DNA of 64,000 bases, taken from contig QBYD01000003.1 of NCBI GenBank assembly GCA_003282975.1, positions 1 to 64,000 of the forward strand, given 5' to 3'. Positions within the stretch are counted from its first letter, which is position 1, and each line of letters opens with the position of its first letter. This stretch comes from Pelagibacteraceae bacterium AG-325-C10. GTDB taxonomy: Bacteria; Pseudomonadota; Alphaproteobacteria; Pelagibacterales; Pelagibacteraceae. A model generated the notes under the pieces. That model was given only the letters and a program-made list of their open reading frames with translations. It had not been told where the DNA came from and did no database searches. The translations under genes were made by a program, and so were the position numbers. Positions 1 to 64,000 of this stretch are shown here, in pieces.

Positions 1-562
1 TCAAAAACTTGATCCAATCACAAAATATGACATTCAATGTATGTCAATTGGATTTTTAACAGATCAACAAACACCGATGATATGGCGTGGTCCAATGGTT
101 ACAAGTGCTATTAAAACTTTTACTCAAAAAGTGAACTGGAAAGATTTAGACTTTATTATTGTTGATATGCCTCCAGGCACTGGTGATACACAATTAACTT
201 TTTCACAAGAAATTAAAATGGATGGTGCAATAATAGTCTCTACACCTCAAGAAGTGGCTTTATTGGATGTTAAAAGAGGAATTAAGATGTTTGATAAACT
301 TGGAGTAAAAATTTTAGGGTTAGTTGATAATATGAGTTATTTTACTGGAGATGATGGCAAAAAATATAAAATTTTTGGTGAAGGAGGAGTAAAAAAAACA
401 GCTGAAGAATTTCAAAAAGAATTTTTAGGAGAAATTCCTATCAATCCTGAAGTTGGAAAAAATAGTGATGAAGGAAAGCCTATTGTTGAAGCTAATCCTA
501 AGCATGAAATTTCAAAAATCTATTTAGATTTTGCCAATAAAATTAAATCAACTTATCTTTAA
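1..562 (+). CDS. mrp: Mrp/ApbC/NBP35-family P-loop ATPase (Fe-S cluster carrier), C-terminal part, 5' end outside window
   Basis: Frame is open from base 2; protein contains [15 protein letters not shown] and [20 protein letters not shown], typical of Mrp. Confidence 0.93.
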
Positions 563-1490
563 GATCAAAAGCAATCATTAATTCGTTCCACTCTCTTTTA
601 GAAAGCCCTGAACTATCAACATCTACACTTTCACCTTTAATAAGTTTTTGAATTATTACTTTTCCTTTTGCAGAAACTTCTGTTCCACCAACTCTATAAT
701 CCATAAACGCATCATAAGTAATTGGAACCCATTTTTTTACAGTATCTAACATTATATCTGCATAAACTCTTATTTCATATTGTGCATGACTATCAGCTCT
801 CAGTCTTAAAAAGTTCATTAAATTTAATAAGTCTGTCTTCCAGTACCACTGAGTATATGTATTTAAAGTTAAATTCATTCTAGCAAGTTCTCTTGCTAAA
901 CCTTTTTTATTTTCATCGATTGTTGAACCATCAAATCTTTCATTCAACATAGTTTCGTAATTATCATATGTTCTTTCAGCATCATTTTTTAAAAGTTCTA
1001 AAACCTCTTTTGCTTGCTCACCTTCCAAAATATCTCCTCTACCTTGGCGGTTACTAGTTGATTGAGCTGCTAAATTATTAGCAGACGGTAGATAAAATTC
1101 TTTATCTAAAATTGAATATCTCGCAGAGTACTCATTAACGTTTGCAGTTCTGTGTCTAATCCATTGACGTGCAATAAATATTGGAAGTTTAATATGATAT
1201 TTAATTTCACACATTTCAAATGGAGTACTATGCCAATGCCTCATTAAATATTTTATTAAACCTTTATCAGTAGACACTTGCTTAGTTCCTTTTCCATAAG
1301 AAACTCTTGCAGATTGGACAATTGATGTATCGTCACCCATGTAATCAATTACTCTCACAAACCCATGATCTAAAGCTGGAATTGCTTCATAAAGTATGTT
1401 TTCTAGTTCAGGGGCAGTGACCCTTTTAGTCTGATTGCTCTGAGACTGTTGATTTTTTATTTCGTCTGCTTGTTCTTTTGTTAATTTCAT
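543..1490 (-). CDS. thyX: FAD-dependent thymidylate synthase ThyX
   Basis: [19 protein letters not shown] (ThyX RHR motif). Start placed at MKLTKEQ; the longer ORF to 1613 would run into the tmRNA. Confidence 0.93.
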
Positions 1491-1534
1491 GATTGTTATT
1501 GAATCTGTTGTGATTCCTTTTATATTAATAATGT

Positions 1535-1790
1535 TGGTTTTCCAACTACGACGATAAACGAATTTCGTAATAACCATTGCGGACGTGGGGGCAGTACCCA
1601 CCACCTCCACCATTACAACTTATGGGGGTGAACTAGATTCGACGGATGACTAAAGGCTATTCTTTCGTTCGGGATTGTTCCACCGTGACGGGCTAATTTA
1701 TAATTGCTAACGAAAGTTACGCACTTGCTGCTTAATTAACTTTGTTAATTAAGTAGACGGGGTCCGGGGCACCTGGCAACAGAACGCCCC
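1535..1790 (+). ncRNA. ssrA: Circularly permuted (two-piece, alphaproteobacterial type) tmRNA: acceptor piece ending CCA at 1612, short intervening segment 1613-1623, coding piece from 1624
   Basis: Acceptor piece GGACGTGGGGGCAGTACCCACCACCTCCACCA (ends 1612). Coding piece GGGGGTGAACTAGATTCGACGG from 1624 pairs 7 bp with CACCTCC. Tag frame GCT AAC GAA AGT TAC GCA CTT GCT GCT TAA (1706-1735) = ANESYALAA*. Tail GGGGCACCTGGCAACAGAACGCCCC. Outer ends are approximate. Confidence 0.9.
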
Positions 1791-1868
1791 CTCTCATTTG
1801 TTAATTTAGTTTGCAGTATCAATGTTATTTTAAAAATACAACCGAAGGATTCGGACTGTGTTCGGAAT

Positions 1869-1937
1869 TTAATAACCCATTATCATCAACATAATAATTA
1901 AACCAATTATAAGTGCCCAGTATCCAAAATTTTCCAT
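1869..1937 (-). CDS. Putative 22-aa single-pass membrane peptide MENFGYWALIIGLIIMLMIMGY
   Basis: Complete ATG-to-TAA frame with a strongly hydrophobic segment, between tmRNA and the 1948 ORF; not in the ORF track. Confidence 0.35.
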   Translation of the reverse strand: MENFGYWALIIGLIIMLMIMGY

Positions 1938-1947
1938 TCAAATTTTT

Positions 1948-2409
1948 TTATTTTTTCTTTTTTTTAAATCCTTTAAACAAATAAAATTGAAGACCCATTG
2001 GTGAACTTTTTGCTCCATCTTTCATAAAATCCATTAAATCTTGACCTCCAGTTTTAACTCCTTCTTTAAATTTCTTTTTAGTTTGTAAATCTGGAAATTT
2101 ATGACAAATATCGTTTCCATGTTTTTCACCATAATAAGCTTTGAATATTCTTATAGTAACTATCATCCACGCATTTTTACTTTCTCTCAATTCTGAAACT
2201 TGAAAGTAAAAATCTATAAAACCATACAGGTATCCATATATCCATTCATCTTTTGGCAAAGCATTTTTTGGTGCTAATGATCCTGAGGTCATTGTTGATT
2301 GAACTTGCAAAATGCTCATTAACCAATCATACGATTTTTCAATTTTTTCATCAAAATCTCTGCTTTGTGATGTTTTATCTTTTTTTTTAAACCAATCAAA
2401 AAAACTCAT
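1948..2409 (-). CDS. Hypothetical protein (153 aa), lysine-rich ends
   Basis: Complete ORF, no family recognised; lies between two copies of the tmRNA-tail repeat. Confidence 0.7.
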   Translation of the reverse strand: MSFFDWFKKKDKTSQSRDFDEKIEKSYDWLMSILQVQSTMTSGSLAPKNALPKDEWIYGYLYGFIDFYFQVSELRESKNAWMIVTIRIFKAYYGEKHGNDICHKFPDLQTKKKFKEGVKTGGQDLMDFMKDGAKSSPMGLQFYLFKGFKKKKK

Positions 2410-2541
2410 GATCCAAGGTTAACAAATCGAGTAACTCATTACGAGTAGATTTTGACTCGGAATTGACTCGGAATTATTCTATAATTTGGTTAATTTAAAA
2501 ACCAAGGATTGTTGCAATATAAGGATTATTGAAACAAAGTT

Positions 2542-2567
2542 CGGGGCACCTGGCAACAGAACGCCCC
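2542..2567 (+). repeat. Second copy of tmRNA-tail element CGGGGCACCTGGCAACAGAACGCCCC
   Basis: 26/26 identical to 1765-1790 inside the tmRNA coding piece; GGGGC/GCCCC arms. Confidence 0.9.
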
Positions 2568-2571
2568 TTTT

Positions 2572-3429
2572 CTAATTGTAATAACCAATCTCCTTAAGAT
2601 ATTTCTTATTAACAATTGGTAGAAGATAATAGTCAGAATTATCAGATGGAAAATTTTCCCAAATTATATCTTTCCTCGCTTCTGGAGTGTAATAACACTG
2701 GTAGCAATGAAGTGGTGACCATTTTTTGCACTCCTTTTGTTTAAAATTTTTTTTTATTTGTAAGTCACACAATTTTTTTTCTTTCTCACTTAAATTTTCA
2801 TTATTTATTATAAATGAAAAAGAAATATGAGGGTCACCTTTACTATTACTTCCAGTTGTTCCTGAGTGACCAATTAAATCGCCTTTCTTAACCCACATTT
2901 TTTTTTTTATTATTTTGTCAGAATAACCTCCACAATAATTTGGATTTCTTTTGTACTTTTCAGTGCCAAATTCTAATGGTCTTTCACAATTTCCTTTACC
3001 AAAACCAGGTACAAAAGGTGTATCCATCAGATGATAAAATAATATCTGATTTTGATTTTTATCAACAAACATTAATTCAACATCATCGAAAATATAATCA
3101 ATACCCTGTTTCTTTTGGGTTTTGTTATAAATTCTGCTTCTTTGTTTTGCGCTCCTGTCTTTTGCATACAATAATTTCATATCAGTTACAGCAAACACTG
3201 GAGTTCCCCTTTTTACTAAAATAGAAGTTCCTCTTTTTAGTGGGTAACCTTTTGCTTTAGAGCATCTTGAGGAGTTTTTAAAAGCGATTGCGCCAGGACT
3301 ATCTATTTTTGCTCCATTAAAATTGCAAGGTAGTTTTTTATAGGTCTTATATTTAATTTTGGTCTCGGCAAACGAATTTGCTGTAAAAAAAGGAAATATT
3401 AAAATTATAATCCATAAAATTTTTCTCAT
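2572..3429 (-). CDS. M23 (LytM-like) peptidase-fold secreted protein, probably catalytically degenerate
   Basis: Signal peptide MRKILWIIILIFPFFTANSFA; M23-like KKGDLIGHSGTTGSNSKGDPHISFSF; metal-ligand motifs look incomplete. Confidence 0.65.
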   Translation of the reverse strand: MRKILWIIILIFPFFTANSFAETKIKYKTYKKLPCNFNGAKIDSPGAIAFKNSSRCSKAKGYPLKRGTSILVKRGTPVFAVTDMKLLYAKDRSAKQRSRIYNKTQKKQGIDYIFDDVELMFVDKNQNQILFYHLMDTPFVPGFGKGNCERPLEFGTEKYKRNPNYCGGYSDKIIKKKMWVKKGDLIGHSGTTGSNSKGDPHISFSFIINNENLSEKEKKLCDLQIKKNFKQKECKKWSPLHCYQCYYTPEARKDIIWENFPSDNSDYYLLPIVNKKYLKEIGYYN

Positions 3430-3598
3430 ACTAAATAATTATAGAAATATTATTAAAACAAATAAATACATTTATTTGTTTTAATAAATTGTAATATCAA
3501 TTTTAAAGGCAATTTCAGATTTTAGGTTACGATAAAAGAATAATTGCCCCCAATTTCAATGAAGTTTCAAAACAAGGTTTAGGACAAAAGTTAAAACT

Positions 3599-3622
3599 CT
3601 CAATGAAGTCCTCAATGAAGTC
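3599..3622. repeat. Tandem duplication of 12-mer CTCAATGAAGTC
   Basis: CTCAATGAAGTC CTCAATGAAGTC read directly; a further TCAATGAAGT lies just upstream. Confidence 0.9.
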
Positions 3623-3661
3623 TTTCAAAAAAGTATTATTTTCTGTTATAAACTGGTTTAA

Positions 3662-3681
3662 GGGGTAGAACAGAACGCCCC
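3662..3681 (+). repeat. Third, internally deleted copy of tmRNA-tail element (GGGG...AACAGAACGCCCC)
   Basis: Exact 13-nt AACAGAACGCCCC match preceded by GGGG, so the hairpin arms are kept. Confidence 0.65.
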
Positions 3682-3684
3682 TAA

Positions 3685-6348
3685 TTAATTTATTTTTTTT
3701 AGTTCTGCCTGTGCTGCAGCTAATCTTGCAATTGGGACTCTATATGGTGAACAAGAAACATAATTTAAACCTGCTTTGGAACAAAAATGAATACTCATAG
3801 GATCGCCACCATGTTCGCCACATATTCCTAATTTAAGTTTTTTATTTTGGCTTTTGCCTTTTTCAACTGCAATCTCAACTAAATCTGCAACACCCTCATC
3901 TATTGATATAAAAGGATCAATCGAAAATATCTTATTTTCTATATAATCATTTAAAAACTTTCCACTATCATCCCTGCTAATACCAAATGTTGTTTGGGTT
4001 AAATCATTGGTTCCAAAACTAAAAAACTCTGCATGTTTAGCAATTTCCTTTGCTTTAATTGCAGCTCTTGGTAATTCGATCATTGTTCCAACCATAAATT
4101 TAATTTTTACATTTTGTTTTTTTTTAACTTCGCTAGCAACTTTGATTACCAAATCTTTCATAATCTTAATTTCTGCTTCTGTAGAAACTAATGGAATCAT
4201 TATTTCTGGAAAGGCTGATTTAATTTTTTTCTTTTGTAGTTCTGCTAAAGCTTCAAAAATAGCTCTACACTGCATTTCATATATTTCTGGAAAAGATATA
4301 CCAAGTCTACATCCTCTATGACCCAACATAGGATTTTGCTCATGTAGTTCACTTATTCTTATTTCAATTTCCTCAACAGGTAAATTCACAACATTTGCAA
4401 CTTCATTAATTTCTTTATTTGTACGAGGTAAAAATTCATGAAGCGGAGGGTCAAGCAATCTAACAGTAACTGGAAGTCCACTCATAATCTTAAATATTTC
4501 TATAAAATCTTTTTTTTGATGAGGCAAAAGTTTATTAAGTGCTATTGATCTATCCTCTATAGTTTTTGATAAAATCATTTCTCTTACAGATAAAATTCTT
4601 TCTTCATCAAAAAACATATGTTCCGTTCTACAAAGGCCAATACCTTCTGCTCCAAAATTTTTGGCCGTTTTTGTATCCTTTGGTGTTTCTGAATTAGTTC
4701 TAATATTTAATTTTCTAAAACTATCAGCCCATGACATTAGCTTTGAAAAATCTCCTGAAATTTCTGGTTTAACTGTAGCAACGCTTCCCTCAATAATTCT
4801 ACCTGTTGAACCATCAATGGTGATAATATCACCTTCTTTTATTTCCATTGATGAAGTTGTAAAACTTTTATTTTCATAATTGATATCAATTTCACTAGAA
4901 CCTGAAACACATGGACGCCCCATGCCTCTTGCAACTACTGCTGCATGGCTTGTCATTCCTCCTCTTGCAGTTAAAATCCCTTTAGCTGCATGCATTCCTT
5001 GAATGTCTTCTGGGGAAGTTTCTACTCTTACTAAAATTGTGTCTTGCATAATTGCCGTTAATCTTTCGGCTTCCTCTGAGGTAAACACTACTTTACCACT
5101 TGCTGCCCCAGGTGATGCTGGTAGTCCATTTGCAATGACATTTATTGTATCTTTTTCATCTAAAGTAGGATGAAGTAAAGTATCTAGTGAATTGGGATCA
5201 ATTCTTAAAACAGCCTCTTTTTTTGAAATTAATTTTTCTTTTACCATATCAACTGCTATTTTTACTGCTGACTTAGCAGTTCTTTTTCCTGATCTTGTTT
5301 GAAGCATCCACAATTTTTTATTCTCAACTGTAAATTCAACGTCTTGCATATCTTTGTAATGTTTCTCTAACTTTTTTAAAATTTTATGAAGTTGTTTATA
5401 TACAGCTGGCATTACTTCCTCCATTGAGAGGGCTTTTACTTTTGCTTTTAATCTTGCCTTTTTAGTTATGTATTGAGGGGTTCTTGTACCAGCAACTACA
5501 TCTTCCCCTTGTGCATTAATTAAATATTCGCCATATATTTCATTTAAACCATCTGAAGGATTTCTAGTAAACACAACTCCAGTTGCGCAATCTTCTCCCA
5601 TGTTTCCAAAAACCATTGATTGAACGTTCACTGCCGTTCCCCATTCAGCTGGAATTTGATTTAATTTTCTATAAACTTTTGCTCTGTTACTTTCCCAAGA
5701 CAAAAATACTGCACTTATTGAACCTAACAATTGTTCATAAACATTTTGTGGAAAATCTTTTTTAGCTTTATCTTTAACAGTCTTTTTAAAATCTTTAATT
5801 AATCCATCCCAATCATCCTCATCAAGGTCAGTATCTAAAAGAACACCTTTAGTAAGTTTATAATTTTCAATTAATTCTTCAAAATGATAACCTTCAACTC
5901 CCATTACTACGTTGCCATACATTTGAATAAATCTTCTGTAGCTATCTTTTGCAAACCTTCCATTTGAAGTTTTTAAAGCTAATGCATTTACAGTTTTATC
6001 ATTTAAACCAAGGTTTAAAATTGTATCCATCATTCCTGGCATTGATACTCTAGCACCAGATCTCACAGATAAAAGTAAGGGATTTTTTAAATCTCCAAAT
6101 TTTTTTCCAACTTCTTTTTCAATTATTTGTAACTCTTTTTTTACCTGATTAATTAGATTTTGATTTAATTTTTTTTTATCTTTATAAAAAATTTCACAAA
6201 CTTTTGTCGAAATTGTAAATCCAGGGGGGACTGGAAGACCCATTTTTCCCATTTCAGAAAGGTTTGCTCCTTTCCCACCTAAAAAATTTTTGGGATTTCT
6301 TATTTTCTTACTATCTTTAGAATTAAAATTTAAAATAAGTTTTTTCAT
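3685..6348 (-). CDS. ppdK: Pyruvate, phosphate dikinase
   Basis: GGKGANLSEMGKMGLPVPPGFTIST N-terminus; GGMTSHAAVVARGMGRPCVSG phosphohistidine motif. Confidence 0.97.
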   Translation of the reverse strand: MKKLILNFNSKDSKKIRNPKNFLGGKGANLSEMGKMGLPVPPGFTISTKVCEIFYKDKKKLNQNLINQVKKELQIIEKEVGKKFGDLKNPLLLSVRSGARVSMPGMMDTILNLGLNDKTVNALALKTSNGRFAKDSYRRFIQMYGNVVMGVEGYHFEELIENYKLTKGVLLDTDLDEDDWDGLIKDFKKTVKDKAKKDFPQNVYEQLLGSISAVFLSWESNRAKVYRKLNQIPAEWGTAVNVQSMVFGNMGEDCATGVVFTRNPSDGLNEIYGEYLINAQGEDVVAGTRTPQYITKKARLKAKVKALSMEEVMPAVYKQLHKILKKLEKHYKDMQDVEFTVENKKLWMLQTRSGKRTAKSAVKIAVDMVKEKLISKKEAVLRIDPNSLDTLLHPTLDEKDTINVIANGLPASPGAASGKVVFTSEEAERLTAIMQDTILVRVETSPEDIQGMHAAKGILTARGGMTSHAAVVARGMGRPCVSGSSEIDINYENKSFTTSSMEIKEGDIITIDGSTGRIIEGSVATVKPEISGDFSKLMSWADSFRKLNIRTNSETPKDTKTAKNFGAEGIGLCRTEHMFFDEERILSVREMILSKTIEDRSIALNKLLPHQKKDFIEIFKIMSGLPVTVRLLDPPLHEFLPRTNKEINEVANVVNLPVEEIEIRISELHEQNPMLGHRGCRLGISFPEIYEMQCRAIFEALAELQKKKIKSAFPEIMIPLVSTEAEIKIMKDLVIKVASEVKKKQNVKIKFMVGTMIELPRAAIKAKEIAKHAEFFSFGTNDLTQTTFGISRDDSGKFLNDYIENKIFSIDPFISIDEGVADLVEIAVEKGKSQNKKLKLGICGEHGGDPMSIHFCSKAGLNYVSCSPYRVPIARLAAAQAELKKIN

Positions 6349-8414
6349 TAGTGGGTATTAATTAAAGAAAAATTAACATAATTATCAAACGTTTTACATA
6401 ACATTTGAATTAGTTCTAGTCTGTTTTTTTTAATAGTTGTATCTTCCTCATTTACTATGACATTATCAAAAAAATCAAAAACTACTTTTTTGGAATCGGC
6501 TAAATAGGTTAGAGACTTCTCAAAATTTTCATCTTTATTGATGCTATTAAAATACTTACCTAGTTCATTTATTTTTTTGAATAAATTTTTTTCAAAATCT
6601 GTTTTAAAAATACCAGGATCAGTTGAATTTGATAGCTCAATATTTTGATTTTTGAGTTCACTTTCAAGTATATTTGAAGCTCTCTTGTAACTCGAAATTA
6701 AATCTATTCCATTTGGATTTCTAATAATTTTATTCAAACTCTTAGCCTTCCCAAAAATAACAACTATATTATCTAAATTAAAAGAATTTGCTGATGCTTG
6801 AATTATATCATGACGAATTGTTTCTTCTTTCATGAAAAACTTTAATCTTTCCATTAAAAATTCTGATAATTCTATCTGCAAATACTTGTTTTCAAATTCA
6901 AAGCCTTGATCAGCATATAAGCTTGATGAATAACTTATTAAATCTCGAATTTTAAAATCTTTTTTATTTTGAGCAATTATTCTAATTATTCCAAGTGCTA
7001 ATCTTCTTAAAGCATAAGGATCTTTTGAACTTGTTGGCTTTTGATTTATCCCAAAAAAGCCAACTAAAGTGTCTATTTTATCAGCTAATGATAATGCAAT
7101 ACTATATGGTTTTTTTGGTATTTTTGATTCTGAACCTATTGGTAAATATTGTTCGCTTATTGCTAGTGATACATCTTTTTCAAATCCTTGAGCCTCGGCA
7201 AAATAACCTCCCATGATTCCTTGAAGTTCAGGAAATTCTCCTACAAGTTCAGATACTAAATCAACTTTGCAAACTGAAGCTGATAGTTCTACTTTTTCTT
7301 TACTTATCAATAACTCATCTGATAGCATCCCTCCAAGTTTTTTCATACGTTGTACTTTGTCAAAATATGTGCCTAGTCCTTTAAAGTAATTCATAGATTT
7401 TAACTTTGAAACTTTTTTAACTAAATTTTGAGATTTATCTTTTAACCAAAAAAACTCAGCATCGCTTAATCTTGCTTCTACAACTCTCTCATTACCTAAT
7501 TTAATAAACCCTTTTTTATCTTGTTTGTTTGTTACAACTAAAAATTCATTTGTAATATTTCCTTTATTATCAAAAGTCGGAAAGTATTTTTGATGATTTT
7601 GCATAGTTATTATTAGAATTTCTTTTGGAATATTTAGAAATTTTCTATCAAATTCACAAAGCAATACATTTGGTTGATCTGTTAAATCTACTACCTCATC
7701 AAGTAATTTCGTGTTTTTTTTAATTCTGATATTTTTTTTGGCTAAAATTTCATTAAATTTTTTTTCAATTAAATTTTTTCTTAACTCTTGATCTACAATA
7801 ATATTAAGTTTTTTAAAAAATTTATTGTAATCTTTAAAGTTAATAAAAATTTTTTTGTTTTCTTCAAATTCTTTATCAATAAAAGTTGTGTTTGATGAAC
7901 GTAAATGATGAAAATCGAAAGTTAGTTTTTTCTTATCATAAATAGCAAGTATTGACTTTAATGGTCTACCCCATTTTAAATTATAATTGCCCCATTTCAT
8001 TGACTTTTTCCATTGAATCTTTTCTAATGTTTTGGGGATAAATTCCTCTAATAATTCATATGTATTAAGTTTTTTTAATTTAGTTTTAAAAAAAAAAAAC
8101 TCTTTGTTATCTATTATTTTTTTATAAAGATCGTTTTTAGAAATATTGTTTGATCTTATAAATCCTTCTAATGCTACTTCAGGTGCATTTATATTTGGTC
8201 CTTTAATCTCTTCAGATTTTAAAACTACCTGTTTTTGTAGGCCCTCAAACAAAATTATTAATCTATTGGGTGTAGAAAAAGATGAGCCTTTTTTGTAAGA
8301 AATCAATCTTTCATTGAAAAATTTTTTAAAACTACCTATCAAATCTTCTCGTAATTTTTTTTGGAGTGATGAAGGTATTTCTTCACTAAATAATTCTAAG
8401 AAAAATTCTGACAT
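6348..8414 (-). CDS. glyS: Glycyl-tRNA synthetase beta subunit
   Basis: FFLELFSEEIPSSLQ start and overall GlyS-like sequence; adjacent to glyQ. Confidence 0.95.
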   Translation of the reverse strand: MSEFFLELFSEEIPSSLQKKLREDLIGSFKKFFNERLISYKKGSSFSTPNRLIILFEGLQKQVVLKSEEIKGPNINAPEVALEGFIRSNNISKNDLYKKIIDNKEFFFFKTKLKKLNTYELLEEFIPKTLEKIQWKKSMKWGNYNLKWGRPLKSILAIYDKKKLTFDFHHLRSSNTTFIDKEFEENKKIFINFKDYNKFFKKLNIIVDQELRKNLIEKKFNEILAKKNIRIKKNTKLLDEVVDLTDQPNVLLCEFDRKFLNIPKEILIITMQNHQKYFPTFDNKGNITNEFLVVTNKQDKKGFIKLGNERVVEARLSDAEFFWLKDKSQNLVKKVSKLKSMNYFKGLGTYFDKVQRMKKLGGMLSDELLISKEKVELSASVCKVDLVSELVGEFPELQGIMGGYFAEAQGFEKDVSLAISEQYLPIGSESKIPKKPYSIALSLADKIDTLVGFFGINQKPTSSKDPYALRRLALGIIRIIAQNKKDFKIRDLISYSSSLYADQGFEFENKYLQIELSEFLMERLKFFMKEETIRHDIIQASANSFNLDNIVVIFGKAKSLNKIIRNPNGIDLISSYKRASNILESELKNQNIELSNSTDPGIFKTDFEKNLFKKINELGKYFNSINKDENFEKSLTYLADSKKVVFDFFDNVIVNEEDTTIKKNRLELIQMLCKTFDNYVNFSLINTH

Positions 8415-9296
8415 TTAACTTTGACTATTTAACCAAATTCCTGCGGCAGCTTTAGTGATATCTCGAATTCTTCCTATATATCCGGCTCTTTGAGCAACAC
8501 TTATGGCACCTCTGGCATCTAAAATATTGAATACATGACTTGCCTTCAAGCACTGATCATATGCAGGTAATGAAATATTTTTTTCAACAAGAGATTTTGC
8601 TTCCATCTCATACATATCAAAAATTTTAAATAAATTATCAATATTTGCATGCTCGAAATTGTATGCTGAAAATTCTTTTTCTGCTTGATGAAAAACATCT
8701 TGATACTTTACTCCCTCATCATTCCATAATAAATCGTAAACATTTTTGCGTTGTTGGGTAAACATGCAAATTCTTTCCAATCCATAAGTAATTTCAACCG
8801 AAACAGGTTTGCATTCGAAGCCTGCCATCTGTTGAAAATAAGTGAATTGTGTTATTTCCATTCCATCACACCAAACTTCCCATCCTAAACCTGCCGCACC
8901 TAAAGTTGGACTTTCCCAATCATCTTCAACAAATCTAACATCATGTTCGTTATGATCGATACCAATAACTGACAAACTATTAAGGTATAATTTTTTTATA
9001 TTTTCTGGTGAAGGTTTAATTAAAACTTGAAATTGATAATAATGTTGTAATCTATTCGGATTATCTCCATATCTTCCATCTGTTGGTCTTCTCGAAGGTT
9101 GAACATAAGCTGCTTTCCATGGTTTTGGCCCAAGAGATCTGAGAGTTGTTGCTGGATGAAATGTACCTGCGCCCACTTCCATGTCATAAGGTTGCAAAAC
9201 AATACATCCTTTTTTACTCCAAAATTTTTGAAGATTTAAAATTGTTTCTTGAAATGTTTGTTTTTTTTGTTTTGGTTTTTTTATTTTAGAAACCAT
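8415..9296 (-). CDS. glyQ: Glycyl-tRNA synthetase alpha subunit
   Basis: [48 protein letters not shown]. Confidence 0.97.
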
Positions 9297-10092
9297 ATCT
9301 TTGCCAAATTGACCTTTCGTCCAGAATATTTGCTAATTGATCTACTTGATTATTTGATGAAGAAAGTTTTTGACTTAACCAACCTTTTGTTTTTTCAAAT
9401 TTTTTAATTACTACATCGTCTCCAAATTTTTCTTTTAAAATTTCATGTGAGTTACCAATTCCATCTATCAATCCTAAATCTTTTGCCTTACTTCCTGACC
9501 AAAATTCTCCTGAAAAAAGTTCAACTCCAGATTTATCTAGTTTTGATCCTCTACTTTTTTCTACAACATCAATAAAATCTTTGTGTAAATTTAATTGGAT
9601 TTTTTTTAATCTATCAATATCTTCATTTTTTTCTTCAAGAAATGGGTCCAATGTACTTTTATTTTTTCCTGCGGTATGAACTCTTCTCTCAACACCTATT
9701 TTTTTAATTAATTCAGTAAAGCCAAATGAAGAATAAATTACTCCTATTGATCCAATTATTGAACTTGAATTTGCATAAATTTCATCGCCAGCACAAGAAA
9801 TTAAATAACCTCCAGAAGCAGCTACATCTTCTGCAAACACTATAACCTTTTTTTTATTTTTTTTTGCTTCTTGTCTTATAAAACTATAAATTAAATGTGA
9901 TTGTACTGGTGAGCCACCAGGTGAATTGATCGTAATAGCTACAGTATGAGCTTTTTTAAGAGAAAAAGCCTTTTTAATGAGTTCTTCTTGACCAGCAAAG
10001 TCAATCCCTTGTTTGAATTTTCCAGCGTTCCCAATAACTCCATTCAATTTTATGTGGGCAACTATCTTTTTCTTTTTAAAAAAAGAGAACAT
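9286..10092 (-). CDS. S49-family serine peptidase (SppA/SohB-like)
   Basis: [15 protein letters not shown] and [31 protein letters not shown]. Confidence 0.9.
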
Positions 10093-10205
10093 TTTTATTC
10101 CTTATAGAATTATTAATTGATTATAAGGTTACTTATAATTGAAGAAAAAGGTGCGTCAATTGATAAGTAAGATATAAAACCTAATTATATTAACTTAATA
10201 AAATT

Positions 10206-11219
10206 ATGGGAACAGTAATACAGCTTAAAAATCAAATAAATAACTCTTATTTTCAGCTCAAAGAATCTGTTGAAGATAAACTTGTATTAACTGAGGAAAA
10301 AATAAAATTAAAACTAAATAGTGATGTGGAGTTAGTCAAAAAAATGACTGAGTATCATATCAAAACTGGTGGGAAAAGATTAAGAGCTTTATTAACACTT
10401 GGCTCAGCAAAATTATGTGGATATTCAAAGGGATCTAGAGACGTTAATTTAGCAGCCTGTGTTGAATTGATACATAGCGCAACCTTGATGCACGATGATG
10501 TGATTGATGAGGGGATTATTAGAAGAGGTAAAGAAACTTTGAATGAAATTTGGGGTAATCATTCCTCAGTTTTAATTGGTGATTATTTGTTAAGTAGATG
10601 TTTTGAAATGATGGTAGAAGATGGAAATTTAGAAGTCTTAAAATTACTATCTTCTACATCATCTAAAATTGCTCAAGGAGAAGTTTTACAGCTTCAACAT
10701 AAAGGGGAAGTTGATATGCTTGAAGAAACATATTTAAAAATAATATCAGCAAAAACAGCTGAGTTATTTGCAGCATCAACAAAAGTTGGTGCAATATTAT
10801 CAGATGTAGAAAACAAAGAAAAAGATGCTTTAGAATTTTATGGAAGAAATCTTGGACTTACTTTTCAAATTGCTGATGATACACTTGATTATAATTCAGA
10901 ACTTAAAATGTTTGGAAAAACAGTTGGTCAAGATTTTTTTGAGGGAAAAATTACTTTACCAATAATTTTACTTTTTCAAAAATTAGATTCAATCGAAAAA
11001 GAAAATTTGAAGGAAATTTTTAGTAAAGAAATAAGAGATAAAGATGATTTTGAAAAAACAATTTCTTTAATCAAAAAATATAAAATTATTGAAGAATGTT
11101 ACCAAAAAGCTCAGCACTATATTAATCTTGCGTCAAACGCTTTAACAGTTTTTGAGGAATCAAAAGATAAAAATATTTTTAAAAATCTAACATCTTTTAG
11201 TTTAACTAGAAATTTTTAA
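10206..11219 (+). CDS. ispB: Polyprenyl diphosphate synthase (octaprenyl type)
   Basis: LIHSATLMHDDVIDEG and FQIADDTLDY aspartate-rich motifs. Confidence 0.9.
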   Translation: MGTVIQLKNQINNSYFQLKESVEDKLVLTEEKIKLKLNSDVELVKKMTEYHIKTGGKRLRALLTLGSAKLCGYSKGSRDVNLAACVELIHSATLMHDDVIDEGIIRRGKETLNEIWGNHSSVLIGDYLLSRCFEMMVEDGNLEVLKLLSSTSSKIAQGEVLQLQHKGEVDMLEETYLKIISAKTAELFAASTKVGAILSDVENKEKDALEFYGRNLGLTFQIADDTLDYNSELKMFGKTVGQDFFEGKITLPIILLFQKLDSIEKENLKEIFSKEIRDKDDFEKTISLIKKYKIIEECYQKAQHYINLASNALTVFEESKDKNIFKNLTSFSLTRNF

Positions 11220-11842
11220 GGACTCAAAAGTGATTGTGTCCAAATTCCATTGCTATCTTTAGAATACTTAAGTCTTTCATGTATTCTGCTATCACCATCA
11301 AGCCAAAATTCAATTGTTAAAGGTGATAAACTCCAACCAGACCAGTTTGAAGGTCTTGGAACATTATTTTGATCATCAAATTTTTTTTTGTAGTCCTCTA
11401 TTGAATTTATTAATTCATCTCTACTACTCAAAACTTTGCTTTGTTTAGATGCCCAAGCTCCTATTCTGCTTTCATAGCCCCTTGTATTATAATATTGATC
11501 AGCAACTTTATCAGATACTAATGATACCGATCCGCTAATTCTTACCTGTCTTAAAAGACTTTTCCAATGAAAACACATGGATGCATTGGGATTTTCTTTT
11601 AACTCAATACCTTTTTGACTGTTTAAATTTGTATAAAAAACAAATTCATTTTCATTAAAGTCTTTAAGCAAAACCATTCTTACAGAAGGCAAATTTTTCT
11701 TATTAGATGTTGCTAATGCAACTGCATTTGGATCATTAGGCTCAGTTTTTTTAGCCTCATCCATCCAAACTTTGAATAACTGCATTGGATCTTTCAGATC
11801 TAAAAAACAACTATTAAGCCCAAGTGAGTTTTTTTGATTCAT
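11216..11842 (-). CDS. pdxH: Pyridoxamine 5'-phosphate oxidase
   Basis: VRMVLLKDFNENEFVFYTNLNSQKG; SWSGWSLSPLTIEFWLDGDSRIHERLKY-like C-terminus. Confidence 0.93.
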   Translation of the reverse strand: MNQKNSLGLNSCFLDLKDPMQLFKVWMDEAKKTEPNDPNAVALATSNKKNLPSVRMVLLKDFNENEFVFYTNLNSQKGIELKENPNASMCFHWKSLLRQVRISGSVSLVSDKVADQYYNTRGYESRIGAWASKQSKVLSSRDELINSIEDYKKKFDDQNNVPRPSNWSGWSLSPLTIEFWLDGDSRIHERLKYSKDSNGIWTQSLLSP

Positions 11843-11875
11843 AATTTAAACAAAATAATCTATATAATATAAATA

Positions 11876-12958
11876 ATGTCATTTAATACATTTGGAAAGC
11901 TATTTCGTTTTACTACTTGGGGAGAGTCTCATGGTCCAGCAATAGGTTGTATTGTAGATGGGTGCCCACCAAATATCTACTTAAAAGAGCAAGATATTCA
12001 AAAAGAATTAAACAAAAGAAAACCAGGACAATCTAAATTTACCACTCAAAGAAAAGAAGACGATAAAGTTCAGATACTATCTGGTGTCTTCGAGGGAAAA
12101 ACTACTGGAACACCCATATCTATGATTATTTATAACAAAGATATGAGATCAAAAGATTATGGAAATATTAAAGATAAATTTAGACCAGGACACGCAGATC
12201 TTACTTATTTCAAAAAATATGGAATAAGAGACTATAGAGGAGGAGGACGATCCTCTGCTAGAGAAACTGCTTCGCGAGTTGCAGCTGGTGCAATTGCCAA
12301 AATAGTTTTACAAAAAAAATTGGGAAAAAAATTTCAAGTAATTGGCGCTGTCACTCAATTAGGAATATTAGGTTGTGATACTAATGAGTGGAATGATAAA
12401 ATAATTACTAAAAATCCTTTTTTCTGCCCTGATAAATCAATGATAAAAATTTGGGAAAAATATTTGCTAGGTGTTAGAAAATCTGGATCTTCATGTGGGG
12501 CAATAATAGAAATAAGAGCAAGAGGTATACCTGCTGGACTTGGTGCGCCAATTTACTCAAAATTAGATTCTGACATAGCTTCAAGTTTAATGAGTATAAA
12601 TGCTGTTAAAGGAGTAAACATTGGCTCTGGAATGAACTCGGCACAATTAAGTGGTGAACAAAATTCAGATGAAATTTCTCAAAAAGGTAAAAGATTAAAA
12701 TTCAATAGTAATAATGCTGGTGGAATTTTAGGAGGTATATCCAGTGGCCAAGAGATTATTGCATCTTTTGCGGTAAAACCCACATCTTCAATTTTAACAA
12801 CTAGAAAAACAATTAATAAATTTGGAAAAAATACCACTATTTCAGTTACAGGAAGACATGACCCTTGTGTTGGAATTAGAGCGGTTCCAGTTGGAGAAGC
12901 AATGATGAATTGTGTTTTATTAGATCACTATCTGATGCACAAAGCACAATGTAACTAG
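11876..12958 (+). CDS. aroC: Chorismate synthase
   Basis: [60 protein letters not shown]. Confidence 0.97.
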
Positions 12959-12960
12959 TG

Positions 12961-14877
12961 CTAATTTTTTACAACCTTTATAGAATCTTTTGTAAATAAG
13001 ATATCCAATATTTTTTTTGAGATTTGTGATGAGCTCAAGCCTGCTAATTCATACATTTTTTTTGGAGTATCTTGGTCAATAAAAGTATCTGGTAATGTCA
13101 TTGATCGAAACTTTAATCCTTTGTCAAAAACACCTGTTTCAGCTAAAAGATTCTTAACATGAGAACCAAAACCACCTATCGATCCCTCTTCAATAGTAAT
13201 CATAACTTCATGTTCTCGAGCACACTTTAAAATAAGTTCTCTATCCAATGGCTTTGCAAATCTGGCATCAATAATTGTTGTTGATACACCTTTGCTATTT
13301 AATTCCTCAGCTGCCAATTTACATTCTTGCAGTCTTGTTCCCAAACTTAAAATGCAAGCTTGCTTACCTTCTTGAATAATTCTTCCTTTACCTACCTCAA
13401 TTTTTTCATCAATTGAAGGTAATTCAAGTCCAACACCATTTCCTCTTGGATATCTAATAGCACAAGGTTTGTCATTTATATCTACTGATGTATTAATCAT
13501 TTTTACTAATTCAGCTTCATCACTTGCAGCCATTACGATAAAGTTTGGTAGTGTTGATAAATAAGTGATATCAAATGAGCCTGCATGCGTAGATCCATCT
13601 GCACCGACCAATCCTGCTCTATCTATTGCAAATCTTACTGGCAGACTTTGAATTGCCACATCATGAACGACTTGATCATAAGCTCTTTGTAAAAAAGTAG
13701 AGTAAATTGCCGCATAAGGCTTATACCCTTCAGTAGCTAAACCTGCTGAAAAAGTTACAGCATGCTGTTCTGCAATTCCAACATCAAACATTCTTTTTGG
13801 AAATTCTTTTCCAAAAATATCCATTCCTGTGCCACCAGGCATCGCAGCTGTTATTCCAACAATTTTACTGTCTTTTTGAGCATGTTTCACTAACGTATTA
13901 GCAAATACTTTTGTGTAAACTGGTAGATTGCTAATACTTTTAATCTGTTCTCCCGTTTCAACATTAAATTTTGAAACACCATGATAGTTGTCTGTGGCTT
14001 TTTCCGCATAAGAATAACCTTTACCCTTTTGTGTTTTGACATGTATCATTATTGGGCCTTCGTGTTTTGAGTCTCTTGCATTTTTTAAAATTGGAATTAA
14101 ATCATTTAGATCATGACCATCTATAGGACCAGCGTAATAAAAACCTAATGAGCTAAATAAGGTACCACCAGTAACTGCTGATCTTAAAAAATCTTCAGCT
14201 TTACCAGCTTTTGCACTAAATCTCTTTGAGAATGCAGATGTAATAAGTTTCAAGGTTTCTCGAAGACTAAAATAAATTTTTCCTGTAAATAATTTTGCTA
14301 AATAGGTCCTCATGGCACCCACTGGTTTAGCAATAGACATATCGTTATCATTTAATATGACAATCATTTTAGTTTTAGATGCTCCTGCATTATTCATAGC
14401 CTCATACGCCATACCTGCACTTATTGCACCATCCCCAATTACAGCTATTACATTTGAGGTTTTGTTTGCTAATTTATTTGCTTCTGCAATTCCTAATGCA
14501 GAAGATATAGAAGTTGAGCTATGGGCTGCACCAAATGGGTCATACTCACTTTCTGATCTTTTTGTAAAACCTGATAATCCATCACCTTGTCTTAATGTTC
14601 TAATTTTTTTTTTTCTACCTGTTATAATTTTATGCGGATAAGATTGATGGCCAACATCCCATATTAATTTATCATTTGGAGTATCAAAAACATAATGAAG
14701 AGCAACTGTCAGCTCAACAACACCTAAACCAGCGCCAAGGTGTCCTCCAGTTTCAGAAACTGCACTGATCATTTCTTTTCTAACTTCATCAGAAACTTTT
14801 TGTAAATCTTTTTCTGAAATTTTTCTTAAATCAGATGGAAAATTAATATTATCTAAAAATTTATAATTTTGTGTCAT
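12961..14877 (-). CDS. dxs: 1-deoxy-D-xylulose-5-phosphate synthase
   Basis: Transketolase fold with [43 protein letters not shown]. Confidence 0.96.
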
Positions 14878-15746
14878 CTATCTCTTTTTAAAATATATTC
14901 TAATGTATCCTTTATATTTTTTGATTTTGAACCATATTTTTTTAAAGTTTTATTAGTATCAATTATTATTCTATCACAATATTTAACTGCTTTAGTATAT
15001 CCCATTAAACTTATAAGTGTCGCTTTTCCTTTTTTTTGATCTTTTCCGGTTTGTTTTCCAGCACTTTTGGAATTGCCATGAAAATCTATCAAATCATCAG
15101 CTATTTGAAACAAAAGACCAATTTTAGAGCCTAAATTTTCAAAGAATTTGATTTCTTGATTATCTTTTTTTTTGATTATCGCAGGAGCAACACAGCAGAA
15201 ACTAAATAATTTTCCAGTTTTTTTAATCTCCATATCAATAATTTTTTTTTTAGATACTTTTCTTTTTTCATAACTAAGATCCAAGTACTGACCTCCAGCT
15301 ACCCCCAAATGACCAGAGCACTCTGATAATTTTTTTATTAATTCAATTTTAATTTTATCACCAATCTTTAACTTGGAGCTTGTTAAAATTTCACATGCCA
15401 TTGTTTGAAGAGAATTTCCAGCTAATATTGCAGTAGACTCTCCAAATTTAATATGAGTTGATGGCTTTCCTCTTCTAATTTTATCGTCATCCATACATGG
15501 TAAATCATCATGAATAAGAGTATATGCATGAATACACTCAACTGCTGCTCCAATTGCTATTAATGTATTATAATCAATAGACATCATTGAACCAATATCG
15601 ATTAAAATTTTGGATCTAATCTTTTTTCCCCCAGGAAATAAACCATACTTCATAGCTAAAATTAATTTAGAATTGTTCTGTTTATTAAGAAAATCTCTTA
15701 AAAAAATATTTGTATCTTTTGCAATCTTATTAAGCTGAGTCTTCAT
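14874..15746 (-). CDS. ispA: Farnesyl/geranyl diphosphate synthase
   Basis: [34 protein letters not shown]; adjacent to dxs and xseB. Confidence 0.93.
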
Positions 15747-15979
15747 TTCTTTTTAATAATTTTTTTAACTTTTTTATTTGTTTCATCACTTATTGATTTG
15801 AAATTTTTATTAAATTCTTTTTCAATAATCTTATTTAATTTTAACAATTGTTGATAACTTTCAATTGAATTGTTTAGATCTTTTTCATTTTCTAAAGACT
15901 CTATTATTTGATTTGCTTGATCTGTTAGTTCCTCAAGTGAACTTGAGATATTATCATGTGGTAAATTTTTATCTTTCAT
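15743..15979 (-). CDS. xseB: Exodeoxyribonuclease VII small subunit
   Basis: Short helical ORF of the right size next to ispA (conserved xseB-ispA-dxs order). Confidence 0.75.
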   Translation of the reverse strand: MKDKNLPHDNISSSLEELTDQANQIIESLENEKDLNNSIESYQQLLKLNKIIEKEFNKNFKSISDETNKKVKKIIKKK

Positions 15980-15996
15980 ATAATAATTATTAATAC

Positions 15997-16929
15997 ATGA
16001 AAACTATTCAATCAAATATCAAAAAAGCAAAGAAATATTTAGATAATGACGATTGTATAGCTGTGCCAACCGAGACAGTATACGGATTAGCAGGAAATGC
16101 ATATTCAAACAAAGCTGTAAAAAAAATATTTAAGCTTAAAAAAAGACCATCTAATAACCCCTTAATTATTCATTATTACAATATGAATGAACTTAAAAAA
16201 GATTGTAATATTAATGATAATTTTAAAAAGCTTTATAAGAGATTTTCCCCTGGGCCAATAACCTATGTACTTAGTGTCAAAAAAAATAGTAAAATTTCTA
16301 AATTTGCAACTAACAAACAAAAAAGTCTTGCTGTTCGATTTCCAAAACATTCTTTATTTAGAAAATTGCTTAAAAATTTAGATTATCCACTGGCTGCACC
16401 AAGTGCAAATATATCAACAAAATTAAGTTCGGTACAAGCTTCTGATGTTAAGGAAGAATTTGGATCAAATATTAAATATGTATTAAATGGAGGTAAATGT
16501 AATATAGGTGTTGAATCAACTATCATTAATCTAACTAATAAACCAACGCTATTAAGGTTTGGAGGTCTTGAAATCTCTAAAATTGAAAAAATATTAAAGA
16601 AAAAGATTTCAATAAATATCAATTCAAAAAAAAAAATTGCACCAGGTCAATTCCCATTACACTACTCTCCTGGGGTACCATTGAGAGTAAATGTAAAAAA
16701 ATCTAAGTCAAATGAGGCTTTTGTTTTGATTAAAAAAAGAAATATTAATTCTAAAAATTATTATTATTTAAGTAAAAAGAAAAATCTTAAAGAGGCTGCT
16801 AAAAATTTATATTCGATATTAAGAAAAATTAAAAAAGATGGTTATAAGATGATTGCAGTAGAAAAAATTCCAAATATTGGTATCGGCAAAACAATAAACG
16901 ATAGATTAAATAGAGCTTCTAAATACTAG
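15997..16929 (+). CDS. L-threonylcarbamoyladenylate synthase, Sua5/YrdC family
   Basis: AVPTETVYGLAGNAYS; KKRPSNNPLIIHY; GVESTIINL; Sua5-type C-terminal extension. Confidence 0.93.
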   Translation: MKTIQSNIKKAKKYLDNDDCIAVPTETVYGLAGNAYSNKAVKKIFKLKKRPSNNPLIIHYYNMNELKKDCNINDNFKKLYKRFSPGPITYVLSVKKNSKISKFATNKQKSLAVRFPKHSLFRKLLKNLDYPLAAPSANISTKLSSVQASDVKEEFGSNIKYVLNGGKCNIGVESTIINLTNKPTLLRFGGLEISKIEKILKKKISININSKKKIAPGQFPLHYSPGVPLRVNVKKSKSNEAFVLIKKRNINSKNYYYLSKKKNLKEAAKNLYSILRKIKKDGYKMIAVEKIPNIGIGKTINDRLNRASKY

Positions 16930-17667
16930 ATGAAAAATTCAATTGAAGTGATTAATCTGTCTAAATCATACAAATCAAAACAAGCTGTTAGTAGTATAAA
17001 TTTTAAAATTAACGAAAATGAAATTGTTGGCTTACTAGGTCCAAATGGTAGCGGTAAAACTACTACAATTGGAATGATACTAGGTTTATTAAAACCAACT
17101 AGTGGAAAAGTATTAATTAATGGAGTAGATATTGAAAAAAATAAAATTTCACTTCTCCATAAAATGAATTTTATTTCTCCATATATTGAGTTACCAAAAA
17201 AACTTAAAGTTAAGCAAAATTTAATTGTTTATGGAAAATTATATAATATTAAAAATTTAAATGAACAAATTGACTATCTGTCGGACAAACTAAGATTAAA
17301 TCAGCTACTAGATAAAGTTACAGGAGAACTTTCTTCTGGTCAAAAAAATAGAGTTAGCTTAGCAAAAGCATTAATTAACGATCCTACGATACTTTTACTT
17401 GATGAGCCTACGGCATCTTTAGATCCTGAAACTGGTGATTTTATAAGAACATTTTTGGAAAATTACAAAAAAGAAAAAAAAATAGCAGTATTGTTAGCTT
17501 CACATAATATGGATGAAGTTAAAAGACTGTGCAGTTCAGTACTGATGATGAAAGATGGTAATATTATTGATAGAGGTACTCCAAATGATTTAATTAAAAA
17601 ACATGGAAGAAAAAACTTAGAAGAAGTGTTTTTAGAGCTTGTGAGAAATAGAAATGAACTTAACTAG
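16930..17667 (+). CDS. ABC transporter ATP-binding protein
   Basis: Walker A GPNGSGKTT, signature LSSGQKNRVSLAKAL, Walker B ILLLDEPTASLDPE. Confidence 0.95.
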   Translation: MKNSIEVINLSKSYKSKQAVSSINFKINENEIVGLLGPNGSGKTTTIGMILGLLKPTSGKVLINGVDIEKNKISLLHKMNFISPYIELPKKLKVKQNLIVYGKLYNIKNLNEQIDYLSDKLRLNQLLDKVTGELSSGQKNRVSLAKALINDPTILLLDEPTASLDPETGDFIRTFLENYKKEKKIAVLLASHNMDEVKRLCSSVLMMKDGNIIDRGTPNDLIKKHGRKNLEEVFLELVRNRNELN

Positions 17668-18445
17668 AATATATGGTCTTTTTTTAAGACACTTTTATTT
17701 AATCTCAAGATCGTTTCCTAGAATATTAGATTTAATTTACTGGCCATCTATTCAGATTACTTTATGGGGTTTTATTTCAAATTTTTTTGCAGAACATAGT
17801 ACCTACTATAACGGTGCAGTTGGTGTGATACTTTCATGTGCAATTCTTTATGACTTTTTATTTAGGACTAGCATAGGTTTTAATATGTTATTTTTAGAGG
17901 AAATATGGAGTAGAAATTTTACAAATCTTTTTATTGCTCCGATGAAGATTAGTGAAATTATTACATCGTTAGTCATCACGGCATTAATAAGAGCTTTAAT
18001 AGGTTTGGTGCCTGCAATATTACTAACTTCTCCTATTTTTGGAATTTCTTTATTGGATTTAGGTTTGCCATTAGCTTTTCTTTTTTTAAGTTTATATATT
18101 TTTGGAATTACACTTGGATTATTTGTATCAGCAGGTTTGTTAAGATTTGGGCCATCATTTGAAAATATCGCGTGGTCTACTATGTTTTTATTAGCTCCCT
18201 TTGGATGTATTTATTATCCTGTTGAAACACTTCCAGAAATTTTTCAATCAATAGCCTATGCACTTCCACTAGTTTATATATTTGAAGAAACTAGAAATAT
18301 ACTTGTCAATCAAATAGTAAATTATGAAAATATTGTACAAGCACTTTGTTTAAATGCTTTATATCTAATCATGGCAATATCATTGTTTTATTATTCTTTT
18401 GATAAAGCAAGAGATAAAGGCACACTAATTAATATTGGAGAATAA
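17654..18445 (+). CDS. ABC-2 type transporter permease
   Basis: Multi-span hydrophobic protein overlapping the upstream ATPase; FGCIYYPVETLPEIFQSIAYALPLVYIFE. Confidence 0.9.
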   Translation: MNLTRIYGLFLRHFYLISRSFPRILDLIYWPSIQITLWGFISNFFAEHSTYYNGAVGVILSCAILYDFLFRTSIGFNMLFLEEIWSRNFTNLFIAPMKISEIITSLVITALIRALIGLVPAILLTSPIFGISLLDLGLPLAFLFLSLYIFGITLGLFVSAGLLRFGPSFENIAWSTMFLLAPFGCIYYPVETLPEIFQSIAYALPLVYIFEETRNILVNQIVNYENIVQALCLNALYLIMAISLFYYSFDKARDKGTLINIGE

Positions 18446-18450
18446 ATAAT

Positions 18451-18527
18451 TGGCGCGCCTGCTAGGAGTCGAACCCAGAACCTCCTGATCCGAAGTCAGG
18501 CGCTCTATCCAGTTGAGCTACAAGCGC
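18451..18527 (-). tRNA. tRNA-Arg (anticodon TCG)
   Basis: Cloverleaf on minus strand GCGCTTGTAGCTCAACTGGATAGAGCGCCTGACTTCGGATCAGGAGGTTCTGGGTTCGACTCCTAGCAGGCGCGCCA with encoded CCA. Confidence 0.95.
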
Positions 18528-18550
18528 ATATAGTATTAATATTACATTTT

Positions 18551-19531
18551 ATGGAAAAAAACATTAATTTTATTGTTGAAGAAAGTGAAAACAATCTAAG
18601 GGTTGATATAATAATAAATAAACGTGAACATTTAATTAGCAGAACTAGAATTAAAAACTTAATCCTAAAAAATAAACTAAAATTAAATAATAAGATTGTT
18701 ATAACCCCATCAAAAAAAGTTGTTACTGGTGATCAATTAAGTCTTAATATTCCAGAACCTGAAGAAGCTTCACTAAAGCCTTATGAATTTAAATTAGATA
18801 TTATTTATGAAGATGAGGATTTATTGGTAATTAATAAACCCGCTGGAATAATTATGCACCCTGGAGCTGGGAATTATGACAAAACAATTGTCAATGCTTT
18901 AATGAATTATGATAAAGATTCTCTTTCAAATATTGGTGACGAACTTAGACCCGGCATAGTTCATAGAATAGATAAAAATACATCCGGATTAGTTGTTGTA
19001 GCAAAAAATAATGAAACACATGAGAGTTTATCTAAACAATTTAGTGACCATTCTATAACAAGAGTTTATCAACTTCTAATTTGGGGAAAACTAAGACCTT
19101 CTTCTGGTAAAATTGATACTTTCATAACTAGAAGCTCAAAAAATAGACAACTGATGGAGGTTAGTCGATCTAAGGGAAAGCGTGCAATAACAAATTATAA
19201 AACTCTAAAAATCTTTGAAAATAATAAAACACCAACATTAAGTTTAATAGAATGTAAATTAGAGACTGGAAGAACCCATCAAATACGTGTCCACATGACT
19301 TATATGGGAAATAGCATAGTAGGAGATGATAAATATAAAAAAAAATATAAAAAGTTAAAGAATGTTGATACTGGATTAGAAAATTTAATTTCTAAATTGA
19401 AAAGACAATTCTTACATGCAAAAACATTAGGGTTTGTTCATCCTAAAACAGACAAAGAAATGATTTTTTCCTCAAATTTGCCAAAAGAACTAAATAATTT
19501 ATTAAAAATGCTTAAAAATACTGACGAATAA
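18551..19531 (+). CDS. rluD: RluA/RluD-family 23S rRNA pseudouridine synthase
   Basis: N-terminal S4-like segment; GIVHRIDKNTSGLVVVAKN; LETGRTHQIRVHM. Confidence 0.92.
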   Translation: MEKNINFIVEESENNLRVDIIINKREHLISRTRIKNLILKNKLKLNNKIVITPSKKVVTGDQLSLNIPEPEEASLKPYEFKLDIIYEDEDLLVINKPAGIIMHPGAGNYDKTIVNALMNYDKDSLSNIGDELRPGIVHRIDKNTSGLVVVAKNNETHESLSKQFSDHSITRVYQLLIWGKLRPSSGKIDTFITRSSKNRQLMEVSRSKGKRAITNYKTLKIFENNKTPTLSLIECKLETGRTHQIRVHMTYMGNSIVGDDKYKKKYKKLKNVDTGLENLISKLKRQFLHAKTLGFVHPKTDKEMIFSSNLPKELNNLLKMLKNTDE

Positions 19532-19572
19532 ATCATTGAAAAATTATTATACTTAATTAAATAAATACAGCC

Positions 19573-20466
19573 ATGAGCACAACATATAACAATAACCTAC
19601 CAGCCCTTACTAACGAGGGAGGACTTTCAGCGTATTTGGAACAAATTAAAAAGTTCCCTATGCTTGCAGCTGAAGAGGAATATATGTTGGCAAAAAACTG
19701 GAAAACAACTGGAAATGTTAAAGCTGCAGAAAAATTAGTTACAAGTCATTTAAGATTAGTTGCTAAAATTGCAATGGGATACAAAGGATACGGTCTACCT
19801 GTAAATGAAATGATATCAGAGGGAAATGTAGGTCTTATGCAAGCAGTAAAAAAATTTGAGCCAGAAAAAGGTTTTAGACTTGCGACTTATGCAATGTGGT
19901 GGATTAAAGCCTCTATCCAAGAGTACATATTAAGATCATGGAGTTTAGTAAAAATTGGAACAACTACAGCGCAAAAAAAGCTATTTTTTAATTTAAAAAA
20001 AATTAAAAATCAAATTGCACCTCAAACTGAGGGTGATTTAAGAAACGAACACGTAAATGAAATAGCTAACAAATTAGATGTAAGCAAAGAAGAGGTTGTT
20101 TCAATGAATAGAAGGCTCTCTGGTAAAGAGTTTTCTTTAAATGCTCAAGTTGGCGAAGATGGAGATGAATGGCAAGATTGGTTGGTAGATAAAGAATTAG
20201 ACCATGACTTAAAATTTGCACATCAAGAAGAAATGGAGCAGAGAAAAGATTTATTAAAAAATTCAATTAAAGTATTAAATGATAGAGAAAGAGAAATTTT
20301 GTATTCAAGAAGACTTAATGATGATCCTACGACATTAGAAGATTTGAGCAAAAAATACAAAATTAGCAGAGAAAGAGTTCGTCAAATAGAAAATAAGGCA
20401 TTTGAAAAACTACAAAAACATATGCTTCTTTTGGCAAAATCTAAAAATCTATTACCAGTTAATTAA
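19573..20466 (+). CDS. rpoH: RNA polymerase heat-shock sigma factor (sigma-32)
   Basis: [73 protein letters not shown]. Confidence 0.96.
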
Positions 20467-21755
20467 ATATCAAAAGGATTTTCTACTAAGATAGTATCAT
20501 CTCGTTCTGGACTAGTAGAGACGCTTGATACTTTTGCTCCAATAAAATCTTCTAAAGCATAAATATAATTTTTTGCATTTTCTGGTAATGCATCCATATT
20601 TTTTGTTCCATTAGTTGAAGTTTTCCATCCTGGAAATGTTTTGTAAACTGGTTCAATTTTTAACTGATCTTCAACAGCAGCAGGTAAATAGTCTATTTTT
20701 TTTCCATCAAGTTTATACTCAACACACATTTTGATTTCATCCAATTCATCAAGAACATCCAATTTTGTTAGCGCTATTCCATCAATACCAGAAATTTTTA
20801 TTGTTTGTCTAACAAGCACCCCATCGAACCAACCACATCTTCTTTTTCTACTAGTTACAGTCCCAAATTCTTTACCACGCGTTCCCAATAATTCCCCAAT
20901 ATCATCTGTTAATTCTGTTGGAAAAGGACCTTCTCCAACTCTAGTTGTGTAAGCTTTAGTAATTCCCAAAACATAATTTATTGAGTTAGGGCCACATCCT
21001 GTTCCTGTTGCGGCACTTGAAGCAACTGTATTTGAAGATGTAACATACGGATAAGTCCCATGATCTACGTCAAGTAAAATTCCTTGAGCGCCTTCAAATA
21101 AAATTTTTTTTTTTTGTTTTTTAAATTCGTCAATCTTGAGCCATACTGGTTGTGAATATTGTAATATTTGAGGTGCGATTTTAAGTAAATTGGATTTCAA
21201 TTGCTCTTTTTGAAAAATTTTTTTTCCTAGACCTTTTCTAATCGCATTATGATGGATTAGCACAGACTCCAATCTTTCATCTAAATTTTTTTCAGATCTT
21301 AAATCCATAACTCTGATCGATCTTCTGCCTACTTTATCTTCGTAAGCTGGGCCAATTCCTCTTCTAGTAGTTCCAATCTTACTTTTGCCAGCAGCATCTT
21401 CTCTAATTTCGTCCATTTCTCTATGAAATGGTAAAATCAAATTTGCGGCTTCAGAGATTATAAAATTATCAGTTGTAACATTAACTCCTTTTGATTTTAT
21501 TTCCTCTATTTCTTCAAGTAATGCCCAAGGATCAACTACTACTCCATTTCCAATAATTGAAACTTTATCTTTTCTTACTATTCCTGAAGGTAGTAATCTT
21601 AACTTATAAATTATACCATCAATTACCAGCGTATGACCAGCATTATGTCCTCCTTGAAATCTAATTACAACATCTGCTTGTTCAGAGAGCCAGTCAACAA
21701 TTTTTCCTTTTCCCTCATCTCCCCATTGAGAACCAACAACAACTATATTTTTCAT
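20463..21755 (-). CDS. purA: Adenylosuccinate synthetase
   Basis: [48 protein letters not shown]. Confidence 0.98.
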
Positions 21756-22567
21756 TATCTAAATTTTCTGTTTATACTAATTGTATTAATGTGGTTAATT
21801 GGACCATGTCCTTTTCCATATTTTGGATTTGTTTTTATGGCAGAATTTACATATTTAATTCCAAGCTCACAAGATTTCTTTATTGGTTTTCCACATGATA
21901 AAAAAGTAGTTATAGCGCTAGATAAGGTGCATCCTGTACCGTGAGTATTTTTAGTCTTATATCTGAGACTATTAAAAATTTTAATTTCAAACTTATTTAC
22001 TAATATGTCGTAAACAAATTTATTTTTTAAGTGTCCTCCTTTGATTAAAACATTTTTAGCGCCTGACTCTATTAATTTATTTGCTGCAAAAATCATATCT
22101 TCCTTTGTCTTTATTTTAGTTTTTGTTAGAATTTCTGCCTCTGGAATATTTGGAGTAATCAAAAATACTTTATTAATCAATTTTGACTTAAGTGATTTAA
22201 TTGCTTTTTCATCTATTAGTTTGGTGCCACCTTTTGCTACCATCACAGGGTCAAGCACAATTTTTTTTATCTTTATATTTTTAATAGATTTAACAACTGT
22301 ATCTATTACTTTTGTCGAATGTAACATACCAATTTTAATTGCATCAGGATTTATATCTCTTGAGCTAAACATTATCTGATTTGATATTTCCTTAGGATCA
22401 ATAGCAACTATTGATTTTACACCCAAGGTATTTTGAGCTGTGACTGCTGTAATTGCAGTCATTGCATAAGATCCTAACGCTGTGACTGTTTTTATATCTG
22501 CTTGTATGCCTGCTCCACCAGATGAATCTGAACCTGCTATAATTAATACCTTAGATCTAGTTTTCAA
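21755..22567 (-). CDS. thiD: Hydroxymethylpyrimidine (phosphate) kinase
   Basis: [53 protein letters not shown]. Confidence 0.95.
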
Positions 22568-22568
22568 T

Positions 22569-23900
22569 TTACTTAATTTTTTTTAGGATTAAATCTACAC
22601 ATCTATTTAATAATTCTTTGTTTTCACTTTCGCCCATCACTCTTATTTTAGACTCAGTGCCTGATTTTCTAACCAATATTCGTCCCTGACCCTTTATTAA
22701 TTTTTCTGCAATTTTTATGGATTTTTTTATATCTGGATAATTTATTATATCTTTGTTTTTTACTTCTATATTTTTTAAAATTTGTGGGGTCTTTTTAAAT
22801 TTGTTAAAGAAAGTACTGGCTTTTTTTCCTTTTCTGATTGCAAACAATGCTTCTAATGCAACAAGTAATCCATCTCCTGTTGTTGCAAACTTTCCTAGAA
22901 TAATATGACCAGACTGTTCACCACCTAAATTAAATTTATTTTTTTGCATTTTTTCTTTTACATATCTGTCACCTACATTTGCCCTTATAAATTTAATTTT
23001 TTCAACTTTAAAAAATTTTTCTAATCCATAGTTTGACATCAAAGTTCCGACCACACCACCTTTCAACATTTTTTTTAATTTCCACCTTTTTGCCAAAGCT
23101 GCAATTATTTGATCACCATCAATAATATCTCCCTTTTCATCACACATAATAATTCTATCAGCGTCACCATCTAAAGAAATGCCTAAATGTGCTTTGTTTT
23201 TTTTTACAGCAAACTTGATTTTGTTGGGATAAGTTGAGCCACATTTTTTATTTATGTTAAGCCCGTTTGGTTTTATACCAATTGTAATTACTTTTGCACC
23301 TAATGATTTTAATAATTCTGGACCAGCTTTGTATCCCGCACCATTTGCGCAATCAATAACAATTCTTAAACCTCTTAGATTAAAATCCTTAGTAAAATTT
23401 TTTTTCAAAATTTTTATATAATCTTTTGTCCCAGTTTCTAATCGTTTTACTCTTCCTAATTTCTGAGCTTGAGACAAATGAATTGAAACTTTTTTATCAA
23501 TCATACTTTCTATTTTTTTTTCAATTTTATCGGACAATTTCATTCCGTCAGGACCAAATAGTTTTAATCCATTATCTTGATGTGGATTATGTGAGGCTGT
23601 GATCATAATTCCCATATTTGCCTTCATTGATTTTGTTAGCATTGCCAAACCATTTGTAGGTAAAGGTCCTAACGTATAAACATGCATACCTGCAGATGTT
23701 AATCCTGAGACCAGCGCAGGTTCTAAAGTATAGCCAGAAAGTCTAGTATCTTTTGCAATTATTGCTGTTTGTTTAATTTTTTTTTGTGATCTAAAGTAAG
23801 TTCCCGACGCTAAGCCAAATTTAAAAAACATATCACCATTAATATTCTTACTATTAACTGGACCTCTAATTCCATCAGTTCCAAAATATTTTTTTGCCAT
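22569..23900 (-). CDS. glmM: Phosphoglucosamine mutase
   Basis: KYFGTDGIRGPVN; GIMITASHNPHQDNGLKLF; SLDGDADRIIMCDE. Confidence 0.97.
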   Translation of the reverse strand: MAKKYFGTDGIRGPVNSKNINGDMFFKFGLASGTYFRSQKKIKQTAIIAKDTRLSGYTLEPALVSGLTSAGMHVYTLGPLPTNGLAMLTKSMKANMGIMITASHNPHQDNGLKLFGPDGMKLSDKIEKKIESMIDKKVSIHLSQAQKLGRVKRLETGTKDYIKILKKNFTKDFNLRGLRIVIDCANGAGYKAGPELLKSLGAKVITIGIKPNGLNINKKCGSTYPNKIKFAVKKNKAHLGISLDGDADRIIMCDEKGDIIDGDQIIAALAKRWKLKKMLKGGVVGTLMSNYGLEKFFKVEKIKFIRANVGDRYVKEKMQKNKFNLGGEQSGHIILGKFATTGDGLLVALEALFAIRKGKKASTFFNKFKKTPQILKNIEVKNKDIINYPDIKKSIKIAEKLIKGQGRILVRKSGTESKIRVMGESENKELLNRCVDLILKKIK

Positions 23901-24952
23901 CAGTTTTTCAATAACTCTTTAAAGACTTTTACTCCTTGAATCAATTCGTTTACATCATGAATTCTTAAAATTTGTACTCCTTGCATCATCAAGTATATAG
24001 AGGATGCAATTGTTCCCCCAATTCTATTCTTAGAGTCATTTTTTTTTGCAATTTCCTTAATAAATCTTTTTCTTGAATTTCCAACAAGTATAGGAAAACC
24101 AAGGCTGTGAAAAATAGAAATTTTTCTAATTAAATTCATATTATGTTTCAAATTTTTTCCAAAACCTATGCCCGGATCTAGAATTATTTTATCATGTTCT
24201 ATACCAATAGATCTTAGAGTTTTAATTTTCTTCTCAAAAAAATCGTAAATATCTAATAATTCATTTTTATAAGTGGGTTTAATTTGCATATTTTCTGGGG
24301 TACCTTTTGAGTGATGAATTACGAGAGGAATTTGATATTTTTTTAAAATATTTAAGGTTTTTTTATCGTAATTTAATCCAGACACATCATTTATAATTTT
24401 AACACCTAGTTTAATACCTTTTTCCATTAACTCTGATTTTCTAGTATCTAATGATACATGGACTTTTTTGCAGACTGGTCTGAGTATTCTATAAATTCTA
24501 TTCCACTCATTTTTTGGATTTACGGTTTTAGACCCTGGTCTTGTTGACTCACCGCCAACATCAATTAAATTAGCTCCATCTCTGATCATTTCAAATGCAT
24601 GTTTTATACCTTTGCTTGTTGTATTAAATTTTCCACCATCTGAAAAACTATCTGGTGTAAGATTTAATACTCCCATAATATTTGGTAACTTTTGAAAATT
24701 TAAATTTGAAAAATTTTTATTTTTTAATGTAATTTTCTTAAGATCAAAAATTACTTGTTTTTGTTGTGATTTAGATAATTTTTTTATATCTTTAAAAAAT
24801 ATTTTTTTTTCTGATTTTCTTGTTATTAATTCTATATGGTCAAAGGATATTTCCTGTAGACCATTCAAAGGAAGTGAATTTTTTTTACTTAATAATTTTT
24901 TTGACTCTTTGCCATAGTAGAAATTACACACTCTAGTGTAATATCTTGTCAT
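23900..24952 (-). CDS. folP: Dihydropteroate synthase
   Basis: IMGVLNLTPDSFSDGG; INDVSG; DPGIGFGKNLKHN. Confidence 0.96.
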   Translation of the reverse strand: MTRYYTRVCNFYYGKESKKLLSKKNSLPLNGLQEISFDHIELITRKSEKKIFFKDIKKLSKSQQKQVIFDLKKITLKNKNFSNLNFQKLPNIMGVLNLTPDSFSDGGKFNTTSKGIKHAFEMIRDGANLIDVGGESTRPGSKTVNPKNEWNRIYRILRPVCKKVHVSLDTRKSELMEKGIKLGVKIINDVSGLNYDKKTLNILKKYQIPLVIHHSKGTPENMQIKPTYKNELLDIYDFFEKKIKTLRSIGIEHDKIILDPGIGFGKNLKHNMNLIRKISIFHSLGFPILVGNSRKRFIKEIAKKNDSKNRIGGTIASSIYLMMQGVQILRIHDVNELIQGVKVFKELLKN

Positions 24953-24958
24953 CTAATA

Positions 24959-26866
24959 TTAATGAACTATTTTTGGCTTCAAGCCCATAGCGCCTAGGGC
25001 TGAATTTTGATCATCGTTTTCTTCAGGTTTCTCAATTATTTTATCTTTTGGATATAAATTTTTACTGATTATATTTTCAATTTCTTCACCTGTTAATGTT
25101 TCATATGTCATTAGCGCTTTAGCTATCTTGTGTAAATCATCTATTTTCTCAGTTAATATTTTCTTTGCTTGATTGTAACCTTCGTCAATTAGTTTTCTTA
25201 TTTCTTTGTCTATTTTCTGGGAAGTCTCTTCTGAAACTGATTGTGTTTGAGTAACAGATCTACCCAAGAATACCTCCTCTTGATTTTCACCATATTCTAC
25301 AGGTCCCATTACTTCACTCATACCATACTTTGTCACCATTGCTCTAGCAAGTTGAGTTGCTTGATTTATATCTGATCCACTTCCACCGCCAGCTCCTGTG
25401 GATATATCATCTTTTCCAAAAATTATTTCCTCGGCAACTCTACCACCAAAACAAACTGCCATTCTAGCTTTTAAATACTTAATTGAATATCCATGCTTGT
25501 CTCTTTCTGGTAAATTCATAACCATACCAAGTGCTCTACCTCTTGGAATAATAGTAGCTTTGTGAATTGGGTCATAACTAGGCATATTAAACGATACTAA
25601 AGCATGGCCACCTTCATGATATGCTGTAAGTTTTTTTTCATCTTCAGTCATTACCATTGAACGTCTTTCAGCACCCATCATTACTTTGTCTTTGGCTTCT
25701 TCAAATTCTGTTAAAGTCACAATTCTTTTATTTTTTCTTGCCGCTAATAAAGCTGCCTCATTTACTAAATTTGCAAGATCAGCTCCTGAAAATCCCGGCG
25801 TACCTCTAGCTATAGTTCTTAAATTTACATCTGGAGCCATTTTGATTTTTTTAACGTGAACTTTTAAAATTTTTTCTCTTCCAATTATATCTGGATTAGA
25901 AACAACCACTTGTCTATCAAATCTACCTGGTCTTAATAAAGCCGGATCAAGAACGTCTGGTCGGTTAGTTGCAGCAATTATAATCACACCTTCATTAGTA
26001 TCAAAACCATCCATTTCAACTAACAATTGGTTTAGTGTTTGTTCTCTTTCATCATTTCCACCACCTAAGCCAGCACCTCTACTTCTTCCCACTGCATCAA
26101 TTTCATCAATAAATATTATACATGGAGAATTTTTTTTACCTTGTTCAAACATATCTCTTACTCTTGATGCTCCAACACCAACAAACATTTCTACAAAGTC
26201 TGACCCAGATATTGTGAAAAAAGGTACGCCCGCTTCTCCAGCAATTGCTCTAGCCAATAATGTTTTACCAGTTCCAGGAGGTCCAACTAATAATGCACCT
26301 CTAGGTATCTTTCCACCTAACCTACTAAATTTTTTTGGATCTTTTAAAAATTCAACTATTTCTTCAACTTCTTCTTTAGCTTCTTCAACTCCTGCAACAT
26401 CATTAAAAGTAACTTTCCCTTTGAGTTCATTCATCATTTTGGCTTTTGATTTTCCAAAACCCATAGCGCCACCTTTTCCACCTTGCATTTGTCTCATAAA
26501 AAAAATCCATACTGCGATTAGTAATAACATTGGAAACCATGAGAGTAGCACACCAAACAATGAAGGCATTTTTTCTTCCAAAGGTGCAGCTGAAATACTC
26601 ACACCCTTATCAGATAATTTTTCAATTAAATTTGGATCATTTGGAGAATATGTAGAAAATGAGTTTCCATTTGAGTAAACTCCTTTTATATTATTACCCT
26701 GTATTTCAACCTTTAAAACTTCACCATTTTCGACTGATGTTAAAAATTCTGAAAATATGATTTGGTTTCCACCTCTTATATTTGATTGGGGATTTTTAAA
26801 CATATTGTATAGACCAATTGTTAAAAAAACAATGATGCCCCACATAGCTAGATTTTTTAAATTCAT
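24959..26866 (-). CDS. ftsH: ATP-dependent zinc metalloprotease FtsH
   Basis: AAA motif [28 protein letters not shown] zinc site. Confidence 0.98.
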
Positions 26867-26929
26867 ACGTATAAGATAAGAATTATTGTAAGTTTAACAA
26901 GTGACAAAATATCATTAAATAATTGTATT

Positions 26930-27958
26930 TTACGTCTCTTTTGACACAATTATAGTATCATTTACTTTTTTAATTACACAACCACCTAACGTTAATTTTA
27001 ATGGAGATTTTGCTTTTACACTCTGTAAAATTTTATCTATTTTTTTTCCTCTAACAGGATAATATTTTTTTCCAATAATTTTTAATACGTCTGTAAATGA
27101 TCTAAACACAACTTCATCCGAGTGTGAAAAAAAATTTTTTTTTAAAATAAGTTTATCTTTAGTTGACAAAATAGTTATGTTTTTTTCTAAATTTTCCTTA
27201 ACATAATATTTAATATTTTCATTGGCTAATTTCAAATTTCTAATTGTTAAAAAAAGTTTATTTTTATCTAATCCCTCTAAACCTAATTGATTTATAAAAT
27301 TTCTTACTTTAACTCTTTTAAATTTATCGTTGTTATTTGATGGATCTTTCACATATGATCCGAAAACATACTTACTTAAATAAACTAAATCATTTTTGTT
27401 AATTTCTAATAAAGGTCTTATTAAATTAACCGTATCTCTTTGTGTCTCCTTATCTAATGAAACTAATCCATTAAGACCACTTCCTCTTAAAATTCTAATA
27501 AAAAAATTTTCAAATAAATCATCTAAGTGATGACCTAATAAAATATTTTTTATTTTAAATTTATTAGCCTTTTTAATTAATAATTTATATCTTTTATCTC
27601 TAGAGATAGATTGGATGTTTTTTTCTGGCTTAGATCCTTTCCATGTTAAAATATTAAGATTAATAGAAAAATTTTTTAGAAGTTTTTGAACACTTTTTGC
27701 TTCTGTTGTTGAATTTATTCTTAGTCTATGATCAACAAGAAAATATTTTACATCTAAAGATTTTTTTAAAGAATAAATTTTTGTCAAAAATGAAAGTGCA
27801 AGACTATCTGGACCACCTGATACCGCCACTATTACACTTTTTTTAACTTTTAGATTCTTTTCAAATTTTTTATAAATTCGAAGAGTGCGTTTATCCTTTA
27901 ATTTGTCTAATAAAAACTTACGAGTCTTGTTTTGTGCATTCAAATTTTTTTGACTCAT
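26930..27958 (-). CDS. tilS: tRNA(Ile)-lysidine synthase
   Basis: VAVSGGPDSLALSFL PP-loop; GHHLDDLFENFFIRILRGSG; next to ftsH. Confidence 0.94.
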   Translation of the reverse strand: MSQKNLNAQNKTRKFLLDKLKDKRTLRIYKKFEKNLKVKKSVIVAVSGGPDSLALSFLTKIYSLKKSLDVKYFLVDHRLRINSTTEAKSVQKLLKNFSINLNILTWKGSKPEKNIQSISRDKRYKLLIKKANKFKIKNILLGHHLDDLFENFFIRILRGSGLNGLVSLDKETQRDTVNLIRPLLEINKNDLVYLSKYVFGSYVKDPSNNNDKFKRVKVRNFINQLGLEGLDKNKLFLTIRNLKLANENIKYYVKENLEKNITILSTKDKLILKKNFFSHSDEVVFRSFTDVLKIIGKKYYPVRGKKIDKILQSVKAKSPLKLTLGGCVIKKVNDTIIVSKET

Positions 27959-28913
27959 ACTTTGCTTTTTGAATTACAGATTGATTTGCATTAGGGTATT
28001 GTAATTCAACACCATTAATCATTTTACAACCTTGATCTTTTTCTCCTATCTGAACCATTGATACACCAAGTTTTAATAAATTTATAGGAGCCTTATTCCC
28101 TTTTGGATATTTTTGATAACCCTCTAGGTAAGCTGATGCAGCATCAGTATAAAGTTGTCTTATTCTAAATGTTTCTGCATACCAATATTGAGCACTTCCT
28201 GCTAATTCATGTTCTCTATTTGATAAAACAAATTCTCTAAATGCCCTTTCTGCGGTGCTATAGTCTCCAACTTTTAAGAAACTAGTAGCAAACTCATATT
28301 GTTTTTTTGGTGATAAATCTTGTGGAAGTATTTTTTCCTCAGCTTGAAAAGTTTCAGTTACAACTGTTGCTGTTGTGTCGACAGATTGGATCTGCTGAGA
28401 TGTTTCAGAAGTTTCTGTATCTTTATATGATATTGATCCAAGGTCTTGAGGTTGAGAAGTGCCTGGTAATATTTGGTTAGACTCTATTTTGGGTTTTGAT
28501 GTCATCTTTGTTGTTGCTCCAGCGTTCATTGATGTCTCAATATCTTGAAATCTTATTTGATTGTCAGCCTGAATTTTAGACAATCTATTGGATAATTTAT
28601 CTAATTTAAAATTTATTTCCTCAAATTTATTTGTAAGTTGTCTAAATTGATCTTCTACTTCTGATAATTTTAATAAATGTCTTGTAAGAACATCTTCAGA
28701 ATTAACATCCAATTCAACATTAGAACTTTCTTTATTTGAAGTTTTTATCTCAATTGAACCTGAGTAAACTGCTCTTTCAAGAGTTTTAAGATCATTCTGT
28801 ATATTTTCTAATGTTTCATAAATATTATGATTATCTGCAAAAGAAATTTTAGTAGAAATTAAGCTTATTATAAAAAATATGTTTAGAATTATTATTTTTA
28901 ATGAAAACCTCAT
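27918..28913 (-). CDS. cpoB: Tol-Pal system coordinator CpoB/YbgF
   Basis: Signal peptide, coiled coil, C-terminal TPR (AERAFREFVLSNREHELAGSAQYWYAETF); downstream of pal. Confidence 0.88.
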   Translation of the reverse strand: MRFSLKIIILNIFFIISLISTKISFADNHNIYETLENIQNDLKTLERAVYSGSIEIKTSNKESSNVELDVNSEDVLTRHLLKLSEVEDQFRQLTNKFEEINFKLDKLSNRLSKIQADNQIRFQDIETSMNAGATTKMTSKPKIESNQILPGTSQPQDLGSISYKDTETSETSQQIQSVDTTATVVTETFQAEEKILPQDLSPKKQYEFATSFLKVGDYSTAERAFREFVLSNREHELAGSAQYWYAETFRIRQLYTDAASAYLEGYQKYPKGNKAPINLLKLGVSMVQIGEKDQGCKMINGVELQYPNANQSVIQKAKYESKKFECTKQDS

Positions 28914-28947
28914 GACAAAATTAGTTTATGATTATAAAAATGGCAAA

Positions 28948-28984
28948 AAAAAGACCCTAAAACTTGTAGCCTTAGGGTCTTTAA
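28948..28984 (-). terminator. Rho-independent terminator downstream of pal
   Basis: Minus-strand AAAGACCCTAAGGCTACAAGTTTTAGGGTCTTTTTTTT: stem plus T-tract. Confidence 0.85.
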
Positions 28985-28994
28985 ATTAATTTTG

Positions 28995-29516
28995 TTAATT
29001 TGCTTTAACAGTTACTGATCTTCTGTTTTTTGACCAAGCTAATGGACTTGAACCACCATCCACTGGTCTTTCTTTACCATAACTAAGAACTGATATTCTG
29101 TCTGAAGAAATTCCGTAAGTCATTAGGTAATCCTTAGCTGAATTTGCTCTTCTCTCTCCTAAAGCTAAGTTATACTCTCTAGTCCCTCTTTCATCAGCGT
29201 GTCCTTCTAAAACTATGTTGATGCTAGAATTTTTTCTCAACCATGCTGCTTGAGCTCTTAAAGTTTCTCTTGAAGCAGTAGTTAAAATTGACTCGTTTGT
29301 TGCAAAAAAAACTCTGTCAGGAACACCATCGGCTAAATATTCCACTGTATCTGTTCCAGTATAAACATCACTTTGCATTTGTCCTTGGATGTCTGTTGAA
29401 GTTACTTCTTTTTTTGTTGCACAGGCTGATAACACCAGGCATGCTGCTAATAACAATAGTGTGTTTTTAAAAATTTTGCTTAGTATCATTAAATTGCTCC
29501 TTGCTGCTAATTTCAA
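28995..29516 (-). CDS. pal: Peptidoglycan-associated lipoprotein Pal
   Basis: Lipobox LVLSAC; OmpA-like NIVLEGHADERGTREYNLALGERRANSAKDYL. Confidence 0.95.
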   Translation of the reverse strand: MKLAARSNLMILSKIFKNTLLLLAACLVLSACATKKEVTSTDIQGQMQSDVYTGTDTVEYLADGVPDRVFFATNESILTTASRETLRAQAAWLRKNSSINIVLEGHADERGTREYNLALGERRANSAKDYLMTYGISSDRISVLSYGKERPVDGGSSPLAWSKNRRSVTVKAN

Positions 29517-29586
29517 TTATCTAGTTTTTCACAACTAATTAGAGGTTTCAAGTCTAAAAATCAAGATATTTCAATTAATTAACTAA

Positions 29587-30930
29587 CTAATTACTTAATA
29601 AAGATGACCATGATGGGTCTGAAGCATCAGTTGGAGTGGTCACTAAACGCTCATTATATCCGGTTAAATCAATAGACCATAGTTTAGCAGAAAATCCTTC
29701 ACCTTTTGCGTTAGTCTTTGTTTCTCTATAAAAAATCAAGACTCTACCATTAGGTGACCAAGATGGGGCTTCTTGATAATAATTTTCGGTTAATAGTCTT
29801 TCCCCAGTTCCATCAGTTCTCATAACGCCAATATAAAATTTTCCACTATGCAACTTTGTAAAAGCAATTAGATCTCCTCTTGGAGACCAAACTGGTGTTC
29901 CATAAATCCCATTACCAAATGAAATTCTCTTTACATCACTACCATCATTTTTCATAATATAAATTTGTTGGTATCCACTTCTATCAGAATTAAATGCAAT
30001 GAATTTTCCATTTGGAGAATAAGATGGAGATGTGTCAATTGAAGGATGATTTGTAATTCGTTCAACTATCCTGTTTTCCAAGTCCATTGTAAAAATATCT
30101 GACTTACCATCTTTAGCAAAACTCATTATTATTTTTTTACCATCTGGAGAAAATCTTGGAGCAAATGTCATCCCTGGAAAATCTCCAACCACCTCTTGGG
30201 TCCCTGTCTCAATATCTAAAAGATATACTCTAGGTAAATTTTTAAAGTATGACAAATATGTAACCATTTGACTAGTGGGATTAAATCTTGGAGTTAATAC
30301 AAGTTCATTTCCAAGTGTCAAAAACTTATTATTAGCTCCATCTTGATCCATTATTGCTAATTTTTTTTTTCTTTGTGTTTTTGGACCCTCTTCAGCAACA
30401 TAAATTATTCTAGTATCAAAATATCCTTTTTCCCCTGTTAGTCTTTCATAAATTTTATCTGATATTATATGTCCAACTCTTCTCCAGTTATTAGGAACTG
30501 TAGTAAATGCAAGTGCCATCATTTCTTTACCTGCAAGTACGTCCCATAATCTAAATTCAACTCTTAATTTTTCATCAATATATGTTACTTTGCCAGTGAT
30601 CAACGCTTGAGCTTTAATTAAATTCCAATCTTCAAATCTTGGTTTTAAATTTGCAATATCTGGTGCTTGTAAAAATGCATCTTTGTTTAACGGATTAAAG
30701 AGGCCAGATGTTCTTAAATTATTTTCAACAATAATTGAAATCTCAGATCCAATATTCTCTTTATCAAGAATTTTTTCAAAGCTTTTTCTAGAATTTTCAT
30801 CAATAGATAACGGTGAGACTGCTAATGGTAATGGGTTTAAATTTCCTCTTGTAATATCAACTTCAATTAAAGCAAATACCTTAATTGGAATTATTAAAAA
30901 TAAACATATAAAAATTAATTTTTTTTTCAT
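29587..30930 (-). CDS. tolB: Tol-Pal translocation protein TolB
   Basis: Repeated beta-propeller motifs ([29 protein letters not shown]). Confidence 0.95.
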
Positions 30931-30939
30931 TTACTTATC

Positions 30940-31818
30940 TTAACCTTCTAACATCTCTCTTGCATCAAAATTTAATTGTAATTCTTTCCATCTTTCATAT
31001 CCTGTATTTGGAACTCTTAACGGCTGACACAATTTAACTGCTCTTAAAGCACTTTCTGCTAAAACTTTATAGAACCCTTGACCAGGTTTATTCATTCTAG
31101 CATGATCTAATATTTCAGTTTTTGCAACCGATCCATCTGGCTCCAATTTTAATTTAATTCTAACTAATAAATCCTCATTGTAAGGCAAACCTAGTGGAAT
31201 ACTCCAACAACCAAAAATTTGTGCCTTTAAAGCATCTTCCTCACTTAAAGTTAGTTTATTAGACTCAATATTTCTATCTTGATCTTGTGTAATATCATTA
31301 TTCTTCTTTATATTATCTATTTCCTCAATTTTAGATTTATCAATTAAAGCTGCTATGTTGCTTGGATCAAATAAATCTTTTTTTTCGAACTCTGATACTT
31401 GTTTTACTTCATTATCTACTTTTTCAGGATTTTGTCTGGTTTCTTTTTTCTTTTCGATTTTCTTAACTGTTTTATCCGGTAGAGGGATAGCCTCTGGTTT
31501 TTGGTTATCAATTTTTTCTTTTTGGTTATCTAACGAAACAACGGTTTTAGTTTTTGATTTTTTAACTTTTTTTGGAGGAGCTTGTTCAGATACTAATTTT
31601 TTTTCTTTTTCTTTCAACTTCTTTTTCTTTTTTTTTTCAATTATTTTTTTTGCTTTAGGTGCAAAAGGGATATTTGTCTTTTCTGCAATTTGTATTAGTT
31701 CAACTGAGACTACTGGAGGAATATCAATTGGTTTTTTTGCTAAAAAAGGGAGACTCATTGCTGTAATAAAAATTAGAGCACCATGTAAAACAGAAGATAT
31801 AATTAAACTCCTATTCAC
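30940..31818 (-). CDS. tolA: TolA-like energy-transducing protein
   Basis: N-terminal TM, lysine/glutamate-rich middle, TonB/TolA-like C-terminus; located between tolR and tolB. Confidence 0.88.
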   Translation of the reverse strand: MNRSLIISSVLHGALIFITAMSLPFLAKKPIDIPPVVSVELIQIAEKTNIPFAPKAKKIIEKKKKKKLKEKEKKLVSEQAPPKKVKKSKTKTVVSLDNQKEKIDNQKPEAIPLPDKTVKKIEKKKETRQNPEKVDNEVKQVSEFEKKDLFDPSNIAALIDKSKIEEIDNIKKNNDITQDQDRNIESNKLTLSEEDALKAQIFGCWSIPLGLPYNEDLLVRIKLKLEPDGSVAKTEILDHARMNKPGQGFYKVLAESALRAVKLCQPLRVPNTGYERWKELQLNFDAREMLEG

Positions 31819-31824
31819 TTTAAA

Positions 31825-32241
31825 TTACCTTTGTTTTAATGGTTCAGAAATCAATGCAACTTTTGTAAAGCCGGAGCCTGATAACAATCCCATTATTTCA
31901 AGGACTCTGCCATAATTTATAGTTTTATCTCCTCGAACATAAATTCTTGTATCTGTTCTATTTTTTGAGACTGCTAATACTTTTGCAATTATATTATCAA
32001 ATTCAACCTTTGCTTCTTGAATGAAAATCTCTCCTTTTGAATTAATAGAAAGAGTAAGCGGTTCTGCTTCCTCTGGAAGAGAGTCAGCTGAACTTTCTGG
32101 TAAATCAACTTGTACTCCAACGGTTAATAATGGAGCTGTAACCATAAAAATAATTAGAAGAACTAACATAACATCAACAAAAGGGGTTACGTTGATTTCG
32201 CTAATTGGTTCTTTTGATAAACGATTAAGTTTAAAAGCCAT
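31825..32241 (-). CDS. tolR: ExbD/TolR biopolymer transport protein
   Basis: EINVTPFVDVMLVLLIIFMVTAPLL. Confidence 0.95.
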   Translation of the reverse strand: MAFKLNRLSKEPISEINVTPFVDVMLVLLIIFMVTAPLLTVGVQVDLPESSADSLPEEAEPLTLSINSKGEIFIQEAKVEFDNIIAKVLAVSKNRTDTRIYVRGDKTINYGRVLEIMGLLSGSGFTKVALISEPLKQR

Positions 32242-32916
32242 TTAGATAATTGTTAAAAATTTTTTAGAGAAGTTTTCTAGTTTTTGAGAATATTTTTGAG
32301 AATCTGTATTGAATTTATTATAGGCTACGACAGCTGGAATGGCAGCTAACAATCCAAGAGCTGTAGCGAATAAAGCTTCTGCAATACCTGGTGCAACAAT
32401 AGCTAAACTAGTATTTCTTGAAATTGCTATTGACTGAAACGAATTCATTATTCCCCAGACTGTTCCAAATAAACCTATAAAGGGTGCAGTTGAACCTACC
32501 GTTGCCAGAAAAGTAAATCCTTTTTCAATATTTGTCATTTGTTTTTCAACTCCAGACTCTAACATTGCAGTCATTCTCTCACTTAAATTTGTTTTAGATT
32601 TCTTTTTTAATAATCCTTCCATAGCACTTTGAAAAATTAGAGCCATTGGATCTTCAACTTTTGTTGGTAAACTGTTATAAAAATTTTCAGCAGATTTTGA
32701 GTTCCAAAATTTTTCTTCAAATTCCTCTGATGATTTATTTATTTTTTTAAATAATCTAAACTTTTCAATGATTACTGCCCAAGAATATATTGAGCATAAA
32801 ATCAAAATTATAATTACAGATTTTACTACTATATCTGCTCGTAAAAAAAGGCTTAGCAAAGAAAAATCAGTATTGGTTCCTAGTCCAACTGCTTGAGATG
32901 CAATATCAGCTTCCAT
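32242..32916 (-). CDS. tolQ: MotA/TolQ/ExbB proton channel protein TolQ
   Basis: FLATVGSTAPFIGLFGTVWGIMNSFQSIA. Confidence 0.96.
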   Translation of the reverse strand: MEADIASQAVGLGTNTDFSLLSLFLRADIVVKSVIIILILCSIYSWAVIIEKFRLFKKINKSSEEFEEKFWNSKSAENFYNSLPTKVEDPMALIFQSAMEGLLKKKSKTNLSERMTAMLESGVEKQMTNIEKGFTFLATVGSTAPFIGLFGTVWGIMNSFQSIAISRNTSLAIVAPGIAEALFATALGLLAAIPAVVAYNKFNTDSQKYSQKLENFSKKFLTII

Positions 32917-32967
32917 GGTTACTCTTCACACTTAAATGTGTCATGAATTTGTCTTTGTATTTATTGA

Positions 32968-33462
32968 CTAATCTTCGAGTTTATAAGTTTCATAATAAAA
33001 ACTGGCTATTAGAATAGCATCTGCTTTATTTGAGTCTTTTTTTCTTGATAATTGTGATGAAAAATATGGAAAAACTTCAATTGCTCTTGCTCTGCTCGCG
33101 TCTTTTTCTGAATTTATAAGGTTAAAATATTTTTTCCATTTTGCTGGTCTTACAAAATACATTGGTAGTTGCATTGCAGAACAAATTCCTTTTAAAATTC
33201 CAAATGATTGACCAAAATTAAACATACTAGTCACCCCTTGACCTGGCATTGCGGATACTTGTTCAATTACCACTTTTATATCTTTTTTATCAATCTTTTT
33301 AATTCTATTAGAAATTTCATTAAAAGTTTGAGAACCATTCACTTGTTTTTTATTTTTCTTACCCTCTATCATTGTAGGCATTTCCACAACATCAATTATT
33401 TTTCCATCCTGAAAAAAACAAATCGATCCTGAAATACCTGGGTCAATTCCAATAACTAACAT
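32968..33462 (-). CDS. RuvC-family Holliday junction resolvase-like protein (RNase H fold), divergent
   Basis: GIDPGISGSICFF N-terminus, VIEQVSAMPGQG, C-terminal KADAILIA; sits beside yebC where ruvC often lies. Confidence 0.75.
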   Translation of the reverse strand: MLVIGIDPGISGSICFFQDGKIIDVVEMPTMIEGKKNKKQVNGSQTFNEISNRIKKIDKKDIKVVIEQVSAMPGQGVTSMFNFGQSFGILKGICSAMQLPMYFVRPAKWKKYFNLINSEKDASRARAIEVFPYFSSQLSRKKDSNKADAILIASFYYETYKLED

Positions 33463-34187
33463 TAGATATTACCGAGTTGAACATTTGAATAAACATTTTG
33501 TACATCATCATCATCCTCAATGGTTTCTAAAAATTCAATTACATCCTCTCTTCTATCATTTGTAACATTAACACTATTTAATGGAACCCACTCAATCTCT
33601 GTTGAAATAAAATTTGCAACTATCTTTTCTAATTTTTTTTTAACATTATAAATTTCACTCACGGGACATTGAATTTCATGAAATTCATCATGTGAAATGC
33701 ATTCATCTGCACCCGACTCTATAGCTAGCTCAAAAATATTTTCATCGGAAATTTCATTTCTATCAATCTTGATAATACCTAATTGATTAAAATTGTGAGA
33801 AGCGGATCCCTGCGTCCCTAAACTTCCACCACTTTTTTGAAATATAGTTCTAATATTTGAGGCAGTTCTATTTTTATTGTCAGTTAAAGTTTCAACTATA
33901 ACTGCTATTTTATCAGGACCAAAACCCTCATATCTCAAATTTTCAAAATTTACCCCTGATGCAGCAGCAGATTTATCTATTGCTCTTTCTATATTATCCT
34001 TTGGCATATTAGCAGATCTTGCTGCTTGAATTGCAGACCTTAACCTTGGATTCATTGCGGGATCTTTGTCTCCTAGTTTTGCTGCTACAGTGATTTCTTT
34101 TGATAATTTTGAAAATATTTTTGAACGTTGTTTATCAGCTTTTCCTTTTTTATGTTTTATACCAGCCCAATGAGAATGTCCCGCCAT
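33462..34187 (-). CDS. yebC: YebC/PmpR-family protein
   Basis: MAGHSHWAGIKHKKGKADKQRSKIFSKLSKEI. Confidence 0.97.
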   Translation of the reverse strand: MAGHSHWAGIKHKKGKADKQRSKIFSKLSKEITVAAKLGDKDPAMNPRLRSAIQAARSANMPKDNIERAIDKSAAASGVNFENLRYEGFGPDKIAVIVETLTDNKNRTASNIRTIFQKSGGSLGTQGSASHNFNQLGIIKIDRNEISDENIFELAIESGADECISHDEFHEIQCPVSEIYNVKKKLEKIVANFISTEIEWVPLNSVNVTNDRREDVIEFLETIEDDDDVQNVYSNVQLGNI

Positions 34188-34191
34188 TTTT

Positions 34192-34995
34192 TTAAGTATT
34201 TTTTAGTTGAGCTCCATTAACGTAACTTTCAATATTTTTTGCTAAACCAGTTTGTATATCACATTCAACAATTACACCACACAAAGTAGCATCTCCAGTA
34301 GCTGGAAAATGTTTTGTTGAATTTTTTTTTAAAAATCTATTTATCGAATTTTCTTTATTCATTCCAATTACAGAGTCGTAATCACCACACATACCTGCAT
34401 CTGTTTGATATCCAGTGCCATTCTGTAAAATTCTTGCATCATTAGTTGGAATATGAGTATGTGTTCCAACTACTAACGAAGCTTTGCCGTCAAAAAACTG
34501 ACCGATTGCATTTTTTTCACTTGTTATTTCTCCATGAAAATCAACAACTAGAAAATCATAATCCTCTTTTAATTTAAATTGTTTCATAAATTTTTCTGAA
34601 ATTTCAAAAACATCCTCACATTTTTTCATGAAAACATTTCCCATTAAATTTAATACTCCAATTCTGATGTTTTCATTTGTTTCATATATATTAAAACCTT
34701 TTCCAGGTGCTGGTTCAAAAAGATTTTTTGGACGTAATAACCTATCCTCTTTATCTATAAATTCCATTATCTCTTTTTGATCCCATACATGATTTCCAGT
34801 CGTAATAACATTTACACCACAATTAAAAAAATCATTGCATATCTCTTTTGTTAAACCTACACCTTGTATTGCGGCATTTTCAGCATTAACAATTACAAAA
34901 TCAATTTTTTTTGTCTCAATTTCTTTTAATAGACAATTCATTAGTTTTGAACAACCAGATACTCCAACCACATCTCCTAAAAATAAAATTCTCAT
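34192..34995 (-). CDS. YmdB-like metallophosphoesterase
   Basis: MRILFLGDVVG, NAENAA, TGNHVWDQKEI, VDFHGEITSEK, GTHTHIPT. Confidence 0.93.
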   Translation of the reverse strand: MRILFLGDVVGVSGCSKLMNCLLKEIETKKIDFVIVNAENAAIQGVGLTKEICNDFFNCGVNVITTGNHVWDQKEIMEFIDKEDRLLRPKNLFEPAPGKGFNIYETNENIRIGVLNLMGNVFMKKCEDVFEISEKFMKQFKLKEDYDFLVVDFHGEITSEKNAIGQFFDGKASLVVGTHTHIPTNDARILQNGTGYQTDAGMCGDYDSVIGMNKENSINRFLKKNSTKHFPATGDATLCGVIVECDIQTGLAKNIESYVNGAQLKNT

Positions 34996-35537
34996 TGTAA
35001 AATTTCTTTTTCAGTAATTATAAAATCTAATTTTCTATCAAATTTATTTGTGGGTATTTTTTTTATTTTTTGATATGAAAAAGCTAAACCAATTTTAATA
35101 ACTTTTTTTACTTTTTCAATTTTTTCAATATAACGATCATAGAAACCTCCACCATAACCTAATCTATTTAATTCATTGTCAAAAGAGACTAGTGGAACTA
35201 ATAAAATATCAGGGACGATTGTCTTGGATGAGATGGGTTCAGGTATTCCAAATTTATTTATTTTTAATGGATCATTTCTTGACCATTGTAAAAAATTCAT
35301 TTGATTATTCTCTTTTATAACCGGTAATGAAATATGGAATTTTTTTTTTTCCATCATTTCTAAAATTTTTAAGTCATCAATTTCAAAATTTGACGGAAAA
35401 TATCCACCTATATTTTTAGACTTTAATTTATTTATTTTTAAAAAGGAAAAAAATTTATTTAAGTTAATTTCAAGCTTTCTATTTGAGTTTTTTTTTCTAA
35501 TTTTTAAAATTTTACGTCTTAACTTAAATTTATTCAC
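34992..35537 (-). CDS. 5-formyltetrahydrofolate cyclo-ligase
   Basis: DILLVPLVSFDNELNRLGYGGGFYDRYIEK. Confidence 0.92.
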   Translation of the reverse strand: MNKFKLRRKILKIRKKNSNRKLEINLNKFFSFLKINKLKSKNIGGYFPSNFEIDDLKILEMMEKKKFHISLPVIKENNQMNFLQWSRNDPLKINKFGIPEPISSKTIVPDILLVPLVSFDNELNRLGYGGGFYDRYIEKIEKVKKVIKIGLAFSYQKIKKIPTNKFDRKLDFIITEKEILQ

Positions 35538-35542
35538 AAAAT

Positions 35543-35989
35543 TTATTGAGATTGATTATCTTGTTTAGCCTTTTCAACAAAACTTGATATTTCATCTGTT
35601 GCTTCATCAATTAATTGTTCATATTTTTTTTGATTCACTTCAATCTCATCATTAAATTTTTGATGACTATTTTTTAATTCTTGAATTTCTTCTTCTTTCT
35701 TATCTCTGTAATCATATATTAAAGACTTTAATTCTTTAAATTTGTTTGAGAGATCTCTTAATTCATTTTTTTTTTGATCTACATTTTTTTTAGTTTCATA
35801 ATATTCATCCATAATCTTTACAGCAGTGATTAAAAGTAATTTATTTTCTCCCAAATTACCTAGGTCGTTTTTCAAATTATTAAATTTTTGATTTATATGA
35901 ATTAATAACTCTTCAAGATGTTCTTCTTGACCGTCCTCACAAGACAATAAAAACTCTTTATTATTAAATTTAATACTTACATTTGCCAT
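35543..35989 (-). CDS. zapA: Cell division protein ZapA-like
   Basis: N-terminal VSIKFNNKEFLLSCEDGQEEHLEEL, coiled coil, next to 5-FTHF cyclo-ligase. Confidence 0.85.
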   Translation of the reverse strand: MANVSIKFNNKEFLLSCEDGQEEHLEELLIHINQKFNNLKNDLGNLGENKLLLITAVKIMDEYYETKKNVDQKKNELRDLSNKFKELKSLIYDYRDKKEEEIQELKNSHQKFNDEIEVNQKKYEQLIDEATDEISSFVEKAKQDNQSQ

Positions 35990-36300
35990 TTGTCTATTTC
36001 ATCTAACAAAGTATCTGTTTCTTGATTTAATTCATCAATTTTTTCAGAAAATTCAGCCTGTTTTTTCTGTTCTATTTTTTCTTTATTTTGAATTTCTTCT
36101 AGTTTTTTTGTTAAACTTTCATATTCATCTGCTAGAATTTTATATTTTTGTTCTAATTCAGATTTTTCAATTTCTAATTGATTTTTTTGAATACTTAAAT
36201 TTTCAATATTATTTTGTAAATCAGGTTTACTTAACTCTAAATTTTTTAGTTCTAATAAGGCTTCATTTAATTTTTTTTCTTTTTCGATTATAGAATTCAT
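35977..36300 (-). CDS. Hypothetical coiled-coil protein
   Basis: Glu/Lys/Leu-rich heptads throughout; overlaps zapA start. Confidence 0.65.
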   Translation of the reverse strand: MNSIIEKEKKLNEALLELKNLELSKPDLQNNIENLSIQKNQLEIEKSELEQKYKILADEYESLTKKLEEIQNKEKIEQKKQAEFSEKIDELNQETDTLLDEIDKWQM

Positions 36301-36353
36301 ATATATATGTTTATATTATTAAATAGAATCTTCTTAGTCTAGTCAGGATAATT

Positions 36354-38318
36354 TTGAACAAACTACACAATGATTTAGCAAATTGCATCAGATTTCTGTC
36401 AATAGATGCAGTACAAAAAGCAAATTCGGGCCACCCAGGTATGCCAATGGGCATGGCAGATGTAGCAACTGTTCTTTTTAAAAATTTTTTAAGATTTAAT
36501 CCAAAAAACCCTAATTGGCTTAATAGAGATAGATTTGTTCTGTCTGCGGGTCATGGATCTATGTTACTTTACTCTTTGCTTTATTTGACTGGTTATAAAA
36601 GTGTTACACTTAATAGTATTAAAAAATTTAGAAAACTTAACTCTATTTGTGCGGGACACCCAGAGTATCATCCTAATACTGGCATTGAAACTACAACAGG
36701 ACCGCTTGGTCAAGGCATTGCAAATGCTGTTGGATTTTCAATTGCAGAGGAAATTTTAAAAAAAAAATTAGGTAAAGAAATTATAGACCACAAAACTTAT
36801 GTTCTTGCTGGAGACGGTTGTTTAATGGAAGGAATAAGTCATGAGGCAATGAGTTTAGCTGGGCATTTAAAACTCAAAAATTTAGTGATGCTTTTTGATA
36901 ATAATTCAATATCTATAGATGGACCAACTAGTTTAGCTGTGTCAGACAACTTTAAGAAGAGGTTTGAAAGTTACGGTTGGGATTATATTTTAATTGATGG
37001 TCATAACGAAAAAGAAATATTCAAAGCTTTGAAGAAAGTTCAAAAAGCAAAAAAACCAACTGTTATTTCCTGTAAAACTAAAATTGGCTATGGCTCTCCA
37101 AATAAATCAGGTAAATCCTCATCCCATGGTAGCCCATTAGGTTTAGATGAAATAAAGTTAGTGAGAAATGCTTTAAACTGGAATTACAAGCCTTTTAAAA
37201 TTCCAAATAAATTTTTAAAAGAATGGAAAAAAATTGGTAAAAAAGGTCAGAAACTTGAGAATAATTGGAACAAAATATATAAAAAGAAAAAAAAATTAAT
37301 AAACAAACTGCAAAAAAATAATTTTACAAAAATTTTAAAAACAGAAAAGCTTTGTGCAATTAAAGAACTGAATAGTTTAGCAACAAGAAAATCCTCTGAG
37401 CTAACTTTAAATAAGTTAACTAGCATAAGAAATAATTTAATTGGTGGTTCTGCTGATTTAGCTGGATCAAACAATACAAAAACTAAACATCATAAGATTG
37501 TAAAACCAGGTGACTTTAACAGTGATTACATTCACTATGGTGTGAGAGAGCATGCTATGTGTGGAATAATGAATGGGTTGGCTCTGCATAGCAATTTTAT
37601 ACCTTATGGTGGAACCTTTTTGATATTTTCAGATTATTGCAAGCCTTCTATAAGATTATCAGCATTAATGGAGCAAAGAGTTATTTATGTAATGACACAC
37701 GACTCAATTGGCCTTGGGGAAGACGGTCCAACGCATCAACCGATTGAACAATTATCAGGCTTACGTTCTATTCCAAATCTAAATGTTTTTAGGCCCGCAG
37801 ACAGAATGGAAACTATTGAATGTTGGGAGCATGCATTAAAAACATCAAAAACACCAAGTATCTTATCTTTAACAAGACAAAATCTAGATCCAATAAGAAA
37901 AAAATACTCAAAAACTAACAAATGTTCTTTAGGAGCTTATGAAGTTTTAAGAACAAACAAAAAAATTCACTTAACTATACTTGCAAGCGGGTCAGAAGTT
38001 AATTTAGCAATTGAAACTGGTCATAAATTGGCCAAAGAAAAAATATATTCAAAGGTTATATCAATGCCATGCCAAGATCTTTTTGACTTACAGTCTAATT
38101 CATACAAACAAAAAATAATTAATGAAACAAAAATGAAAATTTCTATTGAGGCTGCATCAACAGATAGTTGGAAAAAATATATTGGTAATAATGGTTTGAC
38201 TTTTGGAATTGATGCTTTTGGTAAAAGTGCTCCATATAAAGAAATTTATAAACATTTTGGTTTAACGGCAGCAAATATTGCTGATAAATCAAAAAGAATA
38301 TTAAAAATAAAAAAATGA
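36354..38318 (+). CDS. tkt: Transketolase
   Basis: SGHPGMPMGMADVATVLF; GDGCLMEGISHEAMSLAGHL; TTG start. Confidence 0.97.
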   Translation: MNKLHNDLANCIRFLSIDAVQKANSGHPGMPMGMADVATVLFKNFLRFNPKNPNWLNRDRFVLSAGHGSMLLYSLLYLTGYKSVTLNSIKKFRKLNSICAGHPEYHPNTGIETTTGPLGQGIANAVGFSIAEEILKKKLGKEIIDHKTYVLAGDGCLMEGISHEAMSLAGHLKLKNLVMLFDNNSISIDGPTSLAVSDNFKKRFESYGWDYILIDGHNEKEIFKALKKVQKAKKPTVISCKTKIGYGSPNKSGKSSSHGSPLGLDEIKLVRNALNWNYKPFKIPNKFLKEWKKIGKKGQKLENNWNKIYKKKKKLINKLQKNNFTKILKTEKLCAIKELNSLATRKSSELTLNKLTSIRNNLIGGSADLAGSNNTKTKHHKIVKPGDFNSDYIHYGVREHAMCGIMNGLALHSNFIPYGGTFLIFSDYCKPSIRLSALMEQRVIYVMTHDSIGLGEDGPTHQPIEQLSGLRSIPNLNVFRPADRMETIECWEHALKTSKTPSILSLTRQNLDPIRKKYSKTNKCSLGAYEVLRTNKKIHLTILASGSEVNLAIETGHKLAKEKIYSKVISMPCQDLFDLQSNSYKQKIINETKMKISIEAASTDSWKKYIGNNGLTFGIDAFGKSAPYKEIYKHFGLTAANIADKSKRILKIKK

Positions 38319-39322
38319 CAATAAATGTTGGAATCAATGGAATGGGAAGAATTGGCCGAATGGTTATTAGGGCAATTATTGAAAGCCAAAATACAGATAT
38401 AAAAATAAAGCACATCAACAATAGATCTAACTCAGAGGCAAGCTGTACTCTAATTAAATACGACTCTGCCCACGGTAAATTTAATGCAGACCTAAATTAT
38501 GATGAAAATCATTTGATTATTAACAATGATAAAATCTCTTTTTCTCAAGAATCAAAAATTAAAGATATTGATTGGAAAAAATTTGGCGTTGATTACGTTT
38601 TTGAGTGTACTGGAAAGTTTAATTCAAAAGAAAAACTTTTAGCACACATTAATAACGGTGCAAAAAAAGTTATTGTCTCTGCTCCTTGTAAAAATGCTGA
38701 TAAAACAATTGTTTTTGGTGTAAATGAAGAAGAGCTAACAAAAAATGATCAAATAATATCTGCTGCTTCTTGCACAACAAACTGTTTAGCACCTGTTGCA
38801 AACATCCTTCACAAAAATTTTGAGATAGAAAAAGGTTTTATGACCACAATTCATGCTTTTACTAGTGATCAAAGAATTTTAGATAATTCTCATAAAGATC
38901 CTAGAAGAGCAAGATCAGCAAGTCAATCTATTGTTCCAACATCTACTGGGGCATCAAAGGCAATTGGAGAAATAATTCCATCATTAAAAGGTAAATTAGA
39001 AGGTGTAGCTATGAGAGTTCCAACCCCAAATGTATCTCTTATCGAATTAGTTTTTTGTACAAAAAAAGATATTGATAAAGAAAAAATTAATAATGCATTT
39101 AGAGAAGTTTCAAAAACTCAGTCTAAAAAAATATTAGAGATAACTTCTGAAAAACTCGTGTCTATTGATTTTAATCATAATTCTTCATCAGCAATTATTG
39201 ACTCATCACTTACTAGCGTAGTAGGTAAAAATATGGGAAAAATTTCTGCCTGGTATGATAATGAATGGGGATTTTCAAATAGGATGTGTGATATAGCTGA
39301 ATATGTCAATAAAATCTCTTAA
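38315..39322 (+). CDS. gap: Glyceraldehyde-3-phosphate dehydrogenase
   Basis: VGINGMGRIGRMVIRA; SAASCTTNCLAPVA. Confidence 0.97.
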   Translation: MTINVGINGMGRIGRMVIRAIIESQNTDIKIKHINNRSNSEASCTLIKYDSAHGKFNADLNYDENHLIINNDKISFSQESKIKDIDWKKFGVDYVFECTGKFNSKEKLLAHINNGAKKVIVSAPCKNADKTIVFGVNEEELTKNDQIISAASCTTNCLAPVANILHKNFEIEKGFMTTIHAFTSDQRILDNSHKDPRRARSASQSIVPTSTGASKAIGEIIPSLKGKLEGVAMRVPTPNVSLIELVFCTKKDIDKEKINNAFREVSKTQSKKILEITSEKLVSIDFNHNSSSAIIDSSLTSVVGKNMGKISAWYDNEWGFSNRMCDIAEYVNKIS

Positions 39323-40500
39323 TGAAAAGTATAAAAAAAGAAGCAAATCTTGTTAATAAAAAATTATTATTAAGATTAGATTTAAACGTTCCTATAGTTG
39401 ATAATAAAATCACTGACACTACAAGAATTGATAAAATTTTACCCACTTTAGAATTTCTAATTAATCAAAATACAAGAATCATAATTATTTCTCATGTAGG
39501 AAGGCCAAAAGGTAAAATTGTTAATGAACTTTCACTTAAACTAATATGCGAAGAATTAAGTAAAAAATTAAATCAAAATGTTAAATTATTTTCTAAAAAT
39601 ATTAAAGAGATAGACTCAAAAGAATTATTTAATAATAATGATGAAAGAGTAATAATGTTAGAAAATATAAGATTTTATCCTGAAGAAGAAGAAAACAATG
39701 AAAAATTTGCAAAACATCTTTCAACTTTGGCTGATATTTATGTAAATGATGCTTTTTCATGTTCTCATAGGGCGCACGCTTCAATTCATGAGATAACAAA
39801 CTTTTTACCCTCTTATTCTGGCTTACAGTTTGATTTAGAGGTTAATGCCTTAAAAAAAATTACTTCTGAAATTAAAAAACCTATCACATGTATAATTGGA
39901 GGATCAAAAGTCTCAACTAAAATTAATATAATTAAAAATTTAATACCTAAATTTGATAATATTATAATTGTTGGAGGAATGGCTAATAATATTATTAAAT
40001 TTATGGGTAACAATATTGGAAAATCCCTACAAGAAGAAAACTCAGATAAAATTATCAAAGAAATTTTATTACTTTCAGAAACAACAAATTGTAACATAAT
40101 ATATCCTAAGGACGTTCTTGTCGGAAAAAATTTAGAGGGAGATCCTCAAATAAAAAAATTAAATGAAATTGAATCAGATGAAATGATTTTAGATATTGGT
40201 CCAAAGACTATTAATAATATAAAAAATATAATTGATAAAAGTAGTACTATTTTATGGAATGGGCCTGCTGGATATTTTGAAAATCCTAATTTTGCTAATG
40301 GCAGTATTAAAATTGCAAATAAAATAATAGAAAATAATAAATCTAATAAAATCTATTCAGTTGCTGGGGGAGGAGATACAGTTGCGTTAATAAATAGTTT
40401 AAATGCAATTAACGATTTTAATTTTGTTTCAACTGCTGGTGGAGCCTTCTTAGAATATCTTGAAGGCAAAGAACTTCCTGGTATAAGAGCATTGAATTAA
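39322..40500 (+). CDS. pgk: Phosphoglycerate kinase
   Basis: LLRLDLNVPI; HVGRPKG; VNDAFSCSHRAHAS; GGGDTVA. Confidence 0.97.
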   Translation: MKSIKKEANLVNKKLLLRLDLNVPIVDNKITDTTRIDKILPTLEFLINQNTRIIIISHVGRPKGKIVNELSLKLICEELSKKLNQNVKLFSKNIKEIDSKELFNNNDERVIMLENIRFYPEEEENNEKFAKHLSTLADIYVNDAFSCSHRAHASIHEITNFLPSYSGLQFDLEVNALKKITSEIKKPITCIIGGSKVSTKINIIKNLIPKFDNIIIVGGMANNIIKFMGNNIGKSLQEENSDKIIKEILLLSETTNCNIIYPKDVLVGKNLEGDPQIKKLNEIESDEMILDIGPKTINNIKNIIDKSSTILWNGPAGYFENPNFANGSIKIANKIIENNKSNKIYSVAGGGDTVALINSLNAINDFNFVSTAGGAFLEYLEGKELPGIRALN

Positions 40501-40501
40501 A

Positions 40502-41512
40502 ATGTCAGAACTTAATAAAATTGCTCTAAAAATTCTTTCAAACGGCAAAGGTATACTAGCTGCAGATGAAAGTAATGGAACTATGACTAAAAGATTAGAT
40601 AAAGTGAACATTAAATCATCACCAGAAAATAGACTTCTTTTTAGAGAAACACTTTTTGCCTCAAACAGTATGAAAGATTGTATTGGTGGAGTTATTTTAT
40701 TTGATGAAACAATCAATCAAACATCAAATTATGGAAAAACGATCCCAGCTATGATCTCAGAAACAGGGGCAGTCCCAGGAATTAAAGTAGACACTGGTGC
40801 AAAAGATCTAGCAAATTCATTGGATGAAAAAATTACTGAGGGCTTAGATGGATTAAGAGAAAGATTAAAAAAATATTACGAACTTGGGGCAAGATTTACA
40901 AAATGGAGAGGAGTTTATAGTATTGGAGAAAAATACCCTAGCGAACTTGCTATCAATTCTAATGCTCACGCATTAGCAAGATATTCTGCCCTAGTACAAG
41001 AAAGTGGAATGGTACCAATTGTAGAACCAGAGGTATTAATGGATGGTGAACATTCGGCAGAAGAATGTTTGATTAAAACATCTGAGGTAATTAAAAAATG
41101 CTTTGAGGAGCTTATAATTCATAAAATTGATCTAACAGGTGTAATTTTAAAACCAAATATGATTTTAGCAGGAACTAAATCAAAAAATAAAATTCATAAT
41201 GAAGAAGTTGCATCTAAAACACTTGAGTGTTTAAAAAAATCTGTTCCAAATGAAGTTCCTGGAATTGCTTTTTTATCTGGTGGTCAATCAGAAGTAGAAG
41301 CTACAGAAAATTTAAACATAATCAATAGAAATAATGATACTAATTTTATAATGACTTATTCATATGGGAGAGCACTTCAGCAAAGTGCTTTAAAATTTTG
41401 GTCCAAAGATATTAAAGATATTAAAGGAACTCAAAATATTTTTAATCATAGAGCAAAAATGAATACTTTAGCTGCTCAAGGAAAATGGTCTAACGAGCTT
41501 GAGAATAAATAA
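40502..41512 (+). CDS. Class I fructose-bisphosphate aldolase
   Basis: KGILAADESNGTMTKRL; KWRGVYSI; EPEVLMDGEH; LKPNMILAG. Confidence 0.96.
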   Translation: MSELNKIALKILSNGKGILAADESNGTMTKRLDKVNIKSSPENRLLFRETLFASNSMKDCIGGVILFDETINQTSNYGKTIPAMISETGAVPGIKVDTGAKDLANSLDEKITEGLDGLRERLKKYYELGARFTKWRGVYSIGEKYPSELAINSNAHALARYSALVQESGMVPIVEPEVLMDGEHSAEECLIKTSEVIKKCFEELIIHKIDLTGVILKPNMILAGTKSKNKIHNEEVASKTLECLKKSVPNEVPGIAFLSGGQSEVEATENLNIINRNNDTNFIMTYSYGRALQQSALKFWSKDIKDIKGTQNIFNHRAKMNTLAAQGKWSNELENK

Positions 41513-42113
41513 AAAAAAATTTATTTATCTTATTTCTCCAAACAAAATTTACCCTAAATTCTATTATGATTTAAAAAAAGCGCTTGATACTGGTAAGGTT
41601 GGTCTATTTCAATTAAGGCTTAAAAAATATTCACTTAAACAAAAAATTGTAATTGGGAAAAAAATTCACCCAATATGTAAAGAAAATGGGGTAAAATTTT
41701 TAGTAAATGATGATCCTAAACTTTCAAAAAAAATTAATGCTGATGGATGTCATATAGGGCAAAAAGATATGAGTATAACAAAAGCTAGAAAAATAGTTGG
41801 AAACAAAATTATAGGAGTAACCTGTCATAACTCAATTAATTTAGCAAAAGCTGCTATTAAAGAAAAAGCAGATTATATTGCCTTTGGTGCATTCTTCTCC
41901 ACTAAAACAAAAAAAGTTAAGTACAAAGCAACAACCAAAATTATAGATAAAGTAAAAAAGTTAACCAAAATACCAATAGTGGCTATTGGAGGAATTAATA
42001 TAAGTAATTATAAAAAACTATTATTGAACAATGTTAATTTATTGGCTATCTCTGGCTACGTTTGGAATAATAAAAAATATAAACCCTATAAAACTATAGA
42101 AAAAATTAAATGA
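41499..42113 (+). CDS. thiE: Thiamine-phosphate synthase-like protein
   Basis: LFQLRLK, FLVNDDPKLSKKINADGCHIGQKDM, GVTCHN, AIGGIN; possible TTG start. Confidence 0.85.
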   Translation: MRINKKKFIYLISPNKIYPKFYYDLKKALDTGKVGLFQLRLKKYSLKQKIVIGKKIHPICKENGVKFLVNDDPKLSKKINADGCHIGQKDMSITKARKIVGNKIIGVTCHNSINLAKAAIKEKADYIAFGAFFSTKTKKVKYKATTKIIDKVKKLTKIPIVAIGGINISNYKKLLLNNVNLLAISGYVWNNKKYKPYKTIEKIK

Positions 42114-42670
42114 AAATAAATGCTGGAGAAATAAGAGTTGGAATGCTCTTGGAATACAAAAATGATTTATGGTTAGTACTAAAAACTCAACATGTAAAAC
42201 CTGGAAAGGGCGGTGCATTTGCTCAAGTAGAAATGAAAAGTGTAGGTAAAAACACAAAATTAAATGAAAGATTTAGATCCAGCGAAACAGTTGAAAAAGC
42301 ATCACTTGAAGAAATAAATTTTAATTATTTGTATGATGATGAAATTAACTATATTTTTATGGATCCAAAAACATTTGAACAAATTGAAATTAAAAAAGAT
42401 ATTATTGGTGAAAAAGGAAAGTTATTAACTGAAAATCTTGAAGTTAAAGTAAGTTTTCATAATGAAAATCCAATTACAGTTGAACTTCCTAATCAGGTAA
42501 AATGTAAGATTGAAACAACAGATGCTGCTCTAAAAGGACAAACAGTTTCTTCATCTTATAAACCTGCCACTCTTGATAATGGTTTGAATATTCAAGTACC
42601 ACCATTTATAGATTCTGGTGATGATGTAATTGTCGACACAAGAACTCTAGAATACATAAAAAAAATATAA
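42110..42670 (+). CDS. efp: Elongation factor P
   Basis: VKPGKGGAFAQVEMKSV; C-terminal VPPFIDSGDDVIVDTRTLEYIKK. Confidence 0.97.
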   Translation: MKINAGEIRVGMLLEYKNDLWLVLKTQHVKPGKGGAFAQVEMKSVGKNTKLNERFRSSETVEKASLEEINFNYLYDDEINYIFMDPKTFEQIEIKKDIIGEKGKLLTENLEVKVSFHNENPITVELPNQVKCKIETTDAALKGQTVSSSYKPATLDNGLNIQVPPFIDSGDDVIVDTRTLEYIKKI

Positions 42671-42674
42671 TTTA

Positions 42675-43415
42675 ATGATATCTATATCTGCAAATCTTAA
42701 CTTAATGATTAAAGCTGCTGAAAAGGCATCTAAATCAATAATAAGAGATTTTGGAGAAATTGAAAAGTTACAAGTATCAAAAAAAGGACCACGTGATTTC
42801 GTAACAAAAACAGATAAGCATGTTGAAAAAATATTAATTGAAGAATTGTCAAAAACAAAAAAAAATTATTCTTTTTTGACTGAAGAAACTGGTGCAATAA
42901 AAAATAAAGACAAACAAAATATTTGGATAATTGATCCAATTGATGGAACAACTAACTTTCTTCACGGTATACCTCACTTTGCAATTTCTATTGCTCTTAT
43001 GTCAAAAGATGAATTATTAAGTGGTTTAATATTTGATCCAATTAAAGATGAGATGTTTTTTGCTGAAAAAGATAAAGGTGCTTTTTTAAATAATCAAAGA
43101 TTAAGAGTTTCAAACAAATTTTCTTTAGATGAATGTTTGTTTTCAAGTAATAATGAAGGTGTAAAATTTAGTAATTTAAATATGAGATGTAGTGGATCTG
43201 CCTCATTAGATTTAGCATATGTTGCTTCTGGTAGATTAGATGGATACTTTCAAAACAAGATCAATATATGGGATGTTGCTGCAGGAACTTTAATGATAAA
43301 TGAAGCAGGTGGGATAGTGAATGATATTCATAAATTTGAAGTAAATAAGATTGATATAAAGGCTTCTAGTGCCGCAATTAATGAAAAAATGTTGGAAAAT
43401 TTAATTAACTTTTAA
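42675..43415 (+). CDS. suhB: Inositol monophosphatase family protein
   Basis: IWIIDPIDGTTNFLHGIPHFAISIAL; INIWDVAAGTLMINEAGG. Confidence 0.93.
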   Translation: MISISANLNLMIKAAEKASKSIIRDFGEIEKLQVSKKGPRDFVTKTDKHVEKILIEELSKTKKNYSFLTEETGAIKNKDKQNIWIIDPIDGTTNFLHGIPHFAISIALMSKDELLSGLIFDPIKDEMFFAEKDKGAFLNNQRLRVSNKFSLDECLFSSNNEGVKFSNLNMRCSGSASLDLAYVASGRLDGYFQNKINIWDVAAGTLMINEAGGIVNDIHKFEVNKIDIKASSAAINEKMLENLINF

Positions 43416-43443
43416 TTGTGTTATAAAATTCTTTTGCTATAAG
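43416..43443 (+). promoter_or_regulatory. Putative sigma-70-like promoter for rpmE
   Basis: TTGTGT (43416) - 16 nt - TATAAG (43438), only 7 nt before ATG at 43451. Confidence 0.4.
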
Positions 43444-43450
43444 TCTCGTT

Positions 43451-43681
43451 ATGAAAAAAGACATACACCCAAACTATCATACAATTAAGGTTGAAATGAC
43501 TGACGGAACACAATTTGAGACAAAATCAACTTGGGGTGCTGAGGGAGATTTACTTAAATTAGAAATTGATCCAAAATCTCATTCTGCATGGACAGGAGGA
43601 AAACAAAAGTTAATGGATAAAGGTAGAATTAGTAAATTTAACAAAAAATTTCAAAATTTTAAATCAGATAAAAAAAATTAA
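43451..43681 (+). CDS. rpmE: 50S ribosomal protein L31
   Basis: [54 protein letters not shown]. Confidence 0.95.
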
Positions 43682-44269
43682 ATGTCAAATGCACCTTTGA
43701 TGCCAATGGCTACAGCTGTTTGGTTAGTTGAAAATACAACTCTTACTTTTAAACAAATTGCAAATTTTTGTAACTTACATGAAGTTGAAATTCAAGGAAT
43801 AGCAGACGGTGAAGTTGCAAAAGGAATTAAGGCTTATAATCCAATAATTTCTGGTCAACTTTCTAGAGAAGAAATTGAATTATCATCAAAAGATGAAAAT
43901 AGACCTTTGCTTATCAAAAATATAGATATTGAAATATCTAATACCGAAAAGAAAACTAAAAAATATATACCTTTATCTAAAAGACAGGACAAACCTGACT
44001 CAGCACTATGGTTAATCAGACAACATAATATGCTTAAAGATTCACAGATTGCCAAACTTGTTGGGGTGACAAAAAATTCAGTTACTTCGATAAGAAATAA
44101 AAGCTATTGGAACTATAATAATTTGAATCCAAAAGATCCTGTTGCTTTAAACCTATTTTCACAGAAAGATCTGATAGAAGCACTTGAAAAAGCTGAAAGA
44201 AGAATTAAAAGAGAAAAAAAAGAAAAAGAAAAAGCAAAACAAACAAAAGAAATTTCAAACATTGAGTAA
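43682..44269 (+). CDS. DUF1013 family protein (TrcR-like cell-cycle transcriptional regulator)
   Basis: APLMPMATAVWLVENTTLTFKQIANFCNLHEVEIQGIADGEVA; second HTH-like repeat. Confidence 0.85.
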   Translation: MSNAPLMPMATAVWLVENTTLTFKQIANFCNLHEVEIQGIADGEVAKGIKAYNPIISGQLSREEIELSSKDENRPLLIKNIDIEISNTEKKTKKYIPLSKRQDKPDSALWLIRQHNMLKDSQIAKLVGVTKNSVTSIRNKSYWNYNNLNPKDPVALNLFSQKDLIEALEKAERRIKREKKEKEKAKQTKEISNIE

Positions 44270-44323
44270 ATTTAATAGACATCAAAATTTTATAGTGATA
44301 ATCACTCACATTTAAAATTAATT

Positions 44324-44518
44324 ATGAAAATAGAAGTTAAAGATAATAACATTGAACAAGCACTTAGGGTTCTCAAAAGAAAACTCCAACGTGATGGTTT
44401 TTTTAAAGTAATAAAATTAAAAAATACTTACGAGAAACCTTCTGAGAAGAAAAAAAGAATTTTACAAGAAAATATTAAGAGAGTTAAAAAGTTAAATAAG
44501 CTTAAAAATAGAATTTAA
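44324..44518 (+). CDS. rpsU: 30S ribosomal protein S21
   Basis: Small basic protein, VKDNNIEQALRVLKRKLQRDGFFKVIKLKNTYEKPSEKKKR. Confidence 0.93.
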   Translation: MKIEVKDNNIEQALRVLKRKLQRDGFFKVIKLKNTYEKPSEKKKRILQENIKRVKKLNKLKNRI

Positions 44519-44524
44519 GTATAC

Positions 44525-44601
<77 letters not shown>

Positions 44602-44609
44602 ATTCCAGA

Positions 44610-45308
44610 CTAAATTTTAAAATCAGATTTTTTGCTATCTATTAAAAAGGCTTTAACTGTTTCTTTTGTAAGTTGATCAAATGATTTTCCAAAGTTTTCT
44701 ATTTTTTCAATAATTGCTGGTGGAACAGTAATTATATGACAACCTAATTGTTTTGCTTGTAAATAATTATATGGCTCCCGAACACTTGCCCATAATATTT
44801 CAACATTTTTATACTTTTTAGCCAATTTAATACTTTTAACAAATTCTGATAATGGATCCTTTCCTGCATCACCTGCTCTTCCTGCAAAAATAGAAATAAT
44901 TACTTTTGTTTTTTTATTAATTAGCTTTAAAATTTTTTCTGTTTGTTTTGCGCTGTAAACAGCTGTTATGTTAAGTTTTATATTTTGATTATTTAAATCT
45001 TTAATAATTCGGCCCATAAATTTACCTTTAGAATTAGCAACTGGTACCTTTACATAAACATTTTTTCCCCAAGTATTAATTTTCATTGCTTGAATTTTCA
45101 TTTCCTCATATTCATCAGCGAATACTTCAAGAGAAACTGGCTTATAATTACAAATTTTAAGAATTTTTTTTGAATAAGACTTATAATCTTTTGCTCCAGC
45201 TTTTCGCATTAAGCTAGGATTAGTCGTAAATCCTTTAACAATCTTTTTTTTATTAAATTTTTTAATTAGATCTAATTCTGCAATGTCACAAAATATTTTA
45301 GTATTCAA
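44610..45308 (-). CDS. Transaldolase / fructose-6-phosphate aldolase-like protein
   Basis: TTNPSLMRKAG; VSLEVFADEYEEM; VKVPV; NITAVYSAKQ. Confidence 0.88.
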   Translation of the reverse strand: MNTKIFCDIAELDLIKKFNKKKIVKGFTTNPSLMRKAGAKDYKSYSKKILKICNYKPVSLEVFADEYEEMKIQAMKINTWGKNVYVKVPVANSKGKFMGRIIKDLNNQNIKLNITAVYSAKQTEKILKLINKKTKVIISIFAGRAGDAGKDPLSEFVKSIKLAKKYKNVEILWASVREPYNYLQAKQLGCHIITVPPAIIEKIENFGKSFDQLTKETVKAFLIDSKKSDFKI

Positions 45309-45316
45309 ACTTATAC

Positions 45317-46714
45317 CTATAGATTTTTAGTAATATCTTCTGTCATTTTTTTTGCGTCAGCAAATAACATTAAAGTATTTTCTTTATAAAATAGATCATT
45401 ATCAATTCCAGCGTATCCTGGTGATAAACTACGTTTAACAAATAATACTGACTTGCACTTTTCAACATCAAGAACTGGCATACCATAAATTGGACTTTGG
45501 GGATCTGTTTTAGCAACAGGATTAGTTACATCATTTGCACCTATTACAAAAGCTACATCTGCATTTGCAAAATCATTATTAATCTCCTCTAGCTCAAATA
45601 CTTCATCATATGGAACATTTGCCTCTGCAAGTAAAACATTCATATGTCCTGGCATACGCCCTGCAACAGGATGAATTGCATAAGAAACCTTTATGTCATT
45701 TTTTTTTAATGTATCTACCATTTCTCTTAAAGCATGTTGTGCTTGAGCAACTGCCATACCATAACCTGGAACTATAATTACTGAAGATGCATTTTTCATT
45801 AAAAAAGCAGCATCATCAGCATTTCCACTTTTAACTGGTCTTTGTTCTTTATTTTGAGAAGAAGAAGATTGTTCAGTTGCACCAAATCCACCCAATATAA
45901 CATTAAAGAATGATCTATTCATTCCTTTGCACATTATGTAAGATAAAATCGCCCCTGAAGATCCAACTAATGCTCCAGTAATTATAAGTGCAGTATTTTC
46001 AAGAGTAAACCCAATACCTGCCGCAGCCCAACCTGAGTATGAATTTAGCATCGAAATTACCACAGGCATGTCTGCACCCCCAATTGGAATGATTAATAAA
46101 AAACCAATTAAAAATGATACTGCTAATAAAATCCAAAATAAATTAGAAGATTGAGTCGAACAAAGTAGGTAGGTTAATACAATTATTGAAATTAAAATCA
46201 AAGCATTAAGTGGGTGCTGGCCTTTGAAAGTAATAGGTGATCCTGACATTATTCCTTGAAGTTTTAAAAAAGCAATAATAGATCCTGAAAAAGTTATCGC
46301 ACCAACTGCAGCGCCAATTGACATTTCAATTAAGCTTCCAAGCTTAATATTACCTGGAGATCCTAAATTAAAAGCTCCTGGATTTAAAAAAGCGGCTATT
46401 GCAACAAATACAGCTGCAAGACCAACCAAGCTATGAAAGCCAGCTACTAATTCTGGCATCGCTGTCATTGGAATTTTATAAGCAATAAAAGCACCTATTA
46501 ATCCTCCTACTAAAAGAAAAATTAAAACAACTACAAATCCAGTCGAAAAATTTCCAATAGATAAAAATGTAACCGTGGTTGCAATAATCATGCCCAAAAT
46601 TCCAAAAAAATTACCTTGTCTAGATGTTTCTGGCGAAGAAAGTCCTCTTAAGGCAAGAATAAATAATACTCCTGAAATTAAATAAAATATTGCTGATAAA
46701 TTTGCTGATAACAT
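45317..46714 (-). CDS. pntB: NAD(P) transhydrogenase subunit beta
   Basis: VIIVPGYGMAVAQAQHALREMVDTLK; VAGRMPGHMNVLLAEANVPYDEVFELEEIN. Confidence 0.97.
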   Translation of the reverse strand: MLSANLSAIFYLISGVLFILALRGLSSPETSRQGNFFGILGMIIATTVTFLSIGNFSTGFVVVLIFLLVGGLIGAFIAYKIPMTAMPELVAGFHSLVGLAAVFVAIAAFLNPGAFNLGSPGNIKLGSLIEMSIGAAVGAITFSGSIIAFLKLQGIMSGSPITFKGQHPLNALILISIIVLTYLLCSTQSSNLFWILLAVSFLIGFLLIIPIGGADMPVVISMLNSYSGWAAAGIGFTLENTALIITGALVGSSGAILSYIMCKGMNRSFFNVILGGFGATEQSSSSQNKEQRPVKSGNADDAAFLMKNASSVIIVPGYGMAVAQAQHALREMVDTLKKNDIKVSYAIHPVAGRMPGHMNVLLAEANVPYDEVFELEEINNDFANADVAFVIGANDVTNPVAKTDPQSPIYGMPVLDVEKCKSVLFVKRSLSPGYAGIDNDLFYKENTLMLFADAKKMTEDITKNL

Positions 46715-47022
46715 TATTTAACCTTTTTCTTTTTTTTATACATTGCAAGCATTCTTTGAGTTACTAGAAAGCCACCAAAAATATTAATTGCTGCCAATGA
46801 TATTGCTAAGAAACCAAAGATGCTTGAAGCGTTGAATATAGTATCAGAATTTCCTGCCAAACCCGCAATAATTGCACCAACAATAATCACAGATGAAATC
46901 GCGTTGGTAACGGACATCAAAGGAGTATGAAGTGATGGGGTTACACTCCAAACCACATAATATCCTATAAAAATTGAAAGGATAAAAATACTTAATCTAA
47001 ATATAAATGGGTCTATTTCCAT
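46714..47022 (-). CDS. pntA2: NAD(P) transhydrogenase alpha subunit, membrane part
   Basis: GYYVVWSVTPSLHTPLMSVTNAISSVIIVGAI; FGGFLVTQRMLAMYKKK. Confidence 0.95.
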   Translation of the reverse strand: MEIDPFIFRLSIFILSIFIGYYVVWSVTPSLHTPLMSVTNAISSVIIVGAIIAGLAGNSDTIFNASSIFGFLAISLAAINIFGGFLVTQRMLAMYKKKKKVK

Positions 47023-47026
47023 AAGT

Positions 47027-48116
47027 CTATTTTATTAAAGTTTTCTCAATTATCTCATCCTCTAAATTTATATTTATCATTTTATTTTCTTCATCATACA
47101 AATTTGAAACAAAATTAAATAGATTTTTTGCATATAAATTAGACGCTGAAGTTGGAAGTTTGTTTAAAATATTACTTTCCCCCATTATTTTAACTCCATT
47201 TTTATTAACAATTTCATCAACTTTAGTATGTGCTGTGTTTCCACCTTGAACGGCTGCTAAATCATAAATTATCGAACCAGTATTCATATTATTAATCATA
47301 TCTTCTTTAATAATCACCGGTGCTTTTTTTCCAGGAATTAAAGCTGTACAAATTACAATATCAATTTTCTTTAATGTCTCTGACAATAATTCTTCTTGTT
47401 TCTTTTTAAAATCATCTGACGCTTCTTTTGCATATCCCCCTTCAGTCTCTAAATTTTCTGCACCCTCAACTGTTAAAAATTTACCTCCTAAACTTTCAAC
47501 TTGTTCTTTTGAGGCCATTCTGACATCGGTTGCAAATACAATTGCACCCATTCTTTTCGCAGTTGCAATTGCTTGTAGTCCAGCAACACCTGCACCAACA
47601 ACTAATACTTTTGCTGCAGGTATAGTTCCTGCTGCAGTCATCATCATTGGAATTGCTTTTTCAAAATAAGCAAAAGACTCTACTACTGCCTTATAACCTG
47701 CAAGGTTTGCTTGTGAGGATAATATATCCATGGATTGAGCTCTTGTTATTCTTGGAAGCAATTCAAGAGAAAAAGTATTTATTTTTTTTTTAACTAAATT
47801 ATCTATTTTATCTTTATTATCATATGGGTTTAAAACCCCAATAAATGTTTGATTTTCTTTTAATAAAGAATTTTTTGTCATCATCTAATAATCCCAATTG
47901 AACAATAATATCTGCATTATTTATGATTTCTTTTTCATCTTTTAAAATTGCTACTCCTAATTCTTTATATTCTTCATCTTTAATTCCAAGATGACTTCCA
48001 TAGTTTTCAGATAAACAAACCTCAAGATCAAGGGATATATATTTTTTTGCAATCTCAGGCGTAATTGCTATTCTTTTTTCAATTTTTTGGTTTTCTAAAA
48101 TAGAAACAATTTTCAT
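47027..48116 (-). pseudogene. pntA1: NAD(P) transhydrogenase alpha subunit, NAD-binding part, split in two frames by an apparent 1-nt frameshift
   Basis: N-terminal ORF 47820-48116 and C-terminal ORF 47027-47884 together make one PntA; frame changes at T6 (A6 on coding strand) 47871-47876. Confidence 0.85.
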
Positions 48117-48125
48117 ACATCTACC

Positions 48126-48236
48126 TTACAGTAAGAATATTGCCATTAAAACTAAAACACCAATGACTGCGACTGTTCCCCACAACACAAATTTTGTAAA
48201 ATTGTTCCAGGTATTTTTATGGTCTTCATTATCCAT
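48126..48236 (-). CDS. aa3-type cytochrome c oxidase subunit IV-like small protein (36 aa)
   Basis: MDNEDHKNTWNNFTKFVLWGTVAVIGVLVLMAIFLL; ATG to TAA; not in ORF track. Confidence 0.75.
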   Translation of the reverse strand: MDNEDHKNTWNNFTKFVLWGTVAVIGVLVLMAIFLL

Positions 48237-48241
48237 AAAAA

Positions 48242-48367
48242 TTACTTTTGTCTTGCTTTGAATTTTGGATTAGTTTTATTGATGACGTAAACACGACCTC
48301 TTCTTCTAACTAGTTTAGAATTAAGATCTCTTTTTTTAATTGACTTTAATGAACTTTTTATTTTCAT
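48242..48367 (-). CDS. rpmJ: 50S ribosomal protein L36
   Basis: [41 protein letters not shown]; not in ORF track. Confidence 0.92.
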
Positions 48368-48372
48368 AATTT

Positions 48373-49251
48373 TTAATTCTTAATAAACGAAGTTATATAA
48401 TCTTTCAAATCTATTTTTCCATATTTATTAATAATTGTTTGATTATTTGATATTTTTGTTAATGCTGATGCATATCGCTCACCTGGCCTAGGTTTTAAGT
48501 AAGTTATTTTAGTTTTAAACATTTTAGCAAGATCTTTGATAGAATAAGATTTTTTATGACTGATACTATAATGAAGACACTTATTTTTACTCCATGCTTC
48601 AATACAAGTATTAATGGTATCATCAATATGAGTAAATCGTCTTGTTTGCGTTCCAGGTTTTACAATAGTTAAGGGTGTATTTTTTTTATACTGATCTTCA
48701 AAAATTCCAACTACAGTTGCCATATCGCCTACTTTGATTTGACCAGGTCCATACACATTGTAAAAATAAATAACTTCAAATTTAAAATTAAACCATTTTC
48801 TTAAGTTTTCTAATAATTCTAGATTTTTAGATTTTGTAAAAGCATAGGGAGATAAGTTTTTATCATTCCCTTTATTTCCAAGTGAGGCTGAGGTTGCTGA
48901 ATAAATAAGTTTTATATTATTATCTAAACAAAACTTAAAAACTGCGTTTGAACCTATAGAATTTGATTTAAAACATTCATCAAATTTTTTAAAGCTTTGA
49001 TAAATTCTTGCGAATTCTCCAAAATGAAAAATTGAATGAATTTGTTTTTTTGAATTTTTTAAATATTTTGAAATATAAATAGTTTCTGCTTTTATGTATT
49101 TAACTCTGGTATCTTTAATATGATTTTTTTTACTACCTGATGAATAATTATCTAAGCTAATAATTTTTTTCTTTGTTTTTTTTAAAAGGGATTTAATTAG
49201 ATTGAAGCCAACAAATCCAGCGCCACCAGTTACTATTATGAGATTTTTCAT
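48373..49251 (-). CDS. NAD-dependent epimerase/dehydratase (nucleotide-sugar SDR)
   Basis: [13 protein letters not shown] Rossmann motif, SPYAFTK (YxxxK). Start set at MKNLIIV; the longer ORF runs into the 5S rRNA. Confidence 0.88.
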
Positions 49252-49259
49252 TTTAGATA

Positions 49260-49378
49260 TGCCTGGCAATGTCCTACTCTTCCGTGTCTTAAGACAAAGT
49301 ACCATTGGCGCTGAAAGACTTGACTTCCGAGTTCGGAATGGGATCGGGTATAGCCCCTTCGCAATAATTACCAGGCGG
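49260..49378 (-). rRNA. rrf: 5S ribosomal RNA, isolated
   Basis: Minus strand CGCCTGGTAATTATTGCGAAGGGGCTATACCCGATCCCATTCCGAACTCGGAAGTCAAG...GAGTAGGACATTGCCAGGC. Confidence 0.96.
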
Positions 49379-49429
49379 TATTTATTACTAAAATTAAAGA
49401 ATGATGTAAAGGTTAATCTTTAACAATTA

Positions 49430-49475
49430 AATCAAAGAAACTCCTAATTTTTATTATTAAAAAGTAGGTTTGATT
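49430..49475. terminator. Imperfect inverted repeat at 3' end of wzz-like gene, possible terminator
   Basis: AATCAAA...CCTAATTTTT-ATTATT-AAAAAGTAGG TTTGATT arms; asymmetric bulge. Confidence 0.3.
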
Positions 49476-50799
49476 AGTTTTTTTTATAAACTTTAAATGA
49501 CTGAAACGCATTAAAGATTAGAACATAAAATATTCCAGCAAATAAACTAATTACTATAACTAGCGCAAGCGTTTGTTTATTATTTTTATATTCAAATTTA
49601 GTTGAAATGATCTTTGTTGATGCAGCAGAAAATTCTTTTTCACCCTCTAGCAGATTTGATTTAACAGCTAATTCAAGTCGATCTATAGTTTGATCTTGTT
49701 CAATTGATCTTTTCTTTTTTTCTAACTCAAACAATCCTTTAATAAATGCTTTTTTATTTTCACGTAACTTTATTAATTCTATTTCTTTGTTAATCGCTTC
49801 ATAACCTCTTAAATAAAAAGGCGAATCTGTTTTAACATTTGATAACAATGCGTTTTGATTACCAAATGTTTGTACTTCAATTGTATTTTTTGCAATTCCT
49901 AATTTCTTGGCTATTGCTGACTGTTCTTCTAAATATGCAATTTTATCAGAAATTTCACGATCATAATCCTTTAACATATTATCAATTTTAATTGAAATAT
50001 CTTCAATTTGATATTTTTTTTGATTTATCAAAAATAATAAAGATTTATTATATTCATCAACTAGATTTTTTTTTACTTGTTTATTTCCAAATTCACTTAC
50101 ATATGTCAAAACTCTTATCCATTTTTGAGCATCATGATGTGTAAAATTAATAGTGGTATAAGAATTTTCTAAATTACCATTTTTTGCATTAGCACTAACT
50201 GAGGGCAATTTAATTTTTACAGATGAAGCAAGTCTAATAATCGCTTCACTATATTCTTTTTCATTATTATATTCACTGACATCTAATATATTAAATTTAC
50301 GTATTGCATCTTCAAATAATGATTTATCTTTAAGTATATCAACATATAAATTTAAAAGTTTAAAACTTGTAATTTTATTAATCTTTACTGCAACATTAAC
50401 ACCCTCAATAATATTGTTACTAGTACTAGTATTAGTATTAGTACCAGTATTAGTATTAGTACCAGTATTATTATTACCAGTATTAGTATTTGTATTAGTA
50501 TTAGTATTAGTATTAGTATTAATACCAGCATTAATAACAGTAGTATTACCCGTACCAATATTAGTATTAATATTAGTAATTAAATTGTTAAACTCAATAA
50601 ATTTGTTTGCTTCTAAAGAGCTTAGAGGTTTAATTTCAGTTATAGCAGTAAAATTATTTGTCTTGTTTGATTGAAAAATTATCATAGCTATCAATGAAAT
50701 AATCACAGCTGCAGCTATCTTCCACTTGCCCACCCAAAGTGTGTACATCAATTCGATTAAATTGATTTCATTGTTATCTATTTTAGAATTTTTAACCAT
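49474..50799 (-). CDS. Wzz-like polysaccharide chain-length determinant with Asn/Thr repeat tract
   Basis: N-terminal ELMYTLWVGKWKIAAAVIISLIAMII TM, coiled-coil middle, C-terminal TM. Confidence 0.85.
   Translation of the reverse strand: MVKNSKIDNNEINLIELMYTLWVGKWKIAAAVIISLIAMIIFQSNKTNNFTAITEIKPLSSLEANKFIEFNNLITNINTNIGTGNTTVINAGINTNTNTNTNTNTNTGNNNTGTNTNTGTNTNTSTSNNIIEGVNVAVKINKITSFKLLNLYVDILKDKSLFEDAIRKFNILDVSEYNNEKEYSEAIIRLASSVKIKLPSVSANAKNGNLENSYTTINFTHHDAQKWIRVLTYVSEFGNKQVKKNLVDEYNKSLLFLINQKKYQIEDISIKIDNMLKDYDREISDKIAYLEEQSAIAKKLGIAKNTIEVQTFGNQNALLSNVKTDSPFYLRGYEAINKEIELIKLRENKKAFIKGLFELEKKKRSIEQDQTIDRLELAVKSNLLEGEKEFSAASTKIISTKFEYKNNKQTLALVIVISLFAGIFYVLIFNAFQSFKVYKKN
50412..50580. repeat. 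Degenerate hexanucleotide (GTATTA) tandem repeat inside the wzz-like gene
   Basis: Five perfect GTATTA units at 50492-50521 flanked by variant units; encodes NTNTNTNT. Confidence 0.95.
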
Positions 50800-50919
50800 A
50801 CATATTTCTACTATACCAGTTTTAGCTTTATTAAAATAAAAAATTCAACTTATCTATTTCTACTTTTCTTAGGATAAATTGATTTAAGGTTATGTGGTCA
50901 TTAAAATAATAAATATTAA

Positions 50920-52185
50920 TCAATTCTTGTTTAATTTTCTGCTCCATATAAAAAAAGGTATATTTACAATCATTGCAATATTTATCCAATTATTAAATAC
51001 ACTGCCTGTTGGTACAAATGGCCATAAATATATTGCAATTCCTGATAGTACACAAATCTCAAAATCATTGAAAAAATATGTACCTTTAAATTTATATATC
51101 AGATGTTTAAAAGTATATTTACAAAAATAATAAAGAATAGTTATTAAAAATAAAAAACCAATTATTCCTGTTTCAGCTAATATTTGAATATATGTATTGT
51201 GTGGATGTGTTGCGCATGAGCCTACATGAGTATAATATCTTTTATCACTACAAATGTTTCTAAAGTTTTTTACTCCAACACCTAAAATCTTATTATCTAA
51301 AAACATTTTGTATGCTGAAATATAATGTTCATTATGGCCTTCTGAAAAGATATAAAATGGTTCATCTTTATTTTTTTTGTCCAAATTCATTTGTTTTATT
51401 GTTTGATCAAAAACTCTTTCTTTTGCTGTCGGATTAATAAAACTGATAAGTAAGAGCAGTAAAATACTTGATAATAACGTGATTAATCTCAACTTTAGTA
51501 ATTTTTTAGAAAATAAAATAACAAACATAGCTGATAAATTAATATAAAAAAAGGCTGATCTATCGCCACTTAAAAAAATTAAAGCTTCTGATAAAATAAA
51601 AGTAAAGATAAATAATAAAAATAATTTATTTTTTGTTTTGAAAATAAATATAGATAAGCCAAAAAAAATTGGCCATAATCTACTTAAATAACTTCCCAAA
51701 ATCATTTCATCATGAAAAAAACTTGAAACTCTATAGCTTTGTGGTGATACTAATCCAACAATATTTTCACCAACAAAATATTGATAAAAACCGTCTAATA
51801 TTAAGGATACAAAACAAATAAAGATACAATAGAAAAAATATTTAATAATCTTGTCATCAACGTTTAATATAGCAACTATAGCAATCACAAAAACACCATA
51901 TCTAAAGTAAAAAAAAGAAATTTTTAAACTGTCAATGTTAAAATTATTAATTAAGGAATTCATTATTAAATATCCCCAAAATATTAAAAAGAAATAAAAG
52001 TATTTATTTTTAAAATAAGAAAAATTTTTTTCTTTTTTACAATAAATTAAAAATAATAAGCTAATTAACGAAATGGATAAATCGCTTAAGAAAGGACCGG
52101 TTATTAAAAATAAAGGAATTAATGAAAACAATATAACTGGTAAATTATAAAATATGTATTTTTGTTTGATAGAATAAAAATTCAT
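50920..52185 (-). CDS. O-antigen ligase/polymerase (WaaL/Wzy) family membrane protein
   Basis: Many TM segments, large loop with GVGVKNFRNIC...CATHPHNTYIQILAETGIIGFLFLI. Confidence 0.88.
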   Translation of the reverse strand: MNFYSIKQKYIFYNLPVILFSLIPLFLITGPFLSDLSISLISLLFLIYCKKEKNFSYFKNKYFYFFLIFWGYLIMNSLINNFNIDSLKISFFYFRYGVFVIAIVAILNVDDKIIKYFFYCIFICFVSLILDGFYQYFVGENIVGLVSPQSYRVSSFFHDEMILGSYLSRLWPIFFGLSIFIFKTKNKLFLLFIFTFILSEALIFLSGDRSAFFYINLSAMFVILFSKKLLKLRLITLLSSILLLLLISFINPTAKERVFDQTIKQMNLDKKNKDEPFYIFSEGHNEHYISAYKMFLDNKILGVGVKNFRNICSDKRYYTHVGSCATHPHNTYIQILAETGIIGFLFLITILYYFCKYTFKHLIYKFKGTYFFNDFEICVLSGIAIYLWPFVPTGSVFNNWINIAMIVNIPFFIWSRKLNKN

Positions 52186-52332
52186 TTAATAAATAGAAGC
52201 ATTAATGCAAGTAATTGATTTATGTAAAATTTTAAGCTTTAATGTATTACATATCATATACTTTTGTTAATTAAAGTTTGTTATAATAAATTTATTACTT
52301 AATATAATTTTCTTAAAAAAAATATTTATTAT

Positions 52333-53319
52333 ATGAAAGAAATAGTAGCAATTTATTCACTATTTAGTTTTTTCTTAATTTTTACATGTGCAAAAATTTC
52401 TTATAAATTAGATCTTGTCGATGTACCAAGTAAAAGAAAAATTCATTCAAAAAATGTTGCTTATACAGGTGGAGTCGCAATTTCATTTGTATATATTTTT
52501 TCAATTTTTTTATTTAATATTTTTAATAATGATTTAATTATCATCTTATCATTTGCTTTTTTGATCTCGTTAATTGGGATAATTGATGATAAATACAATT
52601 TAAATGTTGGTGGAAAATTAAGCCTACAAATTTTTCCTATTTTTTATTTAATTTTTTTTGAGAATTTAAGTTTAAATCAAATTGGAGATTATAATTATTT
52701 TGTTGTAAATTTAGGAGTTTTTCAAACACCCTTTACATTAATCTGTGTATTATTTTTAATTAATTCTTTTAATTATTTTGATGGAATTGATGGCACATTA
52801 GGATTTACATCTATTTCTGTTTTAGCTATTTTATGTTTTTTAACCTCTGATCATAATTTTCAATTATTTCTATTAATAATTTCTATTCCAATAACTATTT
52901 TTTTATTTTTTAATTTTTCACTTTTTAAACTTCCTAAAATGTTTCTAGGAGATAGCGGAAGTTTACTAATAGGGTTTATAATTGCATTTATACTAATATA
53001 CTTAGCTAATCGAAATATAGTTCATCCAATACTACTAGCATGGTCTATATCAATTTTTGTTTTTGAATTTTTATCAATTAATACTATTCGTTTAAAAAAC
53101 AAAACTGACCCTTTTAAAGCTGGGCAAGATCACCTACATCACATATTGTTAAAAAATACCAAATCTATTTTCTTAACAAATTTTTCAATCGTTTTAATAA
53201 ATTTTATTTTATTTATAATAGGCTATTTTAGTTTTATACTAATAAATCAATTAGCTTCTTTAATTATATTTATATTCTTATTCATTGTATTTTATATTTT
53301 AAGAGACAAATTTTCTTAA
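52333..53319 (+). CDS. Undecaprenyl-phosphate sugar-1-phosphate transferase (WecA/MraY family)
   Basis: YKLDLVDVPSKRKIHSKNVAYTGGVAI; NYFDGIDGTLG; MFLGDSGSLLIGF; DHLHHIL. Confidence 0.93.
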   Translation: MKEIVAIYSLFSFFLIFTCAKISYKLDLVDVPSKRKIHSKNVAYTGGVAISFVYIFSIFLFNIFNNDLIIILSFAFLISLIGIIDDKYNLNVGGKLSLQIFPIFYLIFFENLSLNQIGDYNYFVVNLGVFQTPFTLICVLFLINSFNYFDGIDGTLGFTSISVLAILCFLTSDHNFQLFLLIISIPITIFLFFNFSLFKLPKMFLGDSGSLLIGFIIAFILIYLANRNIVHPILLAWSISIFVFEFLSINTIRLKNKTDPFKAGQDHLHHILLKNTKSIFLTNFSIVLINFILFIIGYFSFILINQLASLIIFIFLFIVFYILRDKFS

Positions 53320-53382
53320 AGTATAAAGATTAGATTTGCTTAATTGATTTTTAAGATTAATTTTTACTCTATTTTAAATTAT

Positions 53383-54549
53383 TTAAATAATTGAAAGAAT
53401 ATCTTTTGCCATTTTTTTCATTATGAATTGACGATTATAAGCAGTTAAGAAAACTTCTCTATTAAATATTTTTGGTCCATTTAAAAGTTTTTGTAATCCA
53501 AATATCATAGATCTATCATCACAAGGGTTAAAGATTTCTACACCTTCGACTTTTTCACGTAAAAATTCTGCGGCATAACCTGATACACCAGCAAGAATTG
53601 GTTTACCTGTAGCCGCGTATTCAAAAATTTTTGAAGGTAAGACTTTTTGAAATGCCTCATAATCATTTAAATGAAGAAATAAAATATCTGCTTTTTTATA
53701 TTCATTTATTAATTCATTTCGCAATACTGGTTTTAACAATTCAATATTAGTTTGTGATTTAAATAAAGAACTATCTTTTAATAGATTTAGTGCACTTCCA
53801 TCACCAATTAATCTAAATTGTATATCTTTCAATTTGCTTGCTACTATTGGTATAATTTTATGTAATCCTTGACCGTCTCCTATATTGCCAGCATATAAAA
53901 CCAAAGGTTTATGTTTAGTTTCTTTGATTGAAAAATCTTTTTCTAAAAAAATTTTATCAATACCATTGGTATAAACTGATGGAGATAAATTAGGTGTAAT
54001 CTTTTTAAAGTGATCTAAAAAACCAGCAGATACTACGTTTAGTTTATGGGCAGAACGAAATGTCCATTTTTCTATTTTATAAAATAAAGGCATTAAAACA
54101 TGCAAAAATTTTTTTGCAAAAATATTATCAATCGTTTCGGTGAATAAATCACGAATATCAATATAAAGTTTTGAATAAGTTTGTTTTGCAACCCATGCGC
54201 CAAGACTTGCGGTCATTAAACGTGAAGAAGTAACAAATATTATATCCCATTTTTTATTTAATATTAACTTTCGGACTTTAAAACTAAAAGAGACAAAAGC
54301 TTTTGCTTGATCAAACATTCCACTTTTGTGTATAGGCAAATTAATACGATTAATGCTAACTTTGCCATCTTCTTCATGTTTCAAAGCTGAGACGTCTAAA
54401 GAATGATAACGATTTGGCATTGTTGTAATGACATCAATTTTAAGATCAGAAGGTCCTTCTTCTATTAGAGCGTCAACTATAGACTTAGCTCTTAAAGACC
54501 CAGGTCCAATATCTGGTGGATAATAAAAACTTAAAACTAGAATATGCAT
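53383..54549 (-). CDS. Glycosyltransferase family 4 (WbuB-like)
   Basis: YYPPDIGPGSLRAKSIV; LVLYAGNIGDGQGLHKIIP; PSKIFEYAATGKPILAGVSG. Confidence 0.9.
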   Translation of the reverse strand: MHILVLSFYYPPDIGPGSLRAKSIVDALIEEGPSDLKIDVITTMPNRYHSLDVSALKHEEDGKVSINRINLPIHKSGMFDQAKAFVSFSFKVRKLILNKKWDIIFVTSSRLMTASLGAWVAKQTYSKLYIDIRDLFTETIDNIFAKKFLHVLMPLFYKIEKWTFRSAHKLNVVSAGFLDHFKKITPNLSPSVYTNGIDKIFLEKDFSIKETKHKPLVLYAGNIGDGQGLHKIIPIVASKLKDIQFRLIGDGSALNLLKDSSLFKSQTNIELLKPVLRNELINEYKKADILFLHLNDYEAFQKVLPSKIFEYAATGKPILAGVSGYAAEFLREKVEGVEIFNPCDDRSMIFGLQKLLNGPKIFNREVFLTAYNRQFIMKKMAKDILSII

Positions 54550-54555
54550 TAAAAC

Positions 54556-55776
54556 TTAAGAAAGTGCTCCACAAAAATCAAGTGCTTCAGATTTTATTAA
54601 TTTACTTTTTATTTCAGGTTGTAAAAATTCACGGTGTTTTACTAGTATACATATAATATCTGCTTTTTTAATTGCATCAGAAGAATTTAATATTGACAAG
54701 TTTTTGTGCGACTGAATATTTGGTTCTACTGCGAATATTTCATATCCTTCTGCTAATAAAGTTTCAGCAACTTCTAACGCTTTTGACTCTCTCAAATCAT
54801 CAATGTCAGGTTTAAAAGATAAGCCTAAGCATGCTATTTTTGGTTTAATGCTAGTTTTTAGAAAATATTTATCCACATTACTTTTAATCTGATCAATGAC
54901 CCATCTAGTTTTTAAATTATTCACTTCACGTGAAGTTCGAATTAATTTTGTATTTTCAAAATCTTGTGAAACAATAAACCAAGGGTCTACTGCAATACAA
55001 TGACCTCCCACACCTGTTCCAGGCTGTAATATATTTACTCTTGGATGTTTGTTAGCTAATTCAATTAAATTCCATACATTAATATCTTGCTTAGAACAGA
55101 TCATTGATAGTTCGTTAGCATAAGCAATATTTAAATCTCGAAAACTATTCTCGGCAAGCTTGCTCATCTCTGCCGTTTTTGCATTTGTTTCAAATATATT
55201 TCCTTTTACAAATAAACGATAAAAATCAACAATTTTTTTTGTTGATACTGATGTAAGACCACCAACAATACGATCATTTTCTACTAACTCGGTCATGATT
55301 TTCCCAGGTAAAACTCGCTCAGGGCAATAAGCTATATGTACGTTATTTAAATTAGCACCACAGTCAATTAATATTTGTTGTATTTTTTCAGTTGTCCCTA
55401 CTGGTGAGGTTGACTCTAAAATAATTAAATCACCTGATTTTATAAATGATGCAATACTTTTGGTTGCTGATATTACGTAATCAATGTTCGGTTTTGGTAT
55501 ACCTTCATTTTTATGAAATGGGGTTGGTACACAAATCATATATACATCACTTAACTGTACCTTGTTAAATGCTTTTAGTTGACCTGATGAAACTGCCGAC
55601 TTTACAGATGATACCAAATCAGCTTCTATAATATGAATTTTTCCTTTATTTATTGTTGATATGACTTTATTATTGACGTCAACGCCTGAAACTAAAAAAC
55701 CTTTATTTGCAATAAGTGCTGCTGTTGGTAAACCAATGTAACCAAGGCCAATTACACACACAGTTTTTTTTTTCAT
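54556..55776 (-). CDS. wecC: UDP-N-acetyl-D-mannosamine dehydrogenase (UDP-ManNAcA synthesis)
   Basis: VIGLGYIGLPTAALIANKGFLVSGVDVN; AYCPERVLPGKIMTELVENDRIVGG; GVGGHCIAVDPWF. Confidence 0.93.
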   Translation of the reverse strand: MKKKTVCVIGLGYIGLPTAALIANKGFLVSGVDVNNKVISTINKGKIHIIEADLVSSVKSAVSSGQLKAFNKVQLSDVYMICVPTPFHKNEGIPKPNIDYVISATKSIASFIKSGDLIILESTSPVGTTEKIQQILIDCGANLNNVHIAYCPERVLPGKIMTELVENDRIVGGLTSVSTKKIVDFYRLFVKGNIFETNAKTAEMSKLAENSFRDLNIAYANELSMICSKQDINVWNLIELANKHPRVNILQPGTGVGGHCIAVDPWFIVSQDFENTKLIRTSREVNNLKTRWVIDQIKSNVDKYFLKTSIKPKIACLGLSFKPDIDDLRESKALEVAETLLAEGYEIFAVEPNIQSHKNLSILNSSDAIKKADIICILVKHREFLQPEIKSKLIKSEALDFCGALS

Positions 55777-55789
55777 AGATTAAATGATA

Positions 55790-56932
55790 TCAAATCGTTC
55801 GCAAAACATCTAGTATACGCTTACAAGCTAATCCATCTCCAAAAGGATTATGAGCACGAGACATCTTTTGATAATGTTTTTTATCATTTAACAAACGTGA
55901 AACCCCTTCAACAATTTTTTTTTGATTTGAACCAACTAATTTAACAGTACCCGCATCAACTGCCTCTGGTCTCTCAGTAGATTCACGCATCACTAATACT
56001 GGCTTGCCTAAACTTGGAGCTTCTTCTTGAATGCCTCCACTATCAGTTAGAACTAAATATGAGTATTTTAATAAATAAATAAATTGCTCATATTCTAAAG
56101 GTTTAATCAGATATATATTATCAAATCCATTAAGAATTTCATTGACTGGTTTACTTACATTTGAATTAAGATGTACTGGATAAACAAAATGTATTTTGGG
56201 ATACTTTAAAGCAAGTTCTTTAATGGCAGTAAAAATTTTCAAAAAACCATTTCCAAAATTCTCTCTTCGGTGTGCGGTAACTAAAACAAAATGTTCATTT
56301 TGCCAATCAAATGGTAAAGAAGCATTTAAAATATTTTTTAAGTTTTTTTGACGAACTTTATCTTTATCTATACGTTTTAATATCAAATGCAAAGCATCAA
56401 TTACGGTATTTCCCGTTACTATTATTGAAGATTGATTTATGCCCTCTGATAATAAATTTTGTTGACTTAATTCAGTTGGTGCAAAATGCCACTTGGTAAT
56501 TTTTCCTGTTATTTGACGATTAAATTCCTCTGGAAATGGAGCCTTTAAGTTATACGTTCTTAATCCAGCCTCTACATGACCAACTGGTATAGATTCATAA
56601 AATGCAGCCATCGATGTTGCTAAAGTTGTAGTTGTGTCACCATGAACTAATACTATATCAGGTTGAAATTTTTTAAGAACTTTTTGCATTTTATTTAAAA
56701 TTGATGACGTTAAATTTGGCAATTTTTGATTTTTTTTCATTAAATTTAAATCAATATCTGGCTTAATGTTAAAAATATTTAAAACCTGATCTAACATTTC
56801 TCGATGTTGTGAGGTAACGCATACTTTTAAATCAAAATAGTCTAGTTCATCTTTTAAAGCGTTCACAAGAGGTGCCATCTTAATTGCCTCAGGACGTGTT
56901 CCAAAAACTAGCATTATTTTTCTTTTACTCAT
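55790..56932 (-). CDS. wecB: UDP-N-acetylglucosamine 2-epimerase (non-hydrolysing)
   Basis: VFGTRPEAIKMAPLV; VTSQHREMLDQVL; VHGDTTTTLA; VTAHRRENFG; LTDSGGIQEEAPSLGKPVLVMR. Confidence 0.96.
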   Translation of the reverse strand: MSKRKIMLVFGTRPEAIKMAPLVNALKDELDYFDLKVCVTSQHREMLDQVLNIFNIKPDIDLNLMKKNQKLPNLTSSILNKMQKVLKKFQPDIVLVHGDTTTTLATSMAAFYESIPVGHVEAGLRTYNLKAPFPEEFNRQITGKITKWHFAPTELSQQNLLSEGINQSSIIVTGNTVIDALHLILKRIDKDKVRQKNLKNILNASLPFDWQNEHFVLVTAHRRENFGNGFLKIFTAIKELALKYPKIHFVYPVHLNSNVSKPVNEILNGFDNIYLIKPLEYEQFIYLLKYSYLVLTDSGGIQEEAPSLGKPVLVMRESTERPEAVDAGTVKLVGSNQKKIVEGVSRLLNDKKHYQKMSRAHNPFGDGLACKRILDVLRTI

Positions 56933-58571
56933 TTAAATTGTTCCATGAAATTTTAACACTGGCCCCTTCTTTTTTTTCTAAGGCTACTTTTAAGCATTGT
57001 GAATTAATTTTTTTACCAAATTCAGGAGCATAATAACTTGTTTCAATTATTGGTTCACCTATTTTTATACACAAAATTACTTGTTGACCATTTGACATTT
57101 CTATTTTCCAAAAATTGTTTTTACTTTTTTTTAAAATAATAGAGGGATGAAAATGAAAATAAGCAAAAGCACTTTTAAAAGATCCATCTATATGATCATT
57201 AATGGTAAGTGAATTTTTAGAAAACTGCCAATTTCGTCTATGAATTGGTCTATTATCAAGTCGCTTGTAGCCATCATGAGCGCAATTTATATTAACAAAA
57301 TTTTCTAATTCTTCAATTTTAAGATCAAAAGGATATGCACGCCTTGCAACGCGAAACCCGCTCCATACCTCAGAAGAATTTTCATCATTAACAACAACAG
57401 TATTGTGGGCTTTTGTGCATCGTTCATATTGCCTAATTTTGCTGAATCCATATTCAGATATACCTGTATTGACTAATAAACGTTGGCCAAATAAAGAAAG
57501 TTCAAAAGATAGCGTATCTGCATGTGCGTGACCAGGCAGATAGTCTGGTCCAATGTGGGCAACATCTAATAATCCTACTGCATTATTTGAGGTAAATCGA
57601 ATATATCCACTATCTGACAAATGTGAAACTTTGCTAAATTTAGAAGGACTACAATTTATTCCTAGTCGATGAGCATATTTTTTTAATTCATCTAATTTTG
57701 GAGCAATTTCTAAAGAGGTATCATTAAAAAAAGCTATATTACCATCAGGATGAGTCATAGTATCTAGCCACATAAACATTTTTTTTGAAATCTGTATCCA
57801 TTCATCAACTTTTGTTTTTTGAACAAGATTAGGATAAGATTTTGAAACATTTATAAGATCCAGTAAATCTTCTAGAAATATAGAATGATACATTGGGCTA
57901 AGTTCAAAGTTGCCTCCATCATTTAAAACTTGCTCTTTTAATTGATCATTTATAATTTTTAACCCTTTTTTCAACCAAATTTCAGACTCTTTACTTGAAA
58001 AAAATAAGCCTACAAAAACGAGTGCTTTTGCATTTGTAAATAAATGATTGCCTAGTATATGCCACTCAATTCGTTTACTTAACCATTTCGACTGTGACGC
58101 TAAACTTTGTATACACGTATCTGGTAATTTTTTTCCTAATAAATAAAATTTAACCCAATTCACAATTCTTAATGATGTTGGATATGACTCCCAGCCCACT
58201 CCTTTACCTATGCTGTTTTCACTTACCCAACTTTTTAATAATTTATCATGCCATTCATTACGTTTTAATGAGTCAACTGCGTTTAAATCATCAAAATAAT
58301 GCTGATAGTATCGCCACAACTTTGTAACCGCGTTGCTATTTTCATTCCAACCAACTTCAGATAACTTTTCAGATTTATTTAAAAATTGAAATGTATTTTC
58401 GTTTAGCAAACTTATTTTTTTTTTTATTGGTAAGCAAAATTTATTTTTTGAAACTCTTATATTTAGTAAAGGACTTTTGTTAATATTTGGTTTTACTAAA
58501 TGAAACCAAATTCTATAATAAACTTGTTTGGCTTTTAAATAACGAATAGTATGAAAATATCTAGAGATCAA
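56925..58571 (-). CDS. Heparinase II/III-like / alginate lyase-type protein
   Basis: SPMYHSIFLEDLLDLI; HIGPDYLPGHAHADTLSFELSLFGQRLLVNTGISEY; NTVVVNDENSSEVW. Confidence 0.9.
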   Translation of the reverse strand: MISRYFHTIRYLKAKQVYYRIWFHLVKPNINKSPLLNIRVSKNKFCLPIKKKISLLNENTFQFLNKSEKLSEVGWNENSNAVTKLWRYYQHYFDDLNAVDSLKRNEWHDKLLKSWVSENSIGKGVGWESYPTSLRIVNWVKFYLLGKKLPDTCIQSLASQSKWLSKRIEWHILGNHLFTNAKALVFVGLFFSSKESEIWLKKGLKIINDQLKEQVLNDGGNFELSPMYHSIFLEDLLDLINVSKSYPNLVQKTKVDEWIQISKKMFMWLDTMTHPDGNIAFFNDTSLEIAPKLDELKKYAHRLGINCSPSKFSKVSHLSDSGYIRFTSNNAVGLLDVAHIGPDYLPGHAHADTLSFELSLFGQRLLVNTGISEYGFSKIRQYERCTKAHNTVVVNDENSSEVWSGFRVARRAYPFDLKIEELENFVNINCAHDGYKRLDNRPIHRRNWQFSKNSLTINDHIDGSFKSAFAYFHFHPSIILKKSKNNFWKIEMSNGQQVILCIKIGEPIIETSYYAPEFGKKINSQCLKVALEKKEGASVKISWNNLNE

Positions 58572-58575
58572 TAAT

Positions 58576-60687
58576 TTATTGTTTTGATAATTTTATAGAA
58601 ATTCTGCTGACTTCAAAAATATCTTTTGCTGGAATTGGAGGATCATTACCTTTAGAAATTGCGTCAATGAACGCTTTGACACAAGCTTTTTGACCTTTAT
58701 CTTGTTGCCATAAATTCATTTTTTTGAAACCAGGCCACCCGTATCCGTTCAATTTTCTATAGTTTTCAAGACATAAAACACCGCCTCCAGCAAATACTTC
58801 TAGTCTTTCTTTGGGAAATGATTTTGAGCCATTAGCATAATAATGTATGGTACCTATAGAGCCATCTTCAAAGCTTAAAAATATAGTGGCAGTATCTTTT
58901 GTTGAAGTATCCATAAATTGAATTTGGTATTTTTTAATAGTTTTACCAACTAGAAAAACAAGTAGATCAATAAAATGACATGCTTCACCAATAATGCGTC
59001 CTCCTCCAACCTCTAAGTCCTGTGTCCAATGGTTACTTGCAACTTCACCAGCATTGATTGTCATAACCATTGATTTTGGGCCACTAACAATATCTAATAA
59101 ACTTTTCATTTTTTTAATTTGAGGAGCAAAACGACGATTAAATCCAACCATTAGAAAATTTGAAGATGAATAATTAGCCTCAATTTTATCTAATTCATCC
59201 AAAGTTAAACATAATGGCTTTTCAACAAACACGTGTTTTTTTGCTTTTAAAGCCTTTAGAACAGACTCAGCATGATTATTATGATGTGTAGCAATGACTA
59301 TTGCATCATTTTTATCATCATTTAATAGACTGTTATTATCAGTTGTGGTTTCATAAAAACCATGTTTACGACCTGCATGAATACCACTAACTCCCAAATT
59401 AGAACCAATACTTCTAAGTTCAGCACCAGCTAATTTAAATGCTGGAATTAAAACTGATGCAGCATAGTTACCAGAACCTAAAAAACTTACTTTTATTTTG
59501 TTGATTTTTTTTTTGGTATTAGATTTAACAATATTTTTGTTATCTGATAGTAAAACTTTCTTTGAAGCTTCTGTTATTTCTAATCCGGGGTAAGATAATA
59601 AAATTCCTAATGAGGGTTCACTATTGCTAACGACTTCATAGGCTTTTTCAGCCTCAGATATGTCAAACTTATGAGATATTAGAGGCTTAACATCTAATGC
59701 ACCTTGTGCCATCATATCTAACACGGCTTCAAAATTACGTTGTTCAGTCCATCTCACAAAACCTACTGGATAATCTTGACCTTTTTCTTCGTAGTTGGGA
59801 TCATAACGACCTGGTCCATAAGAGGCAGAAACTTGAAAAGTGAGTTCTTTTTTAAAAAAATCATCTCTGGTCAAATTAAGTCCTGTAACTCCAATTAAAA
59901 CTATACGACCACGTTTCCTGCACATTTTTGCTGCTTGTTGAATTGGTTCATCGCTTGAAGTTGAAGCTGTTACTATTACAGCATCAACTCCTCGGCCTCT
60001 TGAAAAAATATTAGCTGAAGCCAATGGATCTTCATTATTAAGATTAACTACTTCAGCTCCAGTTTTTTTTGCAAGTGACAGTTTATCTTGATCAAAATCT
60101 AAACCTAAAACTTTGCAACCATTCGCTCTAAGCAATTGGATTGTCATTAAACCAACCAAACCAAGTCCAATTACAACAACTACTTCACCTAAAGTTGGTT
60201 TTATTAAACGTATTCCTTGTAATGCTACCGCCCCAAGTACAGTGAAAGATGCCTCTTCGTCTGATACTACATCTGGTACGCTAGCACAAAGATTCATTGG
60301 AACATTTACAACCTCTGCATGTTTACCATTTGAGATTACCCTATCCCCCTTTTTAAAATTTACTACTTTAGAGCCTACCTCATGAACAATTCCAACATTA
60401 CAGTAACCTAATGGTAAAGGTTGGTCTAATTTATTATATACTGCTTCTATTGTGGGCTTTAAACCATCAGTAGAAATTTTATTCAAAACCATTTTTACTT
60501 TGTCAGGTTGCTGACGCGCTTTATTAATCCATCCTGCTTTACCAAACTCTACTAACATTCGTTCAGTCCCAGCAGAAACTAGTGTTTTCGAAGTTTTAAT
60601 TAATAGCGATCTAGATGAAACATTGGGAACAGGAACCTCGGTAACTTTTGTTAAACCTGTTTTTAAGGATTGCAGAATTTGTTTCAT
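58576..60687 (-). CDS. Bi-domain oxidoreductase: zinc-type alcohol dehydrogenase fused to Gfo/Idh/MocA dehydrogenase
   Basis: N-terminal LVSAGTERMLV...VIGLGLVGLMTIQLLRANGCKVLGLD; C-terminal VSFLGSGNYAASVLIPAFK...HVFVEKPLCLT. Confidence 0.93.
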   Translation of the reverse strand: MKQILQSLKTGLTKVTEVPVPNVSSRSLLIKTSKTLVSAGTERMLVEFGKAGWINKARQQPDKVKMVLNKISTDGLKPTIEAVYNKLDQPLPLGYCNVGIVHEVGSKVVNFKKGDRVISNGKHAEVVNVPMNLCASVPDVVSDEEASFTVLGAVALQGIRLIKPTLGEVVVVIGLGLVGLMTIQLLRANGCKVLGLDFDQDKLSLAKKTGAEVVNLNNEDPLASANIFSRGRGVDAVIVTASTSSDEPIQQAAKMCRKRGRIVLIGVTGLNLTRDDFFKKELTFQVSASYGPGRYDPNYEEKGQDYPVGFVRWTEQRNFEAVLDMMAQGALDVKPLISHKFDISEAEKAYEVVSNSEPSLGILLSYPGLEITEASKKVLLSDNKNIVKSNTKKKINKIKVSFLGSGNYAASVLIPAFKLAGAELRSIGSNLGVSGIHAGRKHGFYETTTDNNSLLNDDKNDAIVIATHHNNHAESVLKALKAKKHVFVEKPLCLTLDELDKIEANYSSSNFLMVGFNRRFAPQIKKMKSLLDIVSGPKSMVMTINAGEVASNHWTQDLEVGGGRIIGEACHFIDLLVFLVGKTIKKYQIQFMDTSTKDTATIFLSFEDGSIGTIHYYANGSKSFPKERLEVFAGGGVLCLENYRKLNGYGWPGFKKMNLWQQDKGQKACVKAFIDAISKGNDPPIPAKDIFEVSRISIKLSKQ

Positions 60688-60720
60688 TTGGTTTTCGATA
60701 ATACTATATACAATAACAGT

Positions 60721-62631
60721 TTAATTTTTAATATAATTTCTGCACCATATCTCAATACAAACCAAAGATAGCAGAGTATAGCTGGCATCTATTTTACCTT
60801 TGTCATTATTAATAATTAAATTCCTAACTGCAGCAGGATTAAACAATCCCCTATTTCGTAAACGCTCATCAGATAAGGTATCACTTAAAAGTTCACGTAG
60901 CTCATTTTGCATCCATTTACGTAATGGGGCACCAAATCCAGTTTTAGGTCTGTATATCACATCACGTGGTAAGTGATTTTCTAATGCTTTTTTAAGGACC
61001 CACTTGCCCTCTTTTCCTTTATGTTTAAAGTGATCAGGAATGCTTCGAGCAAACTCAACTAATTCTTTATCTAAAAAAGGCACTCGAACTTCAACACCAG
61101 TGGCCATTGACATCCTATCTGTATAAAGAAGATTAAGATCTGGAAGAAAAAATTGTTGTTCTAGCGCTAACATACGGTTAAGCTTACTTGTGTCAGATGG
61201 AAGATCTTTTAAAAACTTAATCATTTCTAAATTTGGTATTGAATTCTTAATGGCATGAGTGAATTCTTTGGAATATAGTTTTTTAAGATCATCACGATCA
61301 ATCCAACTGAAGTAATTAACCAACCTTTCATCTCCCTCTAAATTAGCACCATTAAATAATTTGGTTACTCGACGACTAATCAAATTTTTTTGATTAAATT
61401 TTGAAGAAACACTTTTTAAAACATTTCTTAGTTTGGATGGCAACCAAGTCCACCAATGTTCGTTAATCAAAGCATGATGACGACGATAACCAGTAAAAAG
61501 ATCATCACCACCAGCTCCTGACAATAATACTTTAATTCCTTGCTCCCGCGCTAATTGACTAATATAGAGCACATTAAGTGCCGCAGGATCAGCAATTGGC
61601 TCATCAAGTGTCTTGATCATTAACTCTATATCGCTTGACATTTTGGATGAACTGATTTGAACAACATCAAGGGGGACATTTAAATGTTTCGCTACTTTAT
61701 GAGCATAATGAAGGTCTTCTGTAGTATCTTTTTCCTGTCCACCTTTTGCTTCAACTGTAAAGCAGCGAATATCTCTATTCGTCTCACGTGCAAATGAAAC
61801 AATAGAACTTGAGTCTAACCCACCAGAAAGAAAAGCACCAATAGGCACATCGGCTACCATTTGTCGATTAACAGCTTTACGAAGATGATCGCGCACACCA
61901 TTAATTGCTGTCTCCTTAGTAATTATTTTTTTATTTCTTTTTTGAAAAAATGGTAGACGATACCATTTCCAACAACTTTTAATTTTACCTTTATGCACTA
62001 TCATAGCTTCTCCAGGCAAAAGTTTATTAATAGTTTTTATTGGCGTTCCTTTTCCAGGGCAATAAAGATATGTCAGATAGCTTTGGATTGACTCAAAATC
62101 TAAACTTTTTGTATTTTCAAATAATGGTGTAAGAGATTTTAGTTCACTTCCAAAAAAAAAATTACTCTTTGAAAAATTATAATACAATGGTTTAATACCA
62201 AAATTATCCCGTGCTAAAAACAGATTTTGTGATCTTTTATCCCAGATAGCAAATGCAAAAATTCCATTTAATCTAGCTAACATTTCTTGACCATACTTAA
62301 TATAAAGGTTAAGCAAAACTTCTGTATCTGAATGTCCATTAAACTTTATTCCTTCTGATAAAAGCTCTGATCTTAATTCACGAAAATTATAAATCTCACC
62401 ATTAAAAACTAAAGCTATTTGATTGTTCTTGCTCAACATTGGTTGGTGTCCAAGTGAAGATAAATCTTGAATAGATAAGCGAGTATGAACTAAACCAATT
62501 TGATTATTATGATCTTCATAAATCCCACAATCATCAGGTCCTCGATGCTTAATTTTATCTAAAATCTTATTTAATATGTCTTTTGATAACGCTGTCTTGG
62601 AAGATAATGAAAAACCACCAATTCCACACAT
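60721..62631 (-). CDS. asnB: Asparagine synthase (glutamine-hydrolysing) family protein
   Basis: MCGIGGF Cys2 amidotransferase start; GAFLSGGLDSSSIVSFA; TGFGAPLRKWM. Confidence 0.95.
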   Translation of the reverse strand: MCGIGGFSLSSKTALSKDILNKILDKIKHRGPDDCGIYEDHNNQIGLVHTRLSIQDLSSLGHQPMLSKNNQIALVFNGEIYNFRELRSELLSEGIKFNGHSDTEVLLNLYIKYGQEMLARLNGIFAFAIWDKRSQNLFLARDNFGIKPLYYNFSKSNFFFGSELKSLTPLFENTKSLDFESIQSYLTYLYCPGKGTPIKTINKLLPGEAMIVHKGKIKSCWKWYRLPFFQKRNKKIITKETAINGVRDHLRKAVNRQMVADVPIGAFLSGGLDSSSIVSFARETNRDIRCFTVEAKGGQEKDTTEDLHYAHKVAKHLNVPLDVVQISSSKMSSDIELMIKTLDEPIADPAALNVLYISQLAREQGIKVLLSGAGGDDLFTGYRRHHALINEHWWTWLPSKLRNVLKSVSSKFNQKNLISRRVTKLFNGANLEGDERLVNYFSWIDRDDLKKLYSKEFTHAIKNSIPNLEMIKFLKDLPSDTSKLNRMLALEQQFFLPDLNLLYTDRMSMATGVEVRVPFLDKELVEFARSIPDHFKHKGKEGKWVLKKALENHLPRDVIYRPKTGFGAPLRKWMQNELRELLSDTLSDERLRNRGLFNPAAVRNLIINNDKGKIDASYTLLSLVCIEIWCRNYIKN

Positions 62632-62704
62632 AAAATTTAAAATATAATGAATTTTAAAGTTTGATAAATTCCCTGATATATTATGTTTTTTGTCAAATGA
62701 GTAA

Positions 62705-63571
62705 TTAGTTTTTATTAGGTGTTTTATTATTAGTATTTAAATAATTTTTTTTAGTTTTATCACTGATATCTATTTCATATTTTTTATACTCTATAAATCT
62801 CATAACATCAACTCGTAAACGTGACCAAATATAACCCACTCTTCCTGATCGATATCCTCCTAAATACAACCAAAAATAAAAAAATAAAAATATATGTCTA
62901 AATGGTACTCTATGATAGTGAAACTTAAACCACATTCTTCTCTCTAGAGTGTTTCCAAATAATTTTGGATTTGTAGATAAAGGTAAATTTAAACTTTTAC
63001 TTATAGCCTCCATGGAAGTATATTTATTTTGTTTGTTAAACCAATCTTCAAGATTTGTGCTATCAAAGTGTTCTATATCTCCTTCAACATCAGCAATTTT
63101 GCCTTTTACAATTGGATGCTCATTCACAATAACATTGCTAAAACTAACAGTTCCAGTTCGCCAAACTCTTATTAGTTTTTGACGTACAGACAAAGGAACA
63201 CCCATAAACCACAATCTTCTTTGCATAATAAAAGCATCAGCTTCATTCATTTTGATCGAAGAAGTTAAATTTTCTTTTAATTTTTCTGTTAAATTTTCAT
63301 CTGGATCAAGCTTCATGGTCCAGGGAGAAGTAATTGGTAAGTTTTTCAAAGCAAAATTCCATTGATCACCAAATCCCTTAAATTTATTTTGTAAAACATA
63401 AACACCATATTCTTTAGCAATATCAATTGTTTTATCTGAGCTAAAACTATCTACTATGAAAACTTCATTAGCCCAACCTTTTAAATTTTCTAAAGCATTT
63501 TTGATATTTTCTTGTTCATTTAAGGTAATAAAAATTACTGCTATCTTAGAAGTGCCTGCTTTCCAATTCAT
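62705..63571 (-). CDS. Glycosyltransferase family 2 (LPS core WaaE/KdtX-like)
   Basis: IAVIFITLNEQENIKNALENLKGWANEVFIVDSFSSDKTIDIAKEYG; KLDPDE. Confidence 0.9.
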   Translation of the reverse strand: MNWKAGTSKIAVIFITLNEQENIKNALENLKGWANEVFIVDSFSSDKTIDIAKEYGVYVLQNKFKGFGDQWNFALKNLPITSPWTMKLDPDENLTEKLKENLTSSIKMNEADAFIMQRRLWFMGVPLSVRQKLIRVWRTGTVSFSNVIVNEHPIVKGKIADVEGDIEHFDSTNLEDWFNKQNKYTSMEAISKSLNLPLSTNPKLFGNTLERRMWFKFHYHRVPFRHIFLFFYFWLYLGGYRSGRVGYIWSRLRVDVMRFIEYKKYEIDISDKTKKNYLNTNNKTPNKN

Positions 63572-63730
63572 CTAAAATTAGTAAAGATTATTAATTAATT
63601 AATCAAGTTAAAATTAAAAATTATATAATTAAATTTGAGGCATTTTTATAAAAAAAATTTTTATAAATTTAAATCTAAAAATTCTCTATTAATTTAAAAA
63701 AAATTTTTAAAAAATTTAACGTTTTAAATA

Positions 63731-64000
63731 TTATTCAAATTTGACTGCTGAAGGAGGCTTGCCACCTTTGACAATCCAATTATAGCCCTCATTCATCATC
63801 TCTCCAATTCTATCCCACGAAAAATCTCTTTTCATCCATCTTCGTCCTCGGGCACCCATTTCTTGTAATTCTGTTTGTGGCAAAGACATTGCAGCTCGCA
63901 AAGTATTGTTAAGACTTTCTGAATTATTTGGTATCCACCATCCACATCTTTCTTGTTCAAGTTTAGACCATGGTGCCCCTTGGAATACAATTGTAGGACA
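63731..64000 (-). CDS. Glycosyltransferase (group 1/GT4), C-terminal part; N-terminus outside window
   Basis: Minus-strand ...CPTIVFQGAPWSKLEQERCGWWIPNNSESLNNTLRAAMSLPQTELQEMGARGRRWMKRDFSWDRIGEMMNEGYNWIVKGGKPPSAVKFE*. Confidence 0.82.
   Translation of the reverse strand, partial: CPTIVFQGAPWSKLEQERCGWWIPNNSESLNNTLRAAMSLPQTELQEMGARGRRWMKRDFSWDRIGEMMNEGYNWIVKGGKPPSAVKFE

Follow-up and report, generated by a model that had tools for sequence, protein, structure and literature searches.

The DNA analyzed here, a window of 64,000 nucleotides from Pelagibacteraceae bacterium AG-325-C10 (contig QBYD01000003.1; genome G000), carries near its left end a permuted tmRNA gene, ssrA (positions 1495–1794, + strand; Rfam RF01849, 223.9 bits), which ARAGORN placed at 1518–1826 with the tag ANESYALAA. 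The conserved left neighbor is thyX (543–1613, − strand; Pfam Thy1, 1.2e-55). As listed, the thyX reading frame overlaps the tmRNA and its true start is probably near 1490, in agreement with the misannotated thyX start described at the same locus in 'Ca. P. ubique' (PMC2704228). The conserved right neighbor is ppdK (3685–6348, − strand; identified by Pfam). Two genes, both on the − strand, lie between ssrA and ppdK: one at 1948–2409, whose 153-aa product had no Pfam or PHROG match, and one at 2572–3429, encoding a secreted M23-like peptidase of 285 aa (Pfam PF01551, 1.2e-07). A search against phage records returned no match for either product. Elsewhere in the window, the pntA sRNA motif of SAR11 (48179–48240; RF01810, 94 bits) fits a SAR11 origin.

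The first-pass annotation had reported that a piece of the tmRNA tail recurs around these two genes, and our analysis bore this out. An exact 26-mer is found at 1765–1790 and 2542–2567, where dinucleotide shuffles expect 0.00 such repeats, and a third, shortened copy, GGGGTAGAACAGAACGCCCC, occupies 3662–3681. The three copies share a 13-mer core, AACAGAACGCCCC (1778–1790, 2555–2567 and 3669–3681), for which shuffled versions of the window gave an expectation of 0.01 and in no case three copies. All three cores are in the same orientation on the + strand; copy 2 lies 4 nt from the stop codon of the M23-like gene and copy 3 lies 3 nt from that of ppdK. Rfam and ARAGORN both identified copy 1 as the tail hairpin of the tmRNA coding piece, and its RNA folds into a GGGGC/GCCCC stem enclosing an inner CUG-GCAA-CAG. 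In the two ssrA loci that were read from the sister family f2, the tail occurs once and has the sequence GGGAGGCACCGGGCAACAGAAGTCTCCC; the stem is changed on both sides with the loop retained, as expected for a functional RNA element.

The 25-mer matched at least 120 genome-contig stretches, and the listed titles were all Pelagibacteraceae or other SAR11. The exact core is present in 210 of 250 genomes of the window's genus and in all 37 of the near-complete ones; approximately 105 of the 250 hold two or more cores, with a maximum of seven (table counted by hand), and a control pattern was nearly absent. Core copies often form same-strand arrays of 2–7 with spacings of about 0.1 to 3.4 kb, in a sample of loci that was drawn by exact core and is biased towards arrays with exact cores. 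Arrays are also present in other Pelagibacteraceae genera (L362, L364 and L365). The left halves of the cores fall into about eight recurring families and the right half is nearly invariant, which would be explained if the latter is held constant by its role in completing the tmRNA hairpin. The full hairpin was also observed directly past the stop codons of the core genes pnp (L013, L029, L178 and L206) and rnhA (L024, L035, L186, L194 and L203) in several species.

Gene maps of 36 loci revealed that the interval past ssrA is either empty or holds different genes. A comparison of this interval across SAR11 genomes had been proposed in the first-pass annotation, and it yielded empty, one-cassette and multi-cassette versions with clean junctions; presence/absence variation is strong, and with about 1–7 exact cores per genome the repeat is not scattered in the manner of an ordinary terminator. 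The empty version is represented by genome G024, which lacks both of the window's genes: window positions 1583–1792 and 3688 onward adjoin there, with ppdK directly after ssrA, and the window flanks, joined at the core, gave one continuous alignment of 438 columns. Another candidate empty site, in G036 (L027), was rejected upon finding a 129-bp gene-less cassette there. At several filled sites, a decayed core was observed beside the conserved neighbor, namely fabI (G019), ahpC (G031) and ppdK (G022 and G036); an old end displaced outward is the usual outcome of an integration that substitutes the terminal part of an RNA gene.

The segments between cores also recur away from their flanks. A 685-bp cassette is common to G025 and G090 at 99.6% identity, and is found again, at 99.0% over 685 bp, at the pnp 3′ end of G019; G019 and G014 share another of 342 bp (96.8%), and other such clusters exist, the flanking DNA being unrelated on both sides. 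Near-identical cassettes occur in different species at ssrA, at pnp and at other gene 3′ ends. The M23 cassette of the window has a counterpart in G034 that matches it at 95.9% over 871 bp; the DNA to the left of this counterpart is unrelated. The right ends of these two cassettes differ, being of type IV in the window and type II in G034, while the cargo is common, which indicates that ends and cargo can be reshuffled. The three repeats of the window are attachment-site cores bounding two single-gene cassettes between ssrA and ppdK, and, as judged by comparison of genomes, integration at the core is site-specific. The earlier suggestion, that insertions have stacked at a permuted tmRNA by recombining at its tail hairpin, is thus supported by the junctions, the contexts and the integrase of G266 described below. 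Its alternative, a mobile terminator, is not needed to account for mobility, though the hairpin may additionally end transcripts.

In the window, hairpin copy 1 constitutes attL of cassette 1 (K102; 1791–2554, 777 bp core to core), a single-gene, integrase-less unit. Arm-type-like repeat pairs were assigned near its left end (ATTCGGACTGTGTTCGGA, 1849–1866), based on end-sharing statistics computed over the whole cassette set, and near its right end (GACTCGGAATTGACTCGGAATT, 2454–2475), based on the statistics of the 12-bp period. Copy 2, with a left arm of the 'caaagttCGGGGCACCTGGC' family (type I), forms the junction to cassette 2 (K103; 2568–3668, 1114 bp core to core), whose right-end arm region (3554–3622) comprises TTTCAATGAAGTTTC at 3554–3568 and a tandem pair, CTCAATGAAGTCCTCAATGAAGTC, at 3599–3622. 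Copy 3 is the distal junction, attR; its left half comes from cassette 2 and is a type IV arm that was found in L198 too.

A total of 104 cassettes were delimited, ranging from 128 to 3449 bp with a median of 807 bp. Open reading frames of at least 70 aa lie mostly opposite to the hairpin strand (100 versus 27 on the same strand), and 14 of the 104 cassettes have no such frame. When the region 30–150 bp to the left of the core was inspected, a 6-mer repeated at 11–13 bp, the spacing peaking sharply at 12, was found in 60 of 94 right ends and in 47 of 455 control windows. Direct 9-mers common to both ends of a cassette are in excess (198 versus 66 permuted, maximum 122), an excess in the pooled set that may partly stem from families of related ends; inverted 9-mers common to both ends showed no excess (49 versus 54 permuted). 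End sharing varies among individual cassettes, types II and IV bearing repeats mainly at one end, and such repeat-bearing ends make up nearly the whole of two cassettes without a gene, 128 and 129 bp long. In one cassette group, the start codon is located 143–145 nt from the core. Among the repeat motifs named, besides the GGCGTC of the G266 type, are GACTCGG and CAATGAAG. The 12-bp-period repeats are probably arm sites, resembling those of integrases.

The cargo is varied and includes trypsin-like proteases, GIY-YIG and HNH nucleases, polysaccharide lyases, methyltransferases, an AhpC-like protein and many secreted or membrane proteins without a family; M23-like cargo is recurrent, with five members in the cassette set. 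Two stock signal peptides, with sequences near MKKLSLYIFLVLMW and MKKLLGIVVLGLL, recur at the start of many cargo proteins. Near-identical signal peptides were seen on unrelated cargo (window 1948–3429, L014, L203, L196, L202 and others), and the same M23 cargo bears different signal peptides in the window and in G034, as if 5′ ends and arms were swapped between cassettes as modules. A PADLOC search revealed no defense system among the cargo, in which a few proteins resemble defense components, mostly weakly. A distinct kind of very short cassette, of about 195–239 bp, was noted in L172, L199, L200 and L196; it holds a small membrane-protein frame on the hairpin strand that starts 7–8 nt past the core and ends about 10 nt before the next hairpin.

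No integrase was detected among the scanned cargo proteins, and a profile of resident and Xer-like recombinases found none in the array loci. The window itself is free of integrases, as had been noted from its sequence, and the only PF00589 match of its genome is located on another contig, C24. In a profile search of whole genomes (A2), phage-type integrases were found in 16 of 397 Pelagibacteraceae genomes and at ssrA in one of the 397, G266, which provides the site-linked tyrosine recombinase that the first-pass annotation had suggested looking for. The integrase gene of G266 starts 94 bp past the ssrA core and encodes 330 aa, with R198, H276, R279, H302 and Y311 read from the sequence; its closest solved relatives include the integrases of phages P2 and HP1. 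Between core and integrase lies TGGCGTCATGGTGGCGTCA, identical to an arm of an integrase-less G034 cassette. The element was read from its two ends, on two contigs: the other junction, near the start of contig C5, presents a primase-like gene, a degenerate arm pair, a full hairpin and then nadA. The primase-like protein has weak similarity to a phage primase (PHROG, 5e-07), and its gene had no match in phage records. When joined at the core, the G266 flanks matched the locus of G018, which is unoccupied, with no gap and at 96.3% over 2700 bases. This gap-free join, together with the cassette-type repeat pair, indicates that an integrase-bearing element inserts at exactly the cassette core. An integrase bearing the window cassettes' own repeats was sought and none was found.

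Other than that of G266, the integrases read in detail adjoin tRNA genes or tRNA-like repeats, and their elements (L404–L412, L382, L383 and L385) measure about 4–7 kb where the second repeat was found. Short repeated pairs comparable to that of G266, chosen by eye, stand just upstream of other SAR11 integrase genes (for example, TCCGGCACAAATCCGGCACA in L406 and GGTCGCACTATGGTCGCA in L407); when four loci were screened automatically for 7-mers recurring at exactly 12 bp, an integrase-adjoining pair was returned only in L385. In L409, the tRNA tail repeat also bounds a further segment, of 1389 bp, as though tRNAs too received cassettes that lack an integrase. As a rule, a SAR11 genome has a single tyrosine recombinase, which is Cre-like, resident and preceded by a dyad of its own. 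This protein, of about 317 aa, was seen among variable genes (G000:C24:6552-7061; L156, 3011–3928; L157–L169), directly preceded by the conserved dyad ATTACTATCGATAA-TTAATGG-TTATCAATAGTAAT or close variants, and possibly represents a single-recombinase system of the Xer/dif or lox kind.

In our judgment, the repeats very probably serve as attachment sites for integrative elements whose specific target is the tail hairpin of the permuted tmRNA. A phage-type tyrosine integrase would exchange strands within the shared core, at about AACAGAAC; the incoming element would swap the 3′ half of the hairpin for its own identical copy and push the old half to the far end. Since the replacement is identical, the tmRNA would stay intact. 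Most elements would be without an integrase; these are cassettes, of a median length of 0.8 kb and as a rule with a single gene opposite to the hairpin strand, that have arm-type-like repeats near one or both ends and stack into arrays. The best reading of the cassettes is that they are miniature integrase-less elements similar to cis-mobilizable elements (CIMEs); rare elements with an integrase, of which that of G266 with its integrase and primase-like gene is an example, probably mobilize them in trans. Excision as circles, mobilization in trans and transfer between cells would follow the same scheme. On a broader view, which we put forward tentatively and rate at somewhat under an even chance, SAR11 might maintain an integron-like gene-exchange economy without a cellular integrase dedicated to it. 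One landing core, found in the tmRNA tail hairpin and in its copies behind other core genes, would serve many single-gene cassettes; each cassette would bear arm sites for one of many integrase specificities, and would accordingly be recognized by, and travel with, a different rare satellite or phage integrase.

The repeated hairpin could instead be a transcription terminator or RNA 3′-end element that spread from the tmRNA among otherwise ordinary neighboring genes. Its stable fold, its frequent position a few nt from stop codons on one or both strands and its occurrence after pnp and rnhA all agree with this; however, only about 1–7 exact copies are present per genome, the segments between copies move whole and have clean ends, the very same site is occupied by an element with an integrase, and the 12-bp-period repeats would be left unexplained. 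The junction data already largely refute this account, which we consider very unlikely, even if the hairpin may also terminate transcripts. Homologous recombination between dispersed hairpin copies might likewise shuffle cassettes without a site-specific enzyme. SAR11 recombines often, some copies have 26 bp in common, and the M23 cassettes of the window and G034, with the same cargo and different right ends, do resemble products of homologous reshuffling. Many copies, though, share only the 13-bp right half, cassettes recur without flanking homology, and a phage-type integrase at the exact site would have to be a coincidence, which leaves this explanation little credibility.

That the resident Cre-like recombinase of Pelagibacteraceae moves the cassettes, as an integron-like cellular system, appears equally far-fetched. 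The protein is encoded in 14 of the 15 complete genomes examined, the arrays occur in the same family, and the sister family f2, in which no array was seen, has Xer-like recombinases instead. Nevertheless, no arm-binding domain is recognized in the resident protein, an unrelated AT-rich dyad of its own lies directly upstream, and the enzyme associated with both the site and repeats of the cassette type is the G266 integrase. On these grounds of site and domain, the resident recombinase was rejected as the mover.

Several known systems come close to the arrays. CIMEs and accretion arrays at the sites of integrative elements are made up of segments without an integrase, each between attachment sites and arranged in tandem at a single chromosomal site that integrase-bearing relatives use as well. 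The SAR11 cassettes are likewise flanked by direct-repeat attachment sites in one orientation, with a related integrase-bearing element at the same site (G266); they differ in being mostly single genes of about 0.1–3.4 kb that occur genus-wide, in their many types of arm-like repeats and in the rarity of integrase-bearing partners. Integron arrays and CALINs are made up of mostly single-gene units with a hairpin-forming recombination site between them and cargo mainly of unknown function, a layout that the SAR11 single-gene units and their hairpin-forming sites resemble. Unlike integrons, there is no IntI-type integrase: the resident recombinase, usually the sole PF00589 protein of the genome, scored 31 bits against a cut-off of 265 on the integron integrase model. 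Moreover, the SAR11 cargo is mostly opposite to the site, the invariant half-site is shared with a host RNA gene, and the cassettes, unlike attC sites, bear arm-like repeats. The lack of an inverted-sharing excess at the ends sets them apart from terminal-inverted-repeat transposons.

The ssrA islands of Dehalococcoides are in tandem, bordered by direct repeats of about 20 bp of ssrA, present or absent depending on the strain and in many cases devoid of integration genes; insertion is by a serine recombinase, into the T-loop at the 3′ end of ssrA, and the islands are larger with multi-gene cargo (PMC3146451). The SAR11 elements share the tandem order and the ssrA direct repeats, whereas their recombinase type is a tyrosine integrase, their target is the coding-piece tail hairpin of a permuted tmRNA, and a search for serine recombinases (PF00239) gave no match in 101 genomes at E 1e-8. 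Additive islands of streamlined aquatic bacteria have accessory genes surrounded by repeated copies of a tRNA end, and tycheposons have been described as elements of 4–200 kb with a tRNA border and a tyrosine recombinase (PMC10872708). In contrast to tycheposons, the SAR11 units are 128–3449 bp long, lie at tmRNA and protein genes and appear to be without a recombinase.

Tandem elements at ssrA (PMC3146451), repeats of tRNA ends around accessory genes (PMC10872708) and elements that lack an integrase and lie between attachment sites belong to known kinds. To our knowledge of the open-access literature, in which no publication describing SAR11 tmRNA cassette arrays was found, what is new is that cassettes, mostly of a single gene and apparently without an integrase, form arrays throughout a genus at the hairpin of the coding piece of a permuted tmRNA, that protein-coding genes provide additional sites, and that the arm-like repeats are of many types. 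SAR11, the most abundant bacteria in the ocean, are described as streamlined, yet their gene content varies. Across the genus, the cassettes provide accessory genes with a point of entry that is defined, recurrent and testable, one route of gene gain and loss in stripped-down genomes and an explanation for strain differences beside ssrA. Such genes can be found by a simple signature, AACAGAACGCCCC plus 12-bp-spaced repeats, and the arrays offer a natural case in which integrase-less elements far outnumber their putative helpers at one site.

A viral origin of the cassettes was also considered. IMG/VR scans with the core, arms and ends gave no element with both the site and cassette arms, and a scan with the G266 integrase gave only a 36%-identical fragment. 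The 16-mer matches in low-GC contigs proved to be complete permuted tmRNA genes with a different tag. Eight such IMG/VR contigs (L144–L147, L149, L150, L152 and L155), one of them of 242 kb, carry a complete permuted tmRNA, either phage-encoded or part of a host flank, with the identical tail hairpin and the tag ADENLALAA or a longer form of it.
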